64,000 nt of DNA from Plasmodiophora brassicae (Eukaryota; Endomyxa; Phytomyxea; Plasmodiophorida; Plasmodiophoridae). The notes under the pieces are model-generated. The model saw nothing but the letters and a program-made list of their open reading frames with translations, had not been told where the DNA came from and searched no databases. Below are positions 1 to 64,000 of this stretch, piece after piece (the stretch's first letter is position 1; each line of letters opens with the position of its first letter). The stretch is taken from positions 372,001 through 436,000 of the forward strand of contig JASFAU010000007.1 of NCBI GenBank assembly GCA_039704465.1, given 5' to 3'. Made by a program: the position numbers and the translations under genes.

Positions 1-1
1 C

Positions 2-1822
2 CCCGCCCAGGCCTCCATGCTCGTCAGCCGGGCCATGCTACGCGCCCTGCAGGCGCCCAAGTGGAACGGGACACCGTCGTGGGACGACGCCCCAGGCGAC
101 CGCGTCCTCGTCCGGGTCGTGGCAACGCGCCTCCCTTGCGCTGGATCGTCGACGCCGCACTGGCTCGTGCTGGGCGATGCCGTCACGCCCGCGAAGCCGA
201 TCGGCCCTGTCCCGGCCCAGGTCTTCGCCGGCGTGGCCGTGCCCGGGGGCGACGCCTGGGTGACGGCAATGTCGACGAGCAACTTCCCGGCCCACCTGGA
301 CCTGTCGCAGGTGCTGGCCGATGCCGCCGGCAACGGCACGCACGCGATCCAGGACGTCGTCGGGTCGTACACGATCACGTCGGTGGGCGTGCCCGGCCCG
401 GTCGGGTCCCCGGTGGTGGCCCTGCTCGTCACCGGGATGGACAACGCGTCCGTCCTGGCCACGCTGGCGCCCGCCGAAGCGTGGAACATCCCGGTCGCCG
501 TCGTCGTCGTCGTCCTGGCCATCGCCAGCGTCCGCCTCACCGACCGGTTCTTCATCGACCCGCTCGTCCGCCTGATCCAGATCTCGAACGCGAAGAACTT
601 TGCCGAGTTCAACAAGAGCCTGCGAGAGATGCGCAAGAACGCCACCGTCATCTACGTGTTCGCCGCCAAGGTCCTCGCGACGCAGGTCGCGCTCCTGTCC
701 ATCGTCTTCGTCACGCAGACGGGCCTGTCGGCGCTGTTCCCCAACAACGTCTCCCTGCTCGACGTCGAGTCCGGCATGGCGGCGGGCGTCCTGCAGGCGC
801 GAGCGTCGGCGCTCCAGGCACAGCTACGCGTGGCGTCGCTCGACGCGGCGCTGACGTCGACGCCCGGCGCCGCGTCGCTCCTGGCTAGGCAGGCGAGCAT
901 TCTGGGCGCCGGCTCCGTCCTGCTGGTGGCACCCAACGGGACGATTCTCGCCAGCAGCAGCAGCCAGGCGGCGGGGCACTCGGCGCCCGTCATCACCGAC
1001 TTGCTGTCGGCGAACACGACGGGTTCGTTCCGGGTCGTGTCGATCCCGACGGACGAGGCCAGCGCGATCGCCAACGTGTCCGGCGTTGCCTCATCGCGCG
1101 CGTTCCTGCGCCTGTTCGCTGAAAGGACGCCCGGCGGCGGCACGCTCGTCCTGGTCGACGTGCTGAATGGCATGACGGCGGCGTCGACGGTCGTGAACGT
1201 TCTGCAGGGCGGGTTCTGCGCCGTCTACGCGTGGGTGCCCTTCACGCGTACCTTCGCGCTGCTGTCGACAGCGCTGGGCGACGCAGAGCACGGCGCCGAC
1301 GCCCTGCCCGATCGGGGCGTGCTCCTGCGCGGGGTGCAGAACGACTTTGCCAACGGTGGCGGCGTCTACGTGGAGAGCGGCGTGCCCGTTGCTGGCTCGT
1401 CGATGACGATCGCCGTGCAGGCGTACGCGCCGACGAACAGTGCCGCGTTGGTCTACGTCGTGCGAGGGGCGGACCAGGCAACGTGGAACACAACGATGAG
1501 CGCGCAGACCGGAATCCAGATCGCCCTGATGGTTGTGGAGCTGATCGCCTCACTGGCCACCATCATCGCCGCGTTCCTGCCCATGCAGAGCTTCCTGGCC
1601 ACGCTCGACAAGGCGTTCCGCGTGCCAAGCATGTCGCAGCTGGAGCAGAAACGCCTGGGGCAGAAGGCCCTGGGCCTGATCAATGACCTCGAATCGCTGG
1701 TGCAGGACGCGACTAACACGACGGTCGCGATTCACCGCCGGGTCAGCAATGCCAGCAAGTACACCGACGACGGCACACACCAGAGCAGGGATCTACAGAA
1801 GAGGCGCGAAAACACGAAATAA
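2..1822 (+). CDS. Membrane protein with extracytoplasmic sensor-like region (5' end open)
   Basis: A single uninterrupted frame runs from the window edge to a TAA. The first ATG is at 17, but the frame is open upstream, so the N-terminus may be missing. Numbering from that ATG, hydrophobic segments lie near residues 155-174, 209-241 and 499-523. Between the second and third is a ~250-residue Ser/Thr/Ala-rich region with several NxS/T sequons and a phrase (LLVAPNGTILASSS) typical of Cache/PAS-like ligand sensors. A charged tail with a short helical stretch (LGQKALGLINDLESLVQ) follows. The arrangement of membrane helix, sensor, membrane helix and cytoplasmic tail resembles a receptor, but no kinase, cyclase or other output domain is present here. 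The family is not recognised and the sensor idea is inference. Unlike its neighbours it has no visible intron. Confidence 0.6.
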   Translation, partial: PAQASMLVSRAMLRALQAPKWNGTPSWDDAPGDRVLVRVVATRLPCAGSSTPHWLVLGDAVTPAKPIGPVPAQVFAGVAVPGGDAWVTAMSTSNFPAHLDLSQVLADAAGNGTHAIQDVVGSYTITSVGVPGPVGSPVVALLVTGMDNASVLATLAPAEAWNIPVAVVVVVLAIASVRLTDRFFIDPLVRLIQISNAKNFAEFNKSLREMRKNATVIYVFAAKVLATQVALLSIVFVTQTGLSALFPNNVSLLDVESGMAAGVLQARASALQAQLRVASLDAALTSTPGAASLLARQASILGAGSVLLVAPNGTILASSSSQAAGHSAPVITDLLSANTTGSFRVVSIPTDEASAIANVSGVASSRAFLRLFAERTPGGGTLVLVDVLNGMTAASTVVNVLQGGFCAVYAWVPFTRTFALLSTALGDAEHGADALPDRGVLLRGVQNDFANGGGVYVESGVPVAGSSMTIAVQAYAPTNSAALVYVVRGADQATWNTTMSAQTGIQIALMVVELIASLATIIAAFLPMQSFLATLDKAFRVPSMSQLEQKRLGQKALGLINDLESLVQDATNTTVAIHRRVSNASKYTDDGTHQSRDLQKRRENTK

Positions 1823-1888
1823 AAGGGGGAGAGGGGCGGCACAGGGCTGGCCGGACGGTCCATCCAGTGACGAATCACAAATGCTATA

Positions 1889-3018
1889 TCAGGTGGAGAA
1901 TAGCAGCGAGAGGGCCCATCCGATCAGGTAGGCGGATCCCGCTGCGATGGCGCCGTTGAAGAGCACGGTGGAGCCGGCACGAACGTACCTCCCGTTGCCG
2001 GATAACCGCGCTGGAAAACGCAGAGTCAGCGTTCAGCGCGCGTTCCTGGCGAACGGGGGCGAAACCTTTGATGACCCCGAGGAGGAACAACGTGATGGCG
2101 GTGGCGATGCAGGCTATCAGCAGGACGGTATTGTGGTCGCTGGTAGCGAACCGCAGGACGCCGAGCACGAGCAGAGGGACGGCACCGAACACCATGAACG
2201 CGAGGAACGTGCAGATCCCCTTGGCGGCTGGAGATTCGTCCGGGTCGGGCGGCATGACGCCCAGTTCCGTCACCATCATGTGCTCGACGAAGAACTCCTT
2301 GTACCTGCGAACGTCACTGTCATACAGGTGTCATCGGGCAGGATGACAAACACGCATTGGAGACTTGGCCATCGTGTTGATGATCAGCTCAGCGTCTGCC
2401 CGTTGAACGCCCTTCGACTCGTACAGTTCGACCATTTCGTCGATCTCTCCCTTGGGGAAGTTCTCCAGTTCCCACGATTCTCTGCCCGACAGCAGTTAGG
2501 CTCGCGTTAGCGCCCCAACCCAGTCGCGACCGACCTCGCCATTTCCGTTCGCGCGTGCTCTATCTCGGCAACGGACGACACGTAATCGCCCACGCCCATG
2601 GAGATGGCATCGGCAACCAAGTTAGCGAACCCTGCCGAGGCGACGCATGTCATCCAGCAGTGGCACAGGCGCCGCATGCCCGTTGGAGACCGATGATGAG
2701 GACGACGGTCGGCGATAAATTGGCACCCGACGACCCGGCGACGATCGCGAACGTCGTCATGATCCCGTCCATACCGCCAAACACGACCGACTTCATGAAC
2801 CTGCAGGCTGTCCATAAATGGGCGGGCGCAGGTCGAACGGCCAGGCTCTGGACGCACACGGCGGCATGCGCCGAATGCACTTCCTTGCCGCGCGGGCGCT
2901 GGTGCGCCAGCGCCGATTCCTGCGGGTCGCCGTTCTTCCACGCTCTGCGAGCCGCCTCCAGGTCTCGCGACAGCACGGCGTCGCGCGGCAACACCAACGC
3001 CCCGTCGTTCCTCCCCAT
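1889..3018 (-). CDS. VIT1/CCC1-family vacuolar iron (Fe/Mn) transporter
   Basis: Predicted to move Fe2+ or Mn2+ from cytosol into a vacuole-like store. Hallmarks in order: KSVVFGGMDGIMTTFAIVAG at the first membrane helix, LVADAISMGVGDYVSS, the EIEHARTEMAR and EGEIDEMVELY-type cytoplasmic metal-binding helices (here KGEIDEMVELYESKG), FFVEHMMVTELG, and a last helix with NGAIAAGSAYLIGWA. These are family signatures. Introns: 2632-2690, a second of ~53 bp near 2480-2533, 2305-2355 and 2011-2065. The third keeps the frame only if it starts with GC rather than GT. The ATG at 3018 is chosen because the acidic, charged leader (SRDLEAARRAWKNG) follows it; an upstream ATG at 3144 is in the same frame. 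The 3' end faces the end of the sensor-like gene, leaving about 65 bp between them. Confidence 0.88.
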
Positions 3019-3304
3019 CGCCGTCGTCGGCGCTGCAGCAGACCTTGTGCCAACAGTGTTCCCGGCCTGCGTTACATCGGGGCAGGAACCCTCTGTCGCA
3101 CGACACTGTGAGCTGCGTCCACCCCGCGTCAGCTGCAGACCCAAAAATCGACACCAGGAATGAGCTGCTGACTGCTGTCAGCAGCTCACGCCGATCTTCG
3201 GCGGGTTCCGGCGGCAGCTTCGCAGGCGGACAGCAGTCGGGCACGTCGTCGGCGCGCCGTGCACCGCACAACTGCGCCGTGTGGGGATTGCGTAATAGCA
3301 TACC

Positions 3305-5218
3305 ATGGGCAGCGGCGACGACGACATTGACCTGGCGATACTCGACAGCGACACCGAGCTGAGATCGTTGCGGCGCCGGCCGGTGCGGTTGAGGAAGAAG
3401 AGCCAGAAAGCGGCTGCCGAATGCACAACGTCGACGTGGGGCTTCGCGGGCGCGTGTCGCCGGCGCGAGGGGAGTGACGTGCTTGGTAGGGGTCTGTCCG
3501 AGGCGGATCTGCTGTTCGAGCAGGTCATGCGACGCAGTCGTGAACGGAGGGAGGAAGCGGAGCGAGTGAAAGACCTGCTGATGCAGAGCGAGGAGCAGGA
3601 TGCGGAACTGGAGGCGCGGCTCGCCGTCCTGAAACAGAAGAACGAGAACGAACGAGACGTATGTTAGTGTTGCTTTGCGTACCGCATCCTGAAGGCCTAC
3701 ATCTGCTGCATGCAGGCGGAAGCACGTGACAAGGTCTATGGAATTGAGTCGTCAAGCGCGCACGAGTACTCCATCGTCGAGAACGCTCAACGAAGTCCTT
3801 CGCCCATGCTGGTATCGTTCAGCAGTTCTGCTCCTGGTGACCTGCGGGACCTAGCGGAAGGCGCTCGAACAGGTATGTGGCTATCAACAGTACGTGGGAT
3901 CACAGACGCCTGACGATGTGAAGAACCAGGAGCGCTCACGACAACGCTGTCCGAGTACTTGTTCGCCCCAGTTGAGGCCAATGTGTTCATTTCGGATCAT
4001 ATCCGATCCCCCGCCGACGAGGAAGCGCTGTGTCAACTCCTGTTCCAGCTCGTGGCAACGCACTGTGATCCGTTCGTTGTCTATCGAAGCCGGCAACTGT
4101 TGATTTCGATCCTGGCAAATTCCAGAAGGGTACGTCTCGCGTTTGTGCTTGTTCCTATATATTTTGAGTGCCTATTCCCGACGCAGGAATCATCCAATTT
4201 GTCGCCGTTCGAACGTCTTGATCTAATCATCGACGATTGTGCTGATGAAGGCCGTCGAAGTCCATGGTTTCCGCAGGCACGACACTTCCTTGCCGCTTTG
4301 CATTGTTCCGGTACGTGACGGTACAGTATGAGACCTCACCAGAGGGTTCACGTACTCTAGGTGTTCGCGATGTGGCAATTACAAGTGCTGCAGGGGGGTT
4401 ACCCGTCCACTGTAGGGATGTGTGCGGGAACTTGGGACACATTCTGTACACCCTCGCTGCGTGCTGTGACCTGAACGCTCCCATGTACATGCCGGACATC
4501 ACTTCGCTGCTGTTGCACCTGTTTGCCGTGATGGTTGACCCTCGCTCATGCGACATTGGGGAGGCACTGAAACATTGCGTCTACCGGCTGCTGGATGCCG
4601 CGGGTCGTCGGAAAGTTGAAGACAGCGTCATCGTTGATTGCGTCATGTCGCCACATCTGTCGAGCTCTGTTGCCAACCGGGCACACATTCTGTCAGAAAT
4701 GCCAAACTCGGAGTATGGCTCTCGAATCGCCAGGCATGGTGCTCTTCGTGTCCTCCATCAAGTTTTCATAGGCAACGCTGTATTTCATCGAGCGCGCATG
4801 CTCGGTCGCGACTGTGTGTCTGATTCGCAACGTGCAGACGCCCTTCCAATTTCACCACCAAACGTCTGCCACCGAGTCCATGCTTCAGATGGTGAAGGAA
4901 CGCGATCTGTACCAAGTGTGTCGCGATAACGGTGTAGACATTGCAGCCGTAGTACTCTTGATGCAGATTATCGCCTTTCGTGGATCGCGTGCTTGCCCAG
5001 GAACCACCCCATCGTCTGGCTCCTCCAAGTTTCAAGTCCTCAGACAGTGCTGGCAAGGAGTTCTGGATTCCCTGAGTCGCTGCGGTAACAACACATTGTA
5101 CAGCGTCATGCTTCCAACTGACGTTGTCCGTTCAGCAATTCTCGACGAATCCATTGCGCGTGCTCGCGATGCGTTGCAGAGCTCGATCAAGATGGCAGAG
5201 CTCTTGCAGCGACGATAA
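3305..5218 (+). CDS. Unassigned multi-exon protein, coiled-coil N-terminus and helical C-terminus
   Basis: Six exons can be joined with consensus splice sites: 3305-3658, 3716-3872, 3930-4129, 4187-4310, 4361-4761 and 4838-5218. The N-terminus has an acidic/basic stretch, then a charged predicted coiled coil (RRSRERREEAERVKDLLMQ). The rest is Leu-rich and probably alpha-helical, with blocks such as LCQLLFQLVATHCDPFVVY, LGHILYTLAACCDLNAPMYM and DIGEALKHCVYRLLDAAG. The layout (disordered/coiled N-terminus, helical C-terminal domain) is reminiscent of SLF2/FAM178-type SMC5/6 regulators, but I cannot confirm this and give no symbol. The 57-bp intron at 4130-4186 is a multiple of three without stops, so its retention would not break the frame. 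It ends about 110 bp from the convergent neighbour. Confidence 0.6.
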
Positions 5219-5329
5219 TTCGTCGCTGCGTATATATCAAAGCAGGCGTAAAGGCAGAAGACAACCTGTATTGCCTTGCTGTTGAACGTAGTTGTAACGC
5301 GAGGAACACATCTCCATCAACGATAGGAA

Positions 5330-7002
5330 CTAGACGATGACATCTTGGAACGGCTTGCGCATCTGGGCCGCTGTGGAGAAACCAAGTGCGTGATCATCGG
5401 TGGGATGAAGACCTGCTTGATCCTCCGGGACGATGCCGTGGATGACATGCTCGACGCCAAAGACAGTGTGCGCGTACATGGCAGCATTGCGAGCTCGCAG
5501 CTTCTGCTGACGTCGCCAGAGGAAGAACGCGATCAGCGCAGCGACCAGAAAAATTGTCACCCCAGCCAGATACGGTATCTCCTTCTTCGTTATCCAGCTC
5601 TTCGGTTGCTCATGAGTGACCTGGATCACCGCGTCCCCGCTGGAGGATCCAGCCTGGCGCGGGGGTGGCTCGAAGGATGTCTCGCCTGTCTCTGCGTTGA
5701 CGCTGTTTGCCGAACTGGTCGAAGGTTCGGCCGGGAATTGCTGGCTGCCTTGCGTCCCGCTCGTTTCAGTTGTGGACGTCTCTCGTGCAGACCTAAATGG
5801 CGCGTCACGAACCGGTCCACTGGTTTCCGCAGCAGGTTCAGCATCCGGACCAGGGCCATCATTAGCATCGACGTCATCGTCCGACTGCGGATCACTGAAC
5901 CCCTGTTCGTCATCGGAGACGACATCGCTCTCGTTGTCGGAGTACACGTCATCGTCAAAACCGGCATTCAGGTCAGGCTGAGTGTCAGCACGCGGTTCAT
6001 CTGCGACGAACTCGTCTTCCCGTGGAGAATCAGCGGCGTTGTTGGTCACCGAGAGTATGGGCTCGACATCGTCAAACGTCTGTTCCTCTGGGGCTGCAGG
6101 ACCGCTTGTCACCGGTGGGAGCTCCGGGTGGTCTACCGCATCGAACATAGCCCACAACTCTGACAGGATGTCGTCGTCTTCAGTCGTTGATGGCAATGGG
6201 GAGGCAACGTCTCCTGTCGTCTCACTGGCACCCGAGGGCACTTCAGGGTCCGGTACGTGGTGTTCATCAGCAGCGCGTGTGTCGCTCAGTGACTCGGGAG
6301 TGATGTCCTGTTCGGCGAGTGACACACCGCGTTCACCACGCTCCATCTCGCTAACATCAGATCGGGCATAGCTTCCAGAAAGACCATCCTCCTGGTCGTC
6401 GTCCGTGGTTTTGATCACGATGGACGGCTTTTGGATCGTAATTCTGTTAGTAATAGCCTCGGCAGCCAAGCTCTGCAGGTGAAAGCATCAGTGGCGTACG
6501 TCGCACATGATTCCGCCGCCGTGTAGTTACCAATGTGATTGCCTCCATATGGTCGTTGATGTACTCGACGACCTCGCTGTCCTTCGGTATGCTGAACGTC
6601 CAGTGTCCTGATTGGGAGCGGTCAGGAATCCACTCGTGGGGACAATATGAGCACCTTACGATTCAGACCGTCTGTATCGTCATCCAGTTTGTACGGCGTC
6701 AGATCGAAAGTTTTCATTAGTTCACTGTCCTCGCCGAACAGCTCGAAAAGGACGCGGTTGCCGTCATCCGACGGCTCCACATCCATTTCAACCTGGATTT
6801 CATCGCATACCGCCTCAGGGATCGCAGCTGACAAGAAGAACGCCCGGTTCGGTTGAAGTCGAAGGCGCATCCACGAGGGCTTCTCCAGGGTGACGGCGAC
6901 GCCGGAGGTCGTGTACACAGCCCCCTGCACGACCTGCCCGGCGATGATGACCGCCAACGCCACGTGAACGATCATGATGAGGGACAGCTCCCGCCCGCGC
7001 AA
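5330..7002 (-). CDS. Type I membrane glycoprotein-like protein with acidic linker
   Basis: Three exons: 6660-7002, 6531-6607 and 5330-6472, joined by introns 6608-6659 (GTAAGG donor) and 6473-6530. The N-terminus MRGRELSLIMIVHVALAVII is a signal peptide or anchor. It is followed by ~130 residues that read like a beta-rich luminal domain (AVTLEKPSWMRLRLQPNRAF; MDVEPSDDGNRVLFELFG). A long acidic, Ser/Pro-rich, probably disordered segment (~residues 150-400) follows. Near the end comes one membrane helix (EIPYLAGVTIFLVAALIAFF) with a basic stop-transfer WRRQQKLRAR and a ~60-residue tail. Family unrecognised. Topology implies a luminal domain, acidic stalk and short cytosolic tail, as in cargo receptors or surface proteins, but function is open. 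Confidence 0.7.
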
Positions 7003-7500
7003 TCAACAAAATGAAAGGACAACGTCTCGCGTAGACGTGAGATGTGACGCGGGTCCCACCGTCGGCTTAAGTACGTCTGTTCGTTACCGCGTCACGGATT
7101 TACCTTACCCAAAAGGACCAGTCGCGCCTGGCCCGAAATAGTACATTACCTACTGGGGTAGACAAAGCAGACGCCTGTTGGTCGCCGAGGGATAGTATCG
7201 CGGCGCCGGCGCCGAATTGCGCGCGCTCGCCGTTCCAAAATCCATTTCGACGGCGCCTTTGTCGCGCCGCCTGGCCTACCAAGCAACGGACATGCCGCAT
7301 TTTCGTTCACTGTCTAGTACAGCAGTACTATAGCGTAAGTTCTTCGGGCTTTGTAGTTCATAACCACCAATGTCCGACTTTCGTTTAGTGAGCGACCAGC
7401 GATTGGAGCTCTCGCTTTGCTTCGCGTATGCACGAGATCGGGGCCCAGGCCGTTAAAACTTTGAACCCCCATCGGGACCGTTCAGATAGGGCGTCGCCGG
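7003..7500. other. Intergenic, no gene seen
   Basis: About 500 bp separating the type I membrane gene from the retroelement relic. It includes a GC-palindrome-rich patch near 7200-7270 (GGCGCCGGCGCC type). No coding region or RNA gene could be supported on either strand. Confidence 0.4.
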
Positions 7501-7518
7501 CGCCACGATGCTGTTCGC

Positions 7519-7985
7519 GACATGGAACGTTGAAGGCCTGTTAGCCGAAAGGGTGCAGGCCGCCGTCGGCATCTTCGAGACCTAGCTGACCGACGAGAGC
7601 GCCTTCCAACGCGAATACCCCGCCTTTTAATTCTTTGGGCTGCTGTGGCTGTGCGGCGCGTCTTGGGACGTCGCGCCAGCGGTTGCCTGTGCCTCATGGC
7701 ACCGGACGCCATGAGCGTCGATACAATATCATCGCGCGCCACACACCGCCGGGCGGTCGTCGTCACGGGCGACTTCAGAGTACGCTGCGGCGGTTTGGTC
7801 GGCGACCACCAGGCGGATGCCCGAGAGGAAGTCGTCCACGACTTTACAGGGACAAACGTGCTTCAGCTGCGAAACGCCGACCTGCGGTTGGGCGTTTCTG
7901 AACACACGGCAAGCCGCCCAATCGTCGACTTTGCACTGGGTCCGCTGGCGTCGACGCGACGCTCCCGGTCGTGGGCCAGCCCCAC
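7519..7985 (+). pseudogene. Decayed LINE-type endonuclease (EEP) remnant
   Basis: Conceptual translation in shifting frames shows the order of motifs of a non-LTR retrotransposon apurinic-like endonuclease: ATWNVEGL at the start (consensus TWNVxGL), FET followed directly by a stop and then LTDESAFQREYPAF (consensus QETWLxD), VVVTGDFRVRCGGLVGDHQ (consensus GDFNxRxGxxxGD) and SRPIVDFAL (consensus SxIDFxL). In-frame stops and frame changes show it is dead. No reverse transcriptase follows before 8163, so it is a fragment. Motif order is seen in the sequence; assignment to LINE EEP is from family knowledge. Confidence 0.55.
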
Positions 7986-8162
7986 CCGACCGACCCACCG
8001 CCTCCACCTAACGAAGCTCGTCGGCGCGCTTCGCCCTCCTACGTCTGGCCTCGATCTACGAGCAGCCATGTCGGCAGGCATCGGCACAGCACGTCCAGGG
8101 ACGACCCGTGACTAATTACATGCGGCGACGTACGCCTCCCAGTTCGCATTGTTTACCAGCCA

Positions 8163-9026
8163 CTAATCGGTTGCTAACAGGCGCAATTCGTCCAAGACAT
8201 CGCTGAAGTCCAGCTGGAAACCAGCAGCAGTCTGGAGAAATGCAGACGGCGACGACATCGTGTGAACTTCTGGTGGATGCAGTGGGGTCCGCCAGTATAG
8301 CAGATACGGCGGTTCGGCTACTGGGTGATGGAAGTCGTACGGGGTCGGATCCGGCTGGGATACGCGGCGCGTGACATTGCCGGCGTATTGGCCGGGATCG
8401 GGACGATAAGATTCGATATCCGGTAGACCGATGGCGACGATCTCTGTGCTCGCGTGCCCGTACCGAGCTAGATCAGCGCCGCGGCGCATGACGCGAAGCC
8501 GGTCCACAGAAACGTCGTGCCAGAAGACGTCACCCCAGATGTCAGGCGCTCGCAGTTCTCCAGCATAAGGTGGACCCCGCTCTCGAAGAGGTGGCCATTG
8601 CTTCCAGTAAGCGAATCTGATCTCGCTCCGGCATACGGGACGTCCGCTCGGTCTCATCGCAGCCGTGCCGTCCGCGTTCCTGGCAATCGCCACCATGACG
8701 TGCGACGAGGCGAGCCCGCCGACGTCGTCGGCCCACTTCTTGAGGGCGAGGCAGATGCGGTTGTCGACCTCGGCCATGTTCACGCATTCAGCCATGTGTA
8801 TAGAAAGCTCTTCGAGTGACGACGACTGTATCGGAGATACGTCGACTGCACACTCTCGCACGTGCTCCAGGTAGTCCATCAGGCCGCTACAGAGCGCCGA
8901 TGGTACCAGTGCAACAACGGGACGCCCGATATCAATACCCCCTGCGGCTGTTTCGAGCAGTTCAATTGCGTCCGGTAGGGCACAGTCGTCCGGAACGACC
9001 ACATCGCAGTCGCAGCATGTCGTCAT
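8163..9026 (-). CDS. Hypothetical protein, 287 aa
   Basis: Intron-free frame with an ATG at 9026 and a TAG-type end at 8163. The product starts MTTCCDCDVVVPDDC, is mildly acidic and has no signal peptide or membrane span. The middle includes ICLALKKWADDVGGLASSHV and a Trp-rich stretch (AYWKQWPPLRERGPP, DIWGDVFWHD). The C-terminal third is Pro/Tyr-rich with a final amphipathic FSDVLDELRLLATD. I recognise no family. Codon composition matches the neighbouring real genes, and the antisense frames are shorter. The upstream gene on the same strand ends 137 bp away. Confidence 0.55.
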   Translation of the reverse strand: MTTCCDCDVVVPDDCALPDAIELLETAAGGIDIGRPVVALVPSALCSGLMDYLEHVRECAVDVSPIQSSSLEELSIHMAECVNMAEVDNRICLALKKWADDVGGLASSHVMVAIARNADGTAAMRPSGRPVCRSEIRFAYWKQWPPLRERGPPYAGELRAPDIWGDVFWHDVSVDRLRVMRRGADLARYGHASTEIVAIGLPDIESYRPDPGQYAGNVTRRVSQPDPTPYDFHHPVAEPPYLLYWRTPLHPPEVHTMSSPSAFLQTAAGFQLDFSDVLDELRLLATD

Positions 9027-9163
9027 TCACAGCATCAGCGCAGAGAATGCGCCGAATGGTCCGAATGCTCCGCAAGGTGTGCCGGTCCTGTGCTTGCTGT
9101 TGCACGGCAGCCTTCGGACGTCCGGCGACTCTGACGGAAGGGCGGTCGTCCTGCATTTGATGT

Positions 9164-10018
9164 TTAATTGACGGCAATGGATTTGAGGAGGTCTTCGAAT
9201 ATGCGGTCTGCGAAATCGGATGACGAGTCGTCGCAATCAAAGTCGACCCATTGCGCATTGTCGCCTCGTACTGCGGCGTCCACGACAGCGAACATATCCT
9301 CGAATGTGAGAAGATGATCGGGTGCTGTCACTTGAGAAGGCGGCCCCAGCGCAGGTGTCGCCGATGCAGCAGATGCAGGTGGCGACGAGGGCGTCGTGGG
9401 CGTCGGGACTGGTGCACAAGGTGCTGATGGGAATGGTAGGGACGTGGCCAATGCACCAGGGGCACGTGGCGTCGGGGGCGTCGGGACCGGTGCAGGGCCA
9501 GGCGTGGGCGCAGACAGGGGCGGCGGGATCGGTGCAACAGGAGCAGGCGACGAGGTGGGCGCCTCAGGCCTGGACGTTGTCGCTAGAGGCGGCGGTGGTG
9601 GTGTTGGTGGCGCCCCGGCAGCCGTTCTGTTCAGGCCTCATCAGCTGCCGACAAAGTGCATAACACGACACAATCGCATACTCTGGACGAGACGGCCCAA
9701 GGGTAAGCAAGACGCTGCTGGCGGCGGCGGCGGCGATCTCCAGTTGGCGAATGCGATGGCCGAGAGCCTCAATCTGCCTGAGATTTAAGAAGACGAGAGC
9801 AGGCAGCAGGCGGCGAGTGTACCGGACCTCTTGTCGCAGGTGGACAGGGTCGTCCAAGACATCCTGAGGCGACAGGCACGCACCCAGACTGTGCAGGCCC
9901 CGCCCCAGCACACGACGTACACGAGACAACCATCTAATTGAGCGCGTCGGGCGCCCAGCTGGTCGAACGCTGCCACAGGGTCTGCCCTGTCCGTTGCCCA
10001 TCGCTCCCGAGCACCAAC
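9164..10018 (-). CDS. Coiled-coil / polyproline protein, 5' end unresolved
   Basis: Several small exons give one plausible reading. First comes a helical segment (AAFDQLGARRAQLDGCL), then QIEALGHRIRQLEIAAAAA. After a short intron near 9620-9675 comes a very Pro-rich region (APPTPPPPPLATTSRPE and repeated APxPxP), and finally an acidic C-terminus (LLTFEDMFAVVDAAVRG ... WVDFDCDDSSSDFADRIFE) ending at 9164. The start is not fixed; ATG 10001 is in another frame, and a first exon farther upstream is possible. Coiled coil, polyproline and acidic tail is an arrangement seen in actin-nucleation promoting and WAVE/WASH-type subunits, but no WH2 motif is visible. The similarity is only architectural. 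Confidence 0.45.
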
Positions 10019-10352
10019 CTAATCGTTATGCGACGAGAATCTCTGCAGTACCGCTTAACGGCCGAGGTGCTAGACAGTAGTCAGGATACTGTCGTGCCAC
10101 GTTACGCACCCACACACTGACTGCCCAACGGAACACGATTGTTGGACGACACCTGTGCAGCAGGACATGGGACATACCGGTTGAGGCCCCCATTGCGATT
10201 CGCTGTAAAACGGAAACCCGGGACGGTGCCCCCCCCCCCCCCCATAGGCAAGAAGTATGAGGCGGCATTGGCCTTTGTGACCGGGGCGGGCGTGGCTCGC
10301 GCGCCGAGTTGCAGTTCTGCGTCGCGGTCGGAACTCCGCAGGGTGTGCCGCG
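10019..10352. other. Intergenic with a 15-base C tract
   Basis: Divergent intergenic space between the polyproline gene and THOC5. It holds an uninterrupted run of C at 10229-10243. Upstream exon(s) of the minus-strand gene may lie here. Homopolymers of this kind are prone to sequencing length error. Confidence 0.4.
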
Positions 10353-12209
10353 ATGAAGATGGACGTGGACGGCGAGGAGCCGGGCGTGCCGGGTCTGTCG
10401 CGGCTCATCGAGATTGTCGATGAGCTGAAGCGGTGCGCGGTGTCGGCCGTGTCGCTGGGCGCCGTCGGCGATCTCGACCTGGATGAGCGATGCTGGCACC
10501 TGCGGATGCTGCTCGCCGAGCTCAAGCAGGTCAACCGCGAGGTCAACGTCCACATGGAGGAATTGACGAATTCGACGTCCAAGAAGAAGGTGTCGCTGGA
10601 TGCGGCCACGTTGAACTACCAGAGCCTGCTGCGTGAGAAGGCGTACGTTCTGAAGGAAACGGCCATCTGCAAGGAGTTCGCCCACACCCGTCCAGACGTC
10701 GTCCTTGTCGGCCGCGACGAATTTATGCGATCCGCCCCAGCGCATCTCAAGGAGCCCGACATTGTCGGCGACGAACACCGTCTGCATATCGCCCGTCTCA
10801 TGTTCGAGAAGCAGCAACGAGCTGAACTTGTCGAGCGTTTGAAGGCGATGAACGCCCAGAAGCAGAGGCTGATCGCGTCGAACCGCGAGAAGCGCGCGTT
10901 CCTCGATTCGATTAGCGACCATCTCGCCAACGTATTCGCTTCATGCGTGCCGCTCAAAGCTCGCCTCGGCCTGTCGGACGCGTTTTCAGTCCCATCCCCC
11001 GAGGTACGCCCTGACGTCAAAGCCGTCGTGCTCTGTGCCTGACGAGTGACTCGATCAGGTCATGCATCTACCCGACCCATTGCGGATGCTGTATATGTCG
11101 CTGGCGTCGTACAAAGTCGTCTTCAACGATCAGCTTGTCGCTGTTCACGTCAACGAGAAGCGCCGTGAAACGTTCGTTGTCAAAGGGGGAAACGGCAAGG
11201 AGGAGGTGGAATGCACGTGGGCACCCAATTCCGTTGTCCTGTCCGTTCAAGCATCGAGTAAGCTTCCAGGTGGGTTGGTTGTCGGTATAGAGACGGGACC
11301 TGGATTGAACTGTGATCAGGAGTCGACATCGTGTTCTCGTTGCTGACCCCTGGGCCTGTTGCCTTTGTCCAATCTTCAAGCGACACTCTACAGCTGCTGT
11401 CTGGATTGTTCCCGTCTGATGACGGCGAGTGTATGCCGTGCGGGATTGCAAGCGTCCTGTGCTCGTCCATGTACGCATACCGCCTCACCTATGTCCTGGC
11501 TGGTACTGACTGCATCTGCAGAGACTCTGCTAAACTCGGGCGACCTTTCCGATGGGCGCAACGTCTCTGTGGGCTTCATTTCGTGGCTGGCACTGAATCG
11601 GCCCAGGACGATGGAGTCACCGTCCGCCGTTTCATATCGTTGTTGCGTGAACAAATCGTGTCGCAAGCGGCGCTCATCGAGCAGATCGCACAGATCCAGA
11701 AGTGCAAGAATTCGATCCCACTCCCACCCGGCATTGCTGCCCGGTACTGTTTGCGACCGCGTTCATCACTGCTGTCGTTATCAACCAAGCCGGGTCACAC
11801 CCGTTCGCTAACGGCTGTATTCAGCCTGGATTCCCAGATTACGATGACGGCGCAGATTGCGGTGGCTGGTGATCATCCACGGTCGGCACCGCGAGTGTCG
11901 GTCTCCATAGACGTGGATCAAGACCCGTATCGTGAATCAGAATTCCTTGCGGCATCACGACTAATCGAGCACGAGGTCAGCGACTGCGGTGGCATGGCCG
12001 GCGAAGAGGCCTACCAGCGCGTGCTGCTTCCCGCCGTCCTGCGGCAGCTCCAGATGTGCTTTGACATTGCCTGCATTGCCATCGTCCCCGAGCTGTGCGG
12101 CATGGGAGACGAGAAGGTGTTTGTCCGCGCCAGAAGGGGCCGTGATCGACGCCTACCGTTCGTGTACGACCCAGACCTGACCTGCTTCCGGCATCGGTTC
12201 CTGGAATGA
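10353..12209 (+). CDS. THOC5: THO complex subunit 5 (THOC5/FMIP-like), mRNA export
   Basis: THOC5 couples transcription and mRNA export within the THO/TREX complex in the nucleus. Supporting features: N-terminal helical region with LRMLLAELKQVNREVN, LLREKAYVLKETAICKEF, the VVLVGRDEFMRSAP phrase (family: DLVxxxEFLxxAP), a DxHxxxxxRLxFExxQR-type block (DEHRLHIARLMFEKQQRAEL), PDPLRMLYMSLASYK, and the C-terminal RGRDRRLPFVYD...FRHR. Exons: 10353-11003, 11059-11257 and 11320-12209. A further 57-bp stop-free candidate intron lies near 11468-11524. The ATG at 10353 is followed by Asp/Glu-rich residues; the second ATG (10359) is also possible. Function is taken from the family. The AK7-like gene starts ~150 bp downstream on the same strand. 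Confidence 0.82.
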
Positions 12210-12356
12210 AGTATAATCGTCACTGAACTCATCGCGACGTTGCCGTCACCCTGGTAGATGACGGATTGCCCACGTGCAGCATTCTGGCCTGGCCACCCGT
12301 CTCAGGAGTCGAGGCGTACCCATTAGTACGTAAACAGGCGATCGACGTCGTCCAGG

Positions 12357-14514
12357 ATGGCGGAATCGATGCCGGTTTGGAAAGTCTTCATCCACGGTGC
12401 CCATGGGTACCTTGGGCGGCACCTTGTCGCCGCCATGGACGCCCGTCGACAGGCTTGGGACGGCGGCGCTGAACCGCCGGCCGTCGACGAGGAAGACCCG
12501 TCCACCGTCACACGACGCCTCGTCGTCCTGGACGCGGCACCCGACCAGACCTTGGAACAGAAGATCGCTTCAGCAGACGTCATCGTTGTCGACGTGTTCG
12601 AGTCGGTCGACGATGCCCTGGCCCTAATTAAGGCGGTTCGCTCGTTGAACTTCACGACGCCCAAGACGCTCATCTGCGTCTCCACGATCCTGACGTGGGC
12701 AGGTACGGCCCACGTGCCCGAACAGCGTTCTGTCTGCGATTAACGATTGGGTGGCAGGCGGCGCACCTGACCAGGAGATCAGCGAAGGGTCGTACCGCGC
12801 TCGCAATCCAGCCGCCGCCTTCGCCAGGCACAAGCTCGTGGAGACGCTCGCCATCAACTCGTCCCGAGAGTACCTGTCGACGTTCGTGCTGTGCGCTGGC
12901 GTTCTGTACGGCGACGGCGAGGAGCCATTGCACCCGGTGTTCCGACAAGCCTGGCTGTGCTCGCCGCCCGCCCTCCCAGTCGTCGGCGCCGGTACGAATG
13001 TGATCCCAACGATCCACGTCGCCGACCTGGCGAAGCTGTTCGTGCGCCTCGCTGAGCGCCCACCGGTGGCCGCACCCAGCAACTTCATCGTTGCTGTGGA
13101 TAAGGCTCGCGACACGCAGCAGGCCATTGTCGCTGCGATCTCGAACGCGCTTGGCACGGGGCAGACCGCGCCGCTTGACGTTGGCGCTGCCGCGCTTGAC
13201 GATACCCGTCCCGATGCCGCTGAGCGCCTTGCAATCATGACGAGCCAGGTCCTTGTGAAACGCGAGGCGTCCTGGGTGGCCTCGTTCGAGGACCTGGAGT
13301 GGCGATCGGAGCTTGGCCTCGTTGCCAACGTGCAGTCGATCATCGACGAATTCGTCCAGGCACGTGCGTTGCGCCCTATCCGGCTCGCGATCTGCGGCCC
13401 ACCCGGCAGCGCCAAGTCCACCGTTGCCAAACGCGTCGCCGACCTGCTGTACCTGCCGCTGATCAACATTCGCGACGTGATGGCGCGCGCCAAAGAACGC
13501 ATGGGCGCCGAGCTCGTCGTTGGCAAGGATGGCAAGGCTGCGCTGCCGGTCGCCGCTGGGATCGTTCGCCAGGAACTCGTTCGCAACGAGGTTCGCAACA
13601 AGGGCTACGTACTGGACGGGTACCCTCGCAGCGCGGAGGAAGCCGTCGCGTTATTCGAGGGCGACTCGAAGCCAGCCGAAGGCGACGATGCGGACAAGGC
13701 GGAAGAGGCTGATGATGAACAGGCAGCGGCGAAGAAGCCGAAAATCGCCATCATGCCTGAACGGGTGATCTGCATGGTCGCGACGGAACAGGCGGCGATG
13801 GCGCGCGTGAAGGAGAACATCGGGACGGCGATCGCCGGGCACAGCGATGAGAAAGGACAGGCCAGGCGTTGGGCGGCCTGGACCAAGGCGGGGCTTGGCG
13901 GAGACAATGGACCCAGGAAATACTACACCGACAAGGGCATCGATGTCTATGACCTAGACGGGGGCGCCTCGCGCACAACAACCGACGAGACCCTTCTTCT
14001 GTATGTCCAGGGCGGGGCTCCTTTCTTCAACTACCATCCCACCGAAGAGGAGGTACGTTGGTCGAGAGGGTATACAGTTGAACAGCTGAAGCTGATTGCC
14101 CCGGTAGATTGCTGAGCGAGATCGCCTGGCCAAAGAGGCGGAGGAGAAAGCGCGACTCGAGGAGGAGGCACGCGAACGTGAACGCAGGGAGCAAGCAGAA
14201 CAGGAAGCGAAACGTCGCGCGCAGAAGGTCAGCACCAGGTGTCGGGTACCATGTTGCGCGTTCTGATGACGGCACAGGAAGCCGAGTACGCGGCACAGAT
14301 GGCCGAACTGGCGATTAAGGAGAGGCAGGCCGTGGAAGAGCGCGCCCGACCTCTACGTGACTATCTCAATGAGAAAGTCCTGCCGTACGTGACGGAAGGC
14401 CTGTACGAGATGGCCAAGGTCCAGCCGGAAGACCCGGTGGACTTCCTGGCCGAATACCTGTTCCGCTGCAGTACGAACCGTGCTGCTCAGGTGCAATCGA
14501 CGACGCCTTCGTGA
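12357..14514 (+). CDS. AK7: AK7-like protein: NAD(P)-fold + adenylate kinase + Dpy-30 motif
   Basis: Nucleoside monophosphate kinase of the ciliary AK7 type. Four exons: 12357-12702, 12758-14052, 14108-14227 and 14278-14514, ~665 aa. The N-terminal domain is an extended-SDR/Rossmann fold (VFIHGAHGYLGRHLV, residues ~9-23; later TNVIPTIHVADLAKLF). The kinase domain has the P-loop GPPGSAKST and VLDGYPRSAEEA, the conserved lid-side motif. A Glu/Arg-rich helix (KEAEEKARLEEEARER) leads to a C-terminal Dpy-30 motif (YLNEKVLPYVTEGLYEM ... PEDPVDFLAEYLF). This order matches metazoan AK7, a protein of motile cilia, and implies the organism makes flagella. The Dpy-30 tail is a known docking helix bundle for anchored complexes. 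Confidence 0.88.
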
Positions 14515-14595
14515 CCTCAACTGTCATCAACGACCATCAGCACGCCCAGGGCTGCGGGTCAGCACAATGCTTTATACATAAAGACGGTCTTACAA

Positions 14596-16315
14596 TTACA
14601 TCCATGGCCGGATGAGGCGTGACACGAAACGAATGGTTCTGCTTAGAGACCTACCTGGCCGGCGAAACGTATCGTTGGTGACCTTATGAGTATACTGGGT
14701 GGTACTCCGTTGGCACTCGTTATGCATTCGCTGACGCAGGTCCTGATTGTTGGTCGCAATACATAGCTGGGCTTCTAGGTCTCTATAGACGGACCGATGG
14801 CCGAAGTTGGAGCTTCCGATCACGGTCAGTGCAGGAGGGGCCGTCGGCGATGGATGCAACCACAACCCTTTCTGGTGGTATGTCCAACCCGTCCGCTCGT
14901 ATTCAAATATCTCACACTTGTTGGGAGGCATGCGGGACAGCAACTCGTTGACGACGACGGCGTATGCATCCGGGATGAAACGGGAGACACCGGCAGCACC
15001 GTAAAACCCATTTGCCATTGGCGACGCCGTCACAAGCGAGACCGTTCCTGGGCCAGCCAATCAGATTCGTGCAGAAGGACACAGCAGAAGCGCACCGCAC
15101 CTGGGAAGTTCGCAAGCATTTCCTGGAAGTCAGGCGTCAGGTTCAGGTAGCCCGACGCCAGAGTAAGATGGTGCATCCCGTCCGACGGCGACAGATTTCC
15201 GGACACGATCTGCGTCAGCAATTCGTGATCGAGTCGCACGCCAGCGACATCCAGCTGGATAGTCGGGAAGACCCACGTGTCCGTCGGACCCTGCAGGGCA
15301 CTCAGACGTACGGTTAACCGGTCAGGCATCTGGCATATTTACCATGCTGCCCTCGTCCCGCTTTGCGCTGGTGCGCTTGTCGGACTGTACGTCGATGGTG
15401 GACGGGGGTTCCAGTGGACGACTGAGCGACAGCCCGTCGTGTTGCAGACGATGCGACCAGCGGGCGAACCGGGCCACCAGGTCATGCGAGAAATCGGCCA
15501 GCGCAGAGTCACGAATAACGTAGTATCGATCTTGCCGGTTGACGAAGTAGTCATTGGACAGGTTGGCGCCGCTGATAATAACAGTGTCGTCGAAGACGTA
15601 TAACTTCGCGTGTTGTACGCCAACCAGCTCTTTCCATCGCGGCCATCGGACGACAGTAGCGTGTATCCATCCCCACTGAGGGACTCGGAACAGGTGCACT
15701 TTGAACTGGGCTGGGAAACACGTCGCCAATTTGGACAGCACCGACACTGAGCACTCCCCTTGCCGGTCGCGACGTTGGCCACGATGGTAATCCAGGACGA
15801 CGTTGACAGACAGGTCGCCATGGTTGGATACCACCTTCTGCAACGACTCGGCCTATTGCGGTGAGCAACCCAACGTTACTTGACCGACCGGTGGGCCAGG
15901 ATTATCCATATTCGTCATACCAGTCTTCTTTCCAATGAACCCGTCCCGAGGTACAGCGACGACAGCGATATTCGAGATCGACTGGACGCTACCGATTGCT
16001 GGGCAAACGGTAAGCTTCGAACCCAGGCCACACGCATCCGTCACTGACCAGCAGCCGCTCGTAGAAGTCGGCCGGCGAATCCAGAATCTCAATGCGCCCC
16101 GCCCTGACTGGGAACCCCTCCCCGGCGAGTCGCCGGATCTCGCCCACGATGCCGTGCATGCGTCTACCCCGATGCGACCCGGCAGCTGGTCGCCATCTGA
16201 CGACCATCGGCACTCGGGAGGTCCCCACAGTACAACACACTGCAGTTCGGGTGACCGCGCCCAGTCGCAGTTTTTCGACAGCGCCGCTGTTGGGGGCCGC
16301 CACCGCCACCTGCAA
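14596..16315 (-). CDS. PGS1: Phosphatidylglycerophosphate synthase PGS1 (PLD-like, mitochondrial)
   Basis: Makes phosphatidylglycerophosphate from CDP-diacylglycerol and glycerol-3-phosphate, the committed step to cardiolipin. Exons: 16049-16315 (start uncertain), 15921-15998, 15343-15852, 15101-15290 and 14596-15047, with introns of 50-68 bp. N-terminal GRIEILDSPADFYERLL joins RISLSSLYLGTGSLERRL. The first PLD site is HAKLYVFDDTVIISGANLS followed by DYFVNRQDRY. The second is YHQKGLWLHP with GSSNFGHRSVYRDLEAQL. Both HxK motifs are intact, so the enzyme should be active. The C-terminus (TFRRPGRSLSRTIRFVSRLI) matches family length. The ATG at 16315 opens a leader with basic and hydroxylated residues that could serve mitochondrial import, but an upstream exon is not excluded. 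Confidence 0.9.
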
Positions 16316-16521
16316 ATTGTACTATACGGACCGCAGGAGTGATCCGAACGCCAGTCCATTCCAGGCTGTGTGGTACGGTGGCGGGCTGCCTCTGGACCAC
16401 GAGCAAGCACAGCCCGCTGCAGACGTGGCTGCACTCATGCTAACAGCGTGAGCAGCCGCGGATCCATGCAGGGAGCATTACGGCGCTACCCAGACACGGG
16501 AACTCTGCGATGAACAATGAC

Positions 16522-18466
16522 TCAAAGCGCGGGTATGAATTTCTGGGAATCTTCCCGGGTATGCTTTCGCAGTGGCCGGAAATGCATGGCAATGGCAATG
16601 AAGGGGATGTTGATGATGACGCCGGTGATAACCACGAAGGGGCTTGACACGAGCATTGTAGCGAGCGTGGCGATGACCACGACGCCCTTGGAAAGGGTCA
16701 TGGCCCACGCCCCAAGCATTCCGCCGGGTACAGAGAACGGACGCAGGGTGTCCGGTTCACTATACCGAAGGGTAATAAACGCTGCAAATTCAAGCAGAAG
16801 CGATATACTGTCCACATCGTGCCTTAGTCGTCAAACCCGTAAATGAGGCGCGCTTGTAACTTAATACCAGTTAAAGAGCATTGTCAACTGGATGAGGCGT
16901 GTCAAATCAAACTGGACCAGGAAGCACATAATGATACACTGGGCCACTAAGGCGTTCGCTGGTGTCCCGAAGCGTGTAGAAACGTGGCCGAGCCATTCCG
17001 GCAAGATGCGGCATCTGGCAACCATCACTTAATCTATCGCACCGCCGTACGACATCACTGACGAACCTGGTCGGCGATGATCGCGCCATAGCGCATACCA
17101 CTTGACTGTTGGCCGCGAGCCCTGCGGTGCAAAGACCAAGATTCGCGAGCACTGCCGATGCCATAATCGTCGTACCGACCCTGCCCAAGGCCCGGGGTGA
17201 ATCGACGATGGGGGAAATCGGAACAAGGCCAGGCGTACCATGGCGCGGCGCGGGAAGCAGACAGGAAGAAACCGTTGCCATCGGACCACAATGAAGGATC
17301 CGGCATCAGTGCAAATCCAACAACGATGGGGATTGCATAGCTGACCGTAGTGATAATCACAGCCAACGCTATTCCTATCTTCGCTTACTACCAACGTCAG
17401 CTAGCATACCCCCCTCAGTCGCGGCCGATCATTACCGGTAGGGACCGGTGCGGATCCACGACTTCGCCAGCAATAACGGCGACCGAATCCCAACCTGTCA
17501 GGCGGTACGTCAGCCGAGGCAGAGTGGAGTAGGGCATAGTGTACCTGTGGATGCCCAGAGGAGCACCGAGAAGAGAACGCCCCAGTCTATGGACTCTGGC
17601 AGCAATAGCCATTGTCTCCAGCTGAACCCAGTCGGCTGTCGTAAGAGTCGGTACCCAGCAAATCCACAAACGAGAACATGTGTGGTCGCACGGCGTATGG
17701 GACCTCGGCCAGGAACACGGTCAGTATGCCAACCATCAGGAAGGCGGAAAAATCAGCGACGACATCGAGCCCAGCAATGTTGACACCGGACAGCGCTATC
17801 AGAACAGCTGCTCGAACGATTCTGGCCAGCACATCTGACGGCTGCCACGGCATGTACGCGAGTAATACATTCGCTGTACAATCACGGGAGGGCATCAGTG
17901 CTGTTGCAGGCAGCACACAGGGACCACGGTCGTACGATATATGCATTTGTCCACTAGCCCAGAGCACAGCGAGTTCAGCGCGTTTACGATGCCGAGTGTC
18001 TGTCCGAGGCCACGAAACACCCATACAAGCTGACCGCCGTTCTCAGGCATCATCGTCGCCAGTTCGGCAGTCATCAGCGCCTGCGGGACTGTCCATACGA
18101 TTGGCAGAACAACGAGCCTAGACAACGTCGTCAGATAGTACCGATCCCCCAACCTTCGCTGTACCGCACCCGATCAGCGTCAACCCTGCACCGCCAGCAT
18201 AAACTGTTGCCGCACGAGGTTCAGTCCAGAAGCACCAACCACAACGAGTGTTCTTCCCTACCAGCCGGTTCCAAACCGAATGGGCCACCGCATGTCAGGA
18301 AGAACGCCAGCGCCACGAACCGCGAGAGCGTTATAGTGCGGCGTCGCACAGGCGACACGTGCCCACCCTTCAACCGGTCCGAACTGTCGCCTCCGAGCAA
18401 CCCTAGCATGACGCCCCGATCCGGTGACTGGTCATCGCTGTTGGCGCTACAGGCCCGGCGCATCAT
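16522..18466 (-). CDS. APC-superfamily amino acid / polyamine permease
   Basis: Multi-exon gene (about ten exons). Exon 1 ends at 18262 and includes RRTITLSRFVALAFFLTCGGPFGLE, the first membrane helix with the GGPFG-type unwound motif of LAT/polyamine-uptake transporters. Exon 2 (18170-18203) and exon 3 (from 18117) join to give TLIGLVVLPIVWTVPQALMTAEL and MMPENGGQLVWVFRGLG, matching the family's PxALxxAEL and PENGGxxxWV motifs. Later blocks: VLIALSGVNIAGLDVVADFS, RLTGWDSVAVIAGEVVDPHR, YAIPIVVGFAL and a C-terminal IATLATMLVSSPFVVITGVI. It ends KFIPAL at 16522. ATG 18466 is the first usable start. Substrate cannot be read from sequence; polyamines or amino acids are the family range. Confidence 0.78.
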
Positions 18467-18556
18467 CACGCGCGCTGTAGACGTCCTCCAGAATCAATCG
18501 GGACGCGGCCTCGACGCGCCCAGGAGGTGGAAACGAAAGGGCCACCTACGCCGTCG

Positions 18557-18682
18557 GACTGCAGTTCCACTCACGCGCAGGTGGTCAAGCTGCAGCTCCA
18601 CTCATGGCGTCGTCGAACTGCAGCTCCACTCACGCGGCCGAACTGCAGCTCCACGCACACGGTCGAACTGCACGTTCCCCTC
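18557..18682 (+). repeat. Imperfect ~25-30 bp direct repeats abutting the RecQ start
   Basis: Five degraded units with core ACTGCAGCTCCACTCACGCG recur at about 18557, 18589, 18617, 18641 and 18666, ending only ~20 bp before the RecQ ATG. Each core holds the palindrome CTGCAG. They could be promoter or 5'-UTR elements; no known motif is claimed. Confidence 0.6.
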
Positions 18683-18703
18683 AATTGTTGGATTGTCCGG
18701 GGA

Positions 18704-20957
18704 ATGATGGCGGCGGGTTGGGACGAGGCGCGCGTGCGATCGCTACTGTCGTCGACGTTCGGCGTGGCGGCGCTGCGCCCGGACCAGGAGCGGGCTCTGC
18801 AGGCGATCGCGGCCGGGCGCGACGTGTTCCTGAGCCTGCCGACGGGCGGCGGCAAATCGCTTTGCTTTCAGTTGCCGGCGCTGCTGTCCGATGACGTCGT
18901 CGTTACCGTCGTCGTGTCGCCTCTGCTTGCGCTGATGGGCAATCAGGTCGCGTTGCTGCGCTCTCGTGGCGTGTCGTGTGCAGCGCTGAACAGCACGTTA
19001 TCGTCCAAGGAGGCCCAGCAGGTGCGTTCAGCTTTGTCGACAGATAACCCGCCTCGTCTGTTGTACGTTACGCCCGAATCGCTGTTTACTCCTGCGCTTG
19101 GGCGAGTCCTTGATGGATTGTATCGACGCGGCCGCTTGCACCTGTTTGCAATCGACGAAGCACATTGTATATCCTCATGGGGCCACAGTTTTCGTCCATC
19201 GTATCGGGCGTTGTGTCAGATTCGAGAGCGGTGGCAGTCGGTTTCCATTCTGGCATGTACGGCAACGGCAACGCAGGCTGTACAGGATGACATTGTCACA
19301 CTTCTGTCCTTGCGTGATCCTGTCATCATTCGAGCAAGTTACAATCGTCCGAACCTGATGTATTCCGTTCGATACAAAGCAATGATGTCGAAGCCCCTAA
19401 AGGATGACGTTCTGGCGCTCGTCAAGGGGCGGGCTGGGTGCGGTGGGATTGTCTATTGCAGCACCCGCGCCCTGGTTGATGAGCTTTCTGTGCACCTTAT
19501 GATGGCCCGAGTGCCTGCTGGCGGGTATCATGCCGGAATGGCTCATTCCGACAGAGTTCGCATCCAAACGCAATGGGAGTCGGGTGATATCGACGTGGTG
19601 AGGGTCGGAACCCACATTTGCTGTAGAGATATAATTTCCTCTGCAGATCGTAGGGACCACAGCGTTCGGTATGGGGATTCACCGAGACGACGTCCGCTTC
19701 GTGGTTCATGTTGACATCCCGAAATCAATTGAAGACTACTATCAGGTTGGTCGTGTGCCGGCCTTGGATTACTGTCTGACTCATTTACGATAGGAGAGTG
19801 GTCGAGCTGGACGCGATGGCGAACCTGCCGATGTCGTTCTCTACTACTGTAAAGACGACGGGCGGCGCATGCAGTATCTCATTAGCGTCGAGGACCGCAA
19901 TGTGCCGGTTCATTCGTCACCCTCGGTGGACACTCGAGATCATCGAAGCGCAAGGCTAGACTCCATCATTCAGTACTGTGAAACTGCCTCCTGCCGACGC
20001 GCGAACCTTCTTCAATATTTCGGAGAGCGCTCTCCAGGAACCCGCCCGCAATGCTGCGACTACTGCAGGTCTCCAGCGATAGTGACATCCTCTCTTGAAC
20101 GTTGTATTTCAGAGTCTGTCTCGAAATCTTCCCGTCGCGACGTCTTGGCTTCTTTGTGGTTATTTCGACGTGCCGACGCCGTCGTCCCGGCGGATGACGG
20201 TATAGCTCTCGTTGAAGAACCCGTCTGGGCAGTTGAAGAGTATTCAGGTAGAGATAACAACCATGCATCTGTTCCGGCCAAGACATTCCGGTCCACAGCA
20301 GAAATGTTCGACGAGTTGGAGCAGGCCGAACAGTCAGCATTATCACGTCCATCCAAGAAGAAAAGGATGTCTGCTGATCTAACGTCATCCCAACGAGACT
20401 TGTGTCGGGACCAGATACGGCAAGCTCTGCAGATGAACGATATCGCTGCCGCCGTTTCGTTACCATCAGGTTTCGACGAAGAATCGGCTCGCCTTGAACA
20501 GCGAGCATTCGCCTCGAGTGCCGGTACGAAATCATCGTACATGGCGTTGATACGGGAACAAGTCGGTCGGATACGAAGGTTCTCTGCCGCCTTGATGCTG
20601 TTCTCGGATCAGGATATCGACGTGGTCCTGGTCCCCAACGTTGACATGCTTCAGTCGCGAATGCGCAGGATGGTGTCCGCTCTTCAATCAGCGGATGCCA
20701 GGGACATCGACCCTGCTGAGCTCGGTTGCATAACGGATGCATTGAAAACCTGTCCTATGGATATGGAGACACTTCGCCGTACAAAGATTGGTGTCGACTT
20801 GAACAACTTGCGGAAACTGTTGCTGAAGCGGAAAGGCGACCGGATGCCGAACGAACAGTCCCTACGAGATGTCGGTGACGTCCTATCGAGGTGGAAAGCT
20901 TTGCACCAGTCCTCGGTACAACACGGCCAAGGGAAAACCAGCCCTGAAGACCTGTGA
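18704..20957 (+). CDS. RecQ-family DNA helicase
   Basis: ATP-dependent 3'-5' DNA helicase for recombination and replication repair. Exons: 18704-19597, 19647-19745 and 19794-20957, 718 aa. Motif 0 ([17 protein letters not shown]), motif [16 protein letters not shown], Ia [71 protein letters not shown] and [13 protein letters not shown] are all intact. The RecQ zinc-binding region follows ([17 protein letters not shown] ... CCDYC). The C-terminal ~270 residues are Ser/Asp-rich with helices and show no clear HRDC domain, which resembles RECQ5-like enzymes more than BLM or WRN. That subfamily call is tentative. The repeat array immediately 5' may affect its transcription. Confidence 0.92.
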
Positions 20958-21206
20958 TGTGCATCGGCGATTATTTGTGTTATGTATACTTAAACAATAC
21001 AAGGCCCATCCCGATTCAGGGACAGCTACGTTCAGGGAGGAATGCATCCGGCCAGGAAGCGGTGGGCTCGCCGGGGGTTCTATGACGAGGTGGGTTAACA
21101 AAAATGGGGCTGTGACGAAAGGAGAAGAGTACAACGATGCTACATAGCTCTGCCATGACTCGACTATACCTCGTCGGAATAATTCAGCTGCGCGCTGATC
21201 CATCTA
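20958..21206. other. Short convergent intergenic space
   Basis: About 250 bp between the RecQ stop and the end of the minus-strand expansin-like copy. No features seen. Confidence 0.4.
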
Positions 21207-21909
21207 TTAAGGTGACGGGTGATTGGCCGACGACGTCGCTGGTGACGGAAAGATCTGAACCTCGCCCTCTTCGCTGGTGACACACTGGGACAGAACAAAG
21301 TCGTGCGTGGTTCCATCGGTGAACGTAAACTTGACCCTGGCGTCCGCCTTCATCTGACCGTTGACGGCGAACCAGGCCCCGCTTGAGCGCGTACCGGCGA
21401 TGCCACTGATGGAGACCTGGCGGGCCACCCGACCGGCCGTATTTATCACCATGATCTTGGTGTAGTAGATGATGCCGTTCCCTTGCGACAAGGCGCGCTT
21501 GTAACATACCGGATGGGGGACGTTCAACGGGTTCACCCCCGTCTTCTTGACGGTGCAGTACGTGATGCCAGGAGACTGACCGGTCGCCTTGTTCCAGGTG
21601 TCGCTAACGAGATCTGCCCCGCCCCCGAAGTTTTTTTGTCGATGCAACGATGGCGTTGACGGGTTGGCGTCCCTTGCAGGTGAACTCGAAGACCATGCCG
21701 CATGGCGAGTCGATGTTGCCCTGCTTGTAGATCAGGTTGCCCAGGCTCGGGTCGTCGCCCAGTGCGAAAGCGTCCTGCAATGTGTACCAATTGCTCTTGG
21801 GCAGGGAGCACCCACCGGGGTCCGTCTGCGATGCCCACATTGTCAGCTTGGCGTTCTGCTGTGCGGCTGCGGCACCGAGGATAATCACCAGGATCGCAAG
21901 CGGAAGCAT
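21207..21909 (-). pseudogene. Expansin-like protein, copy A, frameshifted at a T7/A7 tract
   Basis: Homologous throughout to copies B and C. It starts with the signal peptide MLPLAILVIILGAAAAQ (ATG 21909) and keeps the conserved phrases MWASQTDPGGCSLPK, LIYKQGNIDSPCG, FGGGADL, SPGITYC and GNGIIYYTKIMV. At 21631-21637 a run of seven T (A on the coding strand) adds four bases relative to the intact copies, shifting the frame between VAST and NFGGG. The downstream half is otherwise clean to its stop, so the lesion is recent, an assembly error, or read by slippage. Copies B and C lie 0.5 and 2.7 kb away in opposite orientation, an inverted tandem arrangement. Confidence 0.75.
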
Positions 21910-22400
21910 TTCGTTGGATGCACTTGTGGGGGATGCTAAATTCCAAATGACGGAACATGCTCCAGGGGCGTTCTGCTGAATCTGTTCACAATGCGAGCGA
22001 TGCACTGTGTGACGCATGGCCCTTGTGCTCGTTGCATTAGCCAGAAACAGCCGTGCGTCACGCCTCCTGCGCTCTGATCTGATCTGGCGGGCGTCCGCGT
22101 GAATATCGTATCCGGAAGCTCGCTACCAAGATTCCGACACGCATGAGTCACACTCTAGCGAGGATTTCTGGCGCAGAGGTGCATGGTGTGCACGCGTTGT
22201 GCACGCCATGACGTATGCGTGCGATCCAGGCAGATATCGCGGGCGAGATTCTCAGCACGTGAGTCACACTCAGAGGAGATACTCACTGCCGCTTGGAGGC
22301 GTGAGTCATTCTGCATGCAACCGTGCAACGTTGTCCGTCACCGTGTTCGTTCCTTGTTGCATCATTGCAATTCTAGAAGCCAACTGTGTGCGTCGAACGA

Positions 22401-23063
22401 ATGTCACCCCTATCAGTCCTGTTCGTGATCCTGGGCGCTGCTGTTGCCCAGCAGAATGCCAAGATCACCATGTGGGCATCTCAGACAGATGCCGGAGGGT
22501 GTTCCCTGCCCAAGGACAGCTACGCGTTGCAGGACGCGTTCGCGCTGGGGGACGACTCGAGCCTGGGCAACCTGATCTACAAGCAGGGCAACATCGACTC
22601 GCCGTGTGGCCAGGTCTACGAGTTCACCTGCAAGGGACGCCAACCCGTCAAAGCCATTGTCGCGTCGCAGAACTTCGGCGGCGGTGCCGACCTCATTCTC
22701 AGCACCTGGAATAAGGCGACCGGCCAGTCCCCTGGTATCGCGTCCTGCAGCGTCAAGGCCACGAATATGAACCCGCTGTCGTCTAGCAGCCCCGTCTGCT
22801 ACACGCGCTCCATTTCGCAGGGCAATGGCATCATCTACTACACCAAGATCATGGTGTTGAACACGAGCGGGCGGATCGCCAGCAAGGTGGCCATCAATGG
22901 CAATCAGGGCAGCCGGTCCAGTGGCGCTTGGTTTTCGGTGGGGGGCAATATGAAGCCCAGCGACTCTGCGACGTTCACGTTCACCGATGGGAGCACGGCC
23001 AACTTCCCCCTGTCGCAGTGCAAGAACAGCGACGAGGGCAATGTCCAGATCTTCAGCGGGTAG
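22401..23063 (+). CDS. Secreted expansin-like protein, copy B
   Basis: 220 aa with signal peptide MSPLSVLFVILGAAVAQ and no intron. The first ~110 mature residues resemble the expansin double-psi beta-barrel: Cys-rich GGCSLPKDSYALQDAFALG, an SPCGQVYEFTC segment, and ADLILSTWNKATGQSPGI, the equivalent of the HxDL...F...A...GI stretch carrying the barrel Asp. The last ~85 residues resemble the beta-sandwich carbohydrate-binding half (IMVLNTSGRIASKVAINGN, SRSSGAWFSVGG, FTFTDGST). Expansins loosen cellulose/xyloglucan contacts without hydrolysis. Expected role: modifying own or host cell wall after secretion. The family call rests on pattern and layout; it could also be called an expansin/loosenin-like protein. 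Confidence 0.7.
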   Translation: MSPLSVLFVILGAAVAQQNAKITMWASQTDAGGCSLPKDSYALQDAFALGDDSSLGNLIYKQGNIDSPCGQVYEFTCKGRQPVKAIVASQNFGGGADLILSTWNKATGQSPGIASCSVKATNMNPLSSSSPVCYTRSISQGNGIIYYTKIMVLNTSGRIASKVAINGNQGSRSSGAWFSVGGNMKPSDSATFTFTDGSTANFPLSQCKNSDEGNVQIFSG

Positions 23064-23400
23064 TCATCCTAGTCTGCAAGACCATGTCCCTGCATGACCA
23101 GAGCACGTTGCCCTTCTGTGGATCGTTAGTAAATCGTTTGCACATTGCCGAATATTGTATCTGGCGAGATAGTGTCTGCACCCTAAGCTGCAGAACCCTA
23201 AAGACGCATCGAGGCGGCGGTCGTGGGGGTTCAACACCGCATTACGACGTCATATTACAATGGGCCTGTCTCGTAGCAATTCGGATGGCGTGACTGTTCC
23301 AGTCGAGCTAACGCATCAAGGGGCTCCGGGCGCAGACGGCAAGGACAGCGACGCCCACGTCGCTCATCCAGATTCCAACTGCCCCACACGTGCCGGTGAG
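23064..23400. other. Intergenic, nothing assigned
   Basis: Roughly 340 bp after expansin-like copy B. Short frames exist, but none has codon pattern, similarity or splice support. Confidence 0.3.
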
Positions 23401-24490
23401 CTAGTCGTTGGGAGCATACCCGGATTCACTGGTGCACCTGGCGGAAGTGATTCGCTTCTGGTGCCCGATAATTGAGTTCGCCTGGACGTACTCGTTGAAG
23501 CGCACCTTCGAAATCATCTCGGACACACTGTCCGCCCCGCAGGCGTTCACCACGCTACCGTCGTCTTCATCGTAAGGCAAGCCGCAACGTCCATCCCTTG
23601 TCGATCGCTTCGTAAACTGTATCGCATTCATCATTGCGACAATGCTGATCCACATCTTGCAATGCGGTGGGTTGTCATCCCTGTCATTTCGTATCGGGCT
23701 CTTGTGTGCAACTCACGAGATGCAGAAGAACACCCGACGGAACACCTTTGCACAGACAGTTGCCGCAACGACGACAGCCCTGAAACGCCCCCGTCGGCGA
23801 TTGCCACCATACGACTGCCCGCTCGCTGCCGCCCAAGTACCTGGGCAACTGTCAAGGCACGCGTGTCTTGCATAACCGGCACTATAAGCTAGGACGCTTA
23901 CAGCATCTGCAGTGACGACATTATCTGGCAAAGGCGCCTGGGTTGATTGTCGAGATCCGATGCTGACAAGTACTCCCTGCGCATCCCGCTAAGACACGTA
24001 CACCTCTATTGGATCGGGCGCAAGTACTCGTACAGCTCCTCTAGAACCAGCTGCTTCTCGAAGGCGTCCTTCTGTACAGTTTCATTTTCGTGAAACACGC
24101 TGTCGATCGCATAGGTCGTCGTGATCCATTGGCATATATATAGAGAACATGCCAGCCAATCGATATTCGAGGTCTGATTGTCCTCCGAGTATCCGCCTCC
24201 GGTCAGAAAGTCGACCATATGACCGGCTAAGTGGACGCCCCTCCAATCTTCCGGCCATACGACCATGAACGTTCTTCTGCCACAAGGGTAGGATCCAGAT
24301 CGTAGGCATGCACCGCATGTCCCAGCCTGCACACGGAGACGACAGACGTGGGACGACGAGGCGGATACTGCCTGGTGCGACCGGATCTGCAGGAGCGCTG
24401 GTAGATACCATAAGGGTCGCGCGTTGTGATGCCGATTTGTATCGCACTTGAATCATGCCCCGATATCCAAGAGCATGAGTCACGCATCAT
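23401..24490 (-). CDS. Uncertain hypothetical gene(s) between expansin copies
   Basis: The minus strand holds several fragments that may be exons of one gene: a 5' portion with DWLACSLYICQWITTTYAID and KQLVLEELYEYLRPI (about 24006-24332), a middle with GTWAAASGQSYGGNRRR, and a 3' portion ISIVAMMNAIQFTKRSTRD ... VSEMISKVRFNEYVQANSI ending at 23401. I could not join them with consistent phases, no family is recognised, and part may be non-coding. Listed so that the 1.1-kb interval is not read as empty. Confidence 0.25.
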
Positions 24491-24581
24491 GAACAGTGAC
24501 GTTGTTCGTTGCGGAACGAGACAGTTCTGCCCCTGTTTCCATCACATCAATTCTCGCCAGCGAATCAGCACATCGAAAGAA

Positions 24582-25253
24582 ATGCATCTGTTGCCGTCGA
24601 CGGTGGTGGTCATTCTGGGCGTTGCTCTTGCACAAGATCACGCGAAGCTGACCATGTGGGCGACCCAGACCGACGTCGGTGGGTGCTCCTTGCCGAAGGG
24701 CGATTACGCGTTACAGGACGCGTTCGCGTTGGGCGACGACCCGAGTCTGGGTGAACTGATCTACAAGCAGGGCAACATTGATTCGCCATGCGGCATGGTC
24801 TTCCAGATTTCCTGCGATGGACGGGAACCCGTCAAGGCCATTGTCGCCTCGACGAACTTCGGCGGGGGCGCCGACCTCATTCTCAGCACCTGGGACAAGG
24901 CGACCGGCCTGTCCCCTGGCATCACTTACTGCAGCGTCAGCATGACGAATGAGAACCCGCTGACCGCCAGCGTCCCGGTCTGCTACACGCGCGCCGTTTC
25001 GGAAGGGAACGGCATCATCTACTACACCAAGATCACGGTGATGAACACGGGCGGCCGCGTAGCCAGCCAGGTATCAATCGGCGGCAACACTGGCAGCCGC
25101 TCTAGCGGCGCCTGGTTCCAGGTGAGCGGCCAGATGAGCCCGAGCGATAACGCTGCGTTCACGTTCACCGATGGCACCACCCTCGATTTTGCCCTGTCCG
25201 ACTGCTTGACCAGCAACGAAGGCGACGTCCAGATCTTCGGTGGGTCGTCGTAG
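24582..25253 (+). CDS. Secreted expansin-like protein, copy C
   Basis: 223 aa, intron-free, with signal peptide MHLLPSTVVVILGVALAQ. It shares the two-domain layout of copy B (barrel: GGCSLPKGDYALQDAFALG, DSPCGMVFQISC, GGGADLILSTWDKATG; beta-sandwich: VMNTGGRVASQVSIGGN, SSGAWFQVSG, FTFTDGTT). Similarity to copy B is uniform along the length and closer at protein than at silent positions, consistent with an older duplication under selection. The start is the ATG at 24582, directly before the hydrophobic leader; an upstream in-frame ATG at 24426 would bury the signal peptide and is rejected. It lies in the same orientation as copy B and opposite to copy A. Confidence 0.7.
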   Translation: MHLLPSTVVVILGVALAQDHAKLTMWATQTDVGGCSLPKGDYALQDAFALGDDPSLGELIYKQGNIDSPCGMVFQISCDGREPVKAIVASTNFGGGADLILSTWDKATGLSPGITYCSVSMTNENPLTASVPVCYTRAVSEGNGIIYYTKITVMNTGGRVASQVSIGGNTGSRSSGAWFQVSGQMSPSDNAAFTFTDGTTLDFALSDCLTSNEGDVQIFGGSS

Positions 25254-25971
25254 TGCCCCAGCGGAACCTGTCTAATAGACAAATACCGTATGTTCAAAGA
25301 CGTCGTTCGACAGCTCTTGGGCAGGTCTGTCTCAAGTAATAAGACATCCGTGACGCGCAGGCGCTCGACCTGATTGCCCACTCGAGAAGCAACATGAGCG
25401 GGAACGTCACCATGATCAACGCCGTTGCACTCGGCGGTGCAGCCGAAAACCGACTCTGCGGCATCGGTCGAAGGACAATTCAGCATGGAATTGTGGCTGG
25501 TCCACGTTCGGCTTGGCAAGCGAAGCAACCACTTCGATCTGGCGATGCCTTGGGCGTACCACCGAATTCCACCAGTGCTGATTCATGTTGCACGGAATAA
25601 CGTTATGCTGACCGTCGTTGCTCTCCACGGGAGTCCCCCTGAGCTTCGTCCTGTTGCTGATCGCCGAGTCCGAGTTAGTGCTGTGTCGCCGCAGTCACTC
25701 CAGTCGAGTACTCCTGCGTTGCTGATGTCATCATCATGGTTGCTTCAGGGTCCTGGTTGCTGTCATGGCCATGGTTGTGGTTGTATTCTCTGCGTCTCCC
25801 TGTTTTCCGGGTCTCCGTTCGGCGCACAGTGGAGAACAAACGGGTGAACTCTGCAGCGCGGGAGGCCACCGGTTGTTTTGACTGGCGGCATTTTTAGTGG
25901 GCACGAACGAGCCCACCAGACCACCACTCACGAAGCCAAAAGAGGAGACGTTACCCCTGATCGGACCCCGC
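25254..25971. other. Intergenic, no supported gene
   Basis: About 700 bp between expansin-like copy C and the first palindrome. Short frames on both strands lack codon bias, splice logic or similarity. The first palindrome marks the right edge. Confidence 0.35.
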
Positions 25972-25994
25972 GAACGTACAATTATTGTACGTTC
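25972..25994. repeat. 23-bp palindrome P1 (outer left)
   Basis: Perfect odd palindrome: half-site GAACGTACAAT, one central T, then its exact reverse complement. The same site recurs near 26207, 28129 and 28193, bracketing the SAP/nuclease gene. Confidence 0.9.
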
Positions 25995-26180
25995 AACTTT
26001 GACCCATCGGAAATTTTTTGTGTCTTGACGAAAATCGCCGTTGTTTCTCCCTGAGATAAACAGCGTCCCACACAGTATGCCTTTGAAAGAACGAGGAAAT
26101 TACATCACTGGTAAAGAAGGAACTCGATGTCGAAAATTGGCCAAATCAGGTCACCCCGGGGTCGGCTTATTTTAGCTATC

Positions 26181-26229
26181 GTACAACTATTGTACGCTCA
26201 AGGGGGGAACGTACAATAATTGTACGTTG
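26181..26229. repeat. Palindrome pair P2' (degenerate) and P2 (inner left)
   Basis: P2' is an imperfect copy whose core GTACAACTATTGTAC lies at 26181-26195, ending with the GCTC variant also found in P4. Eleven bases on, P2 at 26207-26229 is a copy of the 23-bp site with central A and one end mismatch. Both lie directly downstream of the 3' end of the SAP/nuclease gene. Confidence 0.85.
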
Positions 26230-26273
26230 GGAATGCGGTGACAAATGAGTGAATTGGAAAGAGTTCATTGAGT

Positions 26274-27934
26274 TCAAACAGATCCGATTGATCGCTTACG
26301 ACCCCGGCGGCTTGACTGTGCGGGCTCTTCTCGCCTGCGAATCGTCCTGGACGAGTGGAATAACTCGTAGCAGGTTTTCTGGTTGCGACTGTGCTTGGTC
26401 GAGCACAGGTTGACCGTGCAGGATTGGCAATAGCTCGTGGTACGGCCACCGCAGACGACACACGAACGAGATGGCCCGCTCCCCGACCAATGGGTAAGGT
26501 CGTTGCTGATGGTCAATCGGAACGTTGCCATGTCTGCCCTGTTAAAGAAGCCGAGCTTGTTGTAGCGCGGTACGCGCGGAGGGTCCAGACCGCTCGGCCT
26601 GGCAATGCAGGCTTCTCCCACGACGAGTTCTCCCGACGTCATTCTCTGCGAGGGCACCCAGTGTGTGGCGACGTCACAGAGGAAGTCGCGAATGATTTCT
26701 GGTAATTGAGGAACGCCTTCCACTTATGATAGCTGCTGAAATCGGAGCACATGTCCGAATTCAGAAGCAGGTGATGTAGCATGTGGGCGTTCAGCAACGA
26801 CGACATGATAAACCGGACGTTAATGAAACCTCTCGGCGTCAGGGACCGGAAGTCGACCTTGACGTTCTTCAGTTGCCGCGATACGACATCCTGGCCGCCT
26901 TTGCAGTGGTTCCACATGGACACCACGTGGGGAACAACGTCGTGGAGAGGCGGAAGCGCTTGACCTTCCTCCCTTCGTTTCAGTATTGCACTCGCGAGAT
27001 CGCGCCAAAGCGTGAACGTTGATGCGTCAACAGCATGACCGAAGACGTGCGGCGGATAGCTTGCAAGTGCTCTTTCCGTCAGCAACGGCTGCAGTTCGGC
27101 ATCTAGGCGGGCGATCATTGCTTGGTACTGCTGCAGACATTCCGGGCTGAACGATACAAGCGCCGCGTAGACGATCGTTTGGCCTGATGCATTAACGAAC
27201 GAACAGCGCTGTGTTGCACGTTGTCGTCGCGCAGTGGTGCAGCAACTGTCCACGATACGCGGCCGTCCAGACGGTCGTCTTGAACAGGGAGAGCAAGCGT
27301 CGTCGAATTCGAACATGCGACAGCTGTCACCGACGATGTCCCTGGCGCTCTGCAATCGCGATCTGGCCTCGCGTTCCGTCGAGTTCTCCGTCGCCGTCTT
27401 GAACTCAATCACGCAGACAAGCGACGATACAACGACGTCATCGACGACTCTGTGGAGAACAGTGGCCCCATCGATGGACGTCGCCAGAACGGGAACTTCG
27501 CGGCTCTGAAGGAGACCGCGATGAACGATTTCGCCGTTCGCGACAGACCAACCGCTGCCGTATATGTCCATCCAGGAAGAAAGCGCCGTCGAGATGTGAA
27601 CCTCGTTGGCGGATCCCACTTTCATTCCTGGGCTTCGAACGGGCTTCATGAACCATAGCTTCAGCAGCTTGGTCATGAGCTTGACGCTGGCCATCGATTC
27701 GAAAATGCGGTCAACCAGTACCGGCTTGGGGGCGGACGAGACACGCGTTAAGTTCAGGGACGCCGCCAAGTCCTTCAGCTCATGGACGGTCTTTGCGTTA
27801 AGCTCGTCTCGAGTAAACTCAACGATCGGCGGTTCCTCGGCGTCATCAGCAATGTCAATGTACAGGCTGTGCAGAAGCTCAATATCTCCTTCAGTGAGCG
27901 ACCGAGCGAATGCACGGACGACAGCTGCTGCCAA
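26274..27934 (-). CDS. SAP + PD-(D/E)XK-like nuclease + piggyBac-type zinc cluster protein (putative transposase), frame broken
   Basis: The main frame (26639-27934) begins MAAAVVRAFARSLTEGDIEL. A SAP-like DNA-binding motif (LNAKTVHELKDLAASLNL, ~residues 45-75) precedes a region with SANEVHI, LATSIDGATV and VCVIEFKT, spaced like the E...D...ExK residues of PD-(D/E)XK nucleases. Then follows a helical part (FINVRFIMSSLLNAHMLHHL). At about 26715 the reading shifts by one, without a usable intron, into a second frame (26274-26723). That frame has LPEIIRDFLCDVATHW and a Cys cluster C-x2-C ... C-x2-C-x4-LC ... C-x3-FH, the pattern of the zinc-binding tail of piggyBac-family transposases. No DDE triad is seen. 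Function as a transposase or selfish nuclease is inference. The flanking palindromes are the strongest contextual evidence. Confidence 0.55.
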
Positions 27935-28128
27935 AGTCGATGTGACCTTCGAGCAGCCAGTGCGAACGATGTGCGCTCACACCGACTCGACAACCACAGA
28001 ATGGAGAAGCCCAGTTTTCTGCGGGGGCTAAATATAACGTGCATGCTGGCGAGTGATCTGATTTACTGTGCACACAACGCTGTGGTTCCTTCACAATCCA
28101 GCTTTGAAAATTGCAGGATTTGGCCAGC

Positions 28129-28215
28129 GAACGTACAATAATTGTACGTTCGCCTCAATTGGGCTCAGGTCCGTGATTGCCCAAAAATGCGCGAACGTAC
28201 AATTATTGTACGCTC
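28129..28215. repeat. Palindrome pair P3 and P4 (right side)
   Basis: P3 (28129-28151) is a perfect 23-bp palindrome with central A. P4 (28193-28215) has central T and one mismatch in its right end. Spacing between them is 41 bp. They lie upstream of the SAP/nuclease start and ~135 bp before lipoxygenase 1, so they could also act as regulatory sites for either gene. Confidence 0.9.
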
Positions 28216-28349
28216 CCGCGATCACGTGCCTGGCGCCTTGGAGTCTCGGCTGTTGAGGGCCGCGGCGTCGACGGCTTCGGTGGATCGTTTGCGGCGTACA
28301 AAACGCGTCTGGGCCGTGATTCGGTTGGCGAGTGAACAGGCCGGTTGTC

Positions 28350-31278
28350 ATGGCGTCGCGTGAAGCGTACACGATCACGATCAAGACCGGCGAGCGACTA
28401 TTCCTGGCGAGCGATGCGCGCCTGGAACTCGTACTGTACAGCAGCGACGGTCGGCATGAAGCGGGGCCGTTCCGCCTGAAATCGCCCTGGAGTCTCGTCG
28501 AGCGACACCATGGCAATGCAACGGAAATCTATACGTTCGATGACATGTAGGGGAAGTGTCGCTGGTTTCATGAATGAACGTCTTAGCGATCCCGAACAGG
28601 AAGAATATCGGGGACATTGCCGCTGTGAAGTTGACATCGAGTCGGGGGCTACGCCCAATCTTCAACTCGCTGTTCATCAACCAGATCCAGGTACTGTATA
28701 TCGCGACCGGTGAAACGGCGATTCTAAGCAGCACGTCTAGGTCCGACAAACGGCTCGTGGTATCGAGACGGTCATTCCTGTCTATTCGTGGATCCGTCCG
28801 GGAACAGAGCGCTACTTCTTCGGGGGCGACGGCAGGATCCCCAACGACCCTAGGCTGCCATCCCGAATCAAAGAGTATCGCGCTGCTGACATAGCCTTTC
28901 AAGCGACGATCTATAACAGCGCGACGTTTGCTCGGATTCCTGATACTCCTGTTGGGTTGTGCAGTAACTGTGAGTCGGCATGATCCCCAAGCGTTGCTCC
29001 TACGTGACACCAGGTGGTAGACCTTTCGTTGCCGATGGACGAGCAGTTTGATAGCATCAAGGCGACAATGGTTTCGCGATGTCCTTTGCAGCTGGTTGAG
29101 CATTGACAAACTCCTTGCTAGGTGTTCACCAGCGTTATCTCGACGATGGTTGAGCAGGAGTACACGCAGGTGCTTAACGGTGGAAGCGGAAGTTGGGACA
29201 GCTACGACGAGATCAAGGAGCTATTCGGCTCCAACGGACGGTTGCTTTCCAACGTTGCTGTAGGTCGGGTTTGCAGCTCCTTCATGCCCAGATCGCTAAC
29301 TAGGTTGCTCTTCAAAGCGTAATTGGTACACGGACGAGACGATGGGCAAGCAGTACTTGAACGGAATCAATCCATATTTGATCAAACTTGTCAAGGTACC
29401 GCCGATGACAATTTCGTTGCTCTACGCGGCCAACTTTCTAATGACTTCCTTTCAGGGATCGTTCCCTTCCGACTTCCCAGTGTCTGAGAAGACGCTTTCT
29501 TCTAAGGTCGCTGTTCTTCAGGGGAAGAATATTCACAGCGAAATTGCCAGTGGCAAGTTCTGCTACCTAGATTACCATCCAATGTTGGGCGAATTAGTTG
29601 ATGTGCTCAACAAAGAAAGGGCCGCGAAGAAACCTGTAGGCCTCATTCCCACGAATATGCATTTCCCATTTTAAGGTGACGGTTAGGGAATGAGTGACCG
29701 CTACCTGGCGGCACCTTTCTGCCTGTTTTACTACGTCGATGCTGTTCGCACAATTGTCCCGGTAGCTATCCAACTCAAAAAGGGTGGGAAAACCTATTAC
29801 CCAACAGCCGCAGACGATTCGGATGTCGCCAAGAATGAATGGTGAGCCTCTCAATCTTTGAATATTTCGATTACTGGGGACTTATCGCGATGACTAGGAT
29901 ACTGGCAAAGATCTGGGTTAATGCTGCCGATGCGCAGGTTACCTTCATGTCTGGCATGCGATAGTGCTGTTCTGTTCTCAGACGAGCACCGTTATAGATC
30001 CACCAGCTGGTGACGCACTTCATGAGCAAACATATGATTACGGAAGCGTTCGCGCTTGCCACGCATCGAGCTTTGTCCCCTGCGCATCCGCTGATGCGGC
30101 TTCTCAAACCGAACCTCCTCTCCACAATGGCTATCAATGCACTTGCCCGACAAAGGTATTTGTTATTACGCGCTTATGAAGGCACATTCGTCAACGTGGT
30201 ATCCAGGCTTCTACCACAAATCCAAGATCTGTTTTCAATCGGTACGCTCGTCCAAACGAGCACGTGCGTTTCTCGTGGGCTACATAGGAATCTAACCGCC
30301 TGTCAGGCGATCAAATGATACCTCTAGTCCAGCGAGCGTTCTCGTTCTGGACCGTGGAGTCAATGTCTCCAATTGTTTGTCTGGAAACGAATGGATTCGA
30401 CTCAAACACGAAGTCGCCTCTTGTGGACGAAGAGGGAGTCTACCCTTGGCGAGAAGACGTTCTTCTTGTGTACGATGCTATCAAGTCGTTCGTCACTGAA
30501 TACGTACATATATACTACAAGGGTGACGATAAACTGGTTGCTGGAGACAATGGTACGTGACAAACCTTCACTGTTCTCATGCATACTTACGTCCGCTCAG
30601 AGCTCAGCTCGTGGCGTAACGAACTGTTGGCGGTTTTGCCAGGGAAGTCTATTCCCGAAATCAACTCGCAGAAGGTTGTCATTGAACTTGTGACGAACCT
30701 GATTTACACGGCAAGTGCAGGGCACTCTGCGATCAACTTCAACCAATATGGTTTGGTTCTACATGGTGCTGCCTGTTTCGTTATGCTGACTGTGCGTGTT
30801 CCTATAGAGTACTACAGCTTTATCCCGAACCATCCAGCCAGGATGCGTCTTCCCATTCCCGAGGAACTTGGCAAGCCAATTACGACCCAGGTCATTCTGG
30901 ACTCATTGCCAAACAAGACGCAATCGGTCCAGTCGATGGCCCTGGCTAAATCGTTATCTGAATATTCAAACAACGAAGTCTTCTTGGGAAAGGTCAGTTG
31001 CAACGTATTGATGCCGGATTGCTCCCACATTGAATGAGTCGTTTGCAGCCGGCGCAGGATACATTACATTCCGATAGGTTTGTTGGTGCCTGCTCGAATC
31101 CGTACGCTGACCTCTGACATCATTACGTAGCGGAGCGCGAATTACTCTGGAGCATTTCGTTGGGCGACTGGAAGAAATCCAGGAAACCATCAAGGCACGT
31201 AACAACTGCGAGCCAAGGAAACAAGAGCCGTATGTCTGGCTGATGCCTCACATGATCACCAATTCTATCGCGATTTAG
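28350..31278 (+). CDS. Lipoxygenase 1 (PLAT domain + LOX catalytic domain)
   Basis: Dioxygenates polyunsaturated fatty acids to hydroperoxides. Sixteen exons with fifteen introns of 48-65 bp give 702 aa: 28350-28546, 28600-28690, 28741-28969, 29021-29070, 29122-29259, 29318-29395, 29456-29635, 29687-29841, 29898-29937, 29998-30155, 30207-30241, 30307-30552, 30601-30750, 30808-30992, 31049-31077 and 31131-31278. The N-terminal PLAT/C2-like barrel begins YTITIKTGERLFLASDARLE. The catalytic domain has YTDETMGKQYLNGINP, RYLAAPFCLFYY, LAKIWVNAADAQ and the iron site: His388 and His393 (HQLVTH), His574 and Asn578 (GHSAIN), and a C-terminal Ile702 (ITNSIAI). All ligands are present, so activity is expected. 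The paralogue at 46322 has the same exon plan. Confidence 0.93.
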
Positions 31279-31869
31279 TTGGCCGAATACGGCCCCCCTT
31301 GTACGTACAGTACAGGGGGCGCTATGAGCCTGCGTGTAGTTCAGGCTAACACTAGTAAACCCTTCTGCTGGCGCAGTCGTGCTCTGTGTCCGTGTTCCAC
31401 TAGTGGTCCGCTGGTCAGCAGCAGCGACCTGTCAGGGGGGCAATTAGAGACTCTCTTAGTGCTTGCGACCTGCCCGCACGTTCATGGCACATGCTTACGG
31501 AATCATACCAGTGACAGGATCCACTGTTCTAGACCGCTGTTGAGTGTGCCTGATGAGCGTTTGGGCAAAGAGGGACACTGGGGCCGTATCTACAGTCACA
31601 AAGAAGTTGCTGAAACAGGTCAACTAAGTGGCGTCTGTGTGCACTTGCCTGCTTTCTACCAATACTTGCTTCAGTCATCACCTACGAAGACACACCCACA
31701 AGCCGCTTGCACGGGCGAAGCAGTGCAATTTATCGAAATGGGATGCTACTTCGAATTGAAATGAGAATGAGTCGTTGGGATGACGCCCATGCACTCGCGC
31801 AGCTTCAGAACCTTTCGAGGAACACAACACTTATGCAACCTTGGACCTTCCGAGCGTCCCTGGAATAGA
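31279..31869. other. Intergenic after LOX1; weak 161-aa frame only
   Basis: A plus-strand frame of 161 codons from 31279 to 31764 has a mixed composition and no recognisable domain; I do not call it. The segment around 31834-31866 matches, with one indel, the reverse complement of sequence near 37486-37518. Confidence 0.35.
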
Positions 31870-33466
31870 GCGAAGGTTCGACTCGAACTATCCCCCGATG
31901 GCCTGGAGAACTTGCCGGCGAAACACTTGTCTGGCTCTCCAACTCAAGTTCCAACAGGCCGATGGACTTCAGGTGCCTTTCGTATATCATCCTAGACGCA
32001 CGGCAAGGATTGGCCAAGCTGCTGCGCACCGGCGTTTCGCCCGGCTTGGAACCGTCCTGGTTCGTCGACCAGATTTCGGTCGATGACCTGCTCGCCGGCG
32101 TTGACAGCGGAAAGAACCACTTCAAGCTGTGGCGGGACACGCGCATCATTGGCGAGGCCTTTCTTAAGCGATCGTCGATGGTCGCCATGGTGCAGGATTT
32201 GCGAAAGTTCAATCAGAACGGGCCGAACGCGGTATGTGGTTTCAGCATTCCGATTTCCGACGCCACATTCAAGTACTCATCGTATCGCCGCCTACAGGAT
32301 CCGCAACTGACGTCATCATCGACAGCTCTGCCTCTGTACAACCCCGAGGACGAAACCGTCACGATTGGCCAGATGAAATTGGAGATTTCCCGCCTCAACC
32401 GCGTCTACACTCTGTTCGAGCACCTGTCGACAGGCATGAAATTCGACATAACTCTCGCCATCGACATGCATGTGTCGAACGGGGACCCGACAGACGTACG
32501 TTTGGGAGCGGCCGCGCCTTTTAATTAATGACTCTGACATTCCGCTGCGCGCAGATCAAGAGCTTGCATTACGACGACCCCAAATCGGTCAGCGACAACG
32601 CGTACCTGGCGCGCATTCGGCCAATTCTCGAGCTATTGCTGCCTTACGCGAGGACAGTCAAGCCAGTGGCATTTGTCAGGTTTAGCGCGGTGTCGCGTAT
32701 ACATGAATCGGCAGCGGTTGCACTGACCGGGAATTGTTCTGCCGTTGCCAGGCATGCAGCCCGCCGACCGACACGACCGGCGCGACGCTCTACACGAACA
32801 TTCACCGTGCGAACTCCAACGGCTCTCGAGGCCGCTCGCCGCGACCGACATGCACTACTCGGTCGTCATCATCGTGTCGAACGACATACCGGATGATATG
32901 CCGGCGATCCGTGAGCTGTAGGTCGGCGTCGGATACGACGAGTCGCCTGCCCGAGATGAAGACTGACGCCGACTACGGGTCGAGGGCCAAGCTCATGGGA
33001 GTCCTGTTCCGCGACCTGAACATGCTGGAAGTCATCGGCATCAAGGAGGACGGCATGTGGACAGCCCCGACCTGCGCGACGACCACCTGCTGGCGACCAG
33101 CGCGCACTACCGGCGCCTGATCCAAGCCATCGTCCAGTTCTGCGGGCGCCCGCCCGCGCACACCGACCAGCTCGCCGACCTGCGCCTGTACTTCACGCTC
33201 AATCGGCCGACCCGGTCATACAGACGCAGATGCTGGCCAACGCCGTCGACTGGTTCGATAAGCAGCAACAGCAGCAGCAGACGCCGGGTGCCATGGCTCC
33301 CGCCGTACGCAGCCGCGATATTGGCAAACTCGCCGTCAACCGCTTCAGCGACTACAGCGCACAGGTGGGCCCGACCTGCAAGCGTTCACAACATTCCAAA
33401 GAGGGCCGCTTTGATGACCATCTCACTGCGCTGTTGGGGTTCGGATGTTTTGAAAGTCGCCTCTAA
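31870..33466 (+). pseudogene. Copine-like gene, apparently disrupted
   Basis: Part of the frame reads like the end of a copine C2 region and start of its von Willebrand A domain: QMKLEISRLNRVYTLFEHL, MKFDITLAIDMHVSNGD (copine: F.VAIDFTxSNG) then, after an intron near 32496-32553, KSLHYDDPKSVSDNAYLARI (copine: SLHY...N.Y). Later MHYSVVIIVSNDIPDDM and VGVGYDE correspond to the copine YxVLLIITDGxIxDM ... VGVG segment, but an in-frame TAG at 32919-32921 separates them. The following AIVQF-type end lies in another frame. The N-terminal C2A cannot be traced cleanly. A CAG run codes for Gln near 33262-33285. Either a degenerating copine or a gene with splicing I failed to resolve. Confidence 0.5.
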
Positions 33467-33568
33467 CAGAGCATTGATGAAAGGAGATTACGGTAGAATG
33501 CCAGTGTTGTCATTTGGATGATTTTTTAAGATCATTGATGATCACGAGGTGTATCTTCTGTTGTTGAA

Positions 33569-34369
33569 ATGCGTTTTGTGTGTCCAGGCGATCCGCATGG
33601 CGACGCTGGACCGCGTTCGCAGCGTCGACGAGCTGCGCGTGTTGCCGGGCGTTCGTTCTGCGCGAGCATACGTGCCCCGCGACCCGTTCCCAGCGCCGGC
33701 CACCCGCGCCGCTCCGCCTACACGCTGACGTCCGTCATGGCGTTCACGTCGTCGACGCCAACGCTGGACGCCGTTTGGGTCGCCAAGCGGGACCGCGACG
33801 TGCGCCAGGAGCGGCTGGCCCGACAGATGCGCGCGGCCATGTGGCAGTGGTCGGTGCGGCGCGGTCGCCTCCAGGAAGAGATCGTCCGACGCCAGGCGCA
33901 GGTCGTCGCCGTGCGTAAACGCCCGGCCATCACGTCGTCGCCGCACGCGACACCCGCCGGTTGGAGCGGCGATTCGCGGCGACCGTGGGCGATCGACGCC
34001 GCCCGCCACGACGTCGAGTTGGACGCGGTGCCGCCGGTGATCGGCGTGGCGACCCGTGGTGATCTGGCGGCCATCAGCCAGACGCCAGCGCAACTGTGGC
34101 ACACGCCGATGTCGATGACAGCGGGGCAGATCATCGAGCAGCGCCAGGGGCCCACTCGATCGCTGTTCAACCCTCAGCAGGCGTTGACGATCGATCTCGG
34201 GGGCGGTGTGGTTGCGGCGCGCTCGGCGGTCGACCCGCCGACGGCGCACGTGCAACGCTGCCGCGACATGCTCGCGGTCGACGTCATCCGGCGCCGGATC
34301 GCCGCTGGCAGTGGCGCCGTTCACGTCGGCCGCGGCGTCCTGGAGCCAGTGTTGTCGGGGAATGTTTAA
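33569..34369 (+). CDS. Hypothetical basic protein
   Basis: The frame ends at 34369; its N-terminus is unclear. The best-supported portion starts at ATG 33737 (MAFTSSTPTLDAVWVAKRD) and contains an Arg-rich predicted helix (VRQERLARQMRAAMWQW; GRLQEEIVRRQAQVVAVR). A second overlapping frame from ATG 33598 (MATLDRVRSVDELRVLPGV) looks equally coding and may be a first exon. The reverse strand also has a long open frame, an effect of high GC. No family recognised and strand choice is moderately certain. Confidence 0.4.
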   Translation: MRFVCPGDPHGDAGPRSQRRRAARVAGRSFCASIRAPRPVPSAGHPRRSAYTLTSVMAFTSSTPTLDAVWVAKRDRDVRQERLARQMRAAMWQWSVRRGRLQEEIVRRQAQVVAVRKRPAITSSPHATPAGWSGDSRRPWAIDAARHDVELDAVPPVIGVATRGDLAAISQTPAQLWHTPMSMTAGQIIEQRQGPTRSLFNPQQALTIDLGGGVVAARSAVDPPTAHVQRCRDMLAVDVIRRRIAAGSGAVHVGRGVLEPVLSGNV

Positions 34370-34402
34370 ACGTTTAAACAACCGGACACGGGATGTTTAA
34401 AC
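34364..34402. repeat. Three copies of the 8-bp palindrome GTTTAAAC
   Basis: Two abut (34364-34371 and 34372-34379) and a third lies at 34395-34402, at the 3' end of the hypothetical gene. The AT-rich palindromes stand out in this GC-rich sequence. Confidence 0.7.
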
Positions 34403-35074
34403 ATGTAACGTAACACGTACCCGCCAGCGGCCAGCGCAGCCCCTGCTAGTACCTGTAGGTAGCGTACCAAACGCATTATTGTCATCACTAGTAAAAAGTA
34501 AAGTCGTGAGTGTGTTTTTGATCGTTTTATCAATTTATGCACGTTTTCAGTCATCCGTCCAGGCTCGAGTTCATTCCCCACGATCCCGGGCCGGGCGACC
34601 CCGGATGTGCAGTCGATTGTTGTCGTGTCGGCCTCACAATGACTGTTCCAATGGCGATACTCGCCAATCTGATCATGAGGGGCGATGTGCCCAACGCCCT
34701 GTACAGGGGGACCACCACATTACATGCATTCCGCTGCCGTTGCCATCCGCTCATCATTCGGCGAATGCCAGTGCGGCGGCGACGACAATGTCTGTGATAT
34801 TATGCGAGAAGGCAGGCAGAGTGACGGAACCATCGTGACGCGAAAGCGTCAAGTATGGATGCGATATTCAGTCCCCGTAGCGGCGTAGCCGCGATCTGGA
34901 CCCGGTTCGGCGTCCGGTTCGGCGTCCGGTTCCTATACCAGGCCTCTCCACGACTGGATCACGAACACGAATGAGCGCACGACCAATGATTCACTGTATG
35001 TCTGAATGGGATGACATGGCGATGGCGTGGGCGGTTGGAGCACGTCCGTGGCTGTGTGAGCGATGGCGCAGGCG
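34403..35074. other. Intergenic, nothing assigned
   Basis: About 670 bp with a short AT-rich patch near 34480-34540 and a direct repeat of a GTTCGGCGTCCG motif near 34904-34930. No coding region supported. Confidence 0.35.
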
Positions 35075-37259
35075 CTACGCCGGCCCAGTGGTCGTGTCGT
35101 TCGCCATGTCGATGAGGTCATGGGCGCCGGAGGCCGCGTTGCTTAGGCGCCGATTGATGGCGATGGCAATCGTCGTGTGGACGGCCGCCAGGTGCAGCGC
35201 CGTCTTGCCCTTGTTGTTCTGGGACTTGATGGCGGCCTCGCTCATGCGTCCGATTAGGGCGATGGCGAACTCGGTGCGGCCATTCCGAGCCGCCCGGTGC
35301 AGCGCCGTCTCGCCGTCGATGCTCTGGGCGTTTATGGCGGCCTCGCTCATGCGTCCGATTAGGGCGACGGCGATCTCGGTGTGGCCATAGCAAGCCGCCA
35401 GGTGCAGCACCGTCTGGCCGCGGTTGTTCTGGGCGTTGATGGTGGCCTCGCTCATTCGTCCGCTTAGGGCGACGGCGATCTCGGTGCGGCCACACCAAGC
35501 CGCCAGGTGCAGCGCCGTGTCGCCGTAGATACTCTGGGCGATGATGGCCGGCTCGCTCATGCGTCCGATTAGGGCGACGGCGATCTCGGTGCGGCCATTG
35601 CAAGCCGCCAGGTGCAGCGCCGTCTGGCCGCGGTTGTTCTGGGCGTTGATGGCGGCCTCGCTCATGCGTCCGATTAGGGCGACGGCGATCTCGGTGTGGC
35701 CATACCAAGCCGCCAGGTGCAGCGCCGTCTTGCCGTCGATGTCCTGGGCGATGATGGCGGCCTCGCTCATGCGTCCGATTAGGGCGACGGCGATCTCGGT
35801 GCGGCCATCGTCAGCCGCCAGGTGCAGCGCCGTCTGGCCGCGGTTGTTCTGGGCGTTGATGGCGGCCTCGCTCATGAGTCCGCTTAGGGCGACGGCGATC
35901 TCGGTGCGGCCATCGCGAGTCGCCAGGTGCAGCGCCGTCTCGCCGTAGAGGTTCTGGGCGTTGATGGCGGCCTCGCTCATGCGTCCGCTTAGGGCGACGG
36001 CGATTTTGGTTTGGCCATTGCGAGCCGCCAGGTGCAGCACCGTCTCGCCGTTGTGGTCCTGGGCGTTGCTGGCGGCCTCGCCGATGCGTCCGATCAGGGC
36101 GACGGCGATTTCGGTTTGGCCATAGCGAGCCGCCAGGTGCAGCACCGTCTCGCCGTAGATATTCTTGGCGGTGATGGCCGGCTCGCTCATGCGTCCGATT
36201 AGGGCGACGGCGATTTCGGTTTGGCCACTGTCAGCCGCCAGGTGCAGCGCCGTCTCGCCGTTGTTGTTCTGGGCGTTGATGGCGGCGTCGCTCATGCGTC
36301 CGATTAGGGCGACGGCGATCTCGGTGGGGCCACACCAAGCCGCCAGGTGCAGCGCCGTCTCGCCGTCGACGTCCTGGGCGATGATGGCGGCCTCGCTCAT
36401 GCGTCCGATCAGGGCGACGGCGATCTTGGTGCGGCATATGCCATCCTCCAGGTGGGCCTCTACCGTCCATATCAGCGCCGAATCGGCACCGATCTTGAGG
36501 GCATCGATCGCCCGGATCGGCATCAACGAGATAAGCGCTTCGGCCAAGCCAGACTCGCCGTTCTCGATGGCGTCCTCAAGTTTGCTCCTGCCCAGCTGCC
36601 AGTCGCCATGATCAAGCAACAAACCCATGACCTCGTAGGAACCGTTCGTGACGACACCGCCATTGCTGCGGATGTCGTCCACGACGTGGCGCAGTCGCGA
36701 CTCCGCCTCGGACCGGACCACCATGTGAAGCGCATTGCCTCTGATTCACGAAAAGCTCGATGGCAAACAGACTTCTAATTGATAGATCAACCCGAGACCT
36801 ACAAGGTGTGGCTGCGCTCGACGAGCTGATCCGTCGGAATGCGTTGCGAGACGGCGCGAGCCGCCACCGACACCAGGTCGGGCATGTCCAGGTAGTGGGC
36901 TGCGTGAAGCAGCGCAACCAGTTCGCCATCAGAAACGACGACCTTCCAAGCCGACCCGTTCTGTGTGCGCATGAAGTCGGCGATCTGTGCCACCACATTG
37001 TCAGTCAACAAGCATCGCTCCAATGAGGTTTTTCGCTCTACAAACGTACGCGCAGCAGCGTGGCACGATCGACTCTCGGGAGCGGTATAATCCTGGGGCC
37101 GCCGAGCTTGCAGTCCACAATCATGGCGAGTAGTAAGCCCGACTGGCGCGCCTCATCCACGCTTATATTGACCATGATGGCATCGTCGTCCCCCGGTACG
37201 AGGTGCACGACATCGGCAACAGTATGAGCGACAGCGACAGCGAACATCTGCAACGACAA
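35075..37259 (-). CDS. SKP1-like (POZ) domain fused to ankyrin repeats
   Basis: Exons: 37050-37259, 36803-36984 and 35075-36740 (introns 65 and 62 bp). The N-terminal ~130 residues follow the SKP1 fold: MVNISVDEARQSGLLLAMI, IIPLPRVDRATLLR, then IADFMRTQNGS, VSDGELVALLHAAHYLDMPD and AVSQRIPTDQL. After a linker, twelve 35-residue ankyrin units follow (consensus TEIAVALIGRMSEAAINAQN then NRGQTALHLAACNGR), starting near residue 230. The ankyrin part is an almost exact 105-bp DNA repeat. SKP1 links F-box proteins to cullin-1, so the fusion may supply a substrate-binding arm to a ubiquitin ligase or be an adaptor of its own. The usual C-terminal SKP1 helix that grips F-boxes seems replaced by the repeat region. 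The start in exon 1 is not certain. Confidence 0.8.
35200..36440 (-). repeat. Twelve ~105-bp tandem repeats encoding ankyrin units
   Basis: Units differ mainly at the two variable loop positions (AQNNRGQ / AQDVDGE / AQSIYGD and AAWCGR / AADDGR). Framework bases are nearly identical, including silent sites. Because of this both strands stay open in several frames, producing spurious antisense reading frames. Confidence 0.85.
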
Positions 37260-37585
37260 GCATCAGCCACGGCCGTTGTTGACGCCAGATCGGGAAACCA
37301 ACCATGATGGTGATCGCGTTCATCATGATCGCACCAGCTGGAACGAGAGTAGAGGGCGAGAAGAGGAAGACGGAAGGAGCGGACGAGACAAGGAGTGGCT
37401 TTTTGTGCTCCACGGACCTGTCATGCAGGTCCGTGGGTATCTCGAAATTAGCCCCAAACTCCGTGGATGACAGTCATACTTAATTCCAGGGACGCTCGGA
37501 AGGGTCCAAGGTTGCGTCACTAAGCAACCTGTTTTGTGATCCATAACAGGATCCGATCCAGACAGTGTCAAGTATACAGATTAGT
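37260..37585. other. Intergenic with a 33-bp segment shared with 31.8 kb
   Basis: No gene seen. Bases ~37486-37518 repeat, in inverted orientation, the segment at ~31834-31866 (core CCAGGGACGCTCGGAAGG). It may be the trace of a dispersed repeat or the end of a local duplication. Confidence 0.45.
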
Positions 37586-41348
<3,763 letters not shown>

Positions 41349-41686
41349 GGTCAACCGGTCGTCAAGCACATACGCACGCACTCCGTGGTCGACGAACTGC
41401 TGACCGGGTCCAGTCGGCACATCTGCAGCCCTGCCTGGCCTGAAATCACGCGGCGATCTTGGTCCGGGTTGCCTTCGTGACCCTAGCGTGGCACGTGGCG
41501 CGATCCGAAGGAACTGTCTTGGGGTGGTACATCGTGCTTCCGGTCAGGCCGTCAGAGGCGACCCGTTTGACTGTGCGATTCGTTGGCGCGCGGGTGGCCT
41601 ACCTGCTCGGAAACATTGCTAGCGCTCCATGCAGTTAATGTTATTATACACAGTTTCCTGGGGTATAGGTCGAGCTCGCCTTCCCA
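41349..41686. other. Intergenic, nothing assigned
   Basis: About 340 bp between the Prp2 start and the GRASP stop, which lie on the same strand; it presumably holds the Prp2 promoter. No motif singled out. Confidence 0.35.
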
Positions 41687-42538
41687 TTAGAAACATATCT
41701 GACCGGGCGCGTTTCCGTTGGGATTCGATGGAGGATCCCGCAAGCGACATCGCACCCGATACTGGTTCGCACTTAGCGTGAACGCATGCAATGGCATGCA
41801 CGCCATGGGGACGTACCTGCCAGGGCCGCCCCATTTGCAATCGGGCGCCAGGTCGATTGTGCGGATCGTGCAGGAACGTCGGTTGTAGACCTACAGCGGC
41901 CTGTAAGTGGCAAGCGACATCGCGCACCGACACAGCTTACAAAGATGCGAATAGGGGGCGGAGCGTTCAGAATCACATCGTCAAACTCCTCGAGTCCGAC
42001 GAAGACGACTTCGGGAGTTCCGAGCAGATAGTCGTCGAACGCCTGTAATCCGGCCTTGCTGGACGGCGAGTTCGGGAATATATCCAGTACGTGGATAGAC
42101 GGCGGTGTCGAATCGAAATCGAGATCGTCATACTTGATGACGAGGCCAAGCACACCGTCTCCGCTCCAAGTCGATGGCGTAATCGAGCATTCCCGAACCG
42201 ATTGCGTCATTGAGTTCCACACCCGAAAATCTACTCCATACACGGTTACACTTAAAGCAGGGCAGACAAATACGTCAGTACCCAAAGGTTTGCCAATGTG
42301 ATCTTGAATGACACGGAACATATCCTTCTCGTCGTTCGTCTACCGAAACGTGACTTTCGCGGGGGTCACACTGCCGAACGAGACCACTTACGAACACGAC
42401 GTCGCCAGCCCCAATGATAAAGTCGAAGAACGGAATCAGGTCGGACGAGGCAGATGGCGACCCCGGCCTGATTTCCGTGATTCGCCACCCAGCGGCCACT
42501 GCGTCCGCATCCAGGTCCCGTGACCCGGCCGTCCCCAT
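41687..42538 (-). CDS. GRASP55/65-like Golgi stacking protein, compact form
   Basis: Tethers Golgi cisternae by oligomerising through two PDZ-like folds. Exons: 42392-42538, 41941-42339, 41817-41890 and 41687-41771, 234 aa. It starts MGTAGSR, with Gly2 available for N-myristoylation as in GRASP55/65. PDZ1: GWRITEIRPGSPSASSDLIP, FFDFIIGAGD. PDZ2: VRECSITPSTWSGDGVLGLV, IHVLDIFPNSPSSKAGLQAF, DDYLLGTPEVVF, then VYNRRSCTIRTIDLAPD and KWGGPG. The usual Ser/Pro-rich regulatory tail is absent, so the protein is just the GRASP domain. It shares a 344-bp divergent upstream region with the ArfGAP2/3 gene, another Golgi component. Confidence 0.88.
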
Positions 42539-42882
42539 GTCAGAATTGCCGGTCTGTTGCCAACAAAACGCCATTCGGTGAGCCTTCGGTGGTCGCATTC
42601 GGCATTCCCAATGGGCGGACATTCGTACAGCGGCCGCCACTGGCTCTCCGTTCACTCGACGAACGGGATCCAGAAAGTCTGTTGCGATGTCTACAACCCT
42701 AGCAGCTGATCGACTCCAAACGACGCCGAACGCCGATCTGACTGGCCGCTGGCGATGCTGTCGCTGACGACGTGGGCCGATGGGATTTTATATCTGCTCA
42801 TTTTTTGGTTCTGTGCCAAAGGTGCGGCGGGTGCGGCGGCGGCTCTGTCGCTCCGGGGTGCGCTGCCTCAGTCGCCGCGACG
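42539..42882. promoter_or_regulatory. Shared divergent upstream region of GRASP and ArfGAP2/3
   Basis: A 344-bp space separates the two start codons, which point away from each other. It must contain both promoters. No TATA box or known element can be named; there is a GGTGCGGCGGGTGCGGCGGC repeat near 42820-42842. Confidence 0.5.
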
Positions 42883-44400
42883 ATGGACGTTCTGCCGCAG
42901 GACGATGCCGTCAGGTTGTTCGCCAAGATGAAACGCCAGAGCGAGAACAAGGTATGGTAAATCGTTGTCTGGCACCCGTCGCATCTGACGGTGTCGTCGG
43001 CGCGCCAGGTATGCTTCGATTGTCCAGCCAAGAATCCGACGTGGGCGTCCGTAACATATGGCATATTCCTCTGCATCGACTGTTCCGCCGTTCACCGTCG
43101 TCTCGGAGTGCATCTTTCGTTTGTCAGGTATGGCGATCCTGCGTGACATGTACAACGCGCGGCCGGGTCTCAGCATCAGTACCCCAGGTCGACCAACCTG
43201 GACGGATGGCGTCGCGATCAAATGCAACGTATGCTAGCGGGTGGCAATGCAAAGGCTCGTGAGGCATTTCGAAACAATGGGTACGTTGGGCAAGACGAGG
43301 GAGCTGGTACAGCCGCGCCGATCAAGTACAACTCTCGGGCCGCTCGCCTCTACAAGGCTCACCTGGACAAGGAGGCAGCGTAAGGCAATGCCCTATCCAA
43401 CAGCATATCTGATTATCTAATTAGCATTCTAGACACGTCGAGATTGAGGTAACGGCATCGCCCCGTGCCGAAGTACAAACAGGGCTGGATGCGTTGTTAG
43501 ATGAGGTTAAACGTAAGATCCAGGCTGCGAGTAAGTCAATCGCCCGCTAATGCATTCTGTGTAGAGGGTACGAGTCGGACACCAAAGGCGCCGGTTGCTG
43601 CACCTAAACCATCGGCACCGGTGCCCGCTGCCAGGCCACAAATTGCCAACCAGGTAGGTCGCTTAGGCAGTTCCGCGCTTAAATGGGCCCAAGATTGAGC
43701 TGTTTTCGTAGCCTGCTCGAGTTGTTGTCCATCGCGAGCAGAGGGTCGCGAAACCGTCGCTAAGTACAAGAAGCGGCCCTCCACGTCCACAGTCAGCATC
43801 ATCTCGAGGCACAGGTCAGTAAGCAGAAGGCAGTGGGTTTTGGGACGACTCGTTTGAATGTGTATCGTTCTTAGCATCATTGCTGTCTACTGCCGGTCGC
43901 TTGAAGCCTTCTGGTCAACGACCGCAAGGAATCCTGTCTTCCGCGACGTCGATCGCGTCAAACGACATGTTTGATGAAGAATTTGATCAGCGCAGTCGGC
44001 ATTCGTCAATGCCGGCATCGACTACACAGGTTTACCTAGTTCGTGCGAAATTGTGCTCGCTGATGACTCATTGGTCTTCCAGACGAACGCGTCTCCGGCT
44101 GCAGCGCCAGCTAAGGAATCGTCGGCAACGGTTACGGACCGCTTCGCAAAGTCCAAGGGAATCTCATCGGCACAGTACTTCGACGTTGTCGACCTGGCGG
44201 CGAACGACGCCCCACCTGTCACTGAATTCTACGGATCTGGCGGTTCCATCTCGTCTGATCAGTACTTCGGTCGTGCTTCGCCGCGCGATACGTCTTCGTC
44301 TGGCTCCGGATTCGATTTGTCATCGTTGTCGCAATCTGTATCCCAACTGAAAGGCAAGGCAACTGACCTGGTGAACAGCATCGCGCAAAGATATGGATAA
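42883..44400 (+). CDS. ArfGAP2/3 (Glo3-type) Arf1 GTPase-activating protein
   Basis: Stimulates GTP hydrolysis on Arf1 during COPI coat cycling at the Golgi. First exons: 42883-42951, 43009-43127 and 43188-43379; then shorter ones to 44400. The N-terminus [19 protein letters not shown] leads into the zinc finger [38 protein letters not shown] (C-x2-C...C-x2-C with the Arg finger R of HRRLG), [20 protein letters not shown] and AREAFRNNG. Then come Pro/Ala-rich linkers and a C-terminus with two copies of the Glo3 motif, GISSAQYFD and SISSDQYFG, which separate ArfGAP2/3 from ArfGAP1. An intron of ~200 bp near 43654-43880 is longer than usual and may contain another exon. Divergent neighbour: GRASP. 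Confidence 0.9.
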
Positions 44401-45191
44401 ACGGCTGCGAAATGATCTTCTCAAGAGCTGTATGCGTTGAGCAGAGCTTTCTTGCGACAACGTTGCTGATCTGACGACTGATGATCTGGCGGGCTAGTCT
44501 GATCAGGACCCGACGTGCAACTACATGCCAGACGTTACAGTACGCTGTGTGGCTGGGAGTTCAAATCAGGGTTAGGGGCACGAGTTAATCGTTCAGGCAG
44601 GTACCAAAGCACGTTTGTCCCGCAAGAAAGGAGACTCCAGAAGAACGTAGCGTCCCTCGTCAACGAGACGCGCCTGAGAAAGAACATGCCGGGCGATCTG
44701 GCCACCATCGCTGTATACCTGTTGATACGCCGCCCTCGAGCATGTACTCAGTAAGCGTCTACATTGTGTAAGGGACAACGGGCCGAGGGTGAACAGGAGA
44801 CAAATCGTCCGACGGTGTAGGGGTATCGTTGAGTTTACAGCTCGCGTGCTACCTGTTCGTCTGTAGGACATCTTATCGTGCAGTGGGACGACACAGGTAC
44901 CTACTGTAAACCCGCCCCCTAACTTTGCTCTCGACCACGTACGGTGGACGTTGCGACGGACGAGACGCACCAGTTGGCAAGGATGATGAATACTGTACAC
45001 GGTTCTATGATTGTAGGTGGTGGGTACATAAACGGCGTCCAATTGCGTACTGTCAGACCGTCACCCAAATGTTCAGTGTCCCCTAGTGCCAACGTCACAA
45101 AATCATGATTTCGTTATCCGTCAAGGAGCAGCGCCTTGCCTGGTCAACAGTGGGAATCAATTCTATGGGCAAATCCAAGCTACGAGACAGA
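44401..45191. other. Intergenic, nothing assigned
   Basis: 790 bp between ArfGAP2/3 and Nol12, convergent genes. Minus- and plus-strand frames up to 149 codons exist, but their composition (Thr/Arg/Val mixture, no domain) and lack of splice context do not support a gene. Confidence 0.35.
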
Positions 45192-45889
45192 TCATCTTGT
45201 ATTGCTATCACGACGCACCTTGCCTACTTTCGTTAACCGCCCTCTCTTCGAACGGATTGCCTTGTTCTTGGGCGCCATCCTACGTACCGAAGATCGACGC
45301 TTAACATCTTTCCCGACACACTTTTCCCGTGATTCGGCTGAAGGCCTTGTCCCTGTTAGTGCCTTTTGCGGCGGGTTGGAATGTGGCTGGTCGTCGTCAG
45401 ATTCTGCCAAGATACCCGATGTAGTTGTTACGACGACCGATTCGAATTCGTCGTCGTCAAACTGATGGACGACTGCTGGTGTGGAATCGTTCTGGCACTC
45501 CTGCAAAGCGGTGCATTAACAGCGTGTTATAGGCTGGCAAACGCAAACCACAAACCTCGTCGCTTGACACGTCAACCAGTTTGTGGTCCTTGAACAGAGA
45601 AGGATGAAGCGTTTCGTAATACTCGGTCCGAGCTTTGCGTTGATCTTTGCGTCTCTCTCTACGCTCCTTCCGCGCTTTCTCCTCTAACTCCTTCCGCGCA
45701 TGCTCCTGCCGTTGCACCTTTCGCTTGTGAAACCCTGTGACGAAATCACTTCCGAAACCTCAGAACACTGCCGTGCTGTCAAGAGCATACACGCAGTGCC
45801 TACACCCGGGAATCCTCGTCGAACGAAATGAGCTTAGGGCCCCTCCTCGGCGGTTTACGCAGGCCACGCTTGGTTGGTTTGGCCTTCAT
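45192..45889 (-). CDS. NOL12: Nucleolar protein 12 / Rrp17-like ribosome biogenesis factor
   Basis: Nol12/Rrp17 acts in pre-rRNA processing in the nucleolus. Exons: 45804-45889, 45556-45748 and 45192-45500 (introns of 55 bp each), 195 aa. N-terminus MKAKPTKRGLRKPPRRGPK, then ISFDEDSR joined to DFVTGFHKRKVQRQEHARK, the family signature (FDE...YLTGFHKRK). A long Arg/Lys/Glu helix (KARKERRERRKDQRKART) follows. The C-terminal part has DEFESVVVTTTSG, like the VTVTTI segment of the family, and ends in basic nucleolar-targeting runs (KDVKRRSSVRR, KNKAIRSKRGR). Splice choice at 45749 is set by continuity of the FHKRK motif. Confidence 0.85.
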
Positions 45890-46007
45890 GGCTCTGAGTC
45901 AAGGCCGGACGGACGCTGCAGCGCGATGCGAGAATCGCCACGGAGTCCGCCGCACCTCCGGTTCGCAGTTTCGGTTATGTGGGCCGCTGGCTGGGCCCTG
46001 TCGCGCG

Positions 46008-46190
46008 TCACGACGTGTCCGGATCCTGATCTGTTCGTTCACAGTGGGAGCAAGCTCCCGAAATATATTGTATTCGGACGTCACAGTGGGGACAGGGGGG
46101 GCATTGCCTTCCACGGCGGCGTGGACATTTTCTCTGCCCAGTGGTCGCAGCCGAGGCCTCGCCGCACGGTAAAGTTACGACGCGCGCCAC
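46008..46190 (-). CDS. Possible small zinc-ribbon protein (uncertain)
   Basis: A 60-codon frame contains CPPCPHCDVRIQYISGACSHC, two CxxC-type pairs 12 residues apart as in zinc ribbons, preceded by a basic stretch. It sits in the 430-bp space between Nol12 and LOX2. Too short to be sure it is expressed; it could be an exon or chance. Confidence 0.25.
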   Translation of the reverse strand: MARVVTLPCGEASAATTGQRKCPRRRGRQCPPCPHCDVRIQYISGACSHCERTDQDPDTS

Positions 46191-46321
46191 GTAACCGCGT
46201 CGACGGGCGCGCTGATGTGTGTCACGGCCTCAGCCTGGGCACCTCGGCGGGTTTACGTTTGGCAAACCAATTGAGGTTTTGTACAGAAACAAAAGTCTGT
46301 GCTCTGTTCGGTTGACGAGTT

Positions 46322-49251
46322 ATGGCGTCTCGCGAGGCGTACACGATCACGATCCAGACCGGCGAACGACTGTTCCTGGCGAGCGACGCGCGCCTTGAAC
46401 TGGTCCTGTATAGTAGTGACGGCCGGGAAGAAGCCGGACCGTTCCGTCTGAAATCCTCCTGGAGTCCCATCGAGCGTCACCATGGCAATACAACGGAGAT
46501 CTACACGTTTGATGACATGTACGCAAGGTAGACATGGCCCATGTAGGATGCGATCTCAGCCGTTCTGGCCAGGAAAAACATTGGGGACGTCGCCGCTGTG
46601 AAGCTGAAATCGAGTCGAGGCTTGCGCCCCTTCTGCAACTCGCTGTACATTAGCCTGATCCAGGTCCCGTTATCAGTCCCTCGTTATCGATTCATGGGAT
46701 TGAAACTGGGAGCACCCAGGTCCGTCAAACGTCGCGTGGTATCGAAACGACCATCCCCGTGTATTCGTGGATCTGTCCGGGCACAGAGCGTTACTTCTTC
46801 GGGGGCGAGAGCAGGATCCCGAATGACCCTCGACTGCCATCGCGAATCAAGGAGTATCGCGCGGCTGATATTGCGTTTCAAGCGACAATCTACAACAGTG
46901 CGACTTTCGCTCGACTCCCTGATCTCCCTGTCGGTCTATGTAGCAATTGTAAGTACTCCTCTCGAGCATTTGCTCGCTGCTATTCCCTGATTGCGGGCAG
47001 ATTTCTCGCTACCAATGGACGAACAATTCGACAGTATCAAGGCGACAATGGTTCGCGCTGCTCCCTTGTAGAGCGAGTCGGCTTTGATAAGTCCCGATGT
47101 AGGTCTTCTCCAACGTCCTCTCGAAAATTGTGCAGCAGACCTACACGGAACTGCTGGCCGGTGGAAGTGGCAGTTGGGCCAGCTATGACCAGCTGAAAGA
47201 GATCTTTGGGTCGAATGGTCGGTTGCTCTCCAAAGTGGCGGTAAGCGGAGCCTTCCAGCTTGCTCGCTCTCAGGTGGCGGATTGAATGTCCGTTCCAGAA
47301 AACGTGGTATACAGACGAGACTATGGGCAGGCAGTATATGAACGGAATCAATCCATGCTTGGTCAAACTTGTCAAGGTATTGCATTAGAATCCCACATGT
47401 ACGATGCTGTTGGTTTCTAATGACGTCTCACAGGGGTCATTCCCGCCGGATTTCCCTGTGGCTGAAGAATCACTTTCTGTAAAGGTCGCTCGTCTTCAAG
47501 GAAAGAATATCCGGAACGAAATTGCTAGTGGGAAATTCTGCTACCTTGACTTTCATCCGCTGCTTGGCGATTCGGTCGCTGCTCTGGATCGTGATAGAGC
47601 TGCGAAGAAACACGTAAGACTCGCGGTTTCTAACGGCATGCACCCGTCTCTTGATCTGAGACGTTGCTAGGGCACGAGTGACCGGTACCTTGCGGCACCG
47701 TTCTGCCTGTTCTACTACGATGATTCGCTTCGTACAATTGTTCCTATAGCGATCCAACTCAAGAAGGGCGGGAAAGTCTACTACCCGACAGTCGCAGATG
47801 ATTCGGATGCTGCCAAGAATGAATGGTATGCGCCACACGTTGTTTATGTCTCGCCTGTCGGCCGTCTCATAGACGGAACCACATAGGATACTGGCGAAAA
47901 TCTGGGTCAACAATGCTGACACTCAGGTGCGCTTGTCGTTAAAGGCATGCGGTAGTGCTTCTGTTAAAGTGTTCCTGCAGATCCACCAGCTGGTGACTCA
48001 TTTTATGAGCACGCATATGATTATCGAAGCGTTCGCACTAGCGTCGCATCGAGCTTTGTCCCCTGCGCATCCATTAATGCGGCTTCTGAAGCCGAATCTG
48101 CTAGACACAATGGCGATTAATGCTCTTGCACGTCAACGGTATCGTTAATTTCAGGCCCTCCTCAATTATGCTCGCCTGTGACAGCAATTGCAGGCTCCTA
48201 CCACAGATCCAAATTCTGTTTTCAATCGGTAATGTTTGCAAGATGTTCTTATACAACATGCTGAATGTGTCGTAGGTGATCAAATGGTTCCCCTGATCCA
48301 GAGAGCTTTCAAAAACTGGACTGTGGAAACAATGTCCCCTGTTGTTCGCCTGGAAGCTAATGGATTCGGCTCGGATTCGAAAACGCCTATTATTGAGGAT
48401 GGAGTGTATCCTTGGCGTGAGGATGTGCTCCCTGTATACGAAGCTATCAAATCGTTCGTCACCGAGTACATTTCCATCTACTACAAGGGCGATGACGAAC
48501 TCGTCTCTGGCGACCATGGTACTCGGAAGCGTTCCGTCATGATTTCAACTTATTTGGTCCTGCTCAGAACTTACGTCATGGCGTAATGAACTGATGGCGG
48601 TCCTGCCAGGAAAACACATTCCCCAGATCAATTCACAGGAGGTGTTGATCGAACTCGTGACCAATCTGATCTATACTGCAAGTGCAGGGCACGGTGCAAT
48701 CAACTTCAACCAATACGGTTCCGTCGCCTTGAGTTGCGCCTGCAGCGGGGCACGTTTTCTGACTTGCGTTTGCGCTTAGAGTATTACAGTTTTGTCCCGA
48801 ACCATCCTGCTAGGATGCGTCTTCCCATTCCTGAGGAAATTGGCAAACCTATCACTACTAAGATCATCCTCGACTCCCTGCCAAATAAGACGCAATCCGT
48901 CCAGTCGATTGCCTTGTCGAAGTCGCTGTCAGAATACGCCAAGAACGAAGTCTTCTTGGGAAAGGTTAGTTGGAACCCAATTTGTACGCCGTTGCCGCAG
49001 TCTCTGACTCGACATTTGCAGCCGGCACAGGATACGTTGCATTCCGACAGGTTAGCTGTTTAGAAACTGCTGTGCGACCGTGTATCTCATCTCGTCGTTA
49101 CAGCGGAGCGCGAATAGCTCTGGAACGTTTCGCCGCACGTCTGGAAGAAATCCAGGACACCATCAAGGCTCGTAACAGCTGTGAACCGAGGAAAAACGAG
49201 CCATATGTCTGGCTCATGCCGCAGATGATCACCAATTCTATTTCGATCTAG
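46322..49251 (+). CDS. Lipoxygenase 2 (PLAT + LOX), paralogue of LOX1
   Basis: Sixteen exons, 701 aa: 46322-46518, 46573-46663, 46720-46948, 47001-47050, 47103-47240, 47299-47376, 47434-47613, 47671-47825, 47887-47926, 47981-48138, 48194-48228, 48276-48518, 48568-48717, 48780-48964, 49022-49050 and 49104-49251. Every exon has the same length and phase as in LOX1 except exon 12, which is one codon shorter. Introns have diverged almost completely. Iron ligands are intact: His388 and His393, His573 and Asn577 (GHGAIN), C-terminal Ile701 (ITNSISI). The start is fixed by alignment with LOX1, whose 5' flank shares TTCGG-TTG-CGAGT just before the ATG. Differences lie mostly in surface loops; specificity may differ but cannot be read. 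Confidence 0.93.
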
Positions 49252-49356
49252 TTGGCCGTGATCCTGCGATTGGTTCGCCTTCCACTGTGGCTTGTAATAC
49301 AGTGCAGCCTTAGGCCCGACATATCACGTCATAGGTTCGTACAATAGGTCGGTATA

Positions 49357-51207
49357 TCACATTCTTTCAAGGGCGTTTATGCCAAGTACGTTAAACGCAT
49401 GCCGTAATGTCGTACCCGCCAGGAACAGCAGCTGCGACCGGGGTTTCATGCGAGGATCGCCGACGACAGGACATCGCTGGTACATGAAATTCAGGGCAGA
49501 CGCCAGCGAGAATGCCCAGTGACAAAGAAGATGTGGCTGAAGGCTCTTGCTTGCGTCATCAAGAACATCGTCGTATCGAAGCACGTGGACTGCAACGTCG
49601 CGCTCTTCATCGGTGGCGATCGAGAGACCGTCGAAGTCTTTGAACTCACACCGGCCAGCACACTGCCTTAGAATGCTGTTGATACGGCACAACGCGTACT
49701 GTAGGTAAACAGACGTATTGCCCTTCAGGTCCAGCATCGCCTCCAAAGAGAACACCATGTCCGATTCACGTTGTCTGGACAGGTCAGCATATCGAACAGC
49801 GCTGACTCCAACCGCAACGGCAGTCTCGTCGACGTCCAGATTCGGGATCAGCTCGTCGCGACCTTCAATCACGTGGCGGGCGCGCTTGACAGCTTGGTCG
49901 AGGAGGTAGTCCAGTCTCACTGCACCGCCGTCGCGAGTACGAAATCGTTTCCCGTCTTCGCCAAGCATGATCCCAAACCCGATGAATTCACAGACGGCAT
50001 CCGGCGGCACCCATTGAGCACGACGTGCGGCTTCAAACACTTTGCGGAAGTGCTCGGATTGTCCTTTGTCGGTCAGGTAGATCACATGGTCGGCACGTTC
50101 TTCAGTGAACCTATACCGAATCGCCGCGAGATCGGTTGTATCGTAGGTGAAGCCCCCATCCGATTTGCGGATAATCAGGGGAAACCCATCTTCATCCGAC
50201 TCTGATGAGCTGGGTTCGAAAATGCAGATAGCACCATCGGTCTCGCGAGCTATGCCAAGATCGACCAGATCGCGCACGGTCTCCGGCAACAGTGACTGGT
50301 AGGACGATTCGCCTCGTTCAATCAAATTGTGAATGCCCAGCCGCTCATATAGACGATTGTACTCGGCACGTGACACATCCTTTACGGCAGTCCATACCAT
50401 GGTCGCTTCAGGATCACCTGAAAACACAAGACGCGAGTGAGAGACGGGCCGATGCCATACATAAACGCACGAAGATTAACCCTTTTGTAATGCAACAACG
50501 CATCGATGAGCGTCTGCAGCGAATTCTTTGGATTGTTCTGCAAGCCTCTTCGCTTCCCGATAGACCTCTTCGACTTGGTCGATATCCAGCGTGTTCACGT
50601 CGACATTCTTCTTCCGCAACATCGCCAAGATGAGCCCGAACTGCGTCCCAAAGTCGCCAACATGGTTGACTTTGACGACGTCGTGCCCTTGGGCAATCAG
50701 CAATTGTGCGATGGCCTCACCAATAACGGTCGACCGCAAATGCCCGACGTGCATGCGTTTCGCCACGTTAGGCGACGACATGTCCACAATGATCCGCTTG
50801 CGGTCAGCGCCTAACATGGCAATGAATGACGCAGACCTTCAGGAGCCAAGCTCACATGACACACCTGACAGCCGTCGAACGGGATCCAATCGGAAGTTGC
50901 GAAGACGCTCCGCTAAGAAGTGGTTGTCGAACGTCACGCTAATGAACCCAGGCCCACCAACATCAGCATGCTCGAACATGGGATCACGGAGCTCGCCGAC
51001 GATTCTATCAGCAACAGCGCGCGTCGATTCGCCGCGATCCCGCAACCGCAACGCCGCATCGCACTGGTAATGCCCTCGCGCCTGCCTCGAGTCGCACACC
51101 TTGGCAACGGCAATCGACGACACCTGCTCCGCCGACAGATCCGGCAGCGCCCGACGCAGCGCTCTGCCGAACACCGACGACACATCGCGACGCAACGACA
51201 ATGCCAT
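49357..51207 (-). CDS. Arginyl-tRNA synthetase (class I)
   Basis: Charges tRNA-Arg with arginine. Three exons: first from ATG 51207 (MALSLRRDVSSVFGRALRRA, the N-terminal tRNA D-loop binding domain), second beginning ADRKRIIVDMSSPNVAKRMH with the HVGHLRST form of the HIGH motif, and third from about 50430 to the stop at 49357. Further signatures: VNHVGDFGTQFGLILAML, DGGFTYDTTDLAAIRYR, KGQSEHFRKVFEAARRA, GEDGKRFRTRDGG in place of KMSKS, and the anticodon-binding helical end (VYLQYALCRINSILRQ; FNVLGINALERM). No clear organelle-targeting leader precedes MALSL, so this copy may be cytosolic or dual. Introns: about 54 bp near 50816-50869 and 65 bp near 50414-50479. Confidence 0.92.
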
Positions 51208-51449
51208 CAAACCGAAAAATGAAACGACGCAGCGTCGCGCACGACTGTCGCCACAGTGACGCACTGCAGTTCGGGTAGGTCAGGCCGCCCGTGGCCGTCG
51301 TACGCCCCACGCGGAAAATAATATTGTGCCGAACAATGAAACCTTGCCGGGCGTTTCCGCTGTTCATGCAGACGCACCCTGTCTATTGCATCGAGCGGGC
51401 CTATAGCGTTCGAAACAGCACGGTCTATATTGATGGGTGTGCCGGGTGA

Positions 51450-53045
51450 TTAGCCATTACCAGTGTCCAGTTGGGCATGGGTGGCGACGTCGTAAAGACC
51501 GTATTCGACATGGACGACGGGCTGTCGGCAGAGGGGGCATAAATGGTCACCGCGTTGGGTAACGCTGCTGTAGTGGTGATGTTCCATGCACGTCCTGCAG
51601 AACGCACTGTGCCCGCATGGGCGGAACCGCAGATCGCCGCGTGGCCGATCCCAGCAGCCTAAACAGCTCTCCGCCCATATCATTAGTCTGGTGTACGGAC
51701 TGATCTCCAGGATTGCTGCCTCCTCCCATGAGAAATACAGGATCTTGCGAAGAGAGCGCGTGCTATGCTCCAAAGGCTTATCTGTCGCACGTTGCATCGT
51801 GCTGATGCCCGACCTGGACCCGGTGTCAACGACGATGACAGAGTGGCCAGGAATGATGACAACAACCGCAGTGATACGGCTACAGTAGTTGTCTTCAGCG
51901 TCCAGGATGATATCGCAGTACCTCTGACGACCGACAAGCAGGACCTTGATGCCATGCGCCGGGACACCTGTCGATGATGCCTTGGTGCGCTTGGTATCGC
52001 ATTTTGAATACTCTGCCAGGAAGTCAACGGTATTGGCTTCCGTTGTCCGCGCACGACGACATCTCCGACCACCGTCGATCGTGACAGAACCAGACAGGAA
52101 ACTCATGTGCTCGAGTTCTTCCCGTTGGCCGGTTAAGAGAACCCCGACCTTCTTCAACGTCGATGTGACAATGTGCCGGTTATTCAGGTCGACCAGAGGA
52201 AGATAGGCCGAGCGAAGTTCTGCGGAGGCGTTCCCCAGAGCCTCTCGGCTTGCATCCGAACTGGAGTTGCGAAACGCACAGTCGGCGGCGATAAAGTTGG
52301 AGATCGCATTTGACATCGCGCGGGTAACGTCGTGAAGGACGGACCTGAATGAGAGGCGGATCGACGGTGTCAGGAGCACTACGGCGCGTTCGCTCCAAGC
52401 CAGGCGGACTGCACTAGTACTGTTACTGTTGCGTCGTTCACCAGCGGTGTCCGCCTCTGATGAGCGGGTTCGACGGATCCTGAGCCCTTGGGATGTTCCC
52501 GTCAGGACGATCAAGGAGTGTCCAGGCACTGCAACAACTACGGCGTCAGGGCGACGAGACCCGGAACGACTGTATCGGCGATAGATGTCACAGTCGCTCG
52601 TAGGACCGACTGTCCAGAAGGTCACGGTGCGCGGTGGTACCCGAAGCGACACAGATTCTAAGTCCGTCTCGTCAGAGGACAAAATGACGTCAACGGATTC
52701 ATCTTCACGAGTGGCATCGACGCTGCGTAGAAGCTCAACGAAGCCCTGTTCGTCTTCAAGAAGGCTGACAGCGTCCCGCATGACAGCATTCAGCCTGTGG
52801 AGGCAATCGACCTGGAATAGGTCCCTGCATGCGGCACTGAGCCTGGAGCATACGTCGGGATACTCCGCGATGCCCTTCATGTCAGTTACCGGAGGTACAA
52901 TTTCGCCTCGCTCCAGGCGACCCAGGCACCCAGCCAACGATTGCGCGAGAGACGTAGCCAAGTCGATGTCATCATAGGAAACTGCCGCGATACGGATGGC
53001 TGATGTCATGACCAGGCCAGTGAGCAGCTCCGCGCCCCACAGCAT
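51450..53045 (-). CDS. Protein with two FHA-like repeats and C-terminal RING finger
   Basis: 531 aa in one uninterrupted frame. The C-terminal ~70 residues form a C3HC4 RING: CLGCWDRPRGDLRFRPCGHS, FCRTCMEHH and CPLCRQPV, typical of E3 ubiquitin ligases that bind E2. Upstream, two related segments (around residues 155-215 and 375-430) each have DCDIY/YCDIIL..., a VVVVPGHSLIV / VVIIPGHSVIV strand and a TGTSQG / TGSRSG turn. That is the layout of a forkhead-associated (FHA) fold, with loose phosphothreonine-site conservation. The N-terminal third is helical and acidic. FHA plus RING recalls CHFR/RNF8-type ligases; FHA assignment is inference. Start 53045 or the second ATG (MTSAIRIAAV, ~53009). 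Confidence 0.65.
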   Translation of the reverse strand: MLWGAELLTGLVMTSAIRIAAVSYDDIDLATSLAQSLAGCLGRLERGEIVPPVTDMKGIAEYPDVCSRLSAACRDLFQVDCLHRLNAVMRDAVSLLEDEQGFVELLRSVDATREDESVDVILSSDETDLESVSLRVPPRTVTFWTVGPTSDCDIYRRYSRSGSRRPDAVVVAVPGHSLIVLTGTSQGLRIRRTRSSEADTAGERRNSNSTSAVRLAWSERAVVLLTPSIRLSFRSVLHDVTRAMSNAISNFIAADCAFRNSSSDASREALGNASAELRSAYLPLVDLNNRHIVTSTLKKVGVLLTGQREELEHMSFLSGSVTIDGGRRCRRARTTEANTVDFLAEYSKCDTKRTKASSTGVPAHGIKVLLVGRQRYCDIILDAEDNYCSRITAVVVIIPGHSVIVVDTGSRSGISTMQRATDKPLEHSTRSLRKILYFSWEEAAILEISPYTRLMIWAESCLGCWDRPRGDLRFRPCGHSAFCRTCMEHHHYSSVTQRGDHLCPLCRQPVVHVEYGLYDVATHAQLDTGNG

Positions 53046-53239
53046 GGCCCGCGAAGCCGAACGCTGCCGTCAGGGCGACGAAGCAACTGGACACATGCGT
53101 GACGGTGGTGGCTATTTCAGGCGGCCGACAACGAACGGACGGTGGATGCTCAACGAGAAACTCCGCGAAAATGGTACGTTTGAGCCTCGCCCGGGTGGAA
53201 AATGACTTGTGCACCGGCAGAATGGTCGCGTCTACTGTA

Positions 53240-53734
53240 TTACTCCTGCCACGTTCGTGGTGGTCGTCTGTGTAAGTTGTCGATTGATGTGAGGTCGGCG
53301 TCGCTGAGGTTGGAGAGGTTCAGGGAGGCGATACTGTCGGTAGGCGGTGGCCGATGGGATGTCGTGAACGCGTTTGGGAATTCCTGCTGGAGGACGGACT
53401 GGAATCCAGGAGCCAGCTTCGCGAACCGCCGAACGTTGTCGGTATCGTCTACTGGAGCCTTGCCGGGGATCGGTTTAATTGGTGTAACTTCGTCCACAGC
53501 GGATGTCGCTTCGGCTGCTGCGTTGTATCCAGGTTCAAGATGATGCGCTCGCATGAGATCATGGAGCTGATCAGGACCTCCGTTAGGGTTTCTCATGATT
53601 TCGTCCAGGAACACTTCACAGAGCTCGTCGCTGGCTGGCTCGGCGGTATCGTCGTCCGAAGCGGAAACAACTGCCCGCATCTGGCTGATCGTCATCTGGC
53701 GCAGCGCGGCAACATCGTCATCGATTATCGCCAT
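53240..53734 (-). CDS. Hypothetical acidic protein, 164 aa
   Basis: ATG 53734 (MAIIDDDVAALRQMTISQMR) to 53240. Acidic, with SDDDTAEPASDELCEVFLDE and a Pro-rich middle; no signal peptide or membrane span. The C-terminus SIASLNLSNLSDADLTSIDN is leucine-patterned. An upstream in-frame GTG/ATG region adds 25 Cys/His-containing residues but lacks support. Not recognised. Confidence 0.45.
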   Translation of the reverse strand: MAIIDDDVAALRQMTISQMRAVVSASDDDTAEPASDELCEVFLDEIMRNPNGGPDQLHDLMRAHHLEPGYNAAAEATSAVDEVTPIKPIPGKAPVDDTDNVRRFAKLAPGFQSVLQQEFPNAFTTSHRPPPTDSIASLNLSNLSDADLTSIDNLHRRPPRTWQE

Positions 53735-54014
53735 CGTATGTTGACGCTTATGTCGTACGTCGGAAGTCGCGTCACAGAGGCATGGGAACCATTCCCGTTC
53801 TACCGTCAACGTCCACGCTCGGAGATGGTATCTGGGCTTATCGATGATTTATAATAGCCGGTCTCGTTGTTGAAACTTGATGGTATATCGCGAATGGCTG
53901 GCATTGTTGCAGATGGTCGCGTATAGGCTGCCACTGCTCGTTCCGAGAATAGGAAGGGGCCGCGCGCCTTCAACGCACCGTTTTTGGGCGACGCGCGAAT
54001 CCGGCCAGACAATC

Positions 54015-55311
54015 ATGGACCAGGGTGTCAGGCTACACCCTGATGTGCTAGACGCGTTCCGCAATGGCGGTCGTGCCGTTGCTCTCGTCCTGACCATTGT
54101 CGACGAGCAGTTCGTGCTGAAGACGAAGCTGAGGATCGAGGTCGCTCCCATTCGCCGGCCTCTTCGGTCGCTGTCCTGAGTGCGTGCCGCATAGGACAAG
54201 ACCGATCAGAAGGCTGTCCTGTCGCAGGTCGCCAAATCGCTGTCCAACGCTGAACCAGCAATTGTTCTTCTACCGTATGACGGTCTTTGGGTGCTGATCG
54301 CATGGACACCTGATAAAGCTCCTGTGGCCTCACGAATGGTAGTACTAGGGTTTGTTGAAACGTATTGCTGAGCTTGCCATTGATGGTCTTTCCTAGCTGT
54401 ATGCATCGCTTCGAAATCCAATGAAGGCGACGCTTGGTCTTGAAAATTTCCATGCAGGTTAGGCTGGCGCGGACGATTGGACTGTGGGTCAACCCTGATA
54501 CATACTGGTAGATTGGCAACTATCGTCGATCTCGGAATGCTCGCTGGACGGGTTCAATGGAAGAGCATCGAACGGTCGCGTTACATCGGCAGTGATGACG
54601 CGTGACGAGAAGGTATGTTCGAAGACTATTGTCTATTACTGTGTGGCTGAGGATTCGGTGGGTAGGAAGTCGCGGCTATGCAAAAGGAGGCGCAACCGCG
54701 CTGTGTTCGCACCGCAGCAATGCCTATGGTGGCGCTGAACGACAGTACGACAATGTCGGGCACCTTGAAAGACTTTGCTGCTTCCAAGCTTGCATCTGTG
54801 GTTATTAGCATGACGTCATCGCTGGTAAGAAAAATGTGCCATGTCCTCATGGATCTAAACGTGTACTGACTGATGTGTCCATTCACAGGAGTCTTTCCAG
54901 GTTGAATCTAAGCATGAGAAGCTTGACCGCTCTGCACTCGCTTCTGCGCTTTCTGCAGAACCGCGCTTCATCATACTGCGCTTGTCGCCGCAGTCCATTG
55001 TCCTAGTCCATTACTGCCCAGAGGTGCAACGGCCGTTTCTGTCACTGCCGTCGCCGTCCTGACATTGCCATGCCACTCAGGAATCTGACCGACGCATGAA
55101 GATGGCATACTCAACATTCAAACGCAACCTTGTCGAGGCGATCGCTACCGCCGGACTGGAGAACACGCAGACTGTCCAGATCTCGACCGCAGAGGAGCTT
55201 ACCGACAATGATTTCGAGTCCCGATTCGCATCCACTGTCGCATCCCACTCAGATAAGCCAATGTTCTCCAAACCGACACGGCCCGGACGAGGAGGAGCGC
55301 GCCTAAAGTAG
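54015..55311 (+). CDS. Twinfilin (two ADF-homology domains)
   Basis: Binds ADP-actin monomers and barbed ends to regulate filament turnover. Exon 1 starts MDQGVRLHPDVLDAFRNGGR and reads LVLTIVDEQFVLKTKLRIE, then splices to DKTDQKAVLSQVAKSLSN, LLPYDGLWVLIAWTPDKAPV, the first ADF-H domain with the family's W.FI.W.PD..PV strand. The second half is in small exons: ESKHEKLDRSALASALSAEP, RFIILRLSPQSIVLVHYCPE and RRMKMAYSTFKRNLVEAI. The twinfilin-specific tail follows, with EELTDNDFESRF and a C-terminal basic KPTRPGRGGARLK that should contact capping protein. Not every internal exon could be placed between 54350 and 54890. The formin gene follows in the same orientation. Confidence 0.8.
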
Positions 55312-55666
55312 CGTCTCCATCGCCAGTATCGAACCCTACTGTCCAGCGCCCTTGTACAGTGCTGTGCCAATATTCCTACTGTACAGTGCCAACATGTTCA
55401 CCTGCCGTCTCGAACTTATTTTTATCACGCGGTATCTAAAAACAGTTTCTCGGCGGATTCCGCTTGCAGGCAACCTGCGTCGGGTCGTCAATCTCGAGTC
55501 GTTGAACCCGTCAGGGGCTGAGCTGCTGTATAGCGCCGGTAACGTAGGCTGGGGAGCGACGCGCGTGGCCTCGGCCGAATCACTGGGTGCCACAGTGTGC
55601 TCACTGCGTGGTACTACACCGTGACAGGCGAGATTCTCGTGCGGCCACTCAGGTCGTTGTCCCCCG

Positions 55667-58600
55667 ATGGGCAACGAGCAGGGCAAACCCGGCCATGAGG
55701 CGCCGTTGGCCTCGGGCACCCTGTCGACCAAGTCGACTGCGAAGCAGCTGGGGCCGATGTCGAAGCTGTCGCGGACGACTGTCTCCACTTCGGAGCCGCT
55801 GAGTCCTGAGCCTGGAGGGCCCCACTCGTTGGAGAGCGAAGATTCTATGAAAGCACCCGTCAAACGACCTATGCCTGCGCCTGACGGTGGGGTTGCCGTT
55901 CAATGGTCTGCGTTTAGATCTTTCCGCTCATGTGTCCTCTGCAGAGGTCAACACGCTGTTCGAATCGTTTCTCGTGGAGATGGCGTTCAAGCCAGCGGTC
56001 GCAGACCAGATGCGTAAATTGCCCCTTGAGAAGAAATGGGATCTGTTACAACAGTCAAGTTCAAAGTCGACGTCTGCTGAAAAGCCGGCCAGCTATTGGG
56101 CATCGACACTTGACCAAGATCCTCCCACCCAAGTATGCTTAACTATGTACGAAGCGGGTTTCTATTACATTGTAATAATGATGTTCCAGGAAATATTCCT
56201 TACGCTGCGACCTGTCATCAATTCGAATGGCCGTAAATGGATTCAGGAGTTCGTTGAAGCGCAAGGACTTCGAAAGATGATGCAGTGTGCATATAAGAGC
56301 CATTTTACCTACAAGAACGATGCCGTGCTTCTTGCTGCGATCCAATGCATTAAGGTAATACGCGCTATGTTCAGTGCGTTGTCGTGACGTTAATTACCAT
56401 CTAGGGATTCATGAGCAACCAAGTCGGTATGGAGTACTTCCTGAACGACCATGATGCTACGCAGGAAATTGCTCTGTTGTTCGATGCCGATTCCATTGAC
56501 GTCAAACGTATCGTTCTTCAACTTCTGTGAGACTGTTTCGTTTGCACGTCCCATGTTCCTGTCGGTGACTGTTCGTATAGGGCTGTCTTGGCATGGCTCT
56601 CAGATAATGCTGGTGCCGATTCGCCTGTCGTTCAGGCATTCAGCCACTACAGGTCAGTGATAACCGGCAATGACAACAGGTCAGTTGTGCGCTGCGTGTC
56701 ACTGTTTTTGTGTTTGAGAAATGGTTAGATTCTTTCCTCTCGTCAACTGTCTTCGTTGTGTCCATCATCCCGGATTCCAGGTTGATGTAACTGTCTTCAT
56801 CAACACATTGATCAACGCATGCAATCTTCTTGAGGACCGAGTTGCCATCAGAAGAGAGTTCATTGAGCTGGGGTACCTGGACATCATAAACCAGCTTCGA
56901 GGAGGTATGGCAACAGCAGGTTAGGCTTGTGAACGCGTTCTCGTCAGCGTCCAGGGGACTGACTTGTTTCAGTTGGCTTCGACGCTGACTTACAGCTCCT
57001 GCGTTCACAGCTTGACTTGTTCGAATCTGAAATGGCCAATGATCATCGCGCGACCATGTACAACAATGTCAATCTGTCGGATCCAGTCTCACTGTTCGAA
57101 TACCTCCGAGAGACTTCGCGCATCGATGGACATTCGACCCAGTTCATCACCGTTCTCCAGCAGCTGATGCTGATACCGAAGGACCCCACACTGGCTGACA
57201 TTGCCTGGCAAAACATTCAGGTGCCCTTTTTCGGACGACGATTGTGATGTCGGTTGCCTCATATGGTCACCTTCAGGGCATTATTCGCATAGCCTGCTCT
57301 GGGAAGAACAATGTCAACGACAAGGACGGCGTATCGTCCGGCAAGGTTGCGAAGTTCTTGACGTTCGAACAGCTGCGGATGCTGCTTCAACAGCAACAAT
57401 CTCGGTCTGCAATCAGCGTATTGCAAGTCAGAAAACTCGCCCGCGACTGACCTGGCCGCAGGACTTTGGATTCGCTTCCTCTGTCGCTTGAAACCGCGAA
57501 GAAATTGGAGGACAGCGACAAACGCATCAAGTCGTTGACCAAGTATGAGACGGAGAGTGCCGACCTTCGTACACAGTTAGACCAGGCTCTTGCAAAACTG
57601 GCCTCGTTCGGATCAGGTGGTTCTGCGGCCTCCGTCCCTGAGCTCGATGCGGTTAATCTCAAACAAGAGGTTCATTCTTCTCACCTATCGTTCTGTTATT
57701 GCCTTCCTGAGTTGTATTCAGAATGAAGCTCTTCGCAAGCGCATTGCTGAGCTGGAGGCCGGCGGCGCTACTGGATCCTCGTCTGCTTCTCTCCCCCCAC
57801 CTCCTCCGTACGTGTCAGTGTTATAATGTATTGTTGGCAGCAATTACTAAGGCCTTGGCAGGCCGGCTCCCGGAGCGCCCCCACCCCCGCCGCCACCTGC
57901 GGCACCCCCGGTGCCAGGGGCACCACCTGCCCCTCCCGCACCCGGTGCGCCGGCTCCACCGCCACCGCCTCCACCTCCTGGGGCACCTCCACCACCAGGT
58001 GCCCCACCCCCACCACCAGGACCTCCTGGCGCCCCGGGTTCGTAACCTCCCTGTACATTTCACTCGTGGCTCAAAGCTCAGTAGGTGCCCCGCCACCACC
58101 TGGAGGACCTGTTGTTCGTCCGCAAGACGCTGCTCCTCCTGGCTTGAAGCCGAAACCCAAACTTCCCAAGAACAAGCTGAAGAACTTTCATTGGTATGGT
58201 TTGCTCACAAACACTTTAAGACCCCTCTAATGTTCATGCTCTTCTAGGGCACCTATTCCGAACCAACAGATTACGGATACGATCTGGATGCAGCTGAACG
58301 ACAAAGATCCTAAGCTCGACACGGAAATGTTTGAGGACGCATTCGCGAAGGTCGACAAGCCTGCTGCTGAAACGACTGCAGACAAGAAGAAGAAGGTCTA
58401 TGGGAATGTAGTACGGTTGTCATTCTGCTGGCTCATGGTTTGTGCAGTCAGCGAAACCTGAACTTGTCAAGCTGGTTGACGAGAAACGATCGTACAACAT
58501 CGACCTCTCGTTAGGTACGTTTTTGATATCCGGGTTGCTAGCGTCTGGCGGGTGTCTGATATTCGCCAACAGCCCGGTTCAAGATCACTCCAGAAGAGAT

Positions 58601-60019
58601 CCGCGATGCCGTCCTGCTTATGAATTCCGAACTGTTGAACCAGAACCATTTGCAGAAGCTGAAAAACTGCTGTCCGACCCCGGAGGAGATTGAGGCGGTA
58701 GGTGGCAACTGATGCGGTCTGTCATCATGGAAGCAACCGGTACTCAATTTACGGTTGCCCAGGTTCGCTCATACGATGGTGACATCAACCTGCTTGGCGC
58801 GACAGAAAAGTTCTTCCTCGCGTTAGCCGACGTTCCAAACATTGAAAATCGTGTCGACGTTTGGCTGTTCCAGCAGAGCTATGATGAGCTATATCATGAG
58901 GTCGAACGCGTCCCTGTACAATACTGGGCACGCCCCTGACGCTGTATTAGGCCCATCGAAAGATCAAGATGGTTCAGTCCGCCTTACACGATCTGGAGCA
59001 ATCGGAGATGTTCCATCAACTGCTGCGTCTGATTTTGGCCATCGGCAACTTGATGAACGGTGGGACACCGAAAGGGCAGGCATACGGCTTCAAGCTGTCG
59101 ACGCTACGTCAACTGGAGTCGACGAAAACGAACGACAATTCCCGGAGCCTGATGCAGGTGATTGTTCAGCACGTCAACAAGCATTCCCCGGCTGTGCGAA
59201 ACTTCACACAGGACTTTGCGAGTTTGCAGGAGGTGCCCATACAACCCAACTGCCTTCCTTCATTGCCTCACTCATGACTGCGTCGACAGGCCTCTCGGAT
59301 CGAGTGCGATCCGTGTCTGGCGGAATGCCGAAACCTCGTGGTGTACATGAACAAGATCAAGTCGCAGATCGCGGCCTTCGACGATAGCCGTGCGAGGCAG
59401 GACAAGTTCAAGGAAGTCATGTCGAAATTCTACGACGCGACGTCGGGCGAAGTTACGTCTTTGCTGGAGGAAGCCGAGCAACTTCTCGTCGACGTTGACC
59501 GAATTTGCGCTCTGTACGGGGAACCTAAAGGGAAGACCAAATGGGAAACGCTCTTCGCAACGTTCCACGAGTTCTCGGAAATGTATATCAAGGCGGAAAA
59601 GAGCCTCGACAAGGCCAGAATCGAGGTATGGGGGTTCTGTGGATGGCCACGCTGCGTCTAATCCTGTCCCTGCGTAGGCGGAAAAGGCTCTCATCAAGGA
59701 GGAAAGAGAAGCCCAACGAGCAGCGAAACGCGGATCGCGTCCGCTGCTGGACCAAAGGAACGACGCCGCCGGCATGGTCGATGGCGTTTTCGACGCATTG
59801 AAGGGAGCGGCCGGCTCCAAGAGCATTCTCGAGCAGTTGAAGCAGCGGCGAGCGGCCGGTGCCCGTCGAGAGACCGAGGATCCGCCAAGCCAGTCCGAAC
59901 ATGGGTCCGAAGCCGAACAGCGGTCGACCGAGGAGTCGCTGGCTGCTCCGTCGAAGGCAGGGCCGCCCCAGATGCGACTCCCCGTCGGCGATTTCAGATC
60001 CGTGTTGAAAAAGAAGTAA
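55667..60019 (+). CDS. Diaphanous-related formin (GBD/FH3-FH1-FH2-DAD)
   Basis: Nucleates and elongates unbranched actin filaments under Rho-GTPase control. Starts MGNEQGKPGHEAPLASGTLS (Gly2, possible lipidation). GBD/FH3 exons run from ~55880 to ~57240 (RKLPLEKKWDLLQQSSS, INSNGRKWIQEFVEAQGL, FINTLINACNLLEDRVA, LVLQQLMLIP-like TVLQQLMLIPKD). A coiled coil (ETAKKLEDSDKRIKSLTKYE) precedes a Pro-rich FH1 at ~57840-58050. FH2 spans ~58140-59640 with KLKNFHW, AVRSYDGD-like RSYDGDINLLGATEKFF, RLILAIGNLMNGGTPKGQA and GFKLSTLRQLESTK. The end carries a DAD-like motif GMVDGVFDALKGA followed by basic residues, for autoinhibition through FH3. About eighteen exons; a few junctions are approximate. Twinfilin lies just upstream. 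Confidence 0.88.
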
Positions 60020-60050
60020 TTCAGCGTCCAGGACACACAGCATAAAACTA

Positions 60051-60150
60051 TCGAGACACTTTGAGGGCAGTTGAGACACTCTGAGGGCAGTCGATACATT
60101 TTGAGGGCAGTCGAGACACTTTGAGGGCAGCCGAGCCATGTTGAGGGCAG
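60051..60150 (+). repeat. Five tandem 20-bp repeats after the formin stop
   Basis: Units begin exactly every 20 bases at 60051, 60071, 60091, 60111 and 60131. Consensus TCGAGACACTTTGAGGGCAG; the last ten bases TTGAGGGCAG are invariant except one T>C. Lies ~30 bp past the formin TAA, hence probably in its 3' UTR, or in the 5' region of RNase H1. Confidence 0.9.
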
Positions 60151-60294
60151 ACATGAGACGAACGCGACAGTCCGATTTGGACGCGGGGCAACGCCTTGTC
60201 GGACTGCGTGACCGGCGCGTTGCATGCGAGTGCGGAGCCGCGCGCTCTGCTCGCTTCGGTCCACGATGACGACGTCGAAACGCAAAGTCCGACC

Positions 60295-61382
60295 ATGCCG
60301 ACGTGGGTTGTGGAGGCAACAAGGTCGGGGGGCTGACTTGTGCGCTGCTGTGCCATAGTTCTACGGCGTGCGGAAAGGACGGCGCACGGGTATATTCGAC
60401 AACTGGCCCGAATGTGCACGATCCGTTCAAGGGTACTCTGGGGCCATTTACAAAGGGTTTCCGACCCAGTACGAGGCGATGCGGTTCGTCCAAGATGACG
60501 GTGTGAACGAAAATGACGACGCGGATGTCAAGCCAGGCGTGAAGGTGGAGGATGTCAAGCCAGTCGCGAAGGTGGAGGACGATGCAGGGGATGCATCCAC
60601 CTGCGACGAGACTGAGGATATGGCTGTTGCCGGAGGGCCATTCTCGCAGCAGGCTCGTCGTCTGGAATCCGTTCACATTTCGTCGCAGTCCCAGACGCAG
60701 TCTGTTACGAAGCTGGTCGTGTTCACCGACGGATCCTGCCTGGGCAATGGTCGCGTTGGCGCTCGTGCCGGATACGGCGCCTACTATGGCCATTCCGATC
60801 CAAGGTCCCCCCTTCGTCCTGTGGATGAACGTGACGCATCTCATTAACTGCTCGTCAGGAATATATCAGGCCGGCTTGTGGGCTTGCCGCAGACGAACCA
60901 ACGCGCTGAATTGTTCGCTGTCCTCGAAGTCTTAACGCGTGTCGACCCTCTGGTCAGTATGAGATTTATTTCATGTAATCCATCCGTCGGGCGTTTCATT
61001 CGCGGTGACAGGTTCATGAGCGGGTCGAGATCTGTAGCGACTCGATGTATACCATCAAAGCGGCCACAGATTGGTATCGATAGCGCTACTCTACGCAAAC
61101 GGCTTCTGAAACTCGTGCTTGCACAGGATTGTGTCATGGCACGAAGACCCGAAGAACCCGAGAAAGCAGTACAAGAACCTGGACCTGATGCAGGCCATCT
61201 ATCGTACCATGAAGGGGCTCCGTCGAGCTGGCGCCCTGGTCACCTTCCGATACGTCGAGGCACATGCCGGCGATATCGGCAACGAAGCCGCCGATGCCCT
61301 GGCGAAACGCGGTGCTGACCTGGACGCCGTTACCGACGTCGACCCGGGCTTACCCCAATCCAAGTATATTCGAATCGCGTAA
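60295..61382 (+). CDS. Ribonuclease H1 (hybrid-binding domain + RNase HI)
   Basis: Removes RNA from RNA:DNA hybrids. Exon 1 is tiny: MPTWVVEATR (60295-~60324), then an intron to 60360. The hybrid-binding domain follows: FYGVRKGRRTGIFDNWPEC, VQGYSGAIYKGFPTQYEAM. A Lys/Glu/Val linker with VKPGVKVEDVKP-type repeats leads to the catalytic domain. Catalytic residues: Asp in VVFTDGSCLGNG, Glu in NQRAELFAVLEV, Asp in CSDSMYTIKAATDWY and the HAGDIGNEAADALAKRGA loop with the last His and Asp. So the DEDD set is complete. It ends SKYIRIA at 61380. Introns interrupt between these motifs (near 60794-60887, 60938-61022 and 61078-61115). Whether it is nuclear or mitochondrial is unclear. Confidence 0.88.
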
Positions 61383-61440
61383 ATAGACGAATGTTCCTGT
61401 GGTGTCGCTCGAGGTTCTGTCTAGTAGTCCTTGTCGCCGA

Positions 61441-62064
61441 TTACGGTCCCAGACGCGAACCCCGCTTGGCGCTCGATGGCGACGAGTTGTTACTGGATGA
61501 CACGAAGTCGTCTTCATGCCCGTGGTGAATCCCCTGCTGTGTCTGCTGCTGCGCCGATCTCATCGCTGCGATCTGCTTCGGCGCGTTCTCGTACTGGCTG
61601 GGTGGCGGGGTACCTCCCAGCGCGATCACCTGCTCTTTCAGCGTCTTGATCTCCGCCTTCATCAAGGAGACCTGCAACTCGAGCGTGCCGATCAGGTCGG
61701 CTTTCCGTTGACGAGAACGGGCGGCCGCCTCTCTCTCCCGCTTTCGGCGCTTCTCGATCCGCTCCAGGTCGCCCTTCCGTGCCGACGCCGCTCTGCCCTT
61801 CTTGGGCGGCGCTGGTCCATGAATGATTTGATGGATACCGGCGCCTCGCATGGGCATCGGGGGTAGATCCGGGATCAGGTCCATTGGCATCCCGGTTGGT
61901 GGGCGCCCGAATCCGAACGGTCCCGGGTGACTGGCGAACCCTGCCGGCCATGCCCCGTTAGCGTCGTCCATACGTAGGCACGCCAATCAGGTGCAACCCG
62001 TACCGGATGACGGGATTCCGATCTCCTGGGAGATCAGGTCGAACGGGTTGGCGTTGGCGCTCAT
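61441..62064 (-). CDS. bZIP transcription factor lacking the invariant Asn
   Basis: Exons 62004-62064 and 61441-61940 (63-bp intron), 186 aa. Starts MSANANPFDLISQEIGIPSS. A Pro/Met-rich region (PTGMPMDLIPDLPPMPMRG) precedes the basic region EKRRKREREAAARSRQRKAD and a leucine zipper with heptads (LIGTLELQVSLMKAEIKTLK). In nearly all bZIP proteins the basic region reads N-x2-A-A/S-x-x-R, where Asn contacts the DNA base; here the aligned position is Glu (codon GAG). The rest of the DNA-contact set (AA, R-S-R) is kept. It ends in a Gln/Ser-rich tail. Likely nuclear and dimeric; DNA preference may be altered. The alternative start MACLRMDDANG (61986) lies inside the intron and is rejected. Confidence 0.8.
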
Positions 62065-62241
62065 CGTGACGCAACAACACTGGGCGATTGCGAATGGGCG
62101 TGTGCGCTCCTTCGCGTAATATCTACGATCGTTGCGAATCGGTACCCAGGTGGTACACCCGCCCCGGGGAGATTTTCCGCTCGGATAACCGGCAGCGGCA
62201 TCATCATCATCAGTCCCAGTCAGCCGAATGAGGCAGGGGCG

Positions 62242-62254
62242 CCCCCCCCCCCCC
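62242..62254. repeat. C13 homopolymer
   Basis: Thirteen C in a row between the bZIP start and the kinase start, mirroring the C15 run at 10229-10243. Possible promoter element, or a length uncertainty in the assembly. Confidence 0.6.
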
Positions 62255-62382
62255 AAAACAACCAACGCGGACGGCCCATCCTGGACTCGAACTGGCGCCC
62301 CTGAGGTGGAAGTGTCGCACCGCCACTGGGCGCCGGGGCTGCTGCCGCTGGGCGCTGCCGATCAGTCGTTCGCCACAGGGGC

Positions 62383-63862
62383 ATGCAGGATGAGGCGGAC
62401 GCTCTGCTGGGGCGGTCGCTGTCGTCGCTGGCCGTCTCGCTGCCAGAGATCGACCTGTCCGAGCGGTTCGGCGCACACGTCAGCCTTGTGGACGCCGGCG
62501 AGCTGCAGCAGGAGAACAGGGTGCTGGCCGGCCGGGCCCGTGAGCTGGAAACGGGGCTGGCGGCCGCCAGACAGCAGTTTCGTGGCGTCCAGGAGCAGCT
62601 GCGCGCTGCCAACTACCAGATTGCTGGTGACCACGGTTGCCTGACGATGGATGAGATATCGGAATGAACATTCCATCAGATCTGCAACGGCAGCTGAATG
62701 ACGATCGGACGCGATCGGAAGCGGAGCGGCACAGGCTGCTGTCCGAGTTGCAACAAGCCAGGGCGGATCGCGACCATTCTCTAGAACGTCTCCCGCCTGT
62801 CGCGCAACCGAGTGCAGCCGTGTCGAGTGGGGCGTCGTCCCTCGAGGCCTCCTTCCGAGATTTGTGTCGTCCTGGCTGGGTCATTGACCGGCGCGAAGTC
62901 GACGTATCCAACGAGATCATCGGGCGTGGAGCTTGTAGGCATATCGGTGCCATCGTTTCCCTGTTTCTCAATTTCGATGACCGTCACGACAGATGGTGCG
63001 ATACGGAGCGGGAGATGGAGAGGTTGTCAAGTCGCTATCAAGTCCATCCATCGCGTTCTCCTGTCGGAATACAACCGCTCTGTGTTCGAACGTGAAATGT
63101 ACATTTGTCAGTGCGACCGCGCCGTCCGCTTTTCTGTTAGCCATGCCTCATATCGTGGCCGTATCCAGATTCGTTGCTGTCGCACCCGCATCTTCTGAAG
63201 TGCTTTGGTGCTTGTACCGACGCAGACGGCATGTTCGTGTGTACCCCGGTCTGCATAGCGTGCCTCTGAGCCGTCTACCTTGTAGGCCCATGCTGATTCT
63301 GGAGCGAATGGATTGCTCGTTACGGTCCTTGCTATCGGCCGGCCCGCTGTCCCTGCCTACCGTCGTTACTGTTGCTCGAGCGGTCGCATCGGCGCTTTTC
63401 TACTTGCACAGCCTGTCGCCCGAGCCGATCGTGCATCGCGACCTGTCTTCGGCGAACGTGCTGCTGACGTCTACGCCGTCGGCGTCGTCGTTCAGCATCA
63501 CCGGTGTCAAACTGAGCGACTTCGGTTCCGCCCATTTCGTCCAGCAGTGCACCACGACGGTCCCGGGCACGCCGATCTACGCCGCTCCCGAAGTCCTGCA
63601 GTCGAACGGCCCCGCGTACCTGACGAAGTCCGATATCTACTCATTGGGCGTCCTGCTCACGGAAATGTGCACTGGGCAGCAACCCGCTCCTGAGCGTCGC
63701 GCGCAACAGGTCCGCTCGGTCCGATCCAGGAATCTACGCGCTCTGGCCGATCGCTGCCTGTCGACCGACCCTGCCCAGCGACCGTCGGCGTCGGCCATCG
63801 TCGACTTCCTCGACCGGCTCCGACAACGCATGGACTCCCAAATAGATCACACCAGGCAATAA
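62383..63862 (+). CDS. Coiled-coil Ser/Thr (TKL-type) protein kinase
   Basis: N-terminal coiled coil (ELQQENRVLAGRARELETGL; RQLNDDRTRSEAERHRLLSE, residues ~45-120), then a kinase domain. Exons: 62383-62626, 62680-62934, 62993 onward. Glycine loop IIGRGAYGAIRSGRW (across the intron 62935-62992), VAIKSIHR with the ATP Lys, FEREMYI with the helix-C Glu, HRDLSSANVLL catalytic loop (D and N present), DFGSAHF, GTPIYAAPEVLQS and DIYSLGVLLTEMCTG. It ends with RCLSTDPAQRPSASAIVDFL. All catalytic residues are present, so the kinase should be active. HRDLSSANVLL and the APE region resemble TKL kinases. The N-lobe junction needs a 34-bp intron near 63099-63132, shorter than any other here. The coiled coil suggests dimerisation. 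Confidence 0.85.
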
Positions 63863-64000
63863 TAATATTTGTGCTATATGGGCAGCTGTGGGTAATACGC
63901 GGCGGCCGGCGCGCCAGTCAGGCTGGCCCGTGTTGCCTGTTGTCGCGGGGGGCGGACGGTTTTTGGCGCGCCAGCCGCGATGGATCGGTTCACCTCCTCA
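63863..64000. other. End of window, nothing assigned
   Basis: Contains two GGCGCGCC palindromes in ~65 bp; no gene visible before the window ends. Confidence 0.35.

Follow-up and report, generated by a model that had tools for sequence, protein, structure and literature searches.

Which kind of element is represented by a minus-strand gene that lies between copies of a 23-bp palindrome in the window, the whole 64-kb stretch of Plasmodiophora brassicae DNA analysed here, and which of its parts would do the moving? The initial annotation had proposed a ~2.2-kb element bounded by the palindromes, in which a nuclease core takes the place of a DDE triad. The evidence presented below argues for a different answer. 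The window very probably holds a copy of a piggyBac-like cut-and-paste DNA transposon that is dead, has lost an internal segment and is non-autonomous. The full-length form of this transposon encodes a DDD transposase carrying a SAP-bearing lambda/YqaJ PD-(D/E)XK nuclease between its second and third catalytic aspartates (D2 and D3), followed by a Cys/His cluster.

Palindromes and boundaries of the window element

The palindrome has the sequence GAACGTACAAT T/A ATTGTACGTTC. All five copies listed in the initial annotation, including the degenerate one placed at ~26181, were present (Table 1). When up to three mismatches were allowed, the 17-bp core matched the window five times, compared with 0.19 matches expected and a maximum of two in 100 shuffles. 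All five matches were the palindromes already listed. The genome (25.3 Mb, 21 contigs) was scanned with a 19-bp core and at most one mismatch. This gave 69 strand matches, corresponding by count to 35 sites, while the reversed control pattern gave no match in the whole genome. All 35 sites were located within nine places, all of them copies of one element.

Alignment of the copies defined the ends of the element as CCCTGATCGGACCCCGC-palindrome on one side and palindrome-CCGCGATCAGGG on the other. In intact copies of this family (family A), the 17-bp core palindromes span bp 21-37 at one end and bp 16-32 at the other, counted inwards from the tip. A genome-wide search for the left tip with up to two mismatches detected ten places, namely the nine copies (exact) and one truncated relic on contig C8 (one mismatch); MITE-like copies of family A did not show up in this search. 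The boundaries of the window element were set by comparing the other copies; the proposed element is real but extends past the palindromes on both sides. Its right tip is eroded and lacks the final GGG, which accounts for a right flank, CGTG, unlike the TTAC on the left.

Table 1. Features of the window copy (positions in the window).
Feature	Position	Strand	Remarks
Non-autonomous, internally deleted family A transposon copy	25955..28224	- (gene)	bounds by comparison with other copies
Left flank TTAC	25951..25954	none	expected left half of 4-bp NTAN target duplication
Left tip CCCTGATC	25955..25962	+	comparison of copies
Palindrome 1	25972..25994	none	perfect; 17-bp core begins 21 bp from left tip
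Degenerate palindrome	26180..26196	none	match to 17-bp core
Palindrome 2	26207..26229	none	one mismatch, last base
C-terminal Cys/His cluster, C..C...C..C...C...C....H	26355..26462	-	frame differs from nuclease ORF in window copy
ORF, 431 aa: SAP, nuclease and D3 region	26639..27934	-	frame lost at end
KGGQDVVSR, motif of the transposase's third catalytic aspartate (D3)	26876..26902	-
Stretch in other frame than in relatives	27182..27313	-	conserved YRxQ nuclease motif absent
IEFKT, E-x-K of nuclease active site	27395..27409	-
SIDG, nuclease catalytic D	27467..27478	-
SAP-like stretch nested in nuclease domain	27701..27817	-	Pfam SAP in homologues and family B; window copy: Rho_N E 0.0011, below cut-off
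Junction of 1396-bp internal deletion	27974..27975	-	D1 and D2 removed
Palindrome 3	28129..28151	none	perfect
Palindrome 4	28193..28215	none	one mismatch; adjoins right tip

The minus-strand gene does contain the three features described earlier, namely the SAP-like motif, the SIDG...IEFKT core and the Cys cluster. Nuclease and Cys cluster had been assigned to a single gene; both are present, but they lie in different frames in this copy. One stretch of the nuclease reads in another frame than in the relatives, which explains the missing YRxQ motif, and a second frame change occurs near 26687, ahead of the Cys cluster. Judged by its sequence, the window copy is dead, because these frame changes add to the loss of D1 and D2 and to the eroded right tip.

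Copies, target duplications and evidence for transposition

The nine genomic copies show the palindromes in the same arrangement and bear out the earlier proposal of a mobile element. Five of them are flanked by 4-bp duplications: CTAA (L011), ATAC (L014), ATAG (L015), GTAG (L016) and CTAT (the copy on C9, L012/L013). Matching duplications were absent from L009, L017, the window copy and a diverged copy on C16 (L018/L019), whose main pieces are 81-85% identical. The diverged copy covers ~10 kb (C16:660-670k) and is split by further inserts with long frames. CTAA flanks only the right side of L009 and only the left side of L017, which could be the trace of recombination between two copies.

L011 and L014 are 3.67 kb long, with 1.4 kb extra at the gene start. 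This additional stretch encodes SIDDDQYRL and CLDRGY...GTHKR, and D1 and D2 are present in both full-length copies. The earlier statement that a DDE triad is missing is therefore correct for D1 and D2 of the window copy, but D3 (KGGQD) is retained there and the full-length copies have all three. Measured against L014, a 1396-bp deletion with an identical junction was found in L009, the window copy, L015, L016 and L017, which identifies the window sequence as a deletion derivative. No microhomology was seen by eye at the junction. The C9 copy has the same junction and was hit later by an LTR-retrotransposon-like insert. By eye, this insert is Ty3-like, adjoins the deletion junction and contains long gag/pol-like frames and 87-bp terminal direct repeats. 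As L015, L016 and the C9 copy carry three different clean duplications, the deleted form itself moved several times. Because it is without D1 and D2, such copies, including the one in the window, would have been moved in trans. None of the family A copies read has a single uninterrupted frame for the whole protein, although introns or faults in the assembly may account for some of the frame breaks.

A sister family (family B) comprises six copies of 3.83 kb (L021-L026, on C10, C6 twice, C12, C16 and C13), which are pairwise >99% identical. They have the ends CCCTGGC...GCCAGGG, with TATCCCTTAAAATGGGATA at bp 15-33, and their aligned frame encodes D2, SAP, nuclease and D3, with D1 outside that frame. 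Perfect duplications flank all six copies (CTAT, TTAC, TTAA, ATAA, TTAG and TTAA). Empty sites were found for both insertions examined. At 11 other places, the joined flanks of L023 with one TTAA occur uninterrupted and without sequence differences, the filled site splitting at the 4 bp. The joined flanks of L024 (ATAA) were unbroken at 17 places. Family B confirms transposition. The repeat that hosts L023 and L024, an LTR element by eye, is present at >20 other places.

A third lineage (C) is represented by L020 (2126-5972, on C1). It has 17-bp terminal repeats, a 695-aa open frame reaching from before D1 to D3 and a TTAC duplication, which is not independent evidence since the scan demanded an NTAN duplication. 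This type of scan gave no match in 15 control boxes and detected nothing at L033, L027 and L028. In the neighbourhood of L020, related sequence was observed in inverted order.

At L033 (C19:172000-181000, 2985-6645, minus strand), a DDE part, D2 plus nuclease, and D3 plus Cys cluster follow each other in this order on three neighbouring ORFs, with D2 and D3 assigned by eye. Two of these ORFs exceeded Pfam cut-offs: the first scored 24.4 for DDE_Tnp_1_7 (cut-off 22.4) and the second 34.7 for YqaJ PF09588 (cut-off 22). No SAP was listed by Pfam for this locus. The nuclease ORF matched family B (best E 5.7e-6), and hhalign aligned it to the family profile with a probability of 98.7 across 283 columns. 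Comparison of the profile with the DDE ORF yielded a probability of just 5.1 and no convincing alignment. Further pieces related to L033 were noted on C4, C5 and C9.

All 11 duplications, five from family A and six from family B, conform to NTAN, and TTAA accounts for two of them; TA makes up 2.8% of the dinucleotides in the window. Because the target is not strictly TTAA, the element is called piggyBac-like rather than canonical piggyBac. The staggered cuts made by Paramecium PiggyMac are 4 bases wide and have TA at their centre, while the outer bases are free; this is the piggyBac geometry (PMC3408717). The P. brassicae element shares this NTAN logic. PiggyMac differs in being a domesticated host protein that acts on internal eliminated sequences, and a nuclease insert is unmentioned in the parts of that paper drawn on here (PMC3408717). 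A piggyBac-like transposon is thus seen to use relaxed NTAN targets, and the domesticated ciliate enzyme was the sole other example of this cutting pattern in the present analysis.

Architecture of the full-length protein

Homologues were collected in three protein searches, in each of which only the 7992 candidates with most common words were scored, so that the lists are lower bounds. The frame of the C9 copy retrieved at least six proteins, of which two are gene models of P. brassicae and four are metagenomic. One of the latter, P0004, has 959 residues and spans the whole architecture. As a query it retrieved at least nine (eight besides itself, five of them over 900 residues), and alignment A4 retrieved seven, all already contained in the first two lists. 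One relative, P0006, is labelled Gaiellaceae bacterium in a metagenome bin and is probably a mis-binned eukaryotic contig.

Read along the full-length sequences, the order is DDD transposase with the SAP-bearing nuclease between D2 and D3, and the Cys/His cluster last. Both active sites were invariant in the six full-length proteins, namely D209/D210, D290 and D778 of the transposase and E541, D587, E612, K614 and Q660 of the nuclease. The same was true of six Cys and one His in the C-terminal cluster, which had been likened to that of piggyBac from the outset. An alignment of 13 sequences includes three P. brassicae lineages, A (L012 and P0002), B (L021) and C (L020), and excludes the broken window copy. 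The nuclease residues D, E, K, R, Q and H were unchanged in all 13, as was the catalytic D ... E-x-K with the Q motif; the window copy, outside this set, is without the Q motif. Among the sequences covering each position, D1 was kept in 9/9, D2 in 10/10 and D3 in 11/11. The D3 motif is KGGQD, replaced by KGGVD in family B; as in piggyBac, the third aspartate comes after GG and is placed on a helix.

SAP (PF02037) scored above the Pfam cut-off in all seven environmental homologues scanned and in family B, and below it in lineage C. It was not listed for family A, where its place was covered by Rho_N alone, below its cut-off. For families A-C and the homologues, DDE_Tnp_1_7 was not listed or remained below its cut-off (best E 0.031), and YqaJ PF09588 was not listed. 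PF13843 gave no match across the P. brassicae genome, and neither did the controls.

Structure prediction points to a piggyBac RNase H-type DDD fold for the transposase, which matched the piggyBac and piggyBat structures 6x67 and 9c0f over 358-364 residues. The best fold matches of the nuclease model were lambda-type exonucleases. A lambda-exonuclease/YqaJ-type PD-(D/E)XK fold is predicted for the insert, and together with the invariant residues in relatives this supports the PD-(D/E)XK-type core suspected earlier. In the better model the stretch after D1 is of low confidence (residues 206-261 under 50), and a second model was poor (pTM 0.45). In a Foldseek search of viral models, 20 matches reached E <= 0.001, most of them to YqaJ/exonucleases; a giant-virus protein named 'IS4 family transposase' was matched at E 2.4e-3. 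Pattern scans of contigs, which are weak because just two short peptide patterns were used, yielded 22 matches in viral contigs (patterns from alignment A4; no relative by tblastn) and 27 in genome contigs (no relative).

Comparison with known transposons and possible roles of the nuclease

Apart from the predicted fold, the element shares with piggyBac the GG-x-D at D3 (piggyBac G444 G445 ... D447), the 4-bp duplication centred on TA, the C-terminal Cys/His cluster and a palindromic sub-terminal repeat near the tip (bp 17-33 vs 21-37 and 16-32 here). It differs in its NTAN target, in the SAP-plus-nuclease insert of ~330 residues and in a sequence that falls below the Pfam cut-off in families A-C. 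These findings extend the piggyBac-like group to Rhizaria. The C-terminal zinc domains of piggyBac bind as a dimer to a palindromic 19-bp repeat; piggyBat likewise binds a palindrome, but both its zinc fold and the palindrome differ from those of piggyBac (PMC7351741, PMC11707139). By analogy, the palindromes described here are probably binding sites of the C-terminal domain; their placement fits the role as protein-binding sites suggested earlier. Dimers of the Cys/His cluster would likely bind them and bring the ends together, and the aspartates would likely catalyse cleavage at the CCCT tips as well as insertion at NTAN targets.

The slot between D2 and D3 is the usual one for insertion domains, and exonuclease inserts in DDE transposases are already known from Dada (PMC3706591). 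Dada elements of Laccaria and Ectocarpus belong to another transposon superfamily and contain a DEDDy-type 3'-5' exonuclease, for which the authors suggest processing of cleaved 3' ends (PMC3706591). Such a DEDDy exonuclease after D2 was considered for P. brassicae and rejected, as the insert has a PD-(D/E)XK signature and best fits the lambda-exonuclease fold. The ISL2EU group of PHIS is likewise a DDE transposon that encodes a YqaJ exonuclease domain. It differs in that YqaJ forms a separate ORF, the function of which is stated as unknown, beside a transposase with HTH and THAP, and in that the target duplication is AT (PMC4482050). Compared with lambda exonuclease and YqaJ (PF09588), the nuclease described here is part of a transposase and has a SAP nested within it in families A-C. 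Among the open-licence PMC matches listed, none was found to describe a piggyBac-type transposase that encloses a lambda-type exonuclease and SAP. The terms 'piggyBac' and 'SAP domain' are absent from the main text of both P. brassicae genome papers, and 'YqaJ' from that of the 2019 one.

Nuclease domains on DNA transposons are still unexplained; even for Dada a role is merely suggested (PMC3706591). What a transposon does with an exonuclease becomes testable in vitro with this element, because the nuclease is covalently joined to a transposase with a core that matches an enzyme of understood structure, has an equally invariant active site and occurs in full-length environmental homologues. 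Lambda exonuclease prefers 5'-phosphorylated ends. Excision by piggyBac leaves complementary 5' overhangs that allow seamless closure (PMC3408717). These two properties suggest resection favouring templated repair. We tentatively propose that the nuclease processes the DNA ends of transposition, most likely by resecting the 5'-ended donor flanks, and that repair from the sister copy would then replace seamless closure, although we would not yet bet on it. The stricter version, in which the built-in lambda-type exonuclease resects the donor 5' overhangs, blocks seamless closure and forces sister-chromatid repair, is possible but slightly less probable again. If true, resection would turn a copy-neutral cut-and-paste element into a copy-gaining one.

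Alternatively, the nuclease might make the second-strand cut at each end of the transposon, on the strand that is not transferred, and thus contribute to excision chemistry instead of repair. There is a precedent in Tn7, where the PD-(D/E)XK protein TnsA cuts the second strand beside the DDE protein TnsB, and an intact PD-(D/E)XK active site inside a DDD transposase in 13/13 sequences would suit such a function. However, piggyBac is not known to need a second nuclease, and by fold the insert is most similar to lambda-type exonucleases. Moreover, piggyBac forms hairpin intermediates (PMC7351741). We therefore consider TnsA-like cutting unlikely.

A different function could reside in the deleted copies, which might express a SAP-nuclease-D3 protein, in some cases including the Cys/His cluster, and this protein would act as a repressor of transposition by occupying the palindromes. 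Long open frames in some of them (558 aa in L015, 634 aa in the C9 copy) and the deposited P. brassicae gene model P0001 with 558 aa are in line with such a repressor. The frames of the window copy, L016 and L017 are broken, and repression appears still less likely than second-strand cutting.

The initial idea of a mobile or homing element with PD-(D/E)XK in place of DDE fits the sequence of the window copy as it stands, since D1 and D2 are missing there. It is now highly improbable and was rejected, because D1 and D2 are present in L011 and L014, both of full length, all three RNase H-type aspartates occur in 6/6 full-length environmental homologues, the deleted copies share one identical junction, and the nuclease has been inserted into the transposase between D2 and D3. 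That the palindromes are host regulatory sites or a general promoter motif and the gene an ordinary, single-copy host gene, in keeping with deposited records that speak just of a 'SAP domain-containing protein', has a negligible chance and is refuted by the copy structure, with 35/35 sites inside nine element copies, by target duplications and by exact empty sites.

Beside the element, the window contains tandem paralogues of a small protein with a GNGIIYYTKI motif (21604-25253, by eye; one of them was scanned and had no Pfam match). ORFs at 18527-20957 are helicase-like and, by eye, resemble the RecQ type in their motifs. On the other side, at 35075-36724, an ankyrin-repeat gene of 549 aa displays very regular repeats.
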